Assembly: GCF_030732065.1 (NCBI RefSeq)
Contig: NZ_JAVBHX010000014.1
Span: 1 to 53,932 of the forward strand
Length of the DNA stretch: 53,932 nt
Direction: 5' to 3'
Source: Oceanimonas aquatica
GTDB taxonomy: Bacteria > Pseudomonadota > Gammaproteobacteria > Enterobacterales > Aeromonadaceae
The position numbers and the translations under genes were made by a program. The notes beneath the pieces are model-generated. The model was not told the DNA's origin. It saw only the letters and a program-made list of their open reading frames with translations, and made no database searches. Positions 1-53,932 of the stretch are shown here, one piece after another. Each line of letters begins with the position of its first letter. The first letter of the stretch is position 1.

Positions 1-34
1 TTGCCAAATCGAGACCAATGAGCGTAATGTTCAT
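1..34 (-). CDS. IS110-family transposase/recombinase, N-terminal fragment cut by window edge
   Basis: Reading leftward from an ATG at 34-32, the frame gives M-N-I-T-L-I-G-L-D-L-A and runs off the window. This matches the start of IS110-family DEDD recombinases, which typically open with a short beta strand ending in G-x-D-x-A, where the Asp (residue 9 here) is the first catalytic carboxylate. A Shine-Dalgarno-like AAAGGTG lies a few bases upstream on the same strand. IS110 enzymes move a circular intermediate guided by an element-encoded RNA. Only 11 residues are visible, so the family call rests on this signature. Subgroup, intactness and the other end of the element lie outside the window. 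Confidence 0.6.
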   Translation of the reverse strand, partial: MNITLIGLDLA

Positions 35-115
35 AGTGGACACCTTTTGTGGATATTTGAGCCTCAACCCAAATATGGCGCATCGCGACGCCGGTTACAC
101 AAGAGGTGTCCATCT

Positions 116-190
116 CATCATCCCTGTACGCTCCGTCACGCCATCCTTGGCGTGAAGGGCACGGCGAAGCAGACACCCTTTGCCCTCCTT
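116..190 (+). repeat. Dispersed hairpin repeat A, copy 1 (left arm missing)
   Basis: This stretch matches the right three quarters of the 97-bp repeats at 5758-5854 and 14968-15064 and ends at the same TGCCCTCCTT. Its central hairpin is TCACGCC (136-142) / GGCGTGA (149-155), where the other copies have CTGCGCC / GGCGCAG. Three outer pairs therefore changed on both sides and pairing is kept. The left ~22 bp of the unit are absent, on the side facing the IS110 recombinase gene. Open frames across this region look like chance frames through the repeat. Confidence 0.75.
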
Positions 191-234
191 GTTAATCACC
201 GAGCTGCCTCTCGTTCCCACACTGCTCGTGACTC

Positions 235-257
235 GTTCCCACGCTCTGCGTGGGAAC
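235..257. repeat. Perfect 10-bp inverted repeat, GTTCCCACGC type
   Basis: GTTCCCACGC (235-244), loop TCT, GCGTGGGAAC (248-257). A degenerate start of the same motif precedes it at about 202-209. From memory, this palindrome is common between genes of gammaproteobacteria; no function is claimed. It is not a clear terminator because no T tract follows. Confidence 0.6.
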
Positions 258-454
258 ACATACCGTTTATCCTGATATTTGCACAGGCGCTCAAAGACTT
301 GTTACCGGTGAAGTAGTGCCTTTGTTCGACCTCCGTACAGTTCTGCAGACACCCCTAATGCGTTAAAGGCATAAAAAATCATTTTTTATTATTATGTGGC
401 TATATGGCCCGCGGTTTATAGTTAGCCTGTCTATCGTTATTTGCGGAGCCGGCC

Positions 455-1855
455 ATGGAACACCTGCCTCTTTTTATCAGCATTGAACAACGCCCCTGCC
501 TGGTGGTGGGGGGCGGTGCCGTGGCGGCCCGCAAGGCCCGGCTGCTGCTGTCCCGGGGTGCGCGACTGACTGTGGTGGCTCCCGAACTCTGCTCCGAGCT
601 GGAACAGCAGCTGCCGGAGTTTGAGTGGCAGCAGGCGCCGTTTGCTGAAGCGCACCTGGATGGTCAGTTTCTGGTGGTCACCGCCACCGACAGTGCAGAG
701 GTAAACGCGCAGGTGTACCAGCTCGCCAACCGGCGCGGGATCCTGGTCAACAAGGCCGATGACAGCAAACGTTCGGCGGTGATCTTTCCGTCCGTGGTCG
801 AGCGCTTTCCGCTGCAGGTGGCACTCAGCACCGGTGGCAAGGCTCCCTGGCTGGCCCGCCTGCTGCGCGCCCGGATCGATGCCCTGCTGCCATCTCACTG
901 GGGTGCGCTGGCGGAAGTGGCCGGTCGTCTGCGCCAGCGGGTGAAGAACACCCTGGGCAGCAGCGACGAACGCCGCCGTTTCTGGGCCCGGGCTCAGGAT
1001 GACAACACCCTCAATGCCTTTCTCAAGCATGGCAATCTGGCCGCCGCCGAGCGCTGGCTGCAGCAGGAAGTTCAGCAGCCTTCAAAGGGAGAGGTGATCC
1101 TGGTGGGCGCGGGCCCCGGGGATCCGGATCTGCTGACCGTAAAGGCCCTGAATGAACTGCAAAAGGCCGAGGTGGTGCTGTACGATCAACTGGTGTCCGA
1201 CGAGATCCTGGCGCTGATCCGGCCCGAGGCGGAGCGGATCTCCGTGGGCAAAAAGGCGGGTAACCACAGTGTGCCCCAGGATCAGATCAACCAGCTGCTG
1301 GTGGATCATGCCCTGACCGGCAAGCGGGTGGTGCGCCTCAAAGGCGGCGATCCCTTTATGTTCGGACGCGGCGCGGAAGAGCTGCAGACCCTGGTGGAAG
1401 CCGGTATTCGTTACCAGGTGGTGCCCGGCATCACCGCCGCCGCCGGCGCCACCGCCTATGCCGGCATTCCGCTGACCCACAGGGATCATGCCCAGAGTGC
1501 GGTATTCATTACCGGTCACTGCAAAAAAGACGGTGAAGAGCCTGACTGGGCCAGCCTGGCCAGTGGCCGCCAGACCCTGGTGATCTACATGGGGCTGATG
1601 CGCTCGGCGCACATTCAGCAGCGCTTGCTGGAGCACGGCCTGAGTGCCGCCACGCCGGTGGCGCTGATCGAGCGGGGCACAACGGCGCAGCAGAAGGTGG
1701 TGCGGGGCCAGCTGAACGCGCTGAGCGAACTTGCCACGCGGGTGGAAAGCCCGGCGCTGATGGTGATTGGCTCGGTGGCCAGCCTGGCCGACAGCCTGGC
1801 CTGGTTCAATACCGGTGCCGATAATCTGGAAGCCCCCCTTGAGCGCGCCGGTTAA
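455..1855 (+). CDS. cysG: Siroheme synthase (uroporphyrinogen III methyltransferase / precorrin-2 dehydrogenase / ferrochelatase)
   Basis: A 466-residue trifunctional CysG, close to the E. coli length of 457. It makes siroheme for sulfite and nitrite reductases in the cytoplasm. The N-terminal part has a Rossmann nucleotide site (V-V-G-G-G-A-V-A-A-R-K, residues ~17-27), an A-D-D at 101-103 where the dehydrogenase/chelatase Asp sits, and S-T-G-G at 125-128, matching the S-S-G-G of known CysG. The C-terminal methyltransferase begins near 214 with V-G-A-G-P-G-D-P-D-L-L-T and has a G-G-D-P-F-M-F-G-R-G loop for S-adenosylmethionine. The ATG follows GGAG by six bases. Its TAA overlaps the TAA of the convergent downstream gene. 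No sulfur-assimilation neighbours are visible. Confidence 0.97.
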   Translation: MEHLPLFISIEQRPCLVVGGGAVAARKARLLLSRGARLTVVAPELCSELEQQLPEFEWQQAPFAEAHLDGQFLVVTATDSAEVNAQVYQLANRRGILVNKADDSKRSAVIFPSVVERFPLQVALSTGGKAPWLARLLRARIDALLPSHWGALAEVAGRLRQRVKNTLGSSDERRRFWARAQDDNTLNAFLKHGNLAAAERWLQQEVQQPSKGEVILVGAGPGDPDLLTVKALNELQKAEVVLYDQLVSDEILALIRPEAERISVGKKAGNHSVPQDQINQLLVDHALTGKRVVRLKGGDPFMFGRGAEELQTLVEAGIRYQVVPGITAAAGATAYAGIPLTHRDHAQSAVFITGHCKKDGEEPDWASLASGRQTLVIYMGLMRSAHIQQRLLEHGLSAATPVALIERGTTAQQKVVRGQLNALSELATRVESPALMVIGSVASLADSLAWFNTGADNLEAPLERAG

Positions 1856-2670
1856 GCGCCACTCTCCTTTTGTTCCAGCTGGCCCAGCGGGGCCAGCAAC
1901 TCCATCAGATCCGTGACATAATCCTTTGGCGCCGTCTCTGCCATCAGGGCAGCGAGCTCGTTGCCAATGCCGGTAAAGCGGTAATACAGCAGCCGTACGC
2001 CTCGGCGCCGGGTACTGAGCTGCAACCGCCGGCCGCCCAGCACCAGTCCCAACGGAGGACTGGCGGTCAGCTCTCCCGACTCCAGCTCGGTCTGGTGCAA
2101 CAACCCCAGTTCAAACAGCTGCATCAGCCCCGCGTAGGGCAGCCGGTATTTGCCCGGGCTCAGTTTCTGCTGACGCAGCCCCTGCCACAGCCCCTTTTGC
2201 CGGTAGCCGAGGATCAGCCGTAAATTGTCATCGCCAAAGTGACAGCCCAGGGCGCCGGCCTTTTGCAGCAGCAAGGCATCCTTCTGGGTCATGCGCCGGA
2301 GGCAGCTCAGGGCCTGCACCGAGCAGCGGCCGGGCTGGGCGATCTCCCGGACCAGTATGCTGGCCCAGAATTGTTGCATGGCCGGATGACGGATGTTCTC
2401 GGCCAGGGCCAGAAAGTGGCTCAGCCAGTCCGGATCCGGCTCGCCACCCACCTCGCTGCTGCACTGCTCATGGGCCTGGCGCACTATGGTTTCCAGGTTT
2501 TTCTGGCGGGCGGCTTCGTCCAGTTGCTGACGCATGCGGTAACGCTCGCCAAAACTGTGGGGCGAATCGCCGTGCAGCAGGCCGGCCAGGCCCCGTTGCT
2601 CGGCGAGCTCCCGCAGCAGGTGTTTGCTGTTTTTAATCCGCGGATCCTGACTGGGTGGTTTGGCGATCAT
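1852..2670 (-). CDS. Conserved hypothetical protein (TIGR03899-like)
   Basis: A 272-residue soluble protein with no signal peptide or obvious membrane segment. The sequence is rich in Leu, Gln and Arg and looks helical. A block around residues 80-150 (D-W-L-S-H-F-L, then an H-P-A-M-Q-Q-F-W-A-S-I-L pattern, then L-R-R-M-T-Q-K-D-A) resembles the gammaproteobacterial family I know as TIGR03899, seen in Vibrio and Shewanella; I recall no function for it. It converges with cysG, with the two TAA stops overlapping, so a shared terminator between them is impossible. It diverges from the small membrane gene at 2745. Its start has no strong Shine-Dalgarno, so the exact N-terminus is uncertain. Confidence 0.75.
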   Translation of the reverse strand: MIAKPPSQDPRIKNSKHLLRELAEQRGLAGLLHGDSPHSFGERYRMRQQLDEAARQKNLETIVRQAHEQCSSEVGGEPDPDWLSHFLALAENIRHPAMQQFWASILVREIAQPGRCSVQALSCLRRMTQKDALLLQKAGALGCHFGDDNLRLILGYRQKGLWQGLRQQKLSPGKYRLPYAGLMQLFELGLLHQTELESGELTASPPLGLVLGGRRLQLSTRRRGVRLLYYRFTGIGNELAALMAETAPKDYVTDLMELLAPLGQLEQKESGA

Positions 2671-2685
2671 GAACGTCGATTCAGC

Positions 2686-2715
2686 TTGTTAATTATGTTT
2701 TCACCATGTTAAAAT
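2686..2715 (+). promoter_or_regulatory. Predicted sigma-70 promoter of the 28-aa gene
   Basis: TTGTTA (2686-2691), an 18-bp spacer, and TAAAAT (2710-2715) with the extended -10 dinucleotide TG at 2707-2708. Transcription would start near 2722, about 23 bases before the ATG at 2745. Confidence 0.55.
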
Positions 2716-2744
2716 TCGGCTGCAATATTCGAAAGGAGCACCGA

Positions 2745-2831
2745 ATGCAAAAAGACAAGTCCAGGATGACTTGGTTGCTTCTGTTCATCGGCTATGTCTC
2801 AAGCCTCGGGATCCTCGCCGTCATGATATAG
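2745..2831 (+). CDS. 28-residue single-span membrane protein
   Basis: A very short gene: ATG at 2745, TAG at 2829-2831. A near-ideal AAGGAG (2733-2738) lies six bases upstream. The product starts M-Q-K-D-K-S-R, a basic N-terminus, followed by one hydrophobic stretch from about residue 9 to 28 (T-W-L-L-L-F-I-G-Y ... I-L-A-V-M-I). That composition suggests a single transmembrane helix with the N-terminus in the cytoplasm by the positive-inside rule. It has a good promoter (2686-2715) and a hairpin after the stop (2859-2877), so it looks like a free-standing transcription unit between two divergent/convergent genes. I do not recognise the family and assign no function. A chance ORF is unlikely given four correctly spaced signals. 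Confidence 0.65.
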   Translation: MQKDKSRMTWLLLFIGYVSSLGILAVMI

Positions 2832-2858
2832 GGCAACCGGTCAAACTGCATACAGCAT

Positions 2859-2877
2859 AAGGCCCGTTCAGGGCCTT
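2859..2877 (+). terminator. Hairpin after the small membrane-protein gene
   Basis: AAGGCCC (2859-2865), loop GTTCA, GGGCCTT (2871-2877). The perfect 7-bp stem is followed only by a short T-rich tail (TTGTC), so it is a weak intrinsic terminator on the plus strand. Confidence 0.5.
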
Positions 2878-2920
2878 GTCATCAGTGATTATTGAAAGAC
2901 CGGCTGACCGCCACACAAAC

Positions 2921-2950
2921 AAAAAAAGAGCACCGAAGTGCTCTTTTTTT
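2921..2950. terminator. Bidirectional intrinsic terminator, ppa
   Basis: A 13-bp perfect stem: A7-GAGCAC (2921-2933), loop CGAA, GTGCTC-T7 (2938-2950). The A and T runs make it work in either direction. It ends ppa on the minus strand and backs up the small gene on the plus strand. Confidence 0.9.
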
Positions 2951-2982
2951 GTATTCGCTTTTTGTGCAACAAGGCGAAGTTA

Positions 2983-3513
2983 TCAGGCCTTGTTGTGACG
3001 CTCGGCGGAAGCCAGAATTTCGGCTTCGGCGGCGGCCTTGTCTTCCCAGCCGTCTACCTTCACCCACTTGCCGGCTTCCAGTTCCTTGTAGCGCTCAAAG
3101 AAGTGCTTGATCTGGGCCTTGAGCAGCTCGGGCACATCGTTGATGTCCTGAATGTGGTCGTATTCCTTGGTCAGCTTGCTGTGGGGAACGGCGATCACCT
3201 TGGCGTCTTCACCGGACTCGTCGGTCATCTTCAGCACGCCTACCGGACGGCAGCGGATCACGGCACCGGGCACCAGCGGGTGCGGGGTGGGCACCAGTAC
3301 GTCTACGGGGTCGCCGTCCAGAGACAGGGTCTGGTTTACGTAACCGTAGTTGCAGGGGTAGAACATGGGAGTGGCCATGAAGCGATCCACGAACACGGCG
3401 CCGGTGTCCTTGTCGACTTCGTACTTGATGGGATCGGCGTTCTGGGGAATTTCGATAACTACGTAGATATCTTCGGGCAGGCTCTTACCGGCCGGTACCA
3501 GGTTCAGGCTCAT
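2983..3513 (-). CDS. ppa: Inorganic pyrophosphatase
   Basis: A 176-residue type I (family I) inorganic pyrophosphatase, the same length as E. coli Ppa. It hydrolyses pyrophosphate to phosphate in the cytoplasm and so pulls biosynthetic reactions forward. Diagnostic features: E-I-P near residue 20, the metal-binding signature D-G-D-P-V-D-V-L-V, and a downstream K-V-I-A-V-P segment. The start is the ATG at 3511-3513 (M-S-L-N-L-V-P), preceded by GGAAAC; the open frame extends 26 codons further but that part has no family similarity. It is divergent from mpl, with about 200 bp between. Confidence 0.97.
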
Positions 3514-3713
3514 GACGTTTCCTTGTGTATAGTCAGTTGCGGACTTGTGAATCGAGTGTACCACCGCGGCCGCTTTGCATCTGTTATACAAATGGGTAAC
3601 GGCGATTCGTGGCCGGCATTATAACCGGGCTGTCGTGTCAATCGCCAGAGCAGTGCCCAAAGTGCCGGCGGATTGCTAGAATGGCGGCACTTTCCATTGC
3701 CGAAGGCAGTCTC

Positions 3714-5072
3714 ATGCACATTCATATTCTCGGTATTTGCGGCACCTTTATGGGCGGACTGGCGGTGCTGGCCCGCCAGCTCGGCTACAAGGTCACCGGC
3801 AGTGACGCCAATGTTTATCCGCCCATGAGCACCCAGCTGGAGCAGCAGGGGATCGAATTGATCGAAGGCTATGATCCAGACCAGCTGGATCCATGCCCGG
3901 ATCTGGTGGTGATCGGCAATGCCATGAGCCGGGGCAACCCCTGCGTGGAAGCCGTGCTCAACCGGCGCATTCCCTATACCTCCGGTCCTCAGTGGCTGCT
4001 GGAGTATGTGTTGCAGGATCGCTGGGTACTGGCGGTGGCCGGTACTCACGGCAAAACTACTACCTCCGGCATGCTGGCTCATATTCTGGAAGACTGCGGC
4101 CTCAAGCCCGGCTTTTTGATCGGTGGCGTGCCCGGCAACTTCGAGGTGTCAGCCCGCCTGGGTGACGCGCCGTTTTTCGTGATCGAGGCGGATGAGTACG
4201 ACAGCGCCTTTTTCGACAAACGATCCAAGTTTGTGCATTACCGCCCCAGTACCCTGATCCTCAATAACCTTGAGTTTGATCATGCGGATATCTTCCCTGA
4301 TCTGGCGGCGATCCAGCGACAGTTCCATCATCTGCTGCGCATGGTACCCGGCCATGGCCGCATTCTGATGCCCACCCATACGCCGGCGCTGGAAGTCGTG
4401 AAGGACATGGGCTGCTGGAGCGAGCTGGAATATGTGGGCGAAGACGGCCTCTGGCGCGCCGAGCTGCTGACCGCCGATGGCAGCCGTTTTGCGGTCTGGC
4501 TCGACAACGAGCGGGTGGGTGAGGTGAGCTGGCCCTGCATGGGCGAGCATAATGTGCACAACGGCCTGATGGCCCTGGCCGCCGCCCGCCATGCCGGCGT
4601 GCCGGTGGCCGAGGCCATCACCGCCCTGTGCGGCTTTGTGCCCCCCAGGCGGCGCATGGAGCAAAAGGGCGAGGTGGCCGGCATTCGGGTATGGGACGAT
4701 TTTGCCCATCACCCTACGGCCATTGCCACCACCCTGGCCGGCCTCAAGGCCCGCAGCGAAGGTCGCCGTGTGCTGGCGGTGCTGGAACCCCGTTCCAATA
4801 CCATGAAAATGGGCATACACCAGCAGGAGCTGGCGACTTCACTGCAGCAGGCGGACGCCACCTACCTGTTTCAGCCAACCGGGCTGGAGTGGGATCTGCG
4901 TGCGGTGGCCGGCGCCTGCCCACAGGGACAAGTGTTTGACGAGCTGGATGCTCTCATTACCGCCTTGGTGAATGAGGCGAACACCGGCGACGAAATTCTG
5001 GTCATGAGCAACGGTGGCTTTGGCGGTATTCACGGCAAGTTGCTGGCGGCGCTGGAGGTGGCCCATGGTTGA
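3714..5072 (+). CDS. mpl: UDP-N-acetylmuramate:L-alanyl-gamma-D-glutamyl-meso-diaminopimelate ligase
   Basis: A 452-residue Mur ligase (E. coli Mpl is 457). It reattaches tripeptide salvaged from peptidoglycan turnover to UDP-MurNAc in the cytoplasm. It opens [15 protein letters not shown], the Mpl/MurC Rossmann start, then has the ATP loop A-G-T-H-G-K-T-T-T near residue 110, [10 protein letters not shown], and D-D-F-A-H-H-P-T-A in the third domain. I chose the ATG at 3714; 35 upstream codons in the same frame have no family similarity. It overlaps ubiX by eight bases, so translation of the two is probably coupled. Confidence 0.96.
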
Positions 5073-5700
5073 GTATGCCCGTCATCAGCAGATAACCCTG
5101 GCCCTGAGTGGCGCCTCGGGTGCGCCCTATGCCCTTGCCTTGCTGGAGTGTCTGGTCAAGGCCGGCATGCAGGTGCACCTGCTGGTCTCCAGTGCCGCCC
5201 GGGTGGTGCTGGCCACCGAGCAGGGCGAGCAGTGGCCGGGCAAGCCGGAGCAGTTGTCCGATTATTTGTGCGAGCGTTACGGCGCCGCTCCCGGCCAGAT
5301 TCGGGCCTACGGCAAGGAAGAGTGGTTCTCGCCGGTGGCCTCGGGCTCGGGGGCGCCCCGGCGCATGGTGATTTGTCCCTGCTCCATGGGCACGGTGGCC
5401 TCCATTGCCAGCGGTGCGTCCGATAATCTGATCGAGCGCGCCGCCGATGTGGTGATCAAGGAAAAGGGTCAGTTGCTCCTGGTGCCCAGAGAGTCGCCAT
5501 TATCCGAGATCCACCTGGAAAACCTGCTCAAACTGGCGCGACTGGGCGTGACCATCATGCCGGCGGCGCCGGGGTTCTATCATCAGCCCAAATCGATCGA
5601 GGATCTGGTCGATTTTATGGTGGCGCGGATCCTGGATCACTTGGGTGTGGATCAGGATCTGGTCTCTCGCTGGGGTTACGGCCAGAAAACCCAAGCTTGA
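5065..5700 (+). CDS. ubiX: Flavin prenyltransferase UbiX
   Basis: A 211-residue flavoprotein of the UbiX/Pad1 family. It joins a dimethylallyl group to FMN to make the prenyl-FMN cofactor needed by the UbiD decarboxylase in ubiquinone synthesis. Features: [11 protein letters not shown] near residue 10 (FMN/phosphate loop), [16 protein letters not shown], and L-L-V-P-R-E-S-P-L near the C-terminal half. The ATG at 5065 lies inside the last codons of mpl. The 418 bp after the stop contain only repeats. Confidence 0.95.
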
Positions 5701-5757
5701 AGCTGGAAGCAAAGCCAGTTGTCTGTAGGTACAGTAAAGTTCGTCGGCCAAAGCGGA

Positions 5758-5854
5758 CTGCTTCTCCGGCACGCCGTGAACCCATCCATGGGGGCTCCAC
5801 TGCGCCATCCATGGCGCAGAGGGCGCGGCGAAGCAGACACCCTTTGCCCTCCTT
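5758..5854 (+). repeat. Dispersed hairpin repeat A, copy 2 (full length)
   Basis: A 97-bp unit matching 14968-15064 at 83 of 97 positions by my count, with no gaps. Outer arms CTGCTTC-t-CCG and CGGCGAAGCAG are inverted; the centre has a hairpin CTGCGCC (5800-5806) / GGCGCAG (5813-5819). It ends in TGCCCTCCTT. Confidence 0.85.
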
Positions 5855-5920
5855 AATTGAGTACCGAGCTGACGGTTAGCCTTCAACAGGCGGCTCTGCA
5901 GTTTCACGAAGCGGCAGGGC

Positions 5921-5969
5921 GGATTGCCGGAGCCGACCGTCACATGCCATGGATGGCATGTGCCGAGCG
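5921..5969 (+). repeat. Dispersed repeat B, short form
   Basis: Contains a perfect palindrome (5941-5962): CACATGCCAT, GG, ATGGCATGTG. The whole unit, from GGATTGCCGG to GTGCCGAGCG, recurs on the opposite strand at 23618-23716, where about 50 bp have been added in the centre. Confidence 0.75.
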
Positions 5970-6118
5970 TCCCACGGAAGGGCTTGAAGCGTGTCGGCGG
6001 AGCGCAACCGCACTGCTGCTTCGCATGGCGAGCCCACTTTGTGCACCCTGGGCGGAATTCCGCTAAAATACGGCTTTAATCACAGCCGGGTGTTATTAAC
6101 CCGAACGGAGCAGTAACA

Positions 6119-6649
6119 ATGAAACACCGAGTGGATGTGCTGATCGGCACCGATGAGGTCAATGCCAGAACTCAGGCGCTGGGCGAACAGATTAACACCC
6201 ACTATCAGGGCGTCGACGAAGTGGTCATCGTGGGCCTGCTGCGGGGCTCCTGCATCTTTATGGCCGATCTGTGCCGCCAGCTCACCGTGCCGGTGCGGCT
6301 CGACTTCATGACCGCTTCCAGCTATGGCAACAGCATGGACAGCAACCGGGATGTGCGCATTCTCAAGGACCTGGACGACGAGATCCACGGCAAGCACGTA
6401 CTGATTGTGGAAGACATCATCGACACCGGTTACACCCTGAGCAAGGTGAGAGAAATACTGTCTCTGCGCAGCCCGGCGTCACTCACCATCTGCACCCTGC
6501 TCGACAAGCCCGACCGGCGCGAGGTGCAGGTGCCGGTGGACTGGGTCGGCTTTACCATTCCCGATGAATTCGTGGTAGGTTACGGCATCGACTATGCCCA
6601 GCTGTACCGCAACCTGCCCTATATCGGTAAAGTGGTACTGCTCGAATAG
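6119..6649 (+). CDS. hpt: Hypoxanthine phosphoribosyltransferase
   Basis: A 176-residue purine salvage enzyme (E. coli Hpt is 178). It transfers the phosphoribosyl group of PRPP to hypoxanthine, and more weakly guanine, giving IMP/GMP in the cytoplasm. It carries the PRPP loop [11 protein letters not shown] near residue 97-107, the flexible-loop segment M-T-A-S-S-Y-G-N-S, and the C-terminal base-binding [20 protein letters not shown]. An intrinsic terminator follows directly (6685-6718), separating it from yadG. In E. coli can lies near hpt; it is not in this window. Confidence 0.96.
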
Positions 6650-6684
6650 CGCACCTTCTTTGTCTCGAACATATTCAATTCTTT

Positions 6685-6718
6685 CATATGCCTGGTCTCT
6701 GTCCAGGCATATGTTTTT
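6685..6718 (+). terminator. Intrinsic terminator of hpt
   Basis: CATATGCCTGG (6685-6695), loop TCTCTGT, CCAGGCATATG (6703-6713), then TTTTT. The stem is perfect over 11 bp. It ends 14 bases before the yadG ATG. Confidence 0.88.
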
Positions 6719-6732
6719 CATACGGAGTGAAC

Positions 6733-7653
6733 ATGACCAAAGCACTGGAGATCCAGGGCCTGCGCAAAACCTACGCCGGTGGTGTGGAAGCGCTCAAGGG
6801 CATTGATCTCGGCGTGGAAGCGGGCGACTTCTACGCCTTGCTTGGCCCCAACGGCGCCGGCAAGTCCACCACCATCGGTATTATTTCTTCCCTGGTGAAC
6901 AAGAGCGGCGGCACCGTGCGCGTGTTTGGCCACGACATCGACACCGAGCTGGAACAGGCCAAGTCCTGCATCGGCCTGGTGCCTCAGGAATTCAACTTCA
7001 ACCAGTTTGAAAAAGTACGGCAGATTGTGGTTAACCAGGCCGGCCTTTACGGGGTTGAGCGCAAGGAGGCCCTGGCTCGGGCCGAGCGTTACCTCAAGCA
7101 GCTTGATCTGTGGGACAAGCGGGATCTGCCGGCGCGCACCCTGTCCGGCGGCATGAAACGCCGGCTGATGATTGCCCGGGCCCTGATGCACCAGCCCAAG
7201 CTGTTGATCCTCGATGAGCCCACCGCCGGGGTGGACATCGAAATTCGCCGGGCCATGTGGGACTTCCTAAAGGAGATCAACGCCGAAGGCATCACCATCA
7301 TCCTCACCACCCACTACCTGGAAGAAGCCGAAATGCTGTGCCGCCATATCGGCATTATCGACAAGGGCCGGCTGGTGGAAAACACCACCATGAAGGGGCT
7401 GCTGGGCAAGTTGAATGTGGAAACCTTTATTCTCGACCTGGCCGCCGACTGTCGCGAGCCCTTCCTGTCGGGCTTTAACTGGCAGATGGTGGACGACCAC
7501 ACCCTGGAAGTGGAAGTGAAGAAGGAGCAGGGGCTCAACGGCGTGTTTGACCAGCTTAACGAGCAGGGGATTCGCGTACTGAGCATGCGCAACAAGGCCA
7601 ACCGGCTGGAAGAGTTGTTTGTGACACTGGTAGAGCAGGGGAGAAAAGCATGA
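6733..7653 (+). CDS. yadG: ABC transporter ATP-binding protein YadG
   Basis: A 306-residue ATPase, the expected partner of the ABC-2 permease YadH that follows and overlaps it by four bases (ATGA). Walker A is G-P-N-G-A-G-K-S-T near residues 38-46, the signature is T-L-S-G-G-M-K-R-R-L, and Walker B is L-L-I-L-D-E-P-T-A-G-V-D, followed by the H-loop T-T-H-Y. The start is the ATG at 6733, after CGGAGTG; 15 upstream codons of the open frame overlap the hpt terminator and are not used. Substrate is unknown; the fold and pairing suggest export at the inner membrane. Confidence 0.92.
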   Translation: MTKALEIQGLRKTYAGGVEALKGIDLGVEAGDFYALLGPNGAGKSTTIGIISSLVNKSGGTVRVFGHDIDTELEQAKSCIGLVPQEFNFNQFEKVRQIVVNQAGLYGVERKEALARAERYLKQLDLWDKRDLPARTLSGGMKRRLMIARALMHQPKLLILDEPTAGVDIEIRRAMWDFLKEINAEGITIILTTHYLEEAEMLCRHIGIIDKGRLVENTTMKGLLGKLNVETFILDLAADCREPFLSGFNWQMVDDHTLEVEVKKEQGLNGVFDQLNEQGIRVLSMRNKANRLEELFVTLVEQGRKA

Positions 7654-8423
7654 ACGCCAGACAGTATTACATCGCCTTCAAGAGCATACTGCACCGGGAA
7701 ATCGTGCGTTTTACCCGTATCTGGGTGCAGACCCTGGTACCGCCGGCCATTACCATGACCCTGTATTTCGTGATTTTTGGCAACCTGATCGGCAGCCGTA
7801 TCGGTGAAATGGGCGGCTATTCCTATATGGCCTTCATCGTGCCCGGGCTTATCATGATGTCGGTGATCACCAACTCCTATTCCAACGTGGCCTCGTCGTT
7901 CTTCAGCAGCAAGTTTCAGCGTAATGTGGAGGAGCTGCTGGTCGCACCCGTGCCCACCTATGTGATTATCGCCGGTTATGTCGGTGGTGGCGTGGTACGG
8001 GGCCTGCTGGTGGGACTGATTGTCAGCCTGGTGTCGCTGTTTTTCGTCGATCTGCAGGTCAGTCACCTGTTCAGTGTGATCTTTACCGTGTTCCTGACCG
8101 CCGTGCTGTTTTCACTGGCCGGGCTGCTCAATGCCATTTTCGCCCGTACCTTTGACGATATCAGCATTATTCCCACCTTTATTCTGACGCCGCTCACCTA
8201 CCTGGGCGGCGTGTTCTACTCCATCGATCTGCTGCCCGACTTCTGGCAGGGCGTGTCTCACGCCAACCCGGTGCTCTATATGGTGAACGCTTTTCGCTAC
8301 GGCTTTCTGGGCATTACCGATGTGCCCCTGACCGTGGCTTACGGCATTATTATCGGCTTTATCGGCGCCTTCTACGCCGCTGCCTGGTATCTGATCCACA
8401 CCGGCCGCGGCCTGCGGCACTGA
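7650..8423 (+). CDS. yadH: ABC-2 type permease YadH
   Basis: A 257-residue integral membrane protein with about six hydrophobic segments, of the ABC-2 exporter family. E. coli YadH is 256 residues and has the same ATPase neighbour. The N-terminal cytosolic stretch (Y-I-A-F-K-S-I-L-H-R-E-I-V-R-F) is followed by membrane segments, and P-T-F-I-L-T-P-L-T-Y-L-G-G-V-F-Y near residues 178-193 is the conserved ABC-2 block. It shares ATGA with yadG. Substrate unknown. Confidence 0.92.
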   Translation: MNARQYYIAFKSILHREIVRFTRIWVQTLVPPAITMTLYFVIFGNLIGSRIGEMGGYSYMAFIVPGLIMMSVITNSYSNVASSFFSSKFQRNVEELLVAPVPTYVIIAGYVGGGVVRGLLVGLIVSLVSLFFVDLQVSHLFSVIFTVFLTAVLFSLAGLLNAIFARTFDDISIIPTFILTPLTYLGGVFYSIDLLPDFWQGVSHANPVLYMVNAFRYGFLGITDVPLTVAYGIIIGFIGAFYAAAWYLIHTGRGLRH

Positions 8424-8446
8424 TTGCGGCCCGCTTCTCCTGACAC

Positions 8447-8478
8447 AAAAAAGGCAGCCATTTGGCTGCCTTTTGTTT
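8447..8478. terminator. Bidirectional terminator between yadH and panD
   Basis: AAAAGGCAGCC (8449-8459), loop ATTT, GGCTGCCTTTT (8464-8474), with A and T runs on both sides. It serves yadH on plus and panD on minus. Confidence 0.88.
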
Positions 8479-8501
8479 TCACCGCAGAAGAAAACCGGTG
8501 T

Positions 8502-8888
8502 TCAGGCCAGCTGCAGCGGAATGTTCTTGCTGGTGCGGACGATGTTGTTGTCGGCGTCCAGATAGACCAGATTCGGGTCGTAGGACTCGATCTGCTGCTC
8601 GCTCATCGGCGCATAGGCGCAGATGATGATACGGTCGCCCACGGCGGCCTTGCGGGCGGCGGCGCCGTTCAGGGAGATCATTTTCGAGCCCCGCTCGCCG
8701 GAAATGGCGTAGGTGTGAAAACGTTCGCCGTTCTCGATGTTGTAAATGTCGATCTGCTCGTATTCACGAATATTGACTGCGTCCAGCAGATCCTGATCGA
8801 TGGCACAGGAGCCTTCGTAGTTGAGCTCGGCGTGGGTAACCCGGGCCTGGTGCAGTTTGCCCCTGAGCATGATGCGTTGCATGTCCAT
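8502..8888 (-). CDS. panD: Aspartate 1-decarboxylase
   Basis: A pyruvoyl enzyme of about 128 residues that makes beta-alanine from aspartate for pantothenate. It is made as a proenzyme; the self-cleavage site Y-E-G-S-C-A-I-D is present at residues 24-31, with cleavage between Gly26 and Ser27 (24/25 in E. coli numbering). [15 protein letters not shown] is also typical. Two ATGs compete: 8888 (M-D-M-Q-R) and 8882 (M-Q-R). GGAG lies 11 bases before the first and 17 before the second, so I prefer 8888. It is the last gene of the minus-strand run, after a 101-bp gap from panC. Confidence 0.95.
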
Positions 8889-8989
8889 GTTTAGCTTGTC
8901 TCCGTCAATGTTCAGCCCGGTGGGGCTTGTGGTTTTGCGACAGTGCCCGAAGAGAGGGGGGCTCCCTTCCTGCAAAACCTGAGTGTTAA

Positions 8990-9835
8990 CTACAGGGGCA
9001 CTACCTGATTGTCGATCAGTCTGGCCTTGCCCAGAAAGGCGGCCATCAAAATTACCACTGCCCGGCTGTTGTTGCTCAGCGGGGTCAGGGTGTCGGCATC
9101 CACCATGTCGATGCCGTCGGTGCGAAAACCGGCATTATCGAGCCGGGTGCGGCCATCGGCCGCCAGCTGCACCAGATCCCGCTCGCCGGCGGCCAGGCGT
9201 CCGGCCAGCCAGTTCATGGTGGCGGCCAGTTCGGGTGCCAGCGCCCGTTCGGCCTCGGTCAGGTAACCATTGCGCGAGCTCAGGGCCAGACCGTCGTCGG
9301 CACGCACCGTGGGCACACCGATGATCTCCACCGGCAGGTTCAGATCCGTGGTCATTTTACGGATCAGCGCCAGCTGCTGGTAGTCCTTTTCGCCAAAGCA
9401 GGCCAGGTCGGGCTGTACCAGGTTGAACAGCTTGCATACCACTGTGCTGACGCCGTCAAAATGACCCGGGCGCAGGGCGCCTTCCAGTACCTCGGACACA
9501 CCGGGCACACTGACTTTGGTCTGTTGTTGCTGGCCGTTGGGGTACATCAGCTCCGGAGTGGGAGTAAACACCAGCTCCGCGAGCTCACCCAGGCGCTCGC
9601 AATCCTGCTCCAGGGTACGCGGGTAGGCATCCAGATCCGCGGCCCGGTCAAACTGCAGGGGGTTGACGAATATGCTCACCACCACCTTATCGGCTTTTTC
9701 CCGGGCCCGGCGTACCAGCTCCAGGTGGCCGTCGTGCAGGTTGCCCATGGTGGGTACAAAACCGATACGCAGGCCGGCGCGGCGCCATTCGGTAATGGTG
9801 GCTCTCAGCTGTTCAATGGTACTGGCCAGGTGCAT
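8990..9835 (-). CDS. panC: Pantothenate synthetase
   Basis: A 281-residue ligase (E. coli 283) that joins pantoate and beta-alanine using ATP, with a pantoyl-adenylate intermediate. It has the nucleotidyltransferase motif H-D-G-H at 34-37 after P-T-M-G-N-L, then G-E-K-D-Y-Q-Q-L and the active-site loop L-S-S-R-N-G-Y-L. It lies nine bases after panB, so panB and panC are likely one transcript; the panD product feeds it with beta-alanine. Confidence 0.97.
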
Positions 9836-9844
9836 GGCAATTCC

Positions 9845-10639
9845 TCAGTTAAAGCTGTGCTCGGGACCGGGAAAGCGGCCGTCGGCCACCTCGGTCACGT
9901 AGGCCTCGATGGCGGCCTTCACATTGCCGCTGTCGGCCAGAAAGTTTTTGGTAAATTTGGGTACGTAGCCGCTGGTCAGCCCCAGGGCGTCCTGCATCAC
10001 CAGCACCTGGCCGTCGGTGTCGGCCCCGGCGCCGATGCCAATCACCGGAATGGACAGCATGCGGCTGATGTCGGTGGCAAGCTGGCTGGGCACGCATTCC
10101 AGTACCAGCAGCTGAATGCCGGCGGCTTCCAGCGCTCTGGCGTGATGCTTGATCTGCTCGGCCTGCTCGGTCTCGCGGCCCTGCAGCTTGAAGCCGCCGA
10201 ACACGTGCACCGACTGGGGCGTTAGCCCCAGGTGGCCGCACACCGGCACGCCCTGGCGGGTCAGTTGTTTCACGGTGTCGGCGAGCCAGTCACCGCCTTC
10301 CAGCTTCACCATGTGGGCACCGGCGCGCATCAGGGCGGCGGCGCTGGCGCAGGCCTGCTCGGGGGTGCTGTAGCTCATGAACGGCATATCGGCGACGATA
10401 AATGCCTTTTCGCAGCCGTTGGCCACGCAACGGGTATGGTAGGCCATGTTGTCCACGGTCACCCCCAGGGTGCTGCTTTCGCCCTGCAATACCATGCCGA
10501 GGGAGTCGCCAATGAGAATGGCGTGTACCCCGGCCTGCTCAAACAGGGTGGCAAAGGTGGCGTCGTAGGCGGTGATCATGGCGATCTTGTCCCCGGCCTG
10601 CTTCATGGCCTGCAGCCGGGCGGTGGTGATTTTGCTCAT
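9845..10639 (-). CDS. panB: 3-methyl-2-oxobutanoate hydroxymethyltransferase
   Basis: A 264-residue TIM-barrel enzyme (E. coli 264) that adds a hydroxymethyl group from methylene-tetrahydrofolate to ketoisovalerate, the first step to pantoate. Signatures: M-I-T-A-Y-D-A-T-F near residue 22, I-L-I-G-D-S-L-G-M-V with the metal-binding Asp, V-K-L-E-G-G, and G-I-G-A-G-A-D-T-D-G-Q-V-L-V-M-Q-D. It is 11 bases after folK, a link that makes sense because it uses a folate cofactor. Confidence 0.97.
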   Translation of the reverse strand: MSKITTARLQAMKQAGDKIAMITAYDATFATLFEQAGVHAILIGDSLGMVLQGESSTLGVTVDNMAYHTRCVANGCEKAFIVADMPFMSYSTPEQACASAAALMRAGAHMVKLEGGDWLADTVKQLTRQGVPVCGHLGLTPQSVHVFGGFKLQGRETEQAEQIKHHARALEAAGIQLLVLECVPSQLATDISRMLSIPVIGIGAGADTDGQVLVMQDALGLTSGYVPKFTKNFLADSGNVKAAIEAYVTEVADGRFPGPEHSFN

Positions 10640-10650
10640 GTTGGTTCCTG

Positions 10651-11139
10651 TTACTGCTCGGGCAGTGGAGTCATGCCGTTAAGCGGGCATTGTTGCAGCA
10701 GGGAGGAGAGGCTGGTGCCACAGGGCAGGATCAGGCCGGGAGCCAGATCCGCCAGCGGGTAGAGTACGAATTCCCTTTGCTTCATGCCGTAGTGGGGCAC
10801 GGTCAGGCGCTCGTCGTCGATGCGCTGCTCGCCATAGAGCAGCAGGTCGAGATCGAGCGCCCGGGGGCCCCAGCGTTCGTCCTTGCGTACCCGGCCTTCC
10901 CGCTGCTCGATGTCCTGCAGGGCGTCGAGCAGGGCGAGGGGGGCCAGGGTGGTGTCAAACACCGACACGCCGTTGATGTAGTCCGGCTGATCTGCCGGGC
11001 CCATGGGCTTGCTGCAATACAGCGCTGAGTGACGCAGGCTGCCGGGGGCAGCCAGTGCCTCCAGCGCCTGCTGGGCGGCCCGAATGCGCGCCAGCGGCTC
11101 ATTCAGGTTGGCGCCCAGGGCCACGTAGACGGTGGTCAC
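10651..11139 (-). CDS. folK: 2-amino-4-hydroxy-6-hydroxymethyldihydropteridine pyrophosphokinase
   Basis: A 162-residue HPPK (E. coli 159). It moves pyrophosphate from ATP to the pterin before FolP acts in folate synthesis. It begins [12 protein letters not shown] and has the [13 protein letters not shown] block that carries the two metal-binding aspartates. The start overlaps the pcnB stop by four bases, so translation is likely coupled. Confidence 0.96.
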
Positions 11140-12515
11140 GACTCTTTTCTCCGGCGCGGCCGACGACGGGGGCGCTTGCGGGGTTTGCGCTCGCCACGTT
11201 CGTCGTTATCCCGCTGGTTGTTGCGGCTCAGCTGCTGGCGGTCTACGGGGTTGGCCTGCTGAAACTCGGTCCACCATTCGGCCAGCTCCTTCAGGCGCGG
11301 GTCCAGCTCGGCCCGCAGCAGCAGGAAGTCGTAGCCGGCGCGAAACTTGGGATGCTCCAGCAGGCGGAAGGGGCGCTTGCCGGCGCGCTTGGTGAGCCGG
11401 TCCTGCAACTGCCAGATGTCGCGCACCACGGTACTGAAGCGGCGTGGAATGGCCACGCTTTTCACCTGGCGGCCAATCACTTCGTCGGCGGCCAGCATAA
11501 AGGCGTCGTGGTAGCCCAGGCCGCCTTCGTTGACGAATTCCTGGGTGCGGGTTTCCACCGGGCCCCACAGCAGGGCGGCGTAGAGGAAGGCGGGGGTCAC
11601 CCGCAGATCCTGGGCAATGCGGTCATCGGTGTTGGCCAGGGCCAGCTCAATGAAGCGGCCGTAGCGGTTATTGCCCCGCCCCATGACCTCGGCGGCTTCC
11701 GGGAACAACGGCGCGAACAGGCCGTAGTGCTGCAGCTGGCGATAGGTTTCCACGCCCTGGCCGGCGAGCAGCAGCTTGAGGGTTTCCTCAAACAGCCGGG
11801 CCGGAGGAATATCGGCCAGCAGCGGCGCCAGCTCCTTGATGGGCGCTTCGGTACGGGGGCTGATGGACAGCCCCAGCTTGGCGGAGAAACGCACCGCCCG
11901 CAGCATTCGCACCGGGTCTTCCCGGTAGCGGGTTTCCGGATCCCCAATCAGCTCCAGGCGACGGGCCTCCAGATCCTTCAGGCCGCCGGCAAAGCCGTGC
12001 ACGGTGAAGTCGGCGATGTTGTAGTAGAGGGCGTTGACGGTAAAGTCGCGGCGCTCGGCGTCTTCCTCTATGGTGCCGTAGACGTTGTCGCGCAGCAGCA
12101 TGCCTTCCTTGGACTGGGAGGAAAGGTGCTTGCTGTTATTGACGCTGTGGTGGTGGCCACGGAAGGTGGCCACCTCGATCACATCACGGCCGAACAGCAC
12201 ATGGGCCAGGCGAAAACGGCGTCCCACCAGACGGCAGTTGCTGAACAGCCCCTTGATTTGCTCGGGCGTGGCGTTGGTGGCCACGTCAAAGTCCTTGGGC
12301 TGGCGCCCCAGCAGCAGGTCGCGCACGCCACCACCCACCAGGTAGGCCTCATAGCCTCCCTTGTTCAGGCGGTAGAGCACCTTGAGGGCGTTTTCACTGA
12401 TTTGTCGGCGCGAAATACCGTGCTGGTCGCGCGTCAGTACCACGGGTTGCAAGGGCAACGCCTCCTGTTGTCGGGTCAGCAGCTTTTTACAAAAGCCGGC
12501 AATCTGGGAAAAAAT
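11136..12515 (-). CDS. pcnB: Poly(A) polymerase I, predicted AUU start codon
   Basis: Poly(A) polymerase I adds 3' A tails that speed RNA decay. From the predicted ATT at 12515-12513 it has 459 residues (E. coli 465, which also starts at AUU). Features: [11 protein letters not shown], the catalytic [20 protein letters not shown], and a basic C-terminal tail ([11 protein letters not shown]). The first ordinary start codon in frame is a TTG at 12458, but the 19 residues before it ([15 protein letters not shown] ...) match the E. coli N-terminus I-F-T-R-V-A-N-F-C-R-K-V-L-S-R without gaps. GAGGTG lies four bases before ATT. Between ATT and the upstream in-frame stop at 12557 there is no ATG, GTG or TTG. 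Confidence 0.93.
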
Positions 12516-12519
12516 GGGA

Positions 12520-12525
12520 CACCTC
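12520..12525 (-). promoter_or_regulatory. Shine-Dalgarno that fixes the AUU start of pcnB
   Basis: On the minus strand GAGGTG is followed by TCCC and then ATT. GAGGTG pairs fully with the 16S rRNA 3' end. It is the reason to accept a non-standard start here. Confidence 0.8.
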
Positions 12526-12554
12526 GCGGGGCTCGGGGTTGAAAAATCGGCGCA

Positions 12555-13478
12555 CTATGATAACGCAGGGCGCTGAAAATGCGAACTGTCGGCGTAATCC
12601 AGCTCAATCTGTGGTCCTTTGGGCACTCGTTCCAGCCGCCAGTTGGGTACCGCCCAGGCCAGTAATTCCGCCGCTCCGGCACCAAACAGCTCCGCCGGTG
12701 GCTGCTGACCGAGAAAGGCCAGGGCCTGCCACAGGGCGGGGCCCGGCGCCCGGTTGTCGAGCGGTGGTGCATGGTTTTGTTTCGACAGCTTGTGGCCGTC
12801 GTGCACCGCCAGTGGCAGGTGCAGCCAGGCCGGCTCGGGGGCCTTCAGCAGCCGGAAAAGCGCAATCTGGCGTACCGTGGGCTCCAGCAGATCGGCACCG
12901 CGCACCACTTCGGTGATGCCGGCATCCATGTCGTCGATCACCACCGCCAGGTTGTAGGCATAGAGACCATCGCGGCGGCGCACGATAAAGTCTTCTTCCG
13001 CCAGCCGTTCGGCCACGCACACTTCGCCCTGCAGCCGATCGTGAAAGTGATATACAGGCGCCGTCATTTTCAGCCGCACGGCGGCGCCTTCGGCGGGCAG
13101 GCCAAGGTTGCGGCAGTGACCGGTATACAGACCGCCGCGGGCAGCAATCTGTTTGCGGGTGCAGTGGCAGTGGTAGGTCAGACCGCGGCGGGTCCAGTGC
13201 TCCAGAATTTCCTGGTAACGACCGTGGCGCCGGCTTTGATACACCAGCTCGCCATCCCAGTGCAGGCCAAACGCCTCCAGGGTGCGCAGTATGTCGTCGG
13301 CGGCACCGGGCACTTCCCGGGGCGGATCCAGATCTTCAACGCGCACCCGCCATCGCCCCGCCTGGCTGCGAGCCTGCAGGTAACTGCCAAGAGCGGCAAT
13401 CAGGGAGCCAAAATGAAGGGGACCGCTGGGGGAGGGAGCAAAGCGCCCTGTGTAGCGGTCGGGCGCAGTGGTGTTCAT
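12555..13478 (-). CDS. gluQ: Glutamyl-Q tRNA(Asp) synthetase
   Basis: A 307-residue truncated GluRS paralogue (E. coli GluQ/YadB 298) that attaches glutamate to queuosine in tRNA-Asp. It has the class I motif as [13 protein letters not shown] near residues 13-25, a zinc-site region H-C-H-C-T-R-K, and the second class I motif as H-K-L-S-K-Q-N. It lacks the anticodon-binding domain of true GluRS. It sits 15 bases after dksA, the usual dksA-gluQ pairing, and 39 bases before the predicted pcnB start. Confidence 0.96.
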
Positions 13479-13493
13479 GCTTGAAGGGGCCGG

Positions 13494-13946
13494 TCAGTAA
13501 CCGGCCATCTGCTTTTCCTTGATCTCGGCCAGGGTCTTGCAGTCGATGCACAGGTCGGCGGTGGGGCGGGCTTCCAGACGGCGAATGCCGATTTCCACGC
13601 CGCAGTGCTCGCAAAAGCCGAAGTCGTCGTCTTCGATTTTCTGCAGGGTCTTTTCGATCTTTTTGATCAGTTTGCGTTCCCGGTCCCGGGCGCGCAGTTC
13701 AAGGGCGAACTCTTCTTCCTGAGCGGCCCGGTCAACCGGGTCGGGGAAGTTGGCCGCTTCGTCCTTCATGTGGCCCACGGTACGATCCACTTCTTCGCGC
13801 AATTGATTGCGCCAGGCGCCCAGAATCTTGCGGAAGTGCGTTTTCTGCTCTTCGTTCATGTATTCTTCGTCGGGCTTGGCCTGGTAGGGCTCAACACCGG
13901 CAATAGCCAGAATACCGAGAGATTTTTTGGTTTCGACTGCTGGCAT
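13494..13946 (-). CDS. dksA: RNA polymerase-binding transcription factor DksA
   Basis: A 150-residue DksA (E. coli 151) that binds the secondary channel of RNA polymerase and works with ppGpp in the stringent response. The coiled-coil tip has both functional aspartates in F-P-D-P-V-D-R (D69 and D72). The zinc finger has all four cysteines (112, 115, 133, 136) in F-C-E-H-C-G and L-C-I-D-C-K, so this is the zinc-dependent form. The start is the ATG at 13946 behind AGGAG; 11 upstream codons of the frame are unused. It is first in the run leading to gluQ and pcnB. Confidence 0.98.
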
Positions 13947-13999
13947 TCCGTATCTCCTAAAAAGCAAATATTGCGCCAACCAAATTTGAGAAGCGGCTA

Positions 14000-14029
14000 T
14001 CTATAGCAGAAAGCATATTGGCAAAGCAA
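14000..14029 (-). promoter_or_regulatory. Possible promoter of dksA
   Basis: On the minus strand: TTGCTT (14024-14029), an 18-bp spacer, TATAGA (14000-14005). The hexamers are moderate. It lies about 55 bp before the dksA ATG. Confidence 0.35.
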
Positions 14030-14122
14030 TTTTACCGTGTTGTTTCTGCGAAAGTGGTCTTTGTACGGCACCGGCTGGTGCGTGCAAACCACTCGGACAA
14101 CCCAAAGCGGCGGCATTCTCTT

Positions 14123-14136
14123 TGGTGAGCTCACCA
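14123..14136. promoter_or_regulatory. 14-bp perfect palindrome upstream of sfsA
   Basis: TGGTGAGCTCACCA, a perfect dyad with no loop, in the divergent dksA-sfsA region about 93 bp before the sfsA start. It has the shape of a dimeric regulator site. I cannot name the regulator. Confidence 0.35.
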
Positions 14137-14228
14137 GATGGGGGCGAGCCTTTCGCTTTTCAAGGCTGGAGCCCCGAACCTTGCTACGGTTACCATTTCA
14201 TGTCATTCCAACAACTATAGGTATTATT

Positions 14229-14939
14229 TTGCGTTTTTCCTCCACCCTGGTCCGCGGGCGGCTGATCCAGCGTTATAAACGCTTTCTGGCCGACATTATC
14301 GTCGATGATCAGAAACTGACACTGCATTGCCCCAACACCGGCCGCATGACCGGTTGCGCCGGGCCGGGCTGGGCCGTGTATTACTCCACCTCCGACAATG
14401 CCAGGCGCAAGTATGCCCATACCTGGGAGCTGAGCCGGGACGATGCCGGCGATTTTATTTGCGTGAACACCGCCCGGGCCAACCAGCTGGTGGCCGAGGC
14501 GCTCGACGAAGGGCGCATACCGGCCCTGAGTGGTTACGATACCGTGCGTGCCGAGGTGCGCTACGGCGCCGAGAACAGTCGCATTGATTTTCTGCTTACC
14601 GGCCCCGGTTTGCCCGACTGCTACGTGGAAGTGAAAAGTGTGACCCTGCATGAAGGCGAGGGTAACGGCTTTTTTCCCGACACCCAGAGCCTGCGGGCAC
14701 AAAAGCATGTGCGTGAACTGATGGAATGTGCACGGGCCGGGCACAGAGCCGTGATGCTGTTTTGTGTGCTGCATACCGGCATTGAGCGGGTCAGTCCGGC
14801 CGAGCACCTGGATTCGAAATATGCCGCTCTGGTCCGCGAGGCGGTCGCCGCCGGGGTGGAATGCCTGGCCTGGAAGGCGGACATCTCTCCCGAGGGCATG
14901 AGCCTGACCGAGCCGTTACCGGTTGAGGTTGGCGGTTAG
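14229..14939 (+). CDS. sfsA: Sugar fermentation stimulation protein homologue SfsA, TTG start
   Basis: A 236-residue SfsA family protein (E. coli 234), a DNA-binding/nuclease-like fold implicated in maltose gene expression; the exact role is not settled. It has [25 protein letters not shown] and the nuclease-like S-R-I-D-F-L-L ... Y-V-E-V-K-S-V-T-L. The frame stays open 64 codons upstream, but only from the TTG at 14229 does the sequence align with E. coli: [14 protein letters not shown] against M-E-F-S-P-P-L-Q-R-A-T-L-I-Q. AGGT lies eight bases before the TTG. Confidence 0.9.
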
Positions 14940-14967
14940 GCCGTGCAATCTTGTCGGGCCAGAGGCA

Positions 14968-15064
14968 CTACTTCGCCGGCACGCTGTGAATACATCCATG
15001 TACGCTCCGCTGCGCCTTCCCTGGCGCAGAGGGCACGGCGAAGCAGACGCCCCTTGCCCTCCTT
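14968..15064 (+). repeat. Dispersed hairpin repeat A, copy 3 (full length)
   Basis: A 97-bp unit, gap-free match to 5758-5854. The central hairpin is CTGCGCC (15010-15016) / GGCGCAG (15023-15029), with a changed loop (TTCCCT against ATCCAT). The outer arms are CTTCGCCG and CGGCGAAG. It lies between the ends of sfsA and thpR. Confidence 0.85.
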
Positions 15065-15133
15065 GTTTCAGCACTGTGTTGTCAGACGAATAGTAACCGG
15101 CCGCTCCAGCAACATTTCCCTGATCCCCAGTCT

Positions 15134-15661
15134 CTATTCCCTGGAAGCAGCAAGCGGCCAGCGTTTGAGACAGTCATACACAGGCCCCTGGTCGGTCAGG
15201 GTGGAGCGGTACAGGCACAACGCCTGTGGCTGGTAATGAATCGGGGTGATGGCGGGCAGCTTGTCGGTTTTGCAGTGGCGAAACAGGGTGATGTGCGGGC
15301 GGTAGGCTCTGTGCGGTTTGCCAATGCCCAGGGCGCGGCATTTCAGCTCCACGGTGTCGGCCAGCGCCATTAATGCCGGTGGCGGCGTGCTGGGCCCCAG
15401 CCACACCACGCCGGCCCGGGGAAAACAGCCGAGCCGGTCCAGTTCCAGCGTAAAGCCGGGCAGGGGCAGGCGAGTCAGTTGTTTGAGCAGTGACGCCTGT
15501 TGTTCCGGGCTGCACTGACCGAGAAAATGCAGGGTCAGGTGCAGCTGTTCGGGCGGAATGCGCCGGCCGGACAGGGCCAGCCGGCGTTGCAGAGCTTGCA
15601 GTGCCGGAGCCAGTTCCTTGGCGGAAAAGGCCAGAAACAGCCGGTTGTCGTCGTTTGCCAT
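15134..15661 (-). CDS. thpR: RNA 2',3'-cyclic phosphodiesterase
   Basis: A 175-residue 2H phosphoesterase (E. coli ThpR/LigT 176). It opens 2',3'-cyclic phosphates to 2'-phosphates and can ligate tRNA halves in vitro. Both HxTx catalytic motifs are present: H-L-T-L-H-F-L-G near residue 41 and H-I-T-L-F-R-H near 121. GGAGAG precedes the ATG. It is 39 bp downstream of the GGDEF/EAL gene on the same strand. Confidence 0.95.
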   Translation of the reverse strand: MANDDNRLFLAFSAKELAPALQALQRRLALSGRRIPPEQLHLTLHFLGQCSPEQQASLLKQLTRLPLPGFTLELDRLGCFPRAGVVWLGPSTPPPALMALADTVELKCRALGIGKPHRAYRPHITLFRHCKTDKLPAITPIHYQPQALCLYRSTLTDQGPVYDCLKRWPLAASRE

Positions 15662-15700
15662 GGTGACTCTCCTGGACAGGCTGCCGTCTGGCGCGCTCTG

Positions 15701-17899
15701 TTAACTCGCGGCGGCCACTTTTTCGTTGCCGGCATCATCATACCCCTGATAGTGCAGCGCTTGCTCGGGCGAAAGAGGCCGGGCAAACAAAAAGCCCTGG
15801 CCGTAATCACAGCCAATGTTACGCAACAGTCGCCGCTGTTGTTCGGTTTCAATGCCTTCGGCCACCACCTTGAGATCCAGCTTGTGCACCATGGCGGTAA
15901 TGGCCTCCACCATTTGCTGATCAACGGGGCTGGTTTCCAGCTCCATCACAAAGGAACGGTCGATTTTCAGGGCATTGACCGGCAACTGGCGCAGTTGTGC
16001 CAACGAAGAATAGCCGGTACCAAAATCATCAATGGAAATGCGCATGCCCAGGCGCTTCAGGTCGCCAATCAGGGCCATGGCCAGATCGACATTTTCCATC
16101 AGCATGGACTCGGTAATTTCCAGCTCCAGCAGCTCGGGCGGCACCTTTAATCTCGTGAGCAGGGCTTCCACCCTGGTCGCGAAGTTTGCCTCACGCAACT
16201 GGCAGACACTCAGGTTTACCGCCACCGGCCGGGTGGTTTTCCCCGTCTGCATCTGCTGCTGAATGAACCGGCAGGCCGCCTCGAGCACCCAGTAGCCGAT
16301 GGGCACAATCAGGCCGGTCTGTTCGGCGGTTTCAATAAAGCTGCCGGGGTTCTGCACGCCCTGCTCCGGTTGATCCCAGCGCAGCAGGGCTTCAAATTTT
16401 TCTGCCCGGCCGCTGGCCAGGGAAATGATGGGCTGAAACAGCAGAAAGAATTGCTGTTGTTCAATGGCCTGGCGCAGCGCTTTCTCCAGCCTGACCGAAT
16501 AAAGCGCCTGTTCCTGCATCCGGGCATTGTAAAAGGAAAGCTGGTTCTTGCCCGAGCGTTTCGAGTCATACATGGCGAGATCGGCATTGCGCAATAGCTC
16601 TCCGCTGCTGGTGCCGTCTTCCGGTGCCAGGGTGATGCCAATGCTGGTGCCGACCACCGCCTCATGCTGCCCCAGCTGAACGGGCCTGCCGATATTGGCG
16701 AGGATCTTTTCGGCGATTTTTCGCACATTGTCGGCGTTGTTCACATTGACCAGCACGATGGCAAATTCATCGCCGCCCAGCCTGCCGACCAGATCCGTCT
16801 GCCTGACCGAGTCCTGAAGGCGCCGGGCAATCTCCATCAACAGCCGGTCGCCGTCGGTATGACCCGACGAGTCATTAATGCGTTTGAAATCATCCAGATC
16901 CAGATACATCAGGGCCAGACATTGCCCTTCGCGCCGGCCATTCAGAATGGCGCGATCCAGTTGCTCGGTGAGAAAGCGCCGGTTGGCCAGGCCGGTGAGG
17001 TCATCATTAAAGGCCAGCAATTCGAGCTGGGCGGTTTGCTGTTTGACCAGCTGTCGTAACCGTTCCGGCTCTCGCAGAATACGGTGCATCAGCAGTGCCA
17101 CCAGAGTCGCGATCAGCGCACTGAAGAGAATACCCAGCACTACCGGCAGCGTGAAGCTGGCGGGGCGGCTCATGGCGATGGTCCATTCGCCATTGGGCAC
17201 TCGAATGGCTTTGGTCACCTGCTGTTCATCCAGCTCGCGGGTGGAGCGGGCAAAAATATCCACCTGGCCGGTATCCGGGTGCCAGCGCGACAGTTCATAG
17301 GCATAGCCTTTTTGCTGCAGCTGATCCAGCTCGGTAAAGGCCAGCAGATCGTCCAGGTAAATCAGGGCCGTGGCAAAGCCCCAGAAATAGGGCTCGCCCT
17401 TTTGCTCCAGGAATACCGGGTTGCGGCCCACCATGCCCATGCGGCCCTGCACCAGCATAAAGGGGCCGGCCAGGCTCAGCTGTTTGCTTTCAATGGCCTG
17501 CCAGGCTTCCTTTTTGCGTTTGTCACTGTAAAGCAGATCATGGCCGATGCCCTTTTCATTACCTGCCAGCGGGTAGATTTGTTCGGTAATTCCGTTTGGG
17601 GCTAATTGAAGATTGGAGACGCCGCCCAGGGTTTGCATGACTTCTTCGGCAAACTTGTCGAAATCCCTGAACTGGCCGTTACTGCGCCGCACCTCCTGGG
17701 CAAGAATGTAGGTGGACGACAGCGAGCGGGTCAGGCGGCGCTCGATGGCGGCGGCCTGAACACCCACCACTTCTTCCATCAGCAGCCGCTGCTCCTTGCG
17801 GTCGGCCACTATGCTCAGGTGAGTGTAATAAACCCCTGCTGCAAAGATGCACACAAAGGCCATCAGGGTATACAGGCTGCTGAGCCGGAGTTTGGGCAT
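15701..17899 (-). CDS. Membrane-bound CHASE-GGDEF-EAL cyclic-di-GMP enzyme
   Basis: A 732-residue sensor with two membrane spans (about 10-28 and 250-272) around a periplasmic CHASE-like domain. The GGDEF domain has an intact G-G-D-E-F at 375-379 and the inhibitory-site RxxD (R366, D369) five residues before it. The EAL domain has E-A-L-L-R at 503-507, N-L-S, E-I-T-E-S, D-D-F-G-T-G-Y-S-S, K-I-D-R-S-F-V, A-E-G-I-E-T and Q-G-F, so all expected metal and catalytic residues are there. Both synthesis and breakdown of c-di-GMP look possible, with the periplasmic signal presumably choosing. The signal is unknown. The Shine-Dalgarno is weak (AGAGA). Confidence 0.93.
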   Translation of the reverse strand: MPKLRLSSLYTLMAFVCIFAAGVYYTHLSIVADRKEQRLLMEEVVGVQAAAIERRLTRSLSSTYILAQEVRRSNGQFRDFDKFAEEVMQTLGGVSNLQLAPNGITEQIYPLAGNEKGIGHDLLYSDKRKKEAWQAIESKQLSLAGPFMLVQGRMGMVGRNPVFLEQKGEPYFWGFATALIYLDDLLAFTELDQLQQKGYAYELSRWHPDTGQVDIFARSTRELDEQQVTKAIRVPNGEWTIAMSRPASFTLPVVLGILFSALIATLVALLMHRILREPERLRQLVKQQTAQLELLAFNDDLTGLANRRFLTEQLDRAILNGRREGQCLALMYLDLDDFKRINDSSGHTDGDRLLMEIARRLQDSVRQTDLVGRLGGDEFAIVLVNVNNADNVRKIAEKILANIGRPVQLGQHEAVVGTSIGITLAPEDGTSSGELLRNADLAMYDSKRSGKNQLSFYNARMQEQALYSVRLEKALRQAIEQQQFFLLFQPIISLASGRAEKFEALLRWDQPEQGVQNPGSFIETAEQTGLIVPIGYWVLEAACRFIQQQMQTGKTTRPVAVNLSVCQLREANFATRVEALLTRLKVPPELLELEITESMLMENVDLAMALIGDLKRLGMRISIDDFGTGYSSLAQLRQLPVNALKIDRSFVMELETSPVDQQMVEAITAMVHKLDLKVVAEGIETEQQRRLLRNIGCDYGQGFLFARPLSPEQALHYQGYDDAGNEKVAAAS

Positions 17900-18146
17900 T
17901 AATGTCTCTTACCTGGCATGCCAGGAGTGCTTGAATGTGGTGGTTTCGCGGTACCAGGCACGACCACTCAACAATGCCTAACTCAGCGTAACAACCCGCG
18001 TTGGGTTACCTGTATTCCACTATACACAATCTTCGGGGGGTGTTCCGTTTGAGCATTTTCTTGACGGCGACGGTCACACCGGTGGCGTAGTCCTTTGCAT
18101 GGGCTTTTGGCACAATGGTGGGGTTTCAAGCCAGCCGAGTTATTCC

Positions 18147-20579
18147 GTGAACCAGCTACCCATTACCGAGGCATTGCCTCAACTGCAACAGGCGCTGACC
18201 GCCGGCCAGATCATCGTTGAGGCGCCGCCCGGCGCCGGCAAGTCCACCTGGCTGCCGTTGTGGCTGCTGCAACAGCCGGCCATTGACGGCCGCATCATCA
18301 TGCTGGAGCCGCGCCGGCTGGCGGCCCGCAGCATCGCCCAGTACCTGGCCAGCCAGCTGAATGAGCAACCCGGCCAGACCGTGGGCTATCGCATGCGTGG
18401 CGACAGCCGCACCGGCAAACAGACCCGGCTGGAGGTGGTCACCGAAGGGGTACTGACCCGCATGTTGCAGGCGGATCCCGAGCTGGACGGCGTGTCTTTG
18501 TTGATCTTTGACGAATTTCACGAGCGCAGCCTGCAGGCGGATCTGGCTTTGGCCTTTGCCCTGGAGTGCCAGGCGCTGCGCGACGATCTCAAAATCATGG
18601 TGATGTCGGCCACCCTGGACGGCCTGGCCCTCGACACTCTGCTGCCCGAGGCCGAGCTGGTGGTCAGCCGGGGCCGCAGTTTTCCCGTGGAGCTGGAATA
18701 CCGCCCCCGCAATCAGCACAGCCGGCTGGACGAAAGTCTGGGCCGGGCCGTGCTCGATGCGCTGGGCCGGGAAAGCGGCAGCCTGCTGGCGTTTCTGCCC
18801 GGAGAGCGGGAGATTCGCCGGGCCGAGGACTGGCTGAGCGCGCGCCTGCCCGATGGCGTTGAACTCCGGCCCTTGTATGGTCGTCTTTCCCTGACGGAGC
18901 AGCAGGCGGCCATCGCACCGGCTATAGACGGCCGGCGCAAGGTGGTGCTGGCCACCAATGTGGCGGAAACCTCGCTCACCATTGAAGGCATTCGCATGGT
19001 GGTGGACGCGGGGCTGGAGCGCCAGGCCCGCTTTGACCCCGAAGCCGGTCTCACTCAGCTGCAAAGCCGGCTGATCGGCCAGGCCTCGGCCACCCAGCGC
19101 GCCGGCCGGGCCGGGCGCCTGCAGCCGGGCATCTGCATACGGCTGTGGAGCAAGGAGCAACAGGAGCGGCTGGCGCCGCGCCGGCCGGCGGAAATTGAAC
19201 AAAGCTGCCTCGCCGGTTTCGTGCTGGAATGCGCCGCCTGGGGCGCCGAGCCCGAGCAGTTGCCGCTGCTGACCCCGCCGCCGGCACCGCTGCTGGCGGT
19301 GGCCCGGGCTCAGCTGGAAGCCCTTGCGTTGCTGTCCGGCAATCAGCTCACCCCCCTGGGACGGCGAGTCTGGCAACTGGGTACCGAGCCCTGGCTGGGG
19401 CAACTGCTGTTGACTGCCCTTGACTGGCAGCAACAGGGCCACCACGGCGCCCTGGCCGACGGCGCCTGGTTGCTGGCGCTGCTGGAGGAAGGCCGGCCCG
19501 GGGATGGCCCCTTGTCGGGCCAGCTGCTGGCAGCCAAAGGACGGCTCAAGGCTGCCGCCCGGCGCTGGTTTGAGCGGGCCGGCCAGCCCATGGCCGAGCC
19601 CACCGGTGCCTTTGTGGGGCCGCTGCTGGCCAACGCTCGGCCCGAGTGGGTAGGGCAGCTGCGCAAGGGGCGCCGCTATGGCCTGGCCGGCGGCCTCAGC
19701 GCCGATCTGCCCGCGGCCAGCCCCCTTGCCGGCAAGGACTGGCTGGCGGTAGCGGCCCTGGGCCGGGGCGAGCGGGGCGTGTTTGTGCAGGCCGCCGAGC
19801 CGGTGACCCTGGCGCAGTTGCAGCGCTTTGTGCCGGAACGCTTCGGCGAGCGCGAGCAGCTGGAATGGGACGATGATGCCAACCGGGTGCGGGCCGAGCG
19901 CCACTGGTGCTTTGGCAACCTGGTGCTGAGAAGCACGCCGCTGGACTCGGTCAGCCCGGAGCAGCGGGCTCAGTGTCTGTTGCAGGAGCTGCAAAAGCGC
20001 GGCTGGCCGGCCTTGCCATTAGACGAAAAGGCCCAGCAAATATGGCTGCGGATGAAGCTTGCCGGACAAAAACTGGCCGACAAAGGCTTTGCGGAATGTG
20101 ACGAAACAGCCTGGCTGGCGGAAGCGGAACACTGGCTGGCGCCCCATCTGCACGGGCTCGGGCGCTGGGACCAGCTGGCCAAACTCGACTGGAGTGGCAT
20201 TTTGCTGAGCCGGCTGGACTGGTCACAGCGGCAATTGCTGGATACCCTGCTACCCGCTCACCTTGAGCTGGCCACCGGTACCCGGGCGGCCATTCGCTAC
20301 CGGGAACAGGAAGATCCGGTATTGCCGGTGAAGCTGCAGGAAATGTTCGGTCAGGCAGGGTCGCCGCTGCTGGCCGAGGGCCGGGTCCCATTGGTGCTCG
20401 AGCTGTTGTCGCCGGCGCGCCGGCCGTTGCAGCTGACCCGGGATCTGGCCGCCTTCTGGGCCGGAGCCTACCAGGAGGTCAAAAAGGAAATGCGCGGACG
20501 CTACCCCAAACACCCGTGGCCCGATGATCCCGCCAACACGGCGCCGACCCGGCACACCAAAAAATACATGAAGCACTGA
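18147..20579 (+). CDS. hrpB: ATP-dependent RNA helicase HrpB
   Basis: A DEAH-type helicase of 810 residues from GTG 18147 (E. coli 809). Motif I is P-G-A-G-K-S-T at 28-34, motif II is D-E-F-H at 122-125, motif III is M-S-A-T-L, and motif VI is Q-R-A-G-R-A-G-R. The C-terminal HrpB domain ends in K-E-M-R-G-R-Y-P-K-H and W-P-D-D-P-A-N-T-A-P-T-R, as in E. coli. The in-frame ATG at 18099 would add 16 residues; the similarity begins at V-N-Q-L-P-I, which favours GTG, but neither has a strong Shine-Dalgarno. mrcB starts two bases after the stop. The biological role of HrpB is poorly known. Confidence 0.94.
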   Translation: MNQLPITEALPQLQQALTAGQIIVEAPPGAGKSTWLPLWLLQQPAIDGRIIMLEPRRLAARSIAQYLASQLNEQPGQTVGYRMRGDSRTGKQTRLEVVTEGVLTRMLQADPELDGVSLLIFDEFHERSLQADLALAFALECQALRDDLKIMVMSATLDGLALDTLLPEAELVVSRGRSFPVELEYRPRNQHSRLDESLGRAVLDALGRESGSLLAFLPGEREIRRAEDWLSARLPDGVELRPLYGRLSLTEQQAAIAPAIDGRRKVVLATNVAETSLTIEGIRMVVDAGLERQARFDPEAGLTQLQSRLIGQASATQRAGRAGRLQPGICIRLWSKEQQERLAPRRPAEIEQSCLAGFVLECAAWGAEPEQLPLLTPPPAPLLAVARAQLEALALLSGNQLTPLGRRVWQLGTEPWLGQLLLTALDWQQQGHHGALADGAWLLALLEEGRPGDGPLSGQLLAAKGRLKAAARRWFERAGQPMAEPTGAFVGPLLANARPEWVGQLRKGRRYGLAGGLSADLPAASPLAGKDWLAVAALGRGERGVFVQAAEPVTLAQLQRFVPERFGEREQLEWDDDANRVRAERHWCFGNLVLRSTPLDSVSPEQRAQCLLQELQKRGWPALPLDEKAQQIWLRMKLAGQKLADKGFAECDETAWLAEAEHWLAPHLHGLGRWDQLAKLDWSGILLSRLDWSQRQLLDTLLPAHLELATGTRAAIRYREQEDPVLPVKLQEMFGQAGSPLLAEGRVPLVLELLSPARRPLQLTRDLAAFWAGAYQEVKKEMRGRYPKHPWPDDPANTAPTRHTKKYMKH

Positions 20580-20581
20580 TT

Positions 20582-22912
20582 ATGGCAAAAAAGACAACCC
20601 GCAAGACCCGTAAAAAGCCGGTCAAGAAACAGCGCCGCTTCGGCTGGGGGCTGATGCTCAAGCTGGCCCTGGTGGGCGCCGTGCTGGTAGGCACCTTTGG
20701 CATTTACCTCGACAGCCAGGTGCGCACTCGCTTTGAAGGACAGAAATGGGCGCTGCCGGCACTGGTATACAGCCGGCCGCTGGAGCTGTTCCCGGGGCAG
20801 AAGCTGTCTCATGCGCAGATGCTGCGCGAGCTGCAATTGCTGAATTACCGCAAGGTGGCCAGTCCCTCGCGCCCCGGCGAATATGCGGTCAGCCGCAATC
20901 GCATCGAGATCCACCGGCGGCCGTTCAACTTTTCCGATGGCGCCGAGCAGGCCCGAACCCTGCTGTTGAGCTTTGATGGTCAGCGTCTGAGCCGCATGCA
21001 GAACCCGGATAACGGCCGGGAGCTGGGCTATGCGCGCATGGATCCGGTGCTGCTCGATCGGCTGAATGTGGACGAGCGGGAAGATCGGCTACTGGTGCGC
21101 CTGGATCAGGTACCCGCGCTGCTGGTACAGGCGCTGATCACCGTGGAAGACCGGGACTTCTACCAGCACGATGGGGTATCGCCGCTGGCGATACTGCGCG
21201 CCCTGGTGGTCAACATCAAGGCCGGCCGTACCGTGCAGGGCGGCAGCACCCTGACCCAGCAGCTGGCCAAGAACTTTTTTCTGAGCCAGGACCGCAGCCT
21301 GTGGCGCAAGGTGCAGGAAGCCTACATGGCGCTGATCATCGACTTTCGCTACGACAAGGACGAAATACTCGAGGCCTACCTCAATGAGGTGTACCTGGGC
21401 CAGAACGGTGCCAAGGGCGTGTACGGCTTTGGCCTGGCCAGTTATTTCTATTTCGGCCTGCCCATTAACGAGCTGAATCCGGATCAGATGGCGTTGTTGG
21501 TGGCGCTGGTGAAAGGGCCCTCGTTTTACGATCCCTGGCGCAACGCCGAGCGGGCCCGGGACCGGCGGGATCTGGTGCTGCGGCTGCTGGCCAACGAGGG
21601 CCATATCGATCGCCAGACCTATGAACGGGCCAGCAGCCGTGATCTGGGACTGATCGAGCGGGGCCGCATGGGCTATGGCCGTACGCCTGCCTTTATGGGC
21701 CTGCTCAAGGATGAGCTGAAAACCCGCTTTGGCGCCGAGTTTCTGAACCAGAACGGGCTGCGTATTTTCACCAGTCTGGATCCCATTGCCCAGCATGCCG
21801 CCGAGCAGGCGGTGGCCGAGCAGCTCAAGCAGTTGCGCAGCCGCACCAAACGCAAGGATCTGGAAGCCGCCATGGTGGTGTCCAACTGGCGCAAGGGCGA
21901 AGTGAGCGCCGTGGTGGGGGGGGCCGATCCGTCCTTTGCCGGCTTTAACCGGGCGCTGTCGGCACGACGGCCCATCGGGTCGCTGATCAAGCCACCGGTA
22001 TATGCCCTGGGGCTTGAGAGCGGCTATCGCCTTTCCAGTCCGCTCAAGGACGAGCCGGTCACCCTGCGCAGCGCAGGCGGCCAGGTATGGCGGCCCAAGA
22101 ACTACGATCGCCAGTATCGCGGCAGTGTGCTGCTGGTGGACGCCCTGGCCAAGTCGTTAAACGTGCCCACGGTAAACCTGGGCATGGCGGTGGGCCTGGA
22201 TAATATCGTGGATGGCCTCAAGCGCATGGGCGTGGAGCAGCCGATTCCACCTTATCCCTCCATGCTGCTGGGCACCCTGGAACTGACGCCCTTTGAGGTC
22301 AACCAGCTGTATCTGACTCTGGCCAATCAGGGGCTGTATCAGCCACTGACCTCGATTCGTGCGGTGCAGGATCAGGACGGTGAGCTGCTGTATCAGCACA
22401 ATGCCCGGGCCAGCCGGGTGCTGAAGCCGGAAGCCGGCTATTTGGGGCTATATGCCATGACCCGTACCGTGGCCGGGGGCACCGCCACCCATCTGGCGGC
22501 GCGTTTTCCCAATCGGGTAATGGCGGGAAAGACCGGTACCACCAACGATCTGCGCGATGCCTGGTTTGCCGGTCTTGACAACGAGGAGCTGGTTACCACC
22601 TGGGTGGGTCGGGACGATAACGGCGTCACCGGTCTTACCGGTGCCAGCGGTGCCCTGCGGGTGTACAGCCGCTATCTGGACGGTCGGGGCGTGGATTCCC
22701 TGGAGCTGGCCCCGCCGCCGGGCATTGATCAGGTGAACTTTGCCCTGAGCGATGGGCAGCCTGCCGATCCCCGCTGTGAGCAGACCCGGCTGCTGCCGGC
22801 GCGCACCGCCGGGCTGCCGCCCATGCGTGGTTGCCAGCCGTCGTTGCCCGAGTTGCCTTCCGGCGAGCAGGTGGGGGACTGGCTGCGGGATATCTTCAAC
22901 TTCGCCCGCTGA
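20582..22912 (+). CDS. mrcB: Penicillin-binding protein 1B
   Basis: A 776-residue bifunctional class A PBP (E. coli 844). It polymerises glycan strands and cross-links peptides at the inner membrane. A very basic cytosolic tail (1-20) leads to one membrane span (about 24-41), then a UB2H-like region where LpoB would dock, then the glycosyltransferase (catalytic Glu in T-V-E-D-R-D-F at 189, G-G-S-T-L-T-Q-Q near 220). The transpeptidase has S-L-I-K (Ser467), S-L-N (525-527) and K-T-G-T (650-653). The shorter length mainly reflects the N- and C-terminal tails. It follows hrpB directly, as in E. coli. Confidence 0.96.
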   Translation: MAKKTTRKTRKKPVKKQRRFGWGLMLKLALVGAVLVGTFGIYLDSQVRTRFEGQKWALPALVYSRPLELFPGQKLSHAQMLRELQLLNYRKVASPSRPGEYAVSRNRIEIHRRPFNFSDGAEQARTLLLSFDGQRLSRMQNPDNGRELGYARMDPVLLDRLNVDEREDRLLVRLDQVPALLVQALITVEDRDFYQHDGVSPLAILRALVVNIKAGRTVQGGSTLTQQLAKNFFLSQDRSLWRKVQEAYMALIIDFRYDKDEILEAYLNEVYLGQNGAKGVYGFGLASYFYFGLPINELNPDQMALLVALVKGPSFYDPWRNAERARDRRDLVLRLLANEGHIDRQTYERASSRDLGLIERGRMGYGRTPAFMGLLKDELKTRFGAEFLNQNGLRIFTSLDPIAQHAAEQAVAEQLKQLRSRTKRKDLEAAMVVSNWRKGEVSAVVGGADPSFAGFNRALSARRPIGSLIKPPVYALGLESGYRLSSPLKDEPVTLRSAGGQVWRPKNYDRQYRGSVLLVDALAKSLNVPTVNLGMAVGLDNIVDGLKRMGVEQPIPPYPSMLLGTLELTPFEVNQLYLTLANQGLYQPLTSIRAVQDQDGELLYQHNARASRVLKPEAGYLGLYAMTRTVAGGTATHLAARFPNRVMAGKTGTTNDLRDAWFAGLDNEELVTTWVGRDDNGVTGLTGASGALRVYSRYLDGRGVDSLELAPPPGIDQVNFALSDGQPADPRCEQTRLLPARTAGLPPMRGCQPSLPELPSGEQVGDWLRDIFNFAR

Positions 22913-22918
22913 ATGTTG

Positions 22919-22957
22919 GGGTGAGGCCACCATGCCTCACCCCACACCTCGATTTTT
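22919..22957 (+). terminator. Possible terminator after mrcB
   Basis: GGGTGAGGC (22919-22927), loop CACCAT, GCCTCACCC (22934-22942). The stem is perfect over 9 bp, but the T run (GATTTTT) begins about ten bases later, so efficiency is doubtful. Confidence 0.4.
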
Positions 22958-23047
22958 CTCTTTACTCCTTGTCTCTTGCCCCTCACTGCGGCAGGTGAAA
23001 GCTGCCGTCTCCGTATATGCTGAATAGAACAGACGGAGGTGAGCACC

Positions 23048-23473
23048 ATGTTTGCTTTTCATCATGTAACCCTTAACGTGCGAAACCTGGATGCGGCCGA
23101 AGGGTTCTACAAGGGGCTCGGCTTTGAGCCCGATTATCGCTGGCAGGATGAGCAGGGTGAGCTCCAGATCTGTCATCTGCGCCTCGGTCAGGCGCGACTG
23201 GAATTGTATTGTTTTCGTCCGGCGGACGAGCCTGAGCTGTCGGCGTTGCCGCCCTGGGCTCATGGCCACCGGCTGGGGTTGCGGCATTTTGCGCTGCAGG
23301 TGGAGGATCTGGACAACGCCCTGAGCAGCCTGCACGGGGCCGGGCTGCTAGCCGACAAGCCATCACCGGTGCCGGGACAGACCTGCCAACGTTATGTTTT
23401 TATCATGGATCCGGACGGAAACAGTGTGGAACTGCTGGAAGCGCCGCTGGTAGAGATCCAGCGGCCGGAATAG
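23048..23473 (+). CDS. VOC (glyoxalase/dioxygenase superfamily) protein
   Basis: A 141-residue vicinal-oxygen-chelate protein with two beta-alpha-beta-beta-beta units. Likely metal ligands are His6 (F-H-H-V-T-L), Glu52 (L-E-L-Y), His80 (L-R-H-F-A-L) and Glu128 (S-V-E-L-L-E), the glyoxalase I pattern, with D-P-D-G-N before the last. It may be a lactoylglutathione lyase or a related isomerase; the sequence does not decide the substrate. The start is the ATG at 23048 with GGAGGT seven bases upstream. It stands alone between mrcB and the repeats before hemL. Confidence 0.88.
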   Translation: MFAFHHVTLNVRNLDAAEGFYKGLGFEPDYRWQDEQGELQICHLRLGQARLELYCFRPADEPELSALPPWAHGHRLGLRHFALQVEDLDNALSSLHGAGLLADKPSPVPGQTCQRYVFIMDPDGNSVELLEAPLVEIQRPE

Positions 23474-23534
23474 GGCGAAAGCACGAAGCACCAGCAGGGT
23501 TACCTCCGCCGACACGCTGCATAGAATGCCACTC

Positions 23535-23584
23535 AGTAAAAAGGCCTGCTGCGAACATACTTAATGTTCGGTCAGGACTTTTTA
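23535..23584. terminator. Long near-perfect hairpin between VOC gene and hemL
   Basis: Arms of about 22 bp: GTAAAAAGG-CCTG ... CGAACAT (23535-23557) and ATGTTCG-GT-CAGG-ACTTTTTAC (23563-23584), with loop ACTTA and three or four mismatches. A and T runs at the ends let it act as an intrinsic terminator in both directions, though it could equally be a mobile palindrome. Confidence 0.55.
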
Positions 23585-23592
23585 CTTCGTCA

Positions 23593-23608
23593 CGGCGAGC
23601 AAGCTCGC
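23593..23608. repeat. GGCGAG/CTCGCC palindrome
   Basis: GGCGAG-CAAG-CTCGCC, a short inverted repeat between the long hairpin and repeat B. I recall this palindrome as frequent in intergenic DNA of Pseudomonas and marine gammaproteobacteria. No function is claimed. Confidence 0.5.
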
Positions 23609-23617
23609 CCCATGTAG

Positions 23618-23716
23618 CGCTCGGCACATGCGTCTGACCGCCAGGGATGGCGGGAATGCTGAAAATGCAGGAGCAATTTTTCAGCCCTGGCATGTGACGG
23701 TCGGTTACGGCAATCC
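23618..23716 (-). repeat. Dispersed repeat B, long form
   Basis: Read on the minus strand, the ends match 5921-5969 (GGATTGCCG...CCGACCGTCACATGCCA and ATGTGCCGAGCG). The middle contains about 50 extra bases that themselves hold two hairpins: GCTGAAAA/TTTTCAGC (23658-23665, 23678-23685) and CCGCCA/TGGCGG (23638-23643, 23648-23653). Confidence 0.7.
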
Positions 23717-23746
23717 CTGGTGTTGCTTCTTAGGGTCGACTGTTAG

Positions 23747-25033
23747 TTAGCCTTTCAGCGCGGCAAAGGCCTTGTCGGCGGCGGCCAGGGTGTCGGCAAT
23801 TTCCTGCTCACCGTGGGCCAGAGACATAAAGCCGGCTTCAAAGGCACTGGGCGCCAGGTAGACACCGTGATCCAGCATCAGGTGGAAGAAGCGCTTGAAG
23901 GCGTCCAGATCGCAGCGGGTGACCTGCTCGTAGCAGCTGATGTTTTTCTCCTCGGTAAAGAAGAAACCAAACATGGCGCCCACCCGGTTGGTGGTAAAGG
24001 CAATGCCGTGCTTGTCGGCGGCGGCCTGCAGGCCGTCTACCAGCTCCTGAGTTTTCTGCTCCAGGGCTTCGTACACGCCGGGTTCGCTGATGGCGTTCAG
24101 GGTGGCCAGACCTGCGGCCATGGCCACCGGGTTACCGGACAGGGTGCCGGCCTGATACACGGGGCCGGTGGGAGCCAGGTGCTCCATCACATCGCGGCGG
24201 CCACCAAAGGCACCCACCGGCATGCCGCCACCGATGATCTTGCCAAGGGTGGTGAGATCGGGCTTAACGCCAAAGCGCGCTTGAGCACCGCCCAGAGAGG
24301 CGCGGAAACCACACATGACTTCATCAAAGATCAGCAGGGCGCCGAACTCGTCACAGATGCTGCGCAGGCCTTCGAGGAAACCGGGGGCGGGGGGAATGCA
24401 GTTCATGTTGCCGGCCACCGGCTCCACAATGATACAAGCGATGTCTGCCGGGGCGCCTTCAAAGGCGGCACGGACCGAGTCCAGATCATTAAAGGTGCAG
24501 GTCAGGGTGTGCTTGGCAAAGTCGGCGGGCACGCCCGGCGAGTTGGGCTGGCCCAGAGTCAGGGCGCCGGAGCCGGCCTTCACCAGCAGGCAGTCGGCGT
24601 GGCCGTGGTAGCAGCCTTCAAACTTGAGGATCTTGTCGCGGCCGGTAAAGCCCCGGGCCAGGCGAATGGCACTCATGGTGGCTTCGGTGCCGGAGTTGAC
24701 CATGCGTACCTGCTCCATGGAAGGCACCAGCTGGGACACTTTCTCGGCCATGGTCACTTCCACGCCGGTGGGGGCACCAAAGCTCAGGCCGCGGGACACG
24801 GCTTCAATGACCGCATCCTTTACCACGGGGGCATTGTGGCCCAGGATCATCGGACCCCAGGAGCCGACGTAATCGATATAGCTGTTGCCGTCCACGTCAT
24901 ACATGCGGGCGCCGTCGGCACGCTCGATGAAACGGGGAGTGCCGCCCACGCCGCTGAAGGCGCGAACCGGCGAGTTAACGCCGCCGGGAATAAAGCGGCG
25001 GGCCTGGTTAAAGAGGTCGTCAGACTTGGACAT
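23747..25033 (-). CDS. hemL: Glutamate-1-semialdehyde 2,1-aminomutase
   Basis: A 428-residue PLP enzyme (E. coli 426) that makes 5-aminolevulinate from glutamate-1-semialdehyde, the committed C5 route to haem and siroheme. It has [12 protein letters not shown], the E-G-C-Y-H-G-H-A-D segment, D-E-V-M-C-G-F-R and the PLP lysine in [11 protein letters not shown]. Two ATGs lie close: 25039 (M-C-M-S-K-S) is only two bases from AGGA, while 25033 (M-S-K-S-D-D) is eight bases away, so 25033 is preferred. It is divergent from erpA, as in E. coli. Confidence 0.97.
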
Positions 25034-25141
25034 GCACATAATCCTTGGTGTTCATGGTCGAGTAGGCCGCCTTGCCGGCAGCCGGTGTGGGCCCGACTAT
25101 AACAAAATCTGCACAGGCCGAGAATCGGCCCGGGTCGCACA

Positions 25142-25174
25142 ATACTTGAACTGTTTGGTCGGGTATTGGATAAT
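25142..25174 (+). promoter_or_regulatory. erpA promoter with overlapping IscR type-1-like site
   Basis: TTGAAC (25146-25151), a 17-bp spacer, GATAAT (25169-25174). The 25-mer at 25142-25166 begins ATACTTGA and ends TCGGGTAT. It agrees with the IscR type 1 consensus ATASYYGACTRWWWYAGTCRRSTAT (from memory) at 20 of 25 positions; the mismatches are in the centre. It covers the -35 and spacer, a repressing position. IscR regulation of erpA is established in E. coli. Confidence 0.6.
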
Positions 25175-25204
25175 TTTGACGACACCGACATAAACGAGGT
25201 AGTG

Positions 25205-25549
25205 ATGAGCGAAGCAGTCCCCTTGCCGATCCAGATGAGCGATGCGGCAGCCAACAAGGTCAAGGCCCTGATCGCCGAAGAGGAAAACCCCAATCTCAAG
25301 CTGCGGGTTTACATTACCGGCGGCGGCTGCTCCGGTTTTCAGTACGGCTTTACCTTTGACGAGAGCAGCAACGACGGCGATACCGTGATCGAAAAGAACG
25401 GCATCGTCATGGTGGTGGACGCCATGAGCCTGCAGTACCTGGTGGGCGGTACCGTCGACTATGTGGAAGGCCTGGAAGGTTCCCGCTTTCTGGTGACCAA
25501 CCCCAACGCCACCAGCACCTGCGGCTGTGGCTCTTCTTTCAGTATCTGA
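25205..25549 (+). CDS. erpA: Iron-sulfur cluster insertion protein ErpA
   Basis: A 114-residue A-type Fe-S carrier, the E. coli length. It delivers [4Fe-4S] clusters to targets such as IspG/IspH and respiratory enzymes. The three cluster cysteines are present: G-G-G-C-S-G-F and C-G-C-G-S-S-F at the C-terminus. The start is the ATG at 25205 behind GAGGTAGTG; 13 extra codons upstream in the frame lie in the promoter leader. It is first of a three-gene operon. Confidence 0.97.
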
Positions 25550-25557
25550 GGCAATTC

Positions 25558-25884
25558 ATGTCCCTGTTTGACTGGTTTGGCGGTGGCGCAAGCCAGGCCG
25601 CCGAAGCGGCCCCGGCGGTGAAAAGCCCCGAGCGGCTGGCGCTGTATCAGAAAGAGTGGTGCCCTTACTGCCAGCGGGTGAGTGCCGTGGTGCGCGAGTT
25701 GGGCCTGGAACTGGCTCAGTATGACACCAATGATCCCGAGCATCTGCAGACGCTGATGGCCGGCGGTGGCCAGCGCATGGTGCCCTGTCTGCGCATAGAA
25801 CAGGACAACGGTGAGTATTTCTGGCTCTATGAGTCGGCGGATATCGCCGCCTACCTGCGCCTGCACTTTGGCAAGGACGCATGA
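25558..25884 (+). CDS. Glutaredoxin-like protein with CPYC active site
   Basis: A 108-residue thioredoxin-fold protein. A 25-residue Ala/Gly-rich N-terminal extension precedes [14 protein letters not shown] (Cys35, Cys38), the dithiol glutaredoxin site. M-V-P-C-L-R holds the expected cis-proline, and [11 protein letters not shown] resembles the glutathione-binding end of the glutaredoxin/GST N-domain. It is eight bases after erpA and overlaps the HIT gene by four (ATGA). A role in redox or Fe-S handling with ErpA is inferred from position only. Confidence 0.85.
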
Positions 25885-26309
25885 GCGGCTTTGTGCTGCA
25901 TGAGCGGTTGGCCGCCGACAGCGTGGTGCTGGGTGATCTGCCCTTAAGCCGCGTATTGCTGGCCAAGGACGGCCGCTATCCCTGGCTGATCCTGGTGCCC
26001 CGGCGTGCCGACATTCGCGAGATTCACCATCTTGGCGAGGGTGCTCAGCAGCAACTGATGCGCGAGTCCTGTGCCCTTAGCCGGCTGATGGAAAGCACGC
26101 TGTCGCCCGACAAGCTCAACGTGGCGGCGCTCGGCAACATGGTGCCCCAGCTGCACCTGCATCATATTGCCCGCTTTACGTCGGACGATGCCTGGCCGGG
26201 CCCCATCTGGGGTCGTTTTGACACGCAGCCTTATGAGGATGTGGAGGCTGAAGCTGCCCGCTGGCGCGAGCGACTGGCAAGCCTGCCGGACTTTGTGTCT
26301 GCGGCATAA
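25881..26309 (+). CDS. HIT-family nucleotide-binding protein
   Basis: A 142-residue histidine-triad protein. The active site reads [12 protein letters not shown] (His92, His94, His95); the classic HxHxH is therefore altered, but the middle catalytic histidine is kept. W-L-I-L-V-P-R-R is the strand that binds the nucleotide. HIT proteins hydrolyse or transfer nucleotidyl groups; the substrate here is unknown. It is last of the erpA operon and ends at a strong terminator. Confidence 0.88.
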
Positions 26310-26340
26310 AACACGGCCCGCTAATGCGGGCCGTTTTGTT
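26308..26340. terminator. Bidirectional terminator between the HIT and M23 genes
   Basis: ACGGCCCGC (26313-26321), loop TAAT, GCGGGCCGT (26326-26334), flanked by AAAAC and TTTTG. It serves two convergent genes. Confidence 0.88.
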
Positions 26341-27624
26341 TCAATTCTTCGCCAGCATCACTCCACTTATTTGGGTCAGCTGGGCCAGCAGTTGCTTTGC
26401 TCTGGGCTTGAAGCGGGCCAGCTCGGTGGCGGGCAGTTTGGCTGCCTGAGGCAGTTTCACCGTCTTGGGATCCTTGTGCACGCCGTTGACCAGAAACTCG
26501 TAATGCAGATGCGGGCCGGTGACCCGGCCGGTGGCGCCCAGGGTGCCGATCTGCTGCTCCTGCTTCACTCTTTGTCCTTTCTTTACCATGCGCTTGTGCA
26601 GGTGCAGATACTTGGTGAGGTATTTGCTGTCGTGACGAATAAACACATAGTTGCCGTTAAAGCGGTTGTAGCCCGATTCGGTGACCACGCCGCTGCCGGC
26701 CGCCATCACCGGGGTGCCGGTGCGCGCGGCATAGTCGATGCCCCGGTGCGGACGCACCTTGCCGGTCACCGGGTGCAGCCGGCGCGGGTTGAAGTTGGAG
26801 CTGATATGGCTGAAGTTCACCGGTGCGCGTAAAAAGCTCTTGCGCATGGCCCGGCCGTCCGGCGAATAGTAGTTGCCGTCGTCATGGCGAATCGCCTGGT
26901 ACACTCGGCCCTGATTGACGAACTCGGCGGCCAGAATGTCGCCTGTGCCCACGCGAAAGCCGTCTTTATAGGTTTCTTCAAACAGCACGGTGAAATGGTC
27001 ACCGGCGCGAATATCGAGGGCGAAATCCAGGTCCCAGGCAAACATGCCGGCCAGGTTCATGATCTGGTTGGCATTCAGTCCGGCGGCCCTGCCTGCGTTC
27101 CAGAAATTGGAAGTGACCTGGGCCTGGGCAAAGCGGGTGCGGTTTTCCAGCTCGGCGCTGTTAATGCGGCTTTCCAGGCCGGTTTCGCCCTTGCGAATTT
27201 CCAGAGTGCGCGCCGCATCAAGAGGATAGAGCAGGGCGGTAAAGTCCCCTTGCGGGCTGAAGCGAAAGGTAAGCTGGTCGCCGGGGTGCAGAGTCTGCAG
27301 CGGGCTGGCTGCCTTCAGCCGGCTGATCTCGTGCAGCAGGCTGGAAGGCAGCTCCTGACGGGCAAAGATCAGCGACAGGGCATCGCCGGGGCGAACCTGT
27401 ACCACCCGTTCCTGAGAGCGACGTTGAGTGTCGGTAAAGGGAATATTTTCCACCTTCAGCGGCAGGGGCTGACGTTTTCCAATCACGGCGGTGTCGGCAC
27501 TGTCGCGGCTGGCCAGGGCCGATTCGGCAGGGGCCAGACCCAGCAGCAGCAGGCTGGCACTCAGGGTGGAAATGGCAATGCGGTGGCCGCGGGGCAGTAT
27601 TCTGAACAGTCTGATCATGGGCAT
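26341..27624 (-). CDS. M23-family peptidoglycan endopeptidase with LysM-like domain
   Basis: A 427-residue exported murein hydrolase related to MepM/OapA-type proteins. The N-terminus (M-P-M-I-R-L-F-R then a hydrophobic run to about residue 37) is a signal anchor or signal peptide. A LysM-like region (V-R-P-G-D-A-L-S-L-I-F) follows. The M23 domain has H-R-G-I-D, Y-L-H-L-H-K-R and G-P-H-L-H-Y-E-F, giving the zinc ligands and catalytic histidines. Such enzymes cut stem-peptide cross-links during growth. The start is the ATG at 27624 after GGAAGAG. It diverges from tyrS, the arrangement known in Vibrio- and Aeromonas-type genomes. Confidence 0.92.
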   Translation of the reverse strand: MPMIRLFRILPRGHRIAISTLSASLLLLGLAPAESALASRDSADTAVIGKRQPLPLKVENIPFTDTQRRSQERVVQVRPGDALSLIFARQELPSSLLHEISRLKAASPLQTLHPGDQLTFRFSPQGDFTALLYPLDAARTLEIRKGETGLESRINSAELENRTRFAQAQVTSNFWNAGRAAGLNANQIMNLAGMFAWDLDFALDIRAGDHFTVLFEETYKDGFRVGTGDILAAEFVNQGRVYQAIRHDDGNYYSPDGRAMRKSFLRAPVNFSHISSNFNPRRLHPVTGKVRPHRGIDYAARTGTPVMAAGSGVVTESGYNRFNGNYVFIRHDSKYLTKYLHLHKRMVKKGQRVKQEQQIGTLGATGRVTGPHLHYEFLVNGVHKDPKTVKLPQAAKLPATELARFKPRAKQLLAQLTQISGVMLAKN

Positions 27625-27790
27625 GTTCGGCTCTTCCCTGAAAACTGGCAAAAATTCTACAGTCTTTCCAATTTATTCGCCATTCCAGTAATATGGCGTG
27701 TTTCTTAATTATATGGCCTGACTTCTCTTGTGTGCCCCGTTGCAGATCAAGAGATCTCATTCAGGTCTGCCGAACAGGAGTGAAGTTGTC

Positions 27791-28987
27791 ATGTCCCAGC
27801 TGGAAGCGGCGCTTGCGGAAATCAAGCGTGGTGCCGAAGAGATACTGGTTGAAGAAGAGCTGATTGCCAAGCTGAAGGAAGGTCGTCCACTGCGGGTAAA
27901 ACTGGGTATGGATCCTACCGCGCCCGACATTCATCTGGGCCATACCGTGATCCTCAACAAGCTGCGTCAGTTCCAGGATCTGGGCCATGAAGTGCTGCTG
28001 CTGATCGGGGACTTTACTGCACAGGTGGGAGACCCGTCCGGCAAGAACACCACCCGCCCGCCACTCACTCCCGAGCAGGTGGCCGAGAATGCCAAAACCT
28101 ACGCCGAGCAGGCGTTCAAGGTGCTGGACCCGGCGAAAACCCAGATCGTATACAACTCCAGCTGGCTGGGTGAGCTGGGCGCCACCGGCATGATCCGTCT
28201 GGCTTCCAGGCTGACCGTGGCGCGCATGCTGGAACGGGATGACTTCAAAAAGCGCTACGCCGCGGGCCAGTCCATCGCCATTCACGAGTTCATGTACCCG
28301 CTGCTGCAGGGTTACGACTCGGTCGCGCTGAAAGCGGACGTAGAGCTGGGCGGCACCGATCAGAAGTTCAACCTGCTGATGGGCCGTGAACTGCAAAAAG
28401 ACGAAGGCATGTCGCCCCAGGTGGTGCTGACCATGCCATTGCTGGAAGGCCTGGACGGCATCAAGAAAATGTCCAAGTCTGCCGGCAACTACATCGGTGT
28501 GGACGAAGCCCCCAACGAAATGTTCGGCAAGATCATGTCGCTCTCCGATACCCTGATGTGGCGCTACTTTGAACTGCTGTCCCGGCGCAGTCTGGACGAG
28601 CTGGCAGCGCTCAAGCAGGAAGTGGCCGACGGCGCCAACCCGCGGGACACCAAGATCCTGCTGGCCAAGGAAATCATCACCCGCTACCACAACGAAGCGG
28701 CGGCCGAGCAGGCCCATCAGGACTTTGTGCAGCGGTTTCAGAAAAACGCCATTCCCGATGACCTGCCGGAAGTGACCCTGAATGCCGGTGCCGAGGGTAT
28801 TGGCATCGCTAACCTGCTGAAGGACGCCGGTCTGGTGGCCTCCACCTCCGAAGCCCTGCGCATGATCAAGCAGGGTGCGGTCAAGGTAGACGGTGACAAG
28901 CTGGAAGACGGCAAGCTGCAGGTGCAACCCGGCCAGGCGGTTTACCAGGTGGGCAAGCGCAAGTTCGCTAAAGTCACCGTTGCCTGA
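27791..28987 (+). CDS. tyrS: Tyrosyl-tRNA synthetase
   Basis: A 398-residue class I synthetase that charges tRNA-Tyr. The H-L-G-H form of the HIGH motif is at 48-51, the second motif is K-K-M-S-K-S, and an S4-like RNA-binding domain closes the protein ([11 protein letters not shown]). The K-M-S-K-S variant and length fit the Haemophilus/Vibrio-type TyrRS (TyrZ-like) rather than the E. coli 424-residue type. The start is the ATG at 27791, ten bases after AGGAG; 21 more codons in frame have no similarity. A strong terminator follows. Confidence 0.95.
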
Positions 28988-29002
28988 GCCTGACGCTTCA
29001 AG

Positions 29003-29038
29003 CTAAAAAAGGGCAGCTCATTTGAGCTGCCCTTTTTT
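29003..29038. terminator. Bidirectional terminator between tyrS and yadS
   Basis: AAAAAAGGGCAGCTC (29005-29019), loop ATTT, GAGCTGCCCTTTTTT (29024-29038). A perfect 15-bp stem including the A/T runs. Confidence 0.92.
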
Positions 29039-29068
29039 CATCACGTCCAACGTTCGACGTTCAATCCC

Positions 29069-29698
29069 TTACCTTGTCAGCGAAAAGGCGGGCAGGGACA
29101 GGTGCCAGCGAATGGCGGCGACCCGCAGCACAAAGGTGCCCAGCATGCCCAGGGCGGTGGCCAGCAGGGTGGGCAGGCCGAGGACCAGCGCGCCTGTGTA
29201 GAGAATACCGCCCAGAATGCAGGCGGTGGCGTAGATTTCCCGCTGCAGCACCATGGGCACTTCCCGGGCCAGCACGTCCCGAATCATGCCGCCGGCCACG
29301 CCGGTGATCACGCCCATCACCACCGCCACCATGCCCGAGGTGCCATGGCTCAGGGCCTTGTCGGCACCGATCACGGTAAACACCGCCAGACCAAAGGCAT
29401 CGGCCAGGGGCAGCATGTACCAGGGCAGGCGGCGTGGCAGCCGCACAATATAGATGCCCAGCATGGCGGTACCCAGGATCACCCACAGATAAAGGGTATC
29501 GGCCACCCAGAACACCTGCTCTGCGCCGATAATAAGGTCCCGTATGGTCCCGCCGCCAATGGCGGTGACCGCCGCCAGTACGATCACTCCAAAGCCATCC
29601 ATGCGCAAGCGGCCCGCCACCAGCACGCCCGAAAAGGCGAACACGGCGGTGCCGAACAAATCGCTCCAGTAAAACACCGAATCAACCAGCGACAGCAC
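29069..29698 (-). CDS. yadS: YadS, TRIC/UPF0126-family membrane protein
   Basis: A 209-residue inner-membrane protein with about seven hydrophobic helices and two internal repeats, each with a G-G-x-I/T-R-D motif (G-G-G-T-I-R-D-L and [12 protein letters not shown]). The C-terminal [11 protein letters not shown] and [10 protein letters not shown] match E. coli YadS (207 residues), which also lies beside btuF. The family is related to trimeric cation channels, and some members are reported to move glycine; the substrate here is unknown. Confidence 0.9.
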
Positions 29699-29711
29699 TT
29701 GTTTTTACCTC

Positions 29712-29745
29712 AAGAAAAAGGGCCGCCATTGTATAAAGGCGGCCC
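29712..29745 (-). terminator. Intrinsic terminator of the mtnN-cbiB-btuF operon
   Basis: On the minus strand GGGCCGCC, a 10-base loop, GGCGGCCC, then TTTTTC. Arms are 29738-29745 and 29720-29727. Confidence 0.8.
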
Positions 29746-29752
29746 AGGGAAC

Positions 29753-30568
29753 TCAATTCGCCTTGAGTCTATGTTCCCGGGCGAGATCCAGTTGCCGGCA
29801 CAGGGCGGCAATGCCGCCCGGGGTACGCGGCGTAAAGCGGTGCAGGCTGTCTACATCGATGGTGAACAGCTGGTTGCGGCGCACGGCGGTGAGTGCCGGC
29901 CAGTCGCGCCAGCGCTGCATGGCCTGAAGGCTTTCCGCCAGTATCACTTCCGGGTCCTGAGCCAGCATAAATTCCGGATCGATTTGCGGATAGGGGGTGG
30001 GACTGTCGGCGGTGATGCTGTCACCGCCACACAGAGTGACGGCCTGTCCCATCCAGGTGTGCCGGCTGGCGGACATCAGCGGCACTTCGTTGAGCTGATA
30101 AAACACGCGAACCGGGGCCACGCCCTGGTAGCGCTGGCGCAGGGCGCTCAGAGTGCGCTGGTAATGCTCGGCCACTCGCTGTGCCTGCTCCTGGTGTCCG
30201 GTGAGCCGGCCAAAGCGGGTCAGCTCGTTACCGAGATCGTCCAGTTGTCTGGGCTCGGAGTATTCTACGCGAATGCCGAGTTGCTCCAAGGGAGCCACCT
30301 GCAACGACTGGGCGCTTTGCCAGGCCACCACCAGATCGGGCTCCAGTGCCAGAATGCGTTCCAGGTTGAGTGAGCGGTAATTGGCGACCCTGGGCAGGGT
30401 CTGTGCCGATTCCGGGTAGTCGCTGGCGCTGTCCACGCCCACCACCTGATCGCCGGCACCGATGGCAAACAGGATTTCGGTAATATGGGGCGCCAGGCTG
30501 ACAATGCGTCTGGCCTCGGCGTGGGCCAATGCCGGCAGCAATAGCAGGCAGAGCAGTAATTTAGCCAT
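29753..30568 (-). CDS. btuF: Vitamin B12-binding periplasmic protein BtuF
   Basis: A 271-residue substrate-binding protein of the cobalamin/siderophore class (E. coli BtuF 266). A signal peptide (M-A-K-L-L-L-C ... L-A-H-A) is followed by R-I-V-S-L-A-P-H-I-T-E-I-L-F-A-I-G-A-G and V-G-V-D-S-A-S-D-Y-P, typical of BtuF, then L-E-P-D-L-V-V-A-W. It delivers B12 to a BtuCD transporter; btuC and btuD are not in this window. It overlaps the cbiB-like gene by eight bases. Confidence 0.93.
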   Translation of the reverse strand: MAKLLLCLLLLPALAHAEARRIVSLAPHITEILFAIGAGDQVVGVDSASDYPESAQTLPRVANYRSLNLERILALEPDLVVAWQSAQSLQVAPLEQLGIRVEYSEPRQLDDLGNELTRFGRLTGHQEQAQRVAEHYQRTLSALRQRYQGVAPVRVFYQLNEVPLMSASRHTWMGQAVTLCGGDSITADSPTPYPQIDPEFMLAQDPEVILAESLQAMQRWRDWPALTAVRRNQLFTIDVDSLHRFTPRTPGGIAALCRQLDLAREHRLKAN

Positions 30569-31484
30569 AAAACAGCGGCACCAGAGTCAGGGTCCAGGCC
30601 AGCGACAACCAGAACAGCAAGGCCAGGGTTAGCCGCAGCAGCAGGGCACGGGCCTGAGCGGAATGCAACTGGCTGCCACTGCCCAGCTTGGGGTAATACT
30701 CCGTGGCCTGGGTATAGCGGCGGGGGCCGCCCAGGCCGGCATTCACCCCGCCGGCGGCCACGGCCAGTGCCCGGCCGGCAGCCGGAAAGGCCCACAGGCC
30801 GCCCCTGGGCCAGGCGCGCACTGCGCTGCGTGAACCCGGGTAGATCAGCAGGGTCAGCGCCAGGGCATGAACCGGCAGCCAGGCCATGACCCGGTACAGT
30901 ACCGAAGGCAGGGCTCCAAAGGTGCGCCAGTCGTCGAGCTTGCACGGCCAGGCCTGCACAGCCAGCCGCAGCAGGGCAAAGCCAAGTGCGGCATAGATAC
31001 CGCCGGCCAGGTACCAGCAGGCCAGGGCAAAGTCGGCGGCCAGCCGCAGCACGGCCACTTCCGCCACCGCCTTGCGCAGCCCCAGCTCCGACAGGGCATC
31101 GGTCTGGCGCAAACACAGGGGCGCCAGGGTCAGCCGGGCCAGATTGCGTTGTTCGGCAATTTGCTTCAGGCATTGCGGCAGGCGCCGGCTGATCCGGCCC
31201 GCATCGAAACAGGCCCACAGCAGCAGCACGTCGAGCAGCGCCGGCCAGGGCGCCAGCTCGGTCAGTGCCCACCAGGCGGCCAGCAGGGGTAACAACACCA
31301 CCAGCAGCAGGCCGGTACCCGCCGCCCTCAGGTAGCCCGGGCCGTAGCCGGGCTTGTTCAGCCGCCGGCCCAGCCGGGCGAGCCCGGCCGTCAGCAGCGG
31401 CTGCAGCTTGTCGGCGGGCTGCAGCAGGCTCAGCAGCAGTGCCAGCGTCAGCAGGCTGAGGGGATGCTCGAGCAGGTAGGCCAT
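30561..31484 (-). CDS. CobD/CbiB-family cobalamin biosynthesis membrane protein homologue
   Basis: A 307-residue inner-membrane protein with several long hydrophobic segments. P-A-L-L-D-V-L-L-L-W-A-C-F, a D-A-L-S-E-L-G-L-R-K-A-V-A-E stretch and A-T-E-Y-Y-P-K-L-G near the C-terminus parallel CbiB blocks, though several canonical residues seem replaced. CbiB attaches aminopropanol to adenosylcobyric acid. The gene sits between mtnN (4 bp gap) and btuF (8 bp overlap). No other corrin-ring genes are in the window, so a salvage or remodelling role is more likely than de novo synthesis, but that is inference. Confidence 0.8.
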   Translation of the reverse strand: MAYLLEHPLSLLTLALLLSLLQPADKLQPLLTAGLARLGRRLNKPGYGPGYLRAAGTGLLLVVLLPLLAAWWALTELAPWPALLDVLLLWACFDAGRISRRLPQCLKQIAEQRNLARLTLAPLCLRQTDALSELGLRKAVAEVAVLRLAADFALACWYLAGGIYAALGFALLRLAVQAWPCKLDDWRTFGALPSVLYRVMAWLPVHALALTLLIYPGSRSAVRAWPRGGLWAFPAAGRALAVAAGGVNAGLGGPRRYTQATEYYPKLGSGSQLHSAQARALLLRLTLALLFWLSLAWTLTLVPLFYG

Positions 31485-31488
31485 GGGA

Positions 31489-32187
31489 TCAGCCGGGCAG
31501 GCGCTGGATCATGGCGCGAACCATGGCCGAGGAGTGGCGGGCGGCCACGTCCAGAAAGGCTTCAAAGGATTCGGCCTGCTCCTTGCCGGCGATGTCCGAC
31601 AAGGCGCGCACCACCACAAAGGGCACCTTGAACTGGTGGCACACCTGGGCAATGGCACCGGCTTCCATTTCGCAGGCTTTCATCTGGGGAAAGTCGGTCA
31701 CGGCTTTTTTCAGCTGATCTTCCCGGTGCATAAACTGATCGCCGGTGCAGATAAGACCCACGGCGGAGTGAATGTCGTCCTGGCCGGTGAGGCACTCCCG
31801 GGCCAGCTCAATCAGCGCCGGATCGGCGGTAAAGGCCGGCGGCTGCTGGGCCATCTGGCCCATTTCGTAACCAAAGGCAGTCACGTCCACGTCGTGAAAG
31901 CGCACTTCGCTGGACACCACCACATCGCCCACGTGCAGGGCCGGATCAAAGCCGCCGGCAGAGCCGGTGTTGATCACGCATTTGGGCGTAAAACGTTCCA
32001 GCAACAGGGTGGTGGCGATGCTGGCGGCGACCTTGCCGATGCCGGAGCGGGTGATCACCACGTCCTTGCCGGACAGGGTGCCCTGATAAAACTCACAGCC
32101 GCCCACGGTCGTGGTGGTGGCGTTTTCCAGTTGTGCGCGCAGCTCGGCCACTTCCTGCTCCATGGCCCCGATAATTCCGATAGTCAT
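31489..32187 (-). CDS. mtnN: 5'-methylthioadenosine/S-adenosylhomocysteine nucleosidase
   Basis: A 232-residue nucleosidase (E. coli 232). It removes adenine from methylthioadenosine, S-adenosylhomocysteine and 5'-deoxyadenosine, feeding methionine salvage and the LuxS route. It starts [12 protein letters not shown], with Glu12 as the conserved acid, and has [22 protein letters not shown] and R-A-L-S-D-I with the catalytic Asp. I chose the ATG at 32187; 25 upstream codons have no similarity. First of a likely operon with cbiB and btuF. Confidence 0.97.
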
Positions 32188-32260
32188 AACAATGAGTTCC
32201 GCAAAAATAATGGCCGCAAGTGTAACACCATCAACTAAAAAGGCCGATGAAACGACCAAC

Positions 32261-32287
32261 AAAAAGGCCGCTCATTGAGCGGCCTTT
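32261..32287 (-). terminator. Intrinsic terminator of gltBD
   Basis: On the minus strand AAAGGCCGCTC, loop AAT, GAGCGGCCTTTTT. Arms 32277-32287 and 32263-32273. Confidence 0.88.
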
Positions 32288-32307
32288 GCACATGAAACCC
32301 GTCAGGC

Positions 32308-33735
<1,428 letters not shown>

Positions 33736-36700
33736 TTACTGCGCGTGGACCCGAAGCTCGGCGGTGGAGCGACTCTGGTGGCCCAGCAGGGATTTCACAT
33801 CGCTGGACTTGGGTTTGACCAGCTTGAACATGGGCAGGTAACGGTCGAAATCGGCCAGTATTTCCTGCGCCCGGTCGCTGCCGGTTTCCTGCAGATGTTG
33901 GGTGATGATGCCGCGCAGGTGCTCCTGATGGATCACCAGCTCGTCCAGCCCCAGCAGTTCAACCAGCTCGTGGTTGGTTCTGAGCTCGAAATCATCGTCT
34001 TCATCCAGCACGTAGGCAAAGCCGCCGGTCATGCCCGCCGCAAAGTTGACACCGGTGCGGCCGAGCACGGTGACAATACCGCTGGTCATGTACTCACAGC
34101 CGTTGTCGCCCAGGCCTTCCACCACGGCGATGGCGCCGGAGTTGCGCACCGCGAAACGTTCACCGGCGCGGCCGGCCACGTACAGGTAGCCGCCGGTGGC
34201 GCCGTACAGGCAGGTGTTGCCCGCCAGGGTGGCGTCCTTGGAGGCAAAAGCCACGCCCACGTGGGACTTGATCACCAGCTTGCCGCCGGTCATGCCCTTG
34301 CCCACGTAGTCGTTGGCGTCACCGGTGAGGATCATTTCCAGACCGCCGGCGTTCCATACCCCGAAGCTCTGGCCGGCGGTGCCGTCCAGGTGAATGCGCA
34401 CCGGGTCGGCCGCCATGCCCTGGTTGCCGTGGCGCTTGGCGATTTCGCCGGACAGGCGGGCCCCCACGGAGCGGTCGGTGTTGCGAATGCTGTAGAAGAA
34501 GTCGCCGCCGCTGCTGGCTTCGATGGCGGGCAGGGCCTCTTCGGTCATTTTCAGGTTGAGCACGCCCTTGTCGAAGTTGGGGTTGCCGACCTGACAGAAC
34601 ACGCCCAGACCCGGCTTGGGCTCGGGTTTGGCCAGAATGCCGGACAGGTCCAGCTTCTGCTGCTTGGCGGTCAGGCCGGGCAGGGCTTCCAGCAGGTCGG
34701 TGCGGCCGATCAGGTCGGTCAGCTTGGTGACACCCAGCTCGGCCATCAGCTCGCGGGTTTCCTCGGCGATAAACTTGAAGTAGTGCTCCACCATTTCCGG
34801 CAGACCGAGGAAGTGATCCTTGCGCAGTTTCTCGTCCTGAGTGGCCACGCCGGTGGCGCAGTTGTTCAGGTGACAGATACGCAGGTACTTGCAGCCCAGG
34901 GCCACCATGGGACCGGTACCAAAGCCAAAGCTTTCGGCGCCCAGAATGGCGGCCTTGACGATGTCCAGGCCGGTCTTGAGACCGCCGTCCACCTGCAGCC
35001 GTACCTTGTGGCGCAGGCCATTGGCCACCAGCGCCTGCTGGGTTTCGGCCAGACCCAGCTCCCAGGGAGAGCCGGCGTACTTGACCGAGGTCAGCGGGCT
35101 GGCACCGGTGCCGCCGTCGTAGCCGGACACGGTGATCAGATCGGCATAGGCCTTGGCCACGCCGGTGGCGATGGTGCCGACACCGGGCTCGGACACCAGC
35201 TTGACCGATACCATGCAGTCCGGGTTGACCTGCTTGATGTCGAAGATCAGCTGGGCCAGATCCTCGATGGAGTAGATGTCGTGGTGCGGCGGCGGCGAGA
35301 TCAGGGTCACGCCCGGTACCGCGTAACGCAGCTTGGCGATCTCGGCGGTGACCTTGTGGCCGGGCAGCTGGCCGCCCTCACCGGGCTTGGCGCCCTGAGC
35401 CACCTTGATCTGAATGACCTCGGCGTTCATCAGGTAGTGCGGCGTCACCCCGAAGCGACCAGAGGCCACCTGCTTGATCTTGGAGTTCTTCAGGCTGTTG
35501 AAGCGACGGGGATCCTCGCCGCCCTCACCGGAGTTGCTCTGACCACCGAGGCGGTTCATGGCCACGGCCAGGGACTCGTGTGCTTCCGGACCCAGAGCGC
35601 CGATGGACATGGCGGCGCTGTCAAAGCGAGGGAACAGCTCGGTGGCCGGCTCTACCTGGCTCAGGTCGACGCCATCTCCGTCGGGCTTGAGGGTCAGCAG
35701 ATCCCGCAGGGTAGCCACCGGACGCTCGTTCACCAGTTTGGCGTAGGTCTTGTACTCCTCGTAGCTGCCGGAGCGCACCGCCTTTTGCAGGCTGCTGACC
35801 ACGTCCGGGTTGTAGCTGTGGTACTCGCCACCGTGCACGTACTTGAGCAGGCCGCCCTGGTTGAGGGGCTTGCGGGCAATCCAGGCCAGCTTGGACAGGT
35901 TGAACAGGTCCTGCTGGAAGTCGTCAAAGGCGGCGCCCTGAATGCGGCTGGACACGCCCTTGAAGCAGAACTCGACCACCTCGTCGTGCAGGCCCACGGC
36001 TTCAAACAGCTGGGAGCAGCGGTAAGAGGCGATGGTGCTGATGCCCATCTTGGACATCACCTTGTACAGGCCCTTGTTGATGCTGTTGCGGAAGTTCAGC
36101 AGCGCGTCGCGCAGGGGCATTTTCAGCACGCCGTCGGCCACCTGGCGCGCCAGGGTCTCGTAGGCCAGGTAGGGATAGATGGCGGTGGCGCCAAAGCCCA
36201 GCAGCACGGCAAACTGGTGCGGATCCCGGGTGCTGGCGGTTTCCACAATAATGTTGGAGTCGCAGCGCAGGTTTTGCTCAACCAGGGTGCGTTGTACCGC
36301 GCCCACGGCCATGGCGGCGGGGATCGGCAGCCGGTCTTGGCGAATGGCGCGGTCACTCAGCACCAGCAGCACGGCACCGTCGCGCACGGCGGTGGTGGCT
36401 TCTTCGCACAGCCGCTCGAGGGCGGCCTTCAGACCTTCGGCCGGATCGAAGTTGAGATCCAGCACGCAGTGTTTGTGGTATTGCTGATCCAGCCCCATCA
36501 GCTGATGGAAGTCGGAATACAGCAGAATGGGTGACTCAAACTGAACCCTGTGGGCGTGGCCGTGGGTTTCGTTGAACACGTTCTGCTCCCGGCCGATCAG
36601 GGTGGCCAGCGACATAACGTGATTTTCCCGCAGCGGATCGATGGGCGGGTTGGTCACCTGGGCGAACATCTGACGGAAATAGTCATAGACGGAGCGGGCC

Positions 36701-38193
36701 CGGCTGGACAGCACCGCCATGGGGGCGTCGTCACCCATGGAGCCGGTGGCTTCCTGACCGTTTTCGCCCATCACGCGAATGACCTGATCCAGTTCTTCCA
36801 TGGAATAGCCGAACAGCTTCTGGTAGGTACGCAGTTGTTGCTCGTCCAGTTCGCTTTGGCCGGCCTGGTCATCGGTCAGGTCTTCAAAGCGATCCAGTTT
36901 GCGCTTGTGTTTGGTCATCCACTCCTTATAGGGGTGGCGGCCCTTGAGATCGTCGTCGATTTCAAAGCTGTTCCAGATTTTGCCGCTGGCGGTGTCCACC
37001 ACAAACAGCTCACCCGGGCCGACCCGGCCTTTTTCCAGCACTTCATCCGGGGTGTAGTCCCAGATGCCGATTTCGGACGCCAGGGTAATAAAGCCGTCCT
37101 TGGTGCGCACATAGCGGGCCGGACGCAGGCCGTTGCGGTCCAGGGCACAGGCGGCGAAGCGGCCGTCGGACATGACAATGCCGGCGGGGCCGTCCCAGGG
37201 CTCCATGTGCATGGAGTTGAAGTCGTAGAAGGCGCGCAGATCTTCGTCCATGGCCGGGTTTTTCTGCCAGGCGGGCGGGATCAGCATGCGCATGGCACGG
37301 AACAGGTCCATACCGCCGGCCAGGAACAGCTCCAGCATGTTGTCAAGGCTGGAGGAGTCGGAGCCCGAGGTGTTCACATAGGGAGCGGCTTCCTGCAGAT
37401 CCGGCAGCAGCGGCGAGGCAAACTTGTAGGCGCGGGCCTGGGCCCACTGGCGGTTACCACCTATGGTGTTGATTTCACCGTTGTGGGCCAGAAAGCGGAA
37501 CGGCTGGGCCAGCGGCCAGCGCGGCTGGGTGTTGGTGGAAAAGCGCTGGTGGAACACGCAGATGGCGGACTGCATGCGAATGTCGGCCAGGTCCAGGTAG
37601 AACCGGGGCAGATCGGCGGGCATGCACAGGCCCTTGTAGGTCATCACCAGGTTGGACAGGCTGACCACGTAGAAGAAGTCGTCGCTGATGCGCTTTTCAA
37701 TGCGGCGGCGCACGATATAGAGACGGCGCTCAATGTCCTTTTCGGCCCAGCCGGCGGGGGCATTGACAAATACCTGCTCGATGCGGGGCAGCGAGGCCTT
37801 GGCGATCTCGCCCAGCACGCCGGTGTTGACCGGCACCTCGCGCCAGCCCACCAGGCTCAGGGTTTCCCGCTCCAGCTCTTCATTAATAATGGTTCTGTGT
37901 TGCTCGGCAATGGCGGCATCGGGGTTGAGGAACAGCATGCCAACCGCGTATTTGCGGCCCAGGTTCCATCCCTTGTCTTCCGCCACGGCGCGAAAGAAGC
38001 TGTCGGGTTTCTGCATCAGCAGGCCACAACCGTCACCGGTTTTGCCGTCGGCGGCGATACCGCCCCTGTGCTGCATGCGATCCAGTGCCGAAATAGCGAG
38101 ACGAACAAGCTTGTGACTGGTTTCGCCTTCGGTATGGGCGATCAGACCAAAACCACAGTTGTCCTTCTCAAGCGTCGGGTCATAAAGAGACAT
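33736..38193 (-). CDS. gltB: Glutamate synthase (NADPH) large subunit
   Basis: A 1485-residue alpha subunit (E. coli 1486 before processing). It makes two glutamates from glutamine and 2-oxoglutarate. The start is the ATG at 38193 behind GGAGG. The nucleophile is Cys13 (K-D-N-C-G-F-G-L), so 12 residues would be removed to expose it. The amidotransferase domain has H-N-G-E-I-N-T; the FMN barrel has the D-G-G-T-G-A-S-P region and the 3Fe-4S motif [12 protein letters not shown]; the C-terminal beta-helix repeats G-x-x-G-G-x-x motifs. Twenty-seven more in-frame codons upstream are unlikely to be translated. Confidence 0.97.
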
Positions 38194-38290
38194 TGCATTC
38201 CTCCATTGCTCGAGCTCGGTGGCCGAGCGACTGCTTTTTATCAGCGCATTCTGCTTCGAAGCGTCCGTTGCCATAAGTGGCTAAATTACA

Positions 38291-38319
38291 AAAATATCGG
38301 TATTTTTTTGTGAGGTCAA
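38291..38319 (-). promoter_or_regulatory. Predicted gltB promoter
   Basis: On the minus strand TTGACC (38314-38319), a 17-bp spacer, TATTTT (38291-38296). Transcription would begin near 38284, leaving a leader of about 90 nt. Confidence 0.6.
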
Positions 38320-38460
38320 TTAAATAAATACTTTACGTGAATATCTTTTCAGTGGCGCTTTTTAGTATTTTTTTAATGAAAAAGTGTTTTATTTAGGCTT
38401 AAATCCCGCGTTTAAGGGGGTTTGATGCCTTCTTGTCATGATTTTCACAGGGGATGTGCG

Positions 38461-38748
38461 GGTGCAACGCCTTGCTCTGCTTTGTTGTTTTATTACAACA
38501 AATAATCGTGAAAGTATTGACCTGACTCATGCCTTTTCTTGGCGCAGCGCCTGCCCCAATAGGGTGCAAGGGGTGAAAAAATGATGTTAATCAGCTTGTT
38601 ATGAGTTCAATTTTGGTGCATCCGGTCAATTTTGGATAGCTACAATTGACACCAAATGGGGCGGGGTGGCACTGAGTTACGTCAAATAGTCCATGATTTG
38701 CCCACACAGGGGGCCCTGCGCATCCTTTCATCGTGCCGTTTTGGTGCA
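38461..38748 (+). repeat. Four direct GGTGCA motifs
   Basis: GGTGCA at 38461, 38563, 38615 and 38743, all on the plus strand. Two are in identical TTTTGGTGCA (38611-38620, 38739-38748), and two continue identically as GGTGCAACGC. TTGGTGCA is the half-site of NtrC, but no full NtrC dyad is present. Confidence 0.35.
38482..38501. promoter_or_regulatory. Inverted repeat TTGTTGT-N6-ACAACAA
   Basis: Perfect 7-bp arms (38482-38488, 38495-38501) around TTTATT, about 165 bp upstream of the gltB promoter. It looks like an operator half-site pair; the regulator is not known. Confidence 0.4.
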
Positions 38749-38885
38749 ACGCCGGCCGAGGCCGGTGCCGCAGCCCGTATCGGCCATGCGCCAAACCGGC
38801 GCACACTTCACTGGCGGGCTACATGACAGCTCACTTCGGAGCCGGTATCCTCATTCTCTTGCCGTTGCCGACAGGATAAAAGCCG

Positions 38886-41231
38886 ATGAAACCCGTTAAG
38901 ACCTGGGCCCAGTACTATGTGGATCTGATGACCAAGCTGGGCATAGTGCGCTTCAGCATGCTGCTGGCCGCCTGCATTATTCTGCTGGCCATCTTTATTC
39001 AGGTGGGGGTCACCCTGTTTCTGCGCGGCTCGGTGGAGTCGGTGGATCTGGTGCGCTCCATCTTCTTTGGCCTGCTGGTCACTCCCTGGGCGGTGTACTT
39101 TCTGTCGGTGGTGGTGGACCAGCTGGAAGACTCCCGCCAGCGGCTGAGCCGGCTGGTGCAACGACTGCAGCAGATGCGCGAGCGGGATCAGGAGCTGCAC
39201 GCCGAGCTGCAGGAAAAAATCGAGCTGCTTAACCGTCAGATAGAGGAAACCCGCAAGGCTCAGGCCGCCCGCCAGCAAGCCATCGAGGATCTGGAAAGCG
39301 AAGTGTTTCAGCGGGAAAAGGCACAGATGGAATCCCAGGAGCGCTCGGCACTGCTGCGCTCCTTTATCGATACTTCCCCCGATCTGGTGTATTACCGCAA
39401 CGAGCTGGAGGAGTTCTCCGGCTGCAACAAGGCCATGGAAAATCTGCTCGGCCGGCAGGAAAAGGAGCTCATCGGCCTGACCCCTTACGACGTGTATTCC
39501 GCCGACGTGGCCGACAAGGTGGTGGAAACCGACAAGGAAGTGTTTGCCCGCAACGAAACCCAGACCTACGAGCAATGGCTGCAATATCCTGACGGTCGCC
39601 GGGCCTGCTTTGAGCTGCGCAAGGTGCCTTTCTTTGACCGGGACGGCAAGCGTCTGGGCCTGCTCGGCTTTGGCCGGGACATTACCGAGCGCAAGCGCTA
39701 TCAGAACGAGCTGGAAAAGGCGAGCCGCGACAAGACCACCTTTATTTCCACCATCAGCCACGAACTGCGCACGCCGCTTAACGGCATCGTGGGCCTGAGC
39801 CGTATTCTGCTGGCCACCGAGCTCAGCCCCGAGCAGCGCCAGCACCTCAAGACCATTCACTTCAGCGCCGTGACCCTGGGCAACATCTTTAACGACATCA
39901 TCGATCTCGACAAACTGGACCGTAGCCGGCTGGAACTGGCCCCCGAGCCCATGGATCTGCCCGGCTTTCTCGATGATCTGGAAAGCCTGGCCCGGCTGCA
40001 GGCCGAGCAGAAGGGGCTTTACCTGCACTTTGACCGGGACGGAGACATTCCCGAATGGATACAGGCCGACGGTACCCGGCTGCGCCAGGTGCTGTGGAAC
40101 CTGGTGGGCAACGCGGTCAAGTTTACCGACGACGGCGGCGTCACCATTCGCTGCATGGCCGACGAGCTGGCGCCGGGGGAAGTGACCCTGCGCTTTGACA
40201 TTGAAGACACCGGTATCGGCATTCCCGCCTCGCTGCAGCAGAAGATTTTCGCGCTTTATTTTCAGATTGAAGGCAAGAAGCACGCCACTGGCACCGGCAT
40301 TGGCCTGGCGGTATCGCAACAGCTGGTGGAAGCCATGCATGGCACCATCGAGCTCGACAGCGAGCCGGGCGAGGGCTCCTGCTTCAGTATCACCATTACC
40401 GTGCCCACCACCCAGGCCCCCAAGGACGATCCTGTGCTGGCCCAGTTGCCCTGTCTGTCGGTGCTGCTGGTGGAAGACGTGGAGCTCAATGTCACTGTGG
40501 CCTGCGCCCTGCTGGAAAAGCTGGGCCACAGAGTCAGCGTGGCCCGGGACGGCGGCGAAGCCTTTGCGCTGCTGGCCGAGTTCGACTTTGATCTGGTGTT
40601 CCTTGATATTCAGCTGCCGGACATGACCGGTTTTGATATCGCCGGCCGTCTGCGTGACGAGGCGAAAGAGCAGGGCACGGTACTGCCGCCCCTGGTGGCG
40701 CTCACCGCCAATGTGATCAGCGACAAGCAGAAATACCTGGCCGGGGGCATGGACGATGCCATCAGCAAGCCGTTGTCATCCAAGGCCATCAAGGGCGTAC
40801 TGGCGCGCTTCTTTGGCCACAAGCCGCCCTGCAACAAGGCCGCGGAGCTGCCGGCCCCGGCCGCGCCCGAGCAAACCGGCGACGAGCCGGTACTGGACAC
40901 GGTTTTCCTGCAGGACTATGTGGATACCGTGGGTGCCAGGGCCTTGCTGTCGAGTGTGGACATGCTGGGCACCATGGCGGCCGATTACCTGGCCCGGCTG
41001 AATGAGTTCACCACCGAGCGCCGCCAGCAGGAAATCGTGGAGGAAGCCCACAAGATAAAGGGGGCGGCGGGCTCGGTGGGGCTGAAGCGGGTGCAGTTGC
41101 TGGCCCAGCAGATCCAGAGCCCGGAGCTGCCCGACTGGTGGGAGCGCCTCGATGAGCGAGTGGCCGAGCTCAACCGCCTGATGGCGCCGGATCTGGCCGA
41201 GCTGCGCCAGTGGCTGGAGCAGCGCGCATGA
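38886..41231 (+). CDS. arcB: Aerobic respiration control sensor kinase ArcB
   Basis: A 781-residue tripartite kinase (E. coli 778) that reads quinone redox state and phosphorylates ArcA. Two membrane helices lie at about 22-46 and 57-77, with a very short periplasmic loop. A coiled coil and PAS domain follow; Cys180 (F-S-G-C) and Cys241 (R-A-C-F-E) sit at the same numbers as the E. coli redox cysteines. His292 (S-H-E-L-R-T-P-L-N-G), N-L-V-G-N-A-V-K-F, D-T-G-I-G-I, the receiver Asp574 (F-L-D-I-Q-L-P-D-M) and the HPt His722 (E-A-H-K-I-K-G-A-A) are all present. It overlaps dgt by ATGA. Confidence 0.97.
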   Translation: MKPVKTWAQYYVDLMTKLGIVRFSMLLAACIILLAIFIQVGVTLFLRGSVESVDLVRSIFFGLLVTPWAVYFLSVVVDQLEDSRQRLSRLVQRLQQMRERDQELHAELQEKIELLNRQIEETRKAQAARQQAIEDLESEVFQREKAQMESQERSALLRSFIDTSPDLVYYRNELEEFSGCNKAMENLLGRQEKELIGLTPYDVYSADVADKVVETDKEVFARNETQTYEQWLQYPDGRRACFELRKVPFFDRDGKRLGLLGFGRDITERKRYQNELEKASRDKTTFISTISHELRTPLNGIVGLSRILLATELSPEQRQHLKTIHFSAVTLGNIFNDIIDLDKLDRSRLELAPEPMDLPGFLDDLESLARLQAEQKGLYLHFDRDGDIPEWIQADGTRLRQVLWNLVGNAVKFTDDGGVTIRCMADELAPGEVTLRFDIEDTGIGIPASLQQKIFALYFQIEGKKHATGTGIGLAVSQQLVEAMHGTIELDSEPGEGSCFSITITVPTTQAPKDDPVLAQLPCLSVLLVEDVELNVTVACALLEKLGHRVSVARDGGEAFALLAEFDFDLVFLDIQLPDMTGFDIAGRLRDEAKEQGTVLPPLVALTANVISDKQKYLAGGMDDAISKPLSSKAIKGVLARFFGHKPPCNKAAELPAPAAPEQTGDEPVLDTVFLQDYVDTVGARALLSSVDMLGTMAADYLARLNEFTTERRQQEIVEEAHKIKGAAGSVGLKRVQLLAQQIQSPELPDWWERLDERVAELNRLMAPDLAELRQWLEQRA

Positions 41232-42583
41232 ACCGCTATGCCGCCTTTATTCGTGCCGACCGGCTGAGACCCGAGCCCGGGGCAGCAACGGCGGAGCTGG
41301 CCATCGAAGCCGACCGTGCCCGTATTGTGCAGTGCTCGCCGGTGCGCCGGCTGCAGCAAAAAACCCAGGTGTTTCCGCTGGATGTAAAGGCCTCGGTGCG
41401 CAGCCGCTTGACCCACTCCCTGGAGGTGAAGGAAACCGGGCGCCAGCTGGCGCTGCGGGTGGTGGCCGGGCTGGAGCCCGAGGTGGAGCGGGATGCCCTG
41501 GTCAGCCTGGTGGAAATGGCCTGCCTGTTGCACGACGTGGGCAATCCGCCCTTTGGTCACTTTGGCGAGGCGGTGATCATCGACTGGCTGGGCCGGCACC
41601 TGCCGGCGCTGTTTCGCCGGGCCGTGGGCGCGCCGTCGCGGCAGTGGCCCATGTTGCTGGCGGATCTGCGCCAATTCGAGGGTAATGCCCAGAGCCTGCG
41701 GTTGCTGCACAGCCTGCAGGACATGAACCTGACCCTGAGCCAGCTGGCGGCGCTGCAAAAATATGTGCGCGGCGCCTACCAGCCCAGAACCGGCGGTCGC
41801 TGGCAGCAAAAGCCCGGGCACTTCTTCAGTGAGCGTCCGCTGATCCAGCAAATTCGCGGCTGTTTTCCCACCACCGCCAAGGGCCGCCATCCACTGGCCT
41901 TTCTGATGGAGGCGGCGGACGACATGGCCTATGGCGTGGCCGATCTGGAAGATGCGGTCGACAGAGGCGTGCTCAGCCTGGCCGAGCTGGAGCGGGCCCT
42001 GCTGAATGAAGCCAACGACTACCTCAGGCAATTGTGGAAGGACGCCCGCGTGCAGGAGCCGGGCTTTTTCAGCCGGTTTCGCCAGCGGCTGGGACAGGAT
42101 CTGCTGCCGCTGGTCAGCGAGCAGTATCTGGTGCACCAGCAAGCCATTCTCGATGGCGAACACGACCAGCCCCTGCTGGCGGTGGAGCAGCCGCCGGCCC
42201 AGGCACTGCAATGGCTGAAAAGCTTTGCCCATGGTCATGTGTTTCGCCGGCGGGAAGTGGAATCGCTGGAGCTGGCGGGCTTTGCCGCCCTCAAGGGCGT
42301 GCTGGATGCCTTTGCCCCGCTGCTGGCGCTGTCGGCGGCGGAGTTTACCGGCCTGGAACACCGCCAGGACGCCAACGGCCAGGTACTGCGCCGGCTGTTT
42401 CATCGCCTGCCGCCGAGGCACCTGGCGGCGTATCACCGTGACCGCCGAAGCGCGCCTTTTTTTGAGAGCGACGTCGAGCGCGAGTGGTATTTTCGCGTGC
42501 GTTTGCTGCTGGATTTCATCAGCGGCATGACGGACACTTACGTGCTGGAAGAATATCGTTTGCTGTGTGGCCTGCAGGGGTGA
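41228..42583 (+). CDS. dgt: Deoxyguanosinetriphosphate triphosphohydrolase-family protein
   Basis: A 451-residue HD-domain protein of the Dgt family, which cleaves dGTP to deoxyguanosine and triphosphate and helps set dNTP pools. HD metal residues: R-L-T-H-S-L-E-V (His63), L-L-H-D-V-G-N-P-P-F-G-H (His102, Asp103), and M-E-A-A-D-D-M-A-Y. The length and spacing fit the shorter Vibrio/Pseudomonas Dgt types better than the 505-residue E. coli enzyme, so nucleotide preference may differ. The ATG overlaps the arcB stop. In E. coli dgt lies beside mtn; here gltBD and arcB lie between. Confidence 0.88.
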   Translation: MNRYAAFIRADRLRPEPGAATAELAIEADRARIVQCSPVRRLQQKTQVFPLDVKASVRSRLTHSLEVKETGRQLALRVVAGLEPEVERDALVSLVEMACLLHDVGNPPFGHFGEAVIIDWLGRHLPALFRRAVGAPSRQWPMLLADLRQFEGNAQSLRLLHSLQDMNLTLSQLAALQKYVRGAYQPRTGGRWQQKPGHFFSERPLIQQIRGCFPTTAKGRHPLAFLMEAADDMAYGVADLEDAVDRGVLSLAELERALLNEANDYLRQLWKDARVQEPGFFSRFRQRLGQDLLPLVSEQYLVHQQAILDGEHDQPLLAVEQPPAQALQWLKSFAHGHVFRRREVESLELAGFAALKGVLDAFAPLLALSAAEFTGLEHRQDANGQVLRRLFHRLPPRHLAAYHRDRRSAPFFESDVEREWYFRVRLLLDFISGMTDTYVLEEYRLLCGLQG

Positions 42584-42622
42584 GTGCACCCTCTATGTCT
42601 GGTGGTAAGGGGAGGCCGAAGC

Positions 42623-43888
42623 ATGCGGTGGGTATGCCTTTTACTGGGGCTGGGCATGATGGCGATGGCCCGGGCTGCCGGGCCCGTGATGGTGATGCAT
42701 CAGGTATCCGAGGGCGAAAACTGGGCCGGTCTGGCCCAGCGTTATCAGCTGACCGAGCGAACCCTGCGATGGGAGTTTAACCGCGAGCGCTTTATGGTGC
42801 CGCTGGCTCCCGACGACTGGATCTGGGTCCCCGAACGGGTTCCTGAACAGGTCCCCGAACGGGTTCCTGAACAGGTCCCCGCACGGGTGCCCGAGCGGGT
42901 TTCCGACAAGCCACCTTCTTCTGCCGTCGCCGGGCCGGTGCCGGCCCGTTTATCTTCCTCTGCCGCTCCGGCCACCTCTGCCGCTCACGCATCCACTATG
43001 TCTCTGCCGGGATTGGGCCGGCCCGATCCTGCCAGGGCCCCCAGGTCCGGTGAGCTGCTGCAAACCCTGGCCAGTGCGGCCCGGGCCGCCGCCACCGACG
43101 ATCTCGACGGTTTTGTGCTGGCCCAGACCGAACTGCTTGCCGATGACACCCTGTCTTTTGGCACCAGCCGGCTGGCTTCGCTGCCCTGGCTCAATCCCAG
43201 CGACTGGTACTGGGACTACCAGTTGCCGCTGTTTGACCAGGATGCCGAGGTCAACAGCCAGCTGGCGTTGCCGGTGTGGAAGGCGCTGAACACGGAACTG
43301 GGCGTGGATTACCGGGACGACCGGCTGACCTATCAGCTGGGACTGCATTACCGCCAGCCGCTGGCATCGGATCGTCTGCTGCATATTGAGCCCTTGTTTG
43401 ACTATCAGGAACACAGTGCCCACCGCCGTGGCGGCCTGCTGCTGTGGCTGGAGCAAAACGACTGGCGCCTGGGCGCTGCGCAGTACCGGCCGCTGTCGCC
43501 CTGGCGCCTGGAGCAGCGGCGTGAGCGGCCCGCCGCCGGCCGCATCTGGTTTGGTGAAGGACGGGTGAAGGCGTTGCCCGGGCTCAGTGTCAGCGGTCGT
43601 CATTATCGCTGGCGAGGTGAGCAGCTGCGACTCTTTGGCAGCGGTGACAGGCACAAGGCGGCGGCGTCCACGCAATGGTCGCTGAACTATGCGCCCTGGC
43701 GCATTCTTCGGTTACAGACGTCCCTGCTCAGCAACAGTGAAAACGAGGTGGAATCACGCCTGCGGCTGATGCTGGAGCTGCCCCTGCGGCTGGCGCCGGG
43801 GCTGTGGTGGCGCATGGCGAGCACTTCCGGGGAGCTTGGCTACCGGCCACTGCAATATCACAGGGTTATGGTACTGGAGCAGCGCTGA
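42623..43888 (+). CDS. LysM plus beta-barrel protein, inverse-autotransporter-like without passenger
   Basis: A 421-residue exported protein. A signal peptide (M-R-W-V-C-L-L-L-G ... A-R-A-A) precedes a LysM-like domain (H-Q-V-S-E-G-E-N-W-A-G-L-A-Q-R-Y, residues ~26-70). Then come six four-residue V-P-E/A-R/Q repeats (69-92), a Ser/Ala/Pro linker, and from about 180 alternating polar/nonpolar strands such as L-G-V-D-Y-R-D-D-R-L-T-Y-Q-L-G-L-H-Y-R. This order matches the membrane part of intimin/invasin-type inverse autotransporters, yet nothing follows the barrel. GGGGAGG precedes the ATG at 42623. It trails dgt by 39 bp. The family call is by pattern. Confidence 0.65.
   Translation: MRWVCLLLGLGMMAMARAAGPVMVMHQVSEGENWAGLAQRYQLTERTLRWEFNRERFMVPLAPDDWIWVPERVPEQVPERVPEQVPARVPERVSDKPPSSAVAGPVPARLSSSAAPATSAAHASTMSLPGLGRPDPARAPRSGELLQTLASAARAAATDDLDGFVLAQTELLADDTLSFGTSRLASLPWLNPSDWYWDYQLPLFDQDAEVNSQLALPVWKALNTELGVDYRDDRLTYQLGLHYRQPLASDRLLHIEPLFDYQEHSAHRRGGLLLWLEQNDWRLGAAQYRPLSPWRLEQRRERPAAGRIWFGEGRVKALPGLSVSGRHYRWRGEQLRLFGSGDRHKAAASTQWSLNYAPWRILRLQTSLLSNSENEVESRLRLMLELPLRLAPGLWWRMASTSGELGYRPLQYHRVMVLEQR
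42827..42898 (+). repeat. 24-bp tandem repeat inside the LysM/barrel gene
   Basis: Two exact 24-bp units (42827-42850, 42851-42874) and a third diverged one (42875-42898). They encode the V-P-E-R-V-P-E-Q linker. Identity at the DNA level points to recent duplication. Confidence 0.85.
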
Positions 43889-43892
43889 GGCG

Positions 43893-44396
43893 TTATTTTT
43901 CGAGGCGGGTGTAGTCGCTGTTGGCAAAGCTGGCGAGGGTCTGATTTTGCAGCAGCGTCAGCAGCAACATGGCACGGCTGTCACCGTCTGCTTCCTGATA
44001 AATGGCTTCCATGCCCGCAAAGGGGCCTTCCTTGATCATGACCTTGTCGCCGCACCTGGGCAGGTCGCTCAGCTGCTCGCCAAGGCGTTCGTCTCCGGCG
44101 CGGCACATGAGATCGTACACCAGCTCCTTGGGTACCACGCAGGGGGTGTCACCAAAGCGCACCAGGTTGCGCACACCCCGAGTGGAGCGCAGGGTGGTGG
44201 AGCTGGTCTGTTCCAGATCGGCGCGCAAAAACACATAGCCCGGAAACAGCGCTTCGTTGCGCAGCACCCGTTTGCCACGCACGACTTTTTTCACTTCGAT
44301 AAAGGGGCAGAAGGTCTCGATATGCTGGTGTTCCAGGTTCAGCAGGGCCCGTTCTTCTTCCCGTGGACGACAGTGGGCCAGGTACCAGTTGAGCAT
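43893..44396 (-). CDS. rfaH: Transcription antiterminator RfaH
   Basis: A 167-residue NusG paralogue (E. coli 162) that joins RNA polymerase at ops sites and lets it read long surface-polysaccharide operons. It begins M-L-N-W-Y-L-A-H-C (E. coli M-Q-S-W-Y-L-L-Y-C) and has V-V-R-G-K-R, L-F-P-G-Y-V-F, T-R-G-V-R-N-L-V-R-F-G and G-D-K-V-M-I-K-E-G-P-F-A-G. I see no rfa/ops operon in the window. The start is the ATG at 44396; the open frame extends 11 codons more. It converges with the barrel gene, five bases apart. Confidence 0.93.
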   Translation of the reverse strand: MLNWYLAHCRPREEERALLNLEHQHIETFCPFIEVKKVVRGKRVLRNEALFPGYVFLRADLEQTSSTTLRSTRGVRNLVRFGDTPCVVPKELVYDLMCRAGDERLGEQLSDLPRCGDKVMIKEGPFAGMEAIYQEADGDSRAMLLLTLLQNQTLASFANSDYTRLEK

Positions 44397-44441
44397 GAAT
44401 CCATCCTGCGCTGTGGGTGAAAGCTGCATTATGGCAGCAAC

Positions 44442-44473
44442 AAAAAAAAAGGGCCACGGCGTGCCGTGACCCT
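44442..44473 (-). terminator. Intrinsic terminator of metNIQ
   Basis: On the minus strand GGGTCACGGC, loop AC, GCCGTGGCCC, then T9. One G-T/A-C type mismatch in the stem. It follows metQ by about 22 bases. Confidence 0.85.
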
Positions 44474-44494
44474 GCTGATAAAGTGAGCGGTGAC

Positions 44495-45325
44495 TTACCA
44501 GCCCTTGACCACGCCGCCCTTGAACAGCTCCAGCGCCGCCTGATAGACCTCTTCGCTTTGATAGGCCTTGACGAAGGTCTGTACGCGCTCGTCGTTCTGG
44601 TTTTCGGTGCGGGACACGATCAGATTGACGTAGGGAGACTCCTTGTCTTCCACAAACAGGCTGTCGCGGCCGGGCAGCATGTCGATTTGCGAGGCGTAGG
44701 TGGTGTTGATCACCGCAAAGGCGACGTCATCCAGGGAGCGGGGCAGCTGAGGGGCTTCCAGCTCGACGATGTCGAGGTTTTTGGGGTTGGCGGTGATGTT
44801 CAGGGGAGTGGCTTCCAGACCCACGGCATCGTCCACCTCAATCAGGCCCTGTTGCTCCAGCAGCAGCAGGCTGCGGCCCAGGTTGGTGGGATCGTTGGGC
44901 ACAGCCACCTTGGCGCCTTCGGCCAGCTCATCCAGAGACTGGATCACCTTGGAATAGGCGGCGATGGGGTACACAAAGGTGTTGCCTACCGGCACCAGCT
45001 CGTAGCCGCGATCGGCAATTTGTTTGTCGAGGTAGGGCTTGTGCTGAAAGGCGTTGATGTCGAGGCTGCCGTCGCTCAGGGCCACGTTGGGGGTCACGTA
45101 GTCGCTGAAGGACACCAGCTCCACGTCCAGGTTGTACTGCTCCTTGGCGACCTTGACGGCCACTTCGGCGACCTGCTCCTCGGCTCCGGCGATCACGCCC
45201 AGGCGCAGCGGCTTGACCGCTTCGGCCTCGGTGGTGGTTTGCTCGGCCTGCTCGCCGCAACCGGCCAGGGTCAGGGCCGAGGCCAGCACGCCCAGGGTGG
45301 CGAATGTTTTCAATCCTGCTTTCAT
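44495..45325 (-). CDS. metQ: Methionine-binding lipoprotein MetQ
   Basis: A 276-residue NlpA-family lipoprotein (E. coli 271) that captures D- and L-methionine in the periplasm. The lipobox is L-T-L-A-G-C, Cys23. Diagnostic stretches: L-R-L-G-V-I-A-G, V-E-L-V-S-F-S-D-Y-V-T-P-N, I-N-A-F-Q-H-K-P-Y-L and V-P-N-D-P-T-N-L-G-R-S-L-L-L-L. It is the last gene of the operon, 24 bp after metI. Confidence 0.96.
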   Translation of the reverse strand: MKAGLKTFATLGVLASALTLAGCGEQAEQTTTEAEAVKPLRLGVIAGAEEQVAEVAVKVAKEQYNLDVELVSFSDYVTPNVALSDGSLDINAFQHKPYLDKQIADRGYELVPVGNTFVYPIAAYSKVIQSLDELAEGAKVAVPNDPTNLGRSLLLLEQQGLIEVDDAVGLEATPLNITANPKNLDIVELEAPQLPRSLDDVAFAVINTTYASQIDMLPGRDSLFVEDKESPYVNLIVSRTENQNDERVQTFVKAYQSEEVYQAALELFKGGVVKGW

Positions 45326-45349
45326 GATGCTCTCCTTTATTAAAATAAA

Positions 45350-46003
45350 TCAGCGACGATCCATACGGGCTACCAGCCGTTCGCCGGCGCTCTGAATGAT
45401 TTGTACCAGCACCACCAGTATGACGACGGTGATCAGCATGATCTGTGGGTCAAAGCGCTGGTAGCCGTAGCGAATGCCCACGTCGCCCAGGCCGCCGCCG
45501 CCCACGGCGCCGGCCATGGCGGAATAGTTGACCAGGGTCACCAGGGTAATGATGATGCCGTTGAGCATGCCGGGCAGGGCCTCGGGCAGCAATACCTTGT
45601 ACACAATCTGCAGCCGGCGCGCGCCCATGGCCTGGGCTGCTTCCACCAGCCCGGACGGTACTTCCATCAGGGCACCTTCCATCAGCCGGGCCACAAAGGG
45701 AATGGCGGCCACCGTCAGCGGCACCACGGCGGCCCAGGTGCCGATGCTGGTGCCCACCACCAGCCGGGTAAAGGGAATAATGGCCACCAGCAGAATGATA
45801 AAGGGCACGGAGCGGCCGATGTTGACCACGGTGCCGAGGATCTTGTTAAAGGCCTTGTTTTCCCAGATCTGACCGGGCTTGCTCACGTGCAGGGCAATGC
45901 CCAGCGGCAGACCCAGGGCGCAGGCGATGGCGCCCGAGCCAAAGGTCATGATCAGGGTCTCCCAGAGTGCCGAGAGCAGCAGGTTAATCATGGCGTCGGA
46001 CAT
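45350..46003 (-). CDS. metI: Methionine ABC transporter permease MetI
   Basis: A 217-residue permease (E. coli 217) with about five membrane helices. The EAA coupling loop is [15 protein letters not shown], and [12 protein letters not shown] is conserved. The ATG at 46003 lies inside metN, overlapping it by 20 bases; the further 24 upstream codons belong to the metN overlap and are not used. Confidence 0.96.
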
Positions 46004-47027
46004 AACCGAGTAACTCCACCTGAATTTTGTGTTCCTGAAGATAAGCGATGGCGGCCTGAGTCTGCTCAGGCTCACCGTCGAGCTCGGCCAGCATAAAGCC
46101 GAATTTCACGCCGCCGGCATATTCGATGTCGGCGCTGAGAATGGTGACGTCCACACTCAGCTCCCGGCTGAGAATGGAGATCAATGGCGTGTCCACGGTT
46201 TCGCCGGTAAAGCCCAGCCGCACCAGGGGCAGGGCACCGGTTTCCGGTTCGGCCGCCAGCCGCTTTTGATATTCATCGGGAATTTCCAGATGAATGGTGG
46301 AGGCAATAAAGCGCCGGGCCAGCTCGGTCTGGGCATTGGCAAAGAACCAGGCCACTTCGCCCTGCTCCACCAGTTCGCCGTCGTTGATGATGGCCACCCG
46401 GTCACAGATGGACTTGACCACCTGCATCTCGTGGGTGATCAGCAAAATGGTCAGTCCCAGACGCTGATTGAGCTCTTTCAGCAGCGCCAGAATCGACTGG
46501 GTGGTTTGCGGGTCCAGCGCCGAGGTGGCCTCATCGCACAGCAGCACCTTGGGCGCCGGCGCTAGGGCGCGGGCAATGGCCACCCGCTGTTTCTGGCCGC
46601 CCGACAGGGCATTGGGATAGGCGTTGGCGCGGTGGGACAGGCCCACCAGATCCAGCAGCTCGTTGACCCGCTGCTTGATGTCGGCCTTTGACGTGCCGGC
46701 CAGCTCAAGGGGCAGGGCGATATTGTCAAACACGGTGCGGGACGACAGCAGGTTGAAGTGCTGAAAAATCATGCCGATATTGCGGCGGGCGCGGGACAGC
46801 TCGGTGCTGCCCATGGCGGTCAGATCCTGGCCGTCCACGTAGACTCTGCCCTCGGTGGGGCGTTCGAGCAGGTTGACGCAACGGATCAGGGTGCTCTTGC
46901 CAGCCCCGGATTCGCCGATAACGCCCATGATCTGGCCGGCAGCGACCTCCAGATCCACGTTTTTCACGGCGTGAACGGCGAACTCGCCTGTTCCGTAGCG
47001 CTTGGTGATATTGGTCAGTTTGATCAT
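45984..47027 (-). CDS. metN: Methionine ABC transporter ATP-binding protein MetN
   Basis: A 347-residue ATPase (E. coli 343). Walker A is G-E-S-G-A-G-K-S-T (38-46), the signature is L-S-G-G-Q-K-Q-R, and Walker B is [14 protein letters not shown]-terminal NIL domain (about 265-345) binds methionine and shuts the importer off when the cell is full. First gene of metNIQ, with a predicted MetJ-controlled promoter upstream. Confidence 0.97.
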
Positions 47028-47115
47028 CGGAGGATGGGCCTTCCGGTATGGTTATCCACTGCATGAACAGCGTAAGAACAGGGACAAGTCATGAAACCAT
47101 GACTAATGGCAGAGG

Positions 47116-47144
47116 ATGCTAAGCCGTCTGGACGTCCGAGTCAA
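47116..47144 (-). promoter_or_regulatory. metN promoter with MetJ boxes in the spacer
   Basis: On the minus strand TTGACT (47139-47144), a 17-bp spacer, TAGCAT (47116-47121). Inside the spacer lie two adjoining 8-mers (47122-47137), GGACGTCC and AGACGGCT, matching the MetJ box AGACGTCT at 6 and 7 of 8. MetJ with S-adenosylmethionine binds two or more such boxes side by side and would block polymerase here. MetJ control of metNIQ is established in E. coli. Confidence 0.65.
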
Positions 47145-47188
47145 CGAGTATTTCCCGCCACAGGGCGAAAGGAAAAGTGGCCCCTGTC

Positions 47189-47217
47189 TTGCCCCTTTGC
47201 CAATGCATTGATATAGG
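47189..47217 (+). promoter_or_regulatory. Possible promoter of the oligopeptide transporter operon
   Basis: TTGCCC (47189-47194), a 17-bp spacer, TATAGG (47212-47217). It leaves a leader of about 93 nt before the ATG at 47317, and it argues against starting translation at the ATG at 47218, which would fall before the predicted transcript start. Confidence 0.4.
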
Positions 47218-47316
47218 ATGAAAAAGAGCACCATAACCCGTAAGCTGGCTATGACTCTGCGGCCAGTGAAGCGAAGGCGTTTCATTCTTTTTCAGGGAAC
47301 GAAAATAAGGAACACG

Positions 47317-48336
47317 ATGGGCCAGTATTTTCTGCGTCGATTATTGCTGCTGATCCCCACCTTTCTCGGTATTACCCTGGTGGTGTTCGCCATCACCCGT
47401 TTTGTGCCGGGCGGCCCGGTGGAACGCATGCTGATGGAAAGCCAGCTGGCGGGCAGCGAGTTCAGCCAGAGCAGCCGGGGCAGTCAGGTGCTGTCATCCG
47501 AGCAGATCGACGAGCTCAAGGCCTTTTACGGTCTCGACAAGCCGGTGGGCGAAGCCTACCTGGACTGGCTGGGCAAACTGGTACGCCTCGATCTGGGGGA
47601 GTCTACCCGCTACTACCTGCCGGTGTGGGAGCTGATCCAGGAGCGGCTGCCAGTGTCGGCCTTTTTCGGCATCAGTACCTTTATTCTCAGCTACCTGGTG
47701 TCCATTCCCCTGGGGGTGCTCAAGGCACTGAAACACAACAGCCGCTTCGACAGCATCAGCTCCATGTTTATCTATGCCGGCTACGCCCTGCCGGCCTATG
47801 TGGTGGGCATTTTTCTGCTGACGGTGTTCGCCTTTCAGCTGGGCTGGTTTCCCATGGGCGGTTTCGTGGGCGACGACTTCTACTACCTGGAGGGGTTCTG
47901 GCCCAAGACCCTGAATCTGTTTCACCATGCCCTGCTGCCGCTGATTGCCTATGCCATCGGTGATTTCGCGGTGCTGACCATGACCATGAAAAACAGCCTG
48001 ATGGAAAACCTGTCGGCGGATTACGTGCGTACCGCCGTGGCCAAGGGGCTGCCCTTTGGCAAGGCCGTTACCCGCCACGCCCTGCGCAACAGTCTTATTC
48101 CCATCGCCAGCCACTTCGGCAACGTGATCTCGGTGTTTTTCGCCGGCTCTTTCCTGATTGAAGTGATCTTTAATATCGACGGCCTGGGCCTGCTCGGCTA
48201 TGAGGCGGTGGTGGAGCGGGATTACCCGGTGGTGATGGGTATACTGGCGGTGACCTCGCTGCTGATGCTGCTGGGCAACATATTGTCGGATATCTGCGTG
48301 GCACTGGTGGATCCGCGAGTGAGGTTCGATGGCTAG
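47317..48336 (+). CDS. Peptide ABC transporter permease, YejB-like
   Basis: A 339-residue inner-membrane permease of the DppB/OppB class, closest in feel to YejB. It starts M-G-Q-Y-F-L-R-R-L-L-L-L-I-P-T-F-L, the usual first helix, and has A-P/V-P-G-G-P-V, L-G-K-L-V-R-L-D-L-G-E-S, the EAA region Y-V-R-T-A-V-A-K-G-L and G-L-G-L-L-G-Y-E-A-V at the end. GGAACACG precedes the ATG. An upstream ATG at 47218 would add 33 basic residues without similarity. It overlaps the next permease by eight bases. Confidence 0.88.
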   Translation: MGQYFLRRLLLLIPTFLGITLVVFAITRFVPGGPVERMLMESQLAGSEFSQSSRGSQVLSSEQIDELKAFYGLDKPVGEAYLDWLGKLVRLDLGESTRYYLPVWELIQERLPVSAFFGISTFILSYLVSIPLGVLKALKHNSRFDSISSMFIYAGYALPAYVVGIFLLTVFAFQLGWFPMGGFVGDDFYYLEGFWPKTLNLFHHALLPLIAYAIGDFAVLTMTMKNSLMENLSADYVRTAVAKGLPFGKAVTRHALRNSLIPIASHFGNVISVFFAGSFLIEVIFNIDGLGLLGYEAVVERDYPVVMGILAVTSLLMLLGNILSDICVALVDPRVRFDG

Positions 48337-49375
48337 GTTGCTTTCCAATGTCACCAAAAAGAAACTGCGCCGCTTTCGCAGCATTCGGCGCGGCTATTAT
48401 GCCTTTGTGCTGTTTATGGTGATGGTGCTGCTGGCCGCTGCCGCCGAGCTGTGGGTCAGCAACCGGGCGCTGCTGGTGAAGTATGAGGGTCAGTTGTATT
48501 TTCCCACTTACGGTGCCGTGATCACCGGTGACACCTTTGGCCTTGGCTACCAGTACGAAACCGATTACCGGCAGCTGAAGCAGGTGCTGGATGAGCAGCC
48601 CGGCAACTGGGTGCTGCTGCCGCTGGTGCCCTGGAGCCCCTATGAGCAGGATTACAGTGGCAACGGTTATCCGCCCACGGCGCCCAGCATTGAGAGCCGG
48701 CACTTTCTCGGCACCGACAGCTCGGGCCGGGACATAGTCGCGCGCCTGGTATACGGTTTTCGCACCGCCGTGGGCTTTGCCTTTATCGCGCTCACCGCCA
48801 GTTACCTCATCGGGGTGATGATCGGTTGCCTGATGGGATTTCGGGGCGGGCGGTTCGACTTGCTGTTTCAGCGCTTTATCGAAATCTGGTCCCAGGTGCC
48901 GTTTCTGTACGTGATCATGATACTGGTGTCGATCACCCAGCCCAATTTTGCCCTGTTTGTGGCCATCAACGTGCTGTTTGGCTGGATGGGCATCACCTGG
49001 TACATGCGTACTCTGACCTACAAGGAAAAGGCACGGGACTACGTGCTGGCGGCCCGGGCTCAGGGTGCCGGCACCTGGCGCATTATCGTGCACCACATTC
49101 TGCCCAATACCCTGATGATGATAGTGACCCTTGCGCCCTTTACCGTGGTGGCCAATATTTCGCTGCTCACGGCCCTCGATTACCTGGGTTTTGGCCTGCC
49201 GCCGCCGACCCCGAGCTGGGGTGAATTGCTGCGTCAGGGCGTGAACCATCTGGACTCACCCTGGATAGTGGCGTCGGTGGTGACGGCGGTGTCACTGGTG
49301 TTGATCACAGTGTCCTTTATCGGCGAGGCCATTCGCGAGGCCTTTGATCCCAAACATTTTTCCCGTTATGAATAG
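48329..49375 (+). CDS. Peptide ABC transporter permease, YejE-like
   Basis: A 348-residue DppC/YejE-class permease. A long basic N-terminus and first helix precede a periplasmic stretch (about 45-120) that YejE proteins also have. R-H-F-L-G-T-D-S-S-G-R-D-I-V-A-R-L-V-Y-G is the class signature, followed by the EAA loop Y-V-L-A-A-R-A-Q-G-A-G-T and L-D-Y-L-G-F-G-L-P-P-P-T-P-S-W-G. It pairs with the preceding permease to form the channel. Confidence 0.9.
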   Translation: MARLLSNVTKKKLRRFRSIRRGYYAFVLFMVMVLLAAAAELWVSNRALLVKYEGQLYFPTYGAVITGDTFGLGYQYETDYRQLKQVLDEQPGNWVLLPLVPWSPYEQDYSGNGYPPTAPSIESRHFLGTDSSGRDIVARLVYGFRTAVGFAFIALTASYLIGVMIGCLMGFRGGRFDLLFQRFIEIWSQVPFLYVIMILVSITQPNFALFVAINVLFGWMGITWYMRTLTYKEKARDYVLAARAQGAGTWRIIVHHILPNTLMMIVTLAPFTVVANISLLTALDYLGFGLPPPTPSWGELLRQGVNHLDSPWIVASVVTAVSLVLITVSFIGEAIREAFDPKHFSRYE

Positions 49376-49387
49376 GGGAGGACTGCA

Positions 49388-51190
49388 ATGAACAAACTGC
49401 TGGCGATAGTCGCATCCTTTGGTCTGGCCCTGGGCCTGCAGGCGGCGGAGCTGCCCGACGACCTGACCTGGGAAACCAACCAGGACGATCCCATCTTTGC
49501 CTCGCCCGAGGCCAAACGGGGCGGCCAGTTCAACATGACACTGCTGAGCTTTCCCCTGACCTTCCGGACCGTGGGGCCCGACTCCAATACCTCGTTCCGC
49601 TCCTTTATTCTGGAAAATCAGCTCGGCCTCTATGCCCTGCATCCGCAAACCGAGAATCCCATTCCCGCCCTGGCCACCCACTGGGCCTTTGGTGACGACG
49701 ATCGCACCATGTATTTCAAACTCAACCCGGCGGCACGCTGGTCCGACGGCGAGCCGGTCACCGCCGACGACTACCTGTTCGCGCTCGAGTTCATGCGCTC
49801 CAAGGTGATTCGGGCGCCCTGGTACAACAACTATTTCACCGAAGAGCTCACCGACGTCACCAAATACGATGACTACACCATCTCGGTGACCGCCGGCAGC
49901 CCCAAAAGCCGCCGTGAGCTGCTCAATACCGTGGGCCTGGTGCCTCAGCCCGAGCATTTTTACGAGCTGAGCGAGGACTGGGTGCGCCGCTACAACTGGG
50001 AAGTGGCGCCGGTTACCGGCGCCTATGTGATCAGCGATGTGAAACGAGGCCGCTCCATTACCTTCAAGCGCTTGAACGACTGGTGGGGCAACGACCTTAC
50101 CTATTACCGGCATCGCTTTAATGTGGATGAAATTCGTCTGACCGTGGTGCGAGATCTCAACATCGCCTACCGCCACTTTCTGCGCGGTGATGTCGACACC
50201 TTTGGTCTGATCCTGCCGGAATGGTGGCACGACAAGACCAATACCCCCGAGTACCGCAATGGCCTGATCAACCGCATCTGGTTCTACAACGACATGCAGC
50301 AGGGCGCCCAGGGGCTGCACCTCAATACCGCTCACCCGCGGCTGTCGGATGTGCGGGTGCGCAAGGGCATTGCCCATGCCATCAATATGCAGCGCATGCT
50401 CGAGACCATTCTGCGGGGCGACTATGAACGCATGAACAGCTTTGGCACCGGCTACGGCGACTTCACCGATTACGATATTCGCGCCCGCGAGTACAATATT
50501 CAACAGGCGCGGGCGCTGTTCGCCGAGGCAGGCTTTGATCGTCAGGGCCCGGGTGGCATTTTGCTGAATGCCAAGGGTGACCGGCTCAGCCTGGCGGTCA
50601 CCTACACCACTCAGGAGCATACCGCCCGTCTGGCCATTTTGCGGGAGGAGGCGCGCAAGGCCGGGCTGGATCTGCAGCTTAACCTGGTGGACGGCGCCAC
50701 CGGCTTCAAGTCGATGCTTGAGAAAAAGCATGAGGCAGCCTGGCTGGGCTGGAGCGGTGGCGGTCTTTACCCTCAGTACTGGGAATTCTTTCACTCCCTC
50801 AATGCCGGCAAGCCCCAGACCAACAACCTGTTCAACATCAGTGACGATGAACTGGACCGGCTGATCGAGGAATATCGCCGCACCATGGACCTGGATGCCA
50901 AGGCGGCCATTTCCCGGCAAATTCAGCGCCGGGTGCATGAGCTCGCCATCTTTATTCCCGGTTATCAGGTGCCCTATACCCGGGAAGCTTACTGGCGTTA
51001 CGTGAAACTGCCCGAGAGCAAGGGCACCCGGCACTCGCCGTCCCTGTTCTGGCCGATGGAAGGTTATCCTCACAGCACCGGCGGACTGTTCTGGATCGAT
51101 CAGCAACAAAAGGCCGAGATCAAGGCCGGCGGCAAGCGCTTTGAGCCGGTGCTGGAAGTTGTGGAAACCTGGCGGAGGCCTGAAGCCTGA
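49388..51190 (+). CDS. Peptide-binding periplasmic protein, YejA-like (SBP family 5)
   Basis: A 600-residue extracellular solute-binding protein. The signal peptide is about M1-A20 (L-G-L-Q-A-A). The family core is visible: P-A-L-A-T-H-W-A-F-G-D-D, W-S-D-G-E-P-V-T-A-D-D-Y, T-G-A-Y-V-I and G-L-H-L-N-T-A-H-P-R-L-S-D-V-R-V-R-K-G-I. The large size and two permeases of Yej type suggest oligopeptides, and in E. coli the Yej system admits microcin C; the natural substrate here is not known. It ends on the ATG of the next gene, a one-base overlap. Confidence 0.9.
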   Translation: MNKLLAIVASFGLALGLQAAELPDDLTWETNQDDPIFASPEAKRGGQFNMTLLSFPLTFRTVGPDSNTSFRSFILENQLGLYALHPQTENPIPALATHWAFGDDDRTMYFKLNPAARWSDGEPVTADDYLFALEFMRSKVIRAPWYNNYFTEELTDVTKYDDYTISVTAGSPKSRRELLNTVGLVPQPEHFYELSEDWVRRYNWEVAPVTGAYVISDVKRGRSITFKRLNDWWGNDLTYYRHRFNVDEIRLTVVRDLNIAYRHFLRGDVDTFGLILPEWWHDKTNTPEYRNGLINRIWFYNDMQQGAQGLHLNTAHPRLSDVRVRKGIAHAINMQRMLETILRGDYERMNSFGTGYGDFTDYDIRAREYNIQQARALFAEAGFDRQGPGGILLNAKGDRLSLAVTYTTQEHTARLAILREEARKAGLDLQLNLVDGATGFKSMLEKKHEAAWLGWSGGGLYPQYWEFFHSLNAGKPQTNNLFNISDDELDRLIEEYRRTMDLDAKAAISRQIQRRVHELAIFIPGYQVPYTREAYWRYVKLPESKGTRHSPSLFWPMEGYPHSTGGLFWIDQQQKAEIKAGGKRFEPVLEVVETWRRPEA

Positions 51191-52170
51191 TGGCGGCATT
51201 GCTGGAGGTGAACAATCTGGCGGTCAGTTTTACTACCGAAGCGGGCTGCTTTCGAGTCGTGGATGACGTCAGTTTTTCGCTGGCGCCCGGCCAGACCCTG
51301 GGGCTGGTGGGGGAGTCCGGCTGCGGCAAGAGCGTGACCGCGCTCAGTCTGCTGGGCCTGCTGCCGCAACCGGCGGGAAAAGTGGAAGGCGGTCGGGCCC
51401 TGTTTCAGGGAGCGGATCTGCTGACGCTTGACCCTCAGCAGCGCTACCGGCTGCGGGGCAACAAGATTGCCATGATTTTCCAGGAGCCGATGACCGCCCT
51501 TAACCCGGTGCATACCGTTGGCCGCCAGCTGATGGAGGTGTATGAGCTGCATCGCCCGGAGCTGAACAAGGCGCAACGACGGGAAGCGGCGCTGACCATG
51601 CTGCGCCGGGTAGGCATTCCGGAAGCCGAGGCCCGACTTGACGCCTACCCGCACCAGCTTTCCGGTGGCATGCGCCAACGGGTGATGATCGCCATGGCGC
51701 TGGCCTGCGAGCCCGAGTTGCTGATCTGTGATGAACCCACCACGGCACTGGACGTGACCATTCAGGCGCAGATCCTGCACCTGATCCGCGAGTTGCAGCA
51801 GCAAAACAACATGGCGGTGATCTTTATTACCCATGATCTGGGCGTGGTGGCCCAGATCTGCGATCAGGTGCTGGTGATGTATGCCGGGCGCAGTGCCGAG
51901 CAGGCCGGTGTGTTCGACCTGTTTGAGCGGCCCCGCCATCCATATACCCGCGGATTGCTGGCGTCCATTCCCCGGCTGGATCGGCCCGGTAAAACCGAGC
52001 TGCCGGTCATTGGGGGGCAGGTGCCGTCATTGGAGCAATTGCCGTCCGGTTGCCGCTTTGCCAACCGGTGCTCGCACCGCACCGGCGTGTGCGATGTTCA
52101 GCCGCCCCCTGAACTGGCAAACAGCGTGCACCATGTGTGGTGCCACCACTGGCGGGAGCTGGACTTATGA
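51190..52170 (+). CDS. Peptide ABC transporter ATPase (DppD-like)
   Basis: A 326-residue ATPase: Walker [10 protein letters not shown], signature L-S-G-G-M-R-Q-R-V, Walker [14 protein letters not shown]-loop I-T-H-D-L. The C-terminal oligopeptide-transporter extension has R-F-A-N-R-C-S and further cysteines (C-D-V, W-C-H-H). It corresponds to the first half of the fused YejF of E. coli. It overlaps the second ATPase by ATGA. Confidence 0.92.
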
Positions 52171-53180
52171 CGGCCTTGCTGACCGTCGACAACCTGACCC
52201 AGCACTTCACCCTGGGAGGTGGTTTGCTGCGCTCCGGGCGTACTCTGTACGCGGTGGATGGCGTCAGTTTTGAGCTGGAAGCCGGCCAGACCCTGGGGCT
52301 GGTGGGGGAATCGGGGTGCGGCAAGTCCACTCTGGCCCGGGCCCTGCTCAAACTGCATGAGCCCACCAGCGGACGCATTCTGTATGACGGCACCGACATT
52401 ACCGATTACAGCCGCCGGCAAATGCAGCCCCTGCGCCGGCAGATGCAGATGGTGTTTCAGGATCCTCAGGAGTCGCTCAACGGCCGTCATACCATAGGCA
52501 CCCTGCTGCAGGAGCCATTTGTTATTCACAAAATGGGCAGCTGGCGCGAGCGCCAGGCATGGGCGGCAGAGCTGCTGGAGCGGGTGGGGTTGCCGGCCTC
52601 GGCGCTGGAGCGGTTTCCTCACGAATTCTCCGGCGGCCAGCGCCAGCGCATCGGCATCGCCCGCGCCATGGCCCTCAACCCGCGCTTGCTGGTATGCGAT
52701 GAAGCCGTATCGGCACTGGATGTATCGGTACAGTCCCAGATCCTCAACCTGTTGTTGTCATTACAGCAGGAGCGGGGGCTGGCCATGCTGTTCATCGCTC
52801 ATGATCTGTCGGTGGTCAAGCATGTATCGGATCATATTGCCGTCATGTACCTGGGGCGTATTGTCGAACAGGCACCGGCGGAGGAGCTTTATCGGCAGCC
52901 GCGCCATCCTTATACCCGAGTGTTGATCTCGGCCATTCCCCGGCCTGATCCGCGGCACAGACAGGCGCCCATGATGTTGAGCGGCGAACTGCCGTCCCCG
53001 GCCAGTCCGCCGAGTGGCTGTCATTTTCGTACCCGCTGCCCCTACGCCGGTGACCGTTGTGCCCGTGAAGTGCCGTTGCTGCAAGGGAATGGTCATAAAG
53101 TCGCCTGTCATTATGCGGCAGAAATTGCCTCCGGCGCCCGCCAGCCCTGTGCTAACATGCGCCCGGTAACAATTGACTGA
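52167..53180 (+). CDS. Peptide ABC transporter ATPase (DppF-like)
   Basis: A 337-residue ATPase, second of the pair: Walker [10 protein letters not shown], signature F-S-G-G-Q-R-Q-R, Walker [13 protein letters not shown], and the C-terminal [11 protein letters not shown] motif. It corresponds to the second half of YejF, here a separate gene. The start is the ATG at 52167 sharing ATGA with the previous stop; ten further in-frame codons upstream are within that gene. gmhB follows after 14 bp. Confidence 0.92.
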
Positions 53181-53194
53181 AGGCAGGTAAGACA

Positions 53195-53752
53195 GTGGCA
53201 AAGGCAGCGATTTTTCTCGACCGGGACGGCGTCATTAACCAGGACACCGGCTATGTGTCTCATTCCGATGATTTTGTCTTTATTGACGGGGTGATTGACG
53301 CCCTTCGCCTGCTCAAGGAGAAAGGCTATTTGCTGGTGGTGGTCACCAACCAGTCCGGCATTGCTCGGGGCATGTTCAGCGAAGATGACTTCATGCGCCT
53401 GACCGAGTGGATGGACTGGTCTCTGGCCGATCGGGGCGTGGATCTCGACGGCATCTATTTCTGCCCGCATCATCCGACCGCCGGCAACGGCCCCGATACG
53501 CGGGAATGCGACTGCCGCAAGCCGGCACCGGGCATGTTGCTGGATGCCGCCAGGGAGCTCGGTATCGACATGGCCGCGTCTTATATGGTGGGTGACAAGG
53601 TGTCGGACATGAATGCAGCCATCAGTGCCGGTGTGGGGCACCCCGTGCTGGTACGGACCGGCAAGGAAATTACCGAAGAAGGGGAAAAACTGGCGGAAAG
53701 CGTCTATTCTTCTTTGGTGGAATTTGCACGGCAGCTGGCCGAAGCGCGGTAA
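53195..53752 (+). CDS. gmhB: D-glycero-beta-D-manno-heptose 1,7-bisphosphate 7-phosphatase
   Basis: A 185-residue HAD phosphatase (E. coli 191) in ADP-heptose synthesis for lipopolysaccharide inner core. F-L-D-R-D-G-V-I-N holds the nucleophile and acid Asp residues, [10 protein letters not shown] is motif II, and V-G-D-K-V-S-D-M is motif IV. Zinc ligands lie in F-C-P-H-H-P and E-C-D-C-R-K-P. It starts at the GTG at 53195, with AGGCAGGTAAG upstream. As in E. coli it is followed by an rrn promoter; the transporter genes separate it from metN. Confidence 0.96.
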
Positions 53753-53802
53753 GTTTCACCTGTTTGGTTAACCTTTGAACGCTTGATGCGGCGGAAGCGA
53801 TT

Positions 53803-53846
53803 TTTCCTTAAAAAGCCCTTGCGCAAAAATCGCGGCTCCCTATAAT
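53803..53846 (+). promoter_or_regulatory. Ribosomal RNA operon P1 promoter with UP-like element
   Basis: TTGCGC (53819-53824), a 16-bp spacer, TATAAT (53841-53846), then GCGC and CCACTGACACGG. The -10, GC-rich discriminator and downstream bases are almost those of E. coli rrnB P1. An AT-rich stretch upstream (about 53798-53814, ATTTTTCCTTAAAAA) is placed as an UP element. Start expected near A53855. Stringent control by ppGpp/DksA is expected for such a promoter. Confidence 0.85.
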
Positions 53847-53923
53847 GCGCTTCCACTGACACGGGGCAACACGCCAACGGTCACAAGGGTTGAAAGCGAA
53901 CCAAACAAAGTTCAAATCAACGC

Positions 53924-53932
53924 TTGACGAAC
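53924..53932 (+). promoter_or_regulatory. Start of the rrn P2 promoter (-35), cut by window end
   Basis: GCTTGACG, preceded by AAATCAAC, resembles the E. coli rrn P2 -35 region (AAATAAATGCTTGAC). TTGACG is at 53924-53929. The -10 and the 16S gene lie beyond the window. Confidence 0.6.

Follow-up and report, generated by a model that had tools for sequence, protein, structure and literature searches.

The window, by which we mean the whole stretch of 53,932 nucleotides of Oceanimonas aquatica DNA that was analysed, carries on its minus strand the gene for poly(A) polymerase I, pcnB, which occupies positions 11136..12515 when read from an ATT codon (459 codons plus the stop). The gene was identified by its match to the NCBIfam model TIGR01942 (541 bits, cut-off 305.65); the match of the protein to NF008634 reaches 635.8 bits, below that model's cut-off of 702. 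Upstream on the same strand lies gluQRS (12555..13478), whose TAG (12557-12555) is the in-frame stop preceding pcnB, and the pcnB frame is open from this TAG to its own stop at 11136. Downstream, folK (10651..11139, minus strand) begins with a GTG that overlaps the pcnB stop in the tetranucleotide GTGA at 11136-11139, which suggests coupled translation. The gene order is thus gluQRS-pcnB-folK, and NCBIfam matches place dksA further upstream of gluQRS; the mechanically called dksA frame (13494-13979) starts at a TTG, and an internal ATG (MPAVETKK) resembles the real start. Among named genomes, the closest relatives are three of Oceanimonas, with 92-96% identity at the protein level.

A sequence-only reading of this DNA had proposed that pcnB opens at ATT in the arrangement GAGGTG-N4-ATT, and this arrangement is present on the minus strand: the Shine-Dalgarno sequence GAGGTG (12525-12520) is followed by the spacer TCCC and by ATT at 12515-12513, with TTT as the next codon. 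As that reading also held, no in-frame ATG, GTG or TTG lies between the ATT and the upstream stop at 12557, and a start at one of these codons for a longer PcnB is thereby ruled out in the window. The first 15 residues were said to align without gaps to the N-terminus of E. coli PcnB; compared with E. coli HS, in which these residues are IFTRVANFCRKVLSR (locus L172), the alignment is indeed gap-free and 8 of the 15 positions are identical. The window and E. coli share the orthologous gene, GAGGTG-N4-ATT, the N-terminal block and the order gluQRS-pcnB-folK. Three features make it well supported, as judged from sequence, that the window gene is a further case of the known E. coli type: PcnB is orthologous and lies in the same neighbourhood, its AUU occupies the homologous place behind a ribosome site, with no usual start upstream, and the site is conserved in relatives (described below). 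The prediction that gene finders will mis-call such genes is borne out in part: a mechanical rule restricted to ATG, GTG and TTG calls the TTG at 12458, but the RefSeq annotation of pcnB in E. coli HS begins at the ATT (position 1104 of L172). Of 5426 E. coli genomes, 5374 gave a match, and 5367 of these are at least 99% identical in the pcnB start region.

According to PMC9764084, AUU together with a poor ribosome site keeps the level of E. coli pcnB low; the statements on the E. coli AUU start and on IF3 trace to Binns and Masters 2002 and Butler 1987, by way of PMC9764084 and PMC1780047. The sequence-only reading had paired pcnB with infC, the gene for IF3, as AUU-start genes. This holds for pcnB, which has ATT, but not for infC in the genome of the window, which starts with ATA (L111 1465-1467, contig C18), preceded by GGAGG and standing two codons past an in-frame TAG. 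Across the family, infC has ATA at the start in 22 of the 23 readable loci and ATT-ATA in the remaining one. The two genes therefore share a start of the isoleucine-codon family, a strong ribosome site and a close in-frame stop, and differ in that infC has ATA, not ATT, in this genome and family; in E. coli the infC start is AUU, according to cited work. A comparable situation is described in PMC13009471 for cvfC1 and ccpN of Staphylococcus aureus, with non-canonical AUU/AUA starts described as conserved and with an extended ribosome site, whose output in RPMI medium is about 10% of that from AUG; these cases share with pcnB a conserved non-AUG start with a ribosome site, but concern other genes in another phylum.

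To assess conservation within the family, 61 genomes were searched, all of which gave a pcnB match, and the start region was read in 52 (the nine left out are eight of the Aeromonas group and G216, which has only a fragment). GAGGTG-N4 followed by an isoleucine codon was found in all 52 genomes read, with ATT in 51 and ATA in one (L235). A rule that chooses by ribosome-site strength bypasses this ATT in 25 of 32 family loci: it scores an internal TTG, equivalent to 12452 of the window, above ATT in 23/23 loci of the Oceanimonas group in the family sample (-10.3 vs -7.2 kcal/mol in the window), and narrowly prefers an internal ATG in two Aeromonas-group loci. In two pcnB loci of the Aeromonas group, L233 and L234, an in-frame ATG inside the gene has a ribosome site of roughly the same strength as that of the ATT.

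Across the order Enterobacterales we sampled 99 genomes, of which 97 had a match and 90 were read, the seven others being weak matches (E 5e-46 or worse). A blind rule that considers only pairing with the 16S tail and spacing picks an isoleucine codon in 57 of the 90 loci (49 ATT, 8 ATC) and a usual start in nine, three of which are the internal TTG of the Oceanimonas group; it finds no site in 24. Within the 5' regions of the order, 40 of 168 ATT codons have a ribosome site, compared with 142 of 3553 non-start-like codons (P = 2.5e-18; as related genomes are not independent, this and the other P values overstate the case and are guides only). The corresponding counts are 9/86 for ATC, 7/57 for TTG and 0/52 for ATG. 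Thus, the ribosome site at ATT exceeds chance across the order. ATT is also favoured over the other isoleucine codons, a test that the sequence-only reading had proposed: among the 56 order loci with an isoleucine site and enough internal isoleucine codons, 49 have ATT at the start, with 27.5 expected. The 80 named loci, rich in Alteromonas, speak against this preference: the rule chose ATT in 26, ATC in 27, ATA in one, a usual start in 13 and none in 13; all 13 usual starts belong to the Oceanimonas/Zobellella/Oceanisphaera group, and 24 of the 27 ATC picks adjoin another isoleucine codon, which leaves the exact start ambiguous. A naive test that asks for the absence of ATG, GTG and TTG before residue 34 gave no signal in 30 long order loci (0/30 for pcnB, 0/30 for gluQ, 0/30 for folK and 0/6 for dksA), because codons of the pcnB linker include GTG and TTG; with the anchor moved to residue 32, 7 of 90 order loci have no usual start. 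Four genomes of the order sample (G019, G043, G063, G081) have weak PcnB/CCA-like matches in stop-free open frames of 1153-2908 residues.

Some lineages of the order depart from AUU. Five f8 genomes and two small f19 genomes have an ATG (an apparent start in f8) and lack the N-terminal helix described below; in four of five f21 genomes, an ATG precedes the aligned position by one codon; in f22, three of four have a changed N-terminus with ATG; and in three f15 loci GTG is found at the site or next to it. In around twelve other loci the start is ambiguous. Loss of AUU is therefore possible, and it seems to have been accompanied by loss of the helix in f8, f22 and the two f19 genomes; inspected by eye, the other two frames of the ATG lineages f22 and f8 revealed no frame-shifted helix. 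Eight loci with an apparent ATG start and no amphipathic helix (L132, L135, L144, L145 and L146, together with L107, L121 and L122) represent a natural double loss.

Beyond the order, 79 of 80 loci sampled from the class were usable, and folK, readable in 36 of them, served as a control; it is a weak control for ribosome sites, since most folK loci have none (21/36 outgroup and 22/30 order loci). In 11 of 79 outgroup pcnB loci the stretch from the upstream stop to the conserved RxxH core is free of ATG, GTG and TTG, compared with 0 of 36 for folK. The best ribosome site belongs to an isoleucine codon in 25 of the 79 pcnB loci and to a usual start in nine, with no site in 45; the folK counts are five and 10 of 36. 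In several outgroup loci, an ATT, ATC or ATA codon some 11 codons ahead of the core carries a ribosome site, and at positions -10 to -12, which were selected after seeing the data, such a site accompanies 14 of 30 isoleucine codons and 27 of 194 codons that are neither isoleucine nor a usual start (P = 1e-4), and none of 13 usual starts. Over the whole 5' region the excess for ATT is modest (17/128 vs 173/2611, P = 0.006), with none for ATC (2/86) or ATA (2/61) and ATG at background (4/54). One outgroup family, f109, was selected for the lack of a usual start in its first locus, and its 20 genomes gave 19 readable loci; all 19 have an isoleucine codon at the equivalent place (17 ATT, 2 ATC), one codon nearer the core in one locus. 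Eight of these sites follow AGGTGA and three follow AGGTAA, and 10 of the 19 loci lack any usual start. The same family search for G112 returned G112 alone. These isoleucine sites suggest that the non-AUG start of pcnB probably predates the order; however, ATG is present in the region in 45 of 79 outgroup loci, and the start used there is ambiguous.

The segment that an AUU start would add is a 14-residue cationic amphipathic helix (12474..12515, minus strand), with a moment of 0.63 when the start is read as methionine (shuffle P = 0.0015). Among the 62 order loci with an isoleucine site, the moment exceeds that of the locus's own shuffles (P < 0.05) in 58, and the mean net charge of the first 14 residues is +3.4; these residues differ in sequence between loci, and the cationic amphipathic pattern is kept. 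Such a helix would be expected to touch the inner membrane. The match to the crystallised E. coli PcnB chains begins only at residue 25 or 26 of the window protein.

Within the pcnB frame, an internal Shine-Dalgarno sequence AGGAGG (12461..12466, minus strand) precedes two TTG codons. That at residue 20 (12456..12458), which the sequence-only reading had named, is only 2 bases past AGGAGG and therefore too close to use it, and it is kept in 19 of 23 relatives. The TTG at residue 22 (12450..12452), which that reading had not mentioned, follows at a normal spacing of 8 bases and is a candidate second start. We compared 23 Oceanimonas/Zobellella/Oceanisphaera genomes, with pcnB coding-sequence identities of 68-95%. 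The TTG at 12452 and the following CAA CCC are identical in all 23, and this TTG is the sole invariant codon among 47 conserved leucine columns, TTG being 9.7% of leucine codons. In four relatives with an insertion, AGGAG and the TTG at 12452 stay together and the TTG at 12458 is lost. Of the 10,996 internal codons in 35 genes of the window, two are in-frame start codons with a site as strong as AGGAGG-TTG, so that the chance of one within 22 codons is about 0.004. In sequence, the gene shows what a dual-start gene would have: a second in-frame start codon at a suitable distance from a ribosome site, conserved more strongly than coding alone requires. The site was seen in the Oceanimonas/Zobellella/Oceanisphaera group only; unlike the window gene, E. 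coli HS pcnB has no internal AGGAGG-N8-TTG, as the rule detects no ribosome site in front of a usual start codon in that region.

The start region as a whole is also constrained. In the 23 genomes, a single codon is used in 11 of 16 conserved columns of residues 1-25, compared with 7 of 246 beyond residue 50. The ratio of synonymous divergence in the first 25 codons to that in the rest is 0.39 for pcnB, against a control median of 0.88 (21 entries that passed the filters, from 35 window genes, one of them pcnB itself counted from the TTG, at 0.61); only the dksA frame lies lower (0.25), and its called start is probably too far upstream. In Aeromonas pcnB, the first 26 codons rank lowest among 470 windows; when the Oceanimonas group was ranked by itself, 86 of 570 windows scored no higher than the first 26 codons, but this test was spoiled by gapped tail columns and set aside. 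The proposal that the rare start is maintained by selection is upheld by the 52 of 52 family genomes, by the preference for ATT in the order sample and by this strong synonymous constraint.

How the conserved segment is to be read depends on which codons initiate. We consider it highly probable that translation of pcnB begins at the AUU of 12515 under the guidance of GAGGTG and yields an N-terminal cationic amphipathic helix followed by the catalytic core; the site, its conservation, the absence of a usual upstream start and the helix pattern can all be read directly from the DNA. The isoleucine could instead be an internal residue of a longer protein starting upstream, as an in-frame ATG upstream in some Aeromonas loci might suggest, but the window has no ATG, GTG or TTG there, so that another rare start codon would be needed; the stop is only six codons upstream in several relatives, and 35 of the 57 order loci with a chosen isoleucine codon have no usual start upstream in the open frame. 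We regard such a longer protein as extremely improbable. The strong synonymous constraint would also be expected if the conserved stretch were an RNA structure, but the predicted fold over the start is no more stable than shuffles (z = 0.92; one sequence), and we rejected this candidate as very unlikely.

The internal UUG bears on two further explanations. Because the site at 12452 is the stronger ribosome site and has the more usual start codon, UUG might be the sole start in the Oceanimonas group, and AUU with the segment that follows would then be a remnant or a control region that is not translated. We think this improbable: GAGGTG and ATT are invariant in the 23 group genomes, the segment has few amino-acid replacements and keeps the helix pattern, and the homologue of the AUU is the annotated start of E. 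coli PcnB. Alternatively, both starts may be used, AUU for a scarce helix-bearing form and AGGAGG-UUG for a more plentiful one that begins near the conserved core. The invariance of the TTG among genomes in which pcnB identity falls to 68%, its retention with AGGAG where an insertion intervenes and the low chance expectation all favour two forms, as do outgroup PcnB proteins, some of which appear to start at the equivalent place, and the point at which the match to the crystallised chains begins. On the other side, codons 1-25 are constrained as a whole, so that the TTG may belong to one RNA-level signal rather than be a start, and the site was seen in the one group only. The arguments for and against two forms seem to us about evenly balanced.

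In the preferred reading, GAGGTG, four bases upstream, would direct initiation at the AUU of 12515. If AUU initiates weakly here and IF3 discriminates against it, as E. coli suggests, the long form of PcnB would be made at a low rate; by the same analogy, AUU would hold pcnB expression low under the restraint of IF3. The internal AGGAGG-N8-UUG at 12452 would perhaps act as a second start, at about even odds, giving a short form without the helix. A wider account, which we offer tentatively and hold somewhat less probable than its opposite, is that pcnB is non-AUG by descent in much of Gammaproteobacteria: a start at AUU, AUC or AUA would be older than the Enterobacterales and would have been retained ever since, originally at the margin of the catalytic core and, in those lineages that gained a membrane helix, at the beginning of that helix, and the Oceanimonas group would have added UUG at the old place, so as to make both a helix-bearing and a helix-less enzyme. 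Neither a survey of pcnB start codons nor a description of the extent of AUU conservation and of the internal UUG was found in the literature searched; the 2002 paper may already note the conservation.

If pcnB keeps AUU across the order and beyond, the weakness of its start codon would be a long-lived control of RNA tailing, and the link to IF3 would become testable in many species. Such starts tend to be mentioned as peculiarities of two genes of E. coli. Annotation limited to ATG, GTG and TTG drops a conserved amphipathic helix from PcnB. The internal AGGAGG-N8-TTG could supply PcnB without AUU, and if this UUG start is real, the view that the enzyme is held low by AUU alone fails in the Oceanimonas group; it would let cells make a helix-less form, and the question of membrane versus cytoplasmic polyadenylation would become testable.
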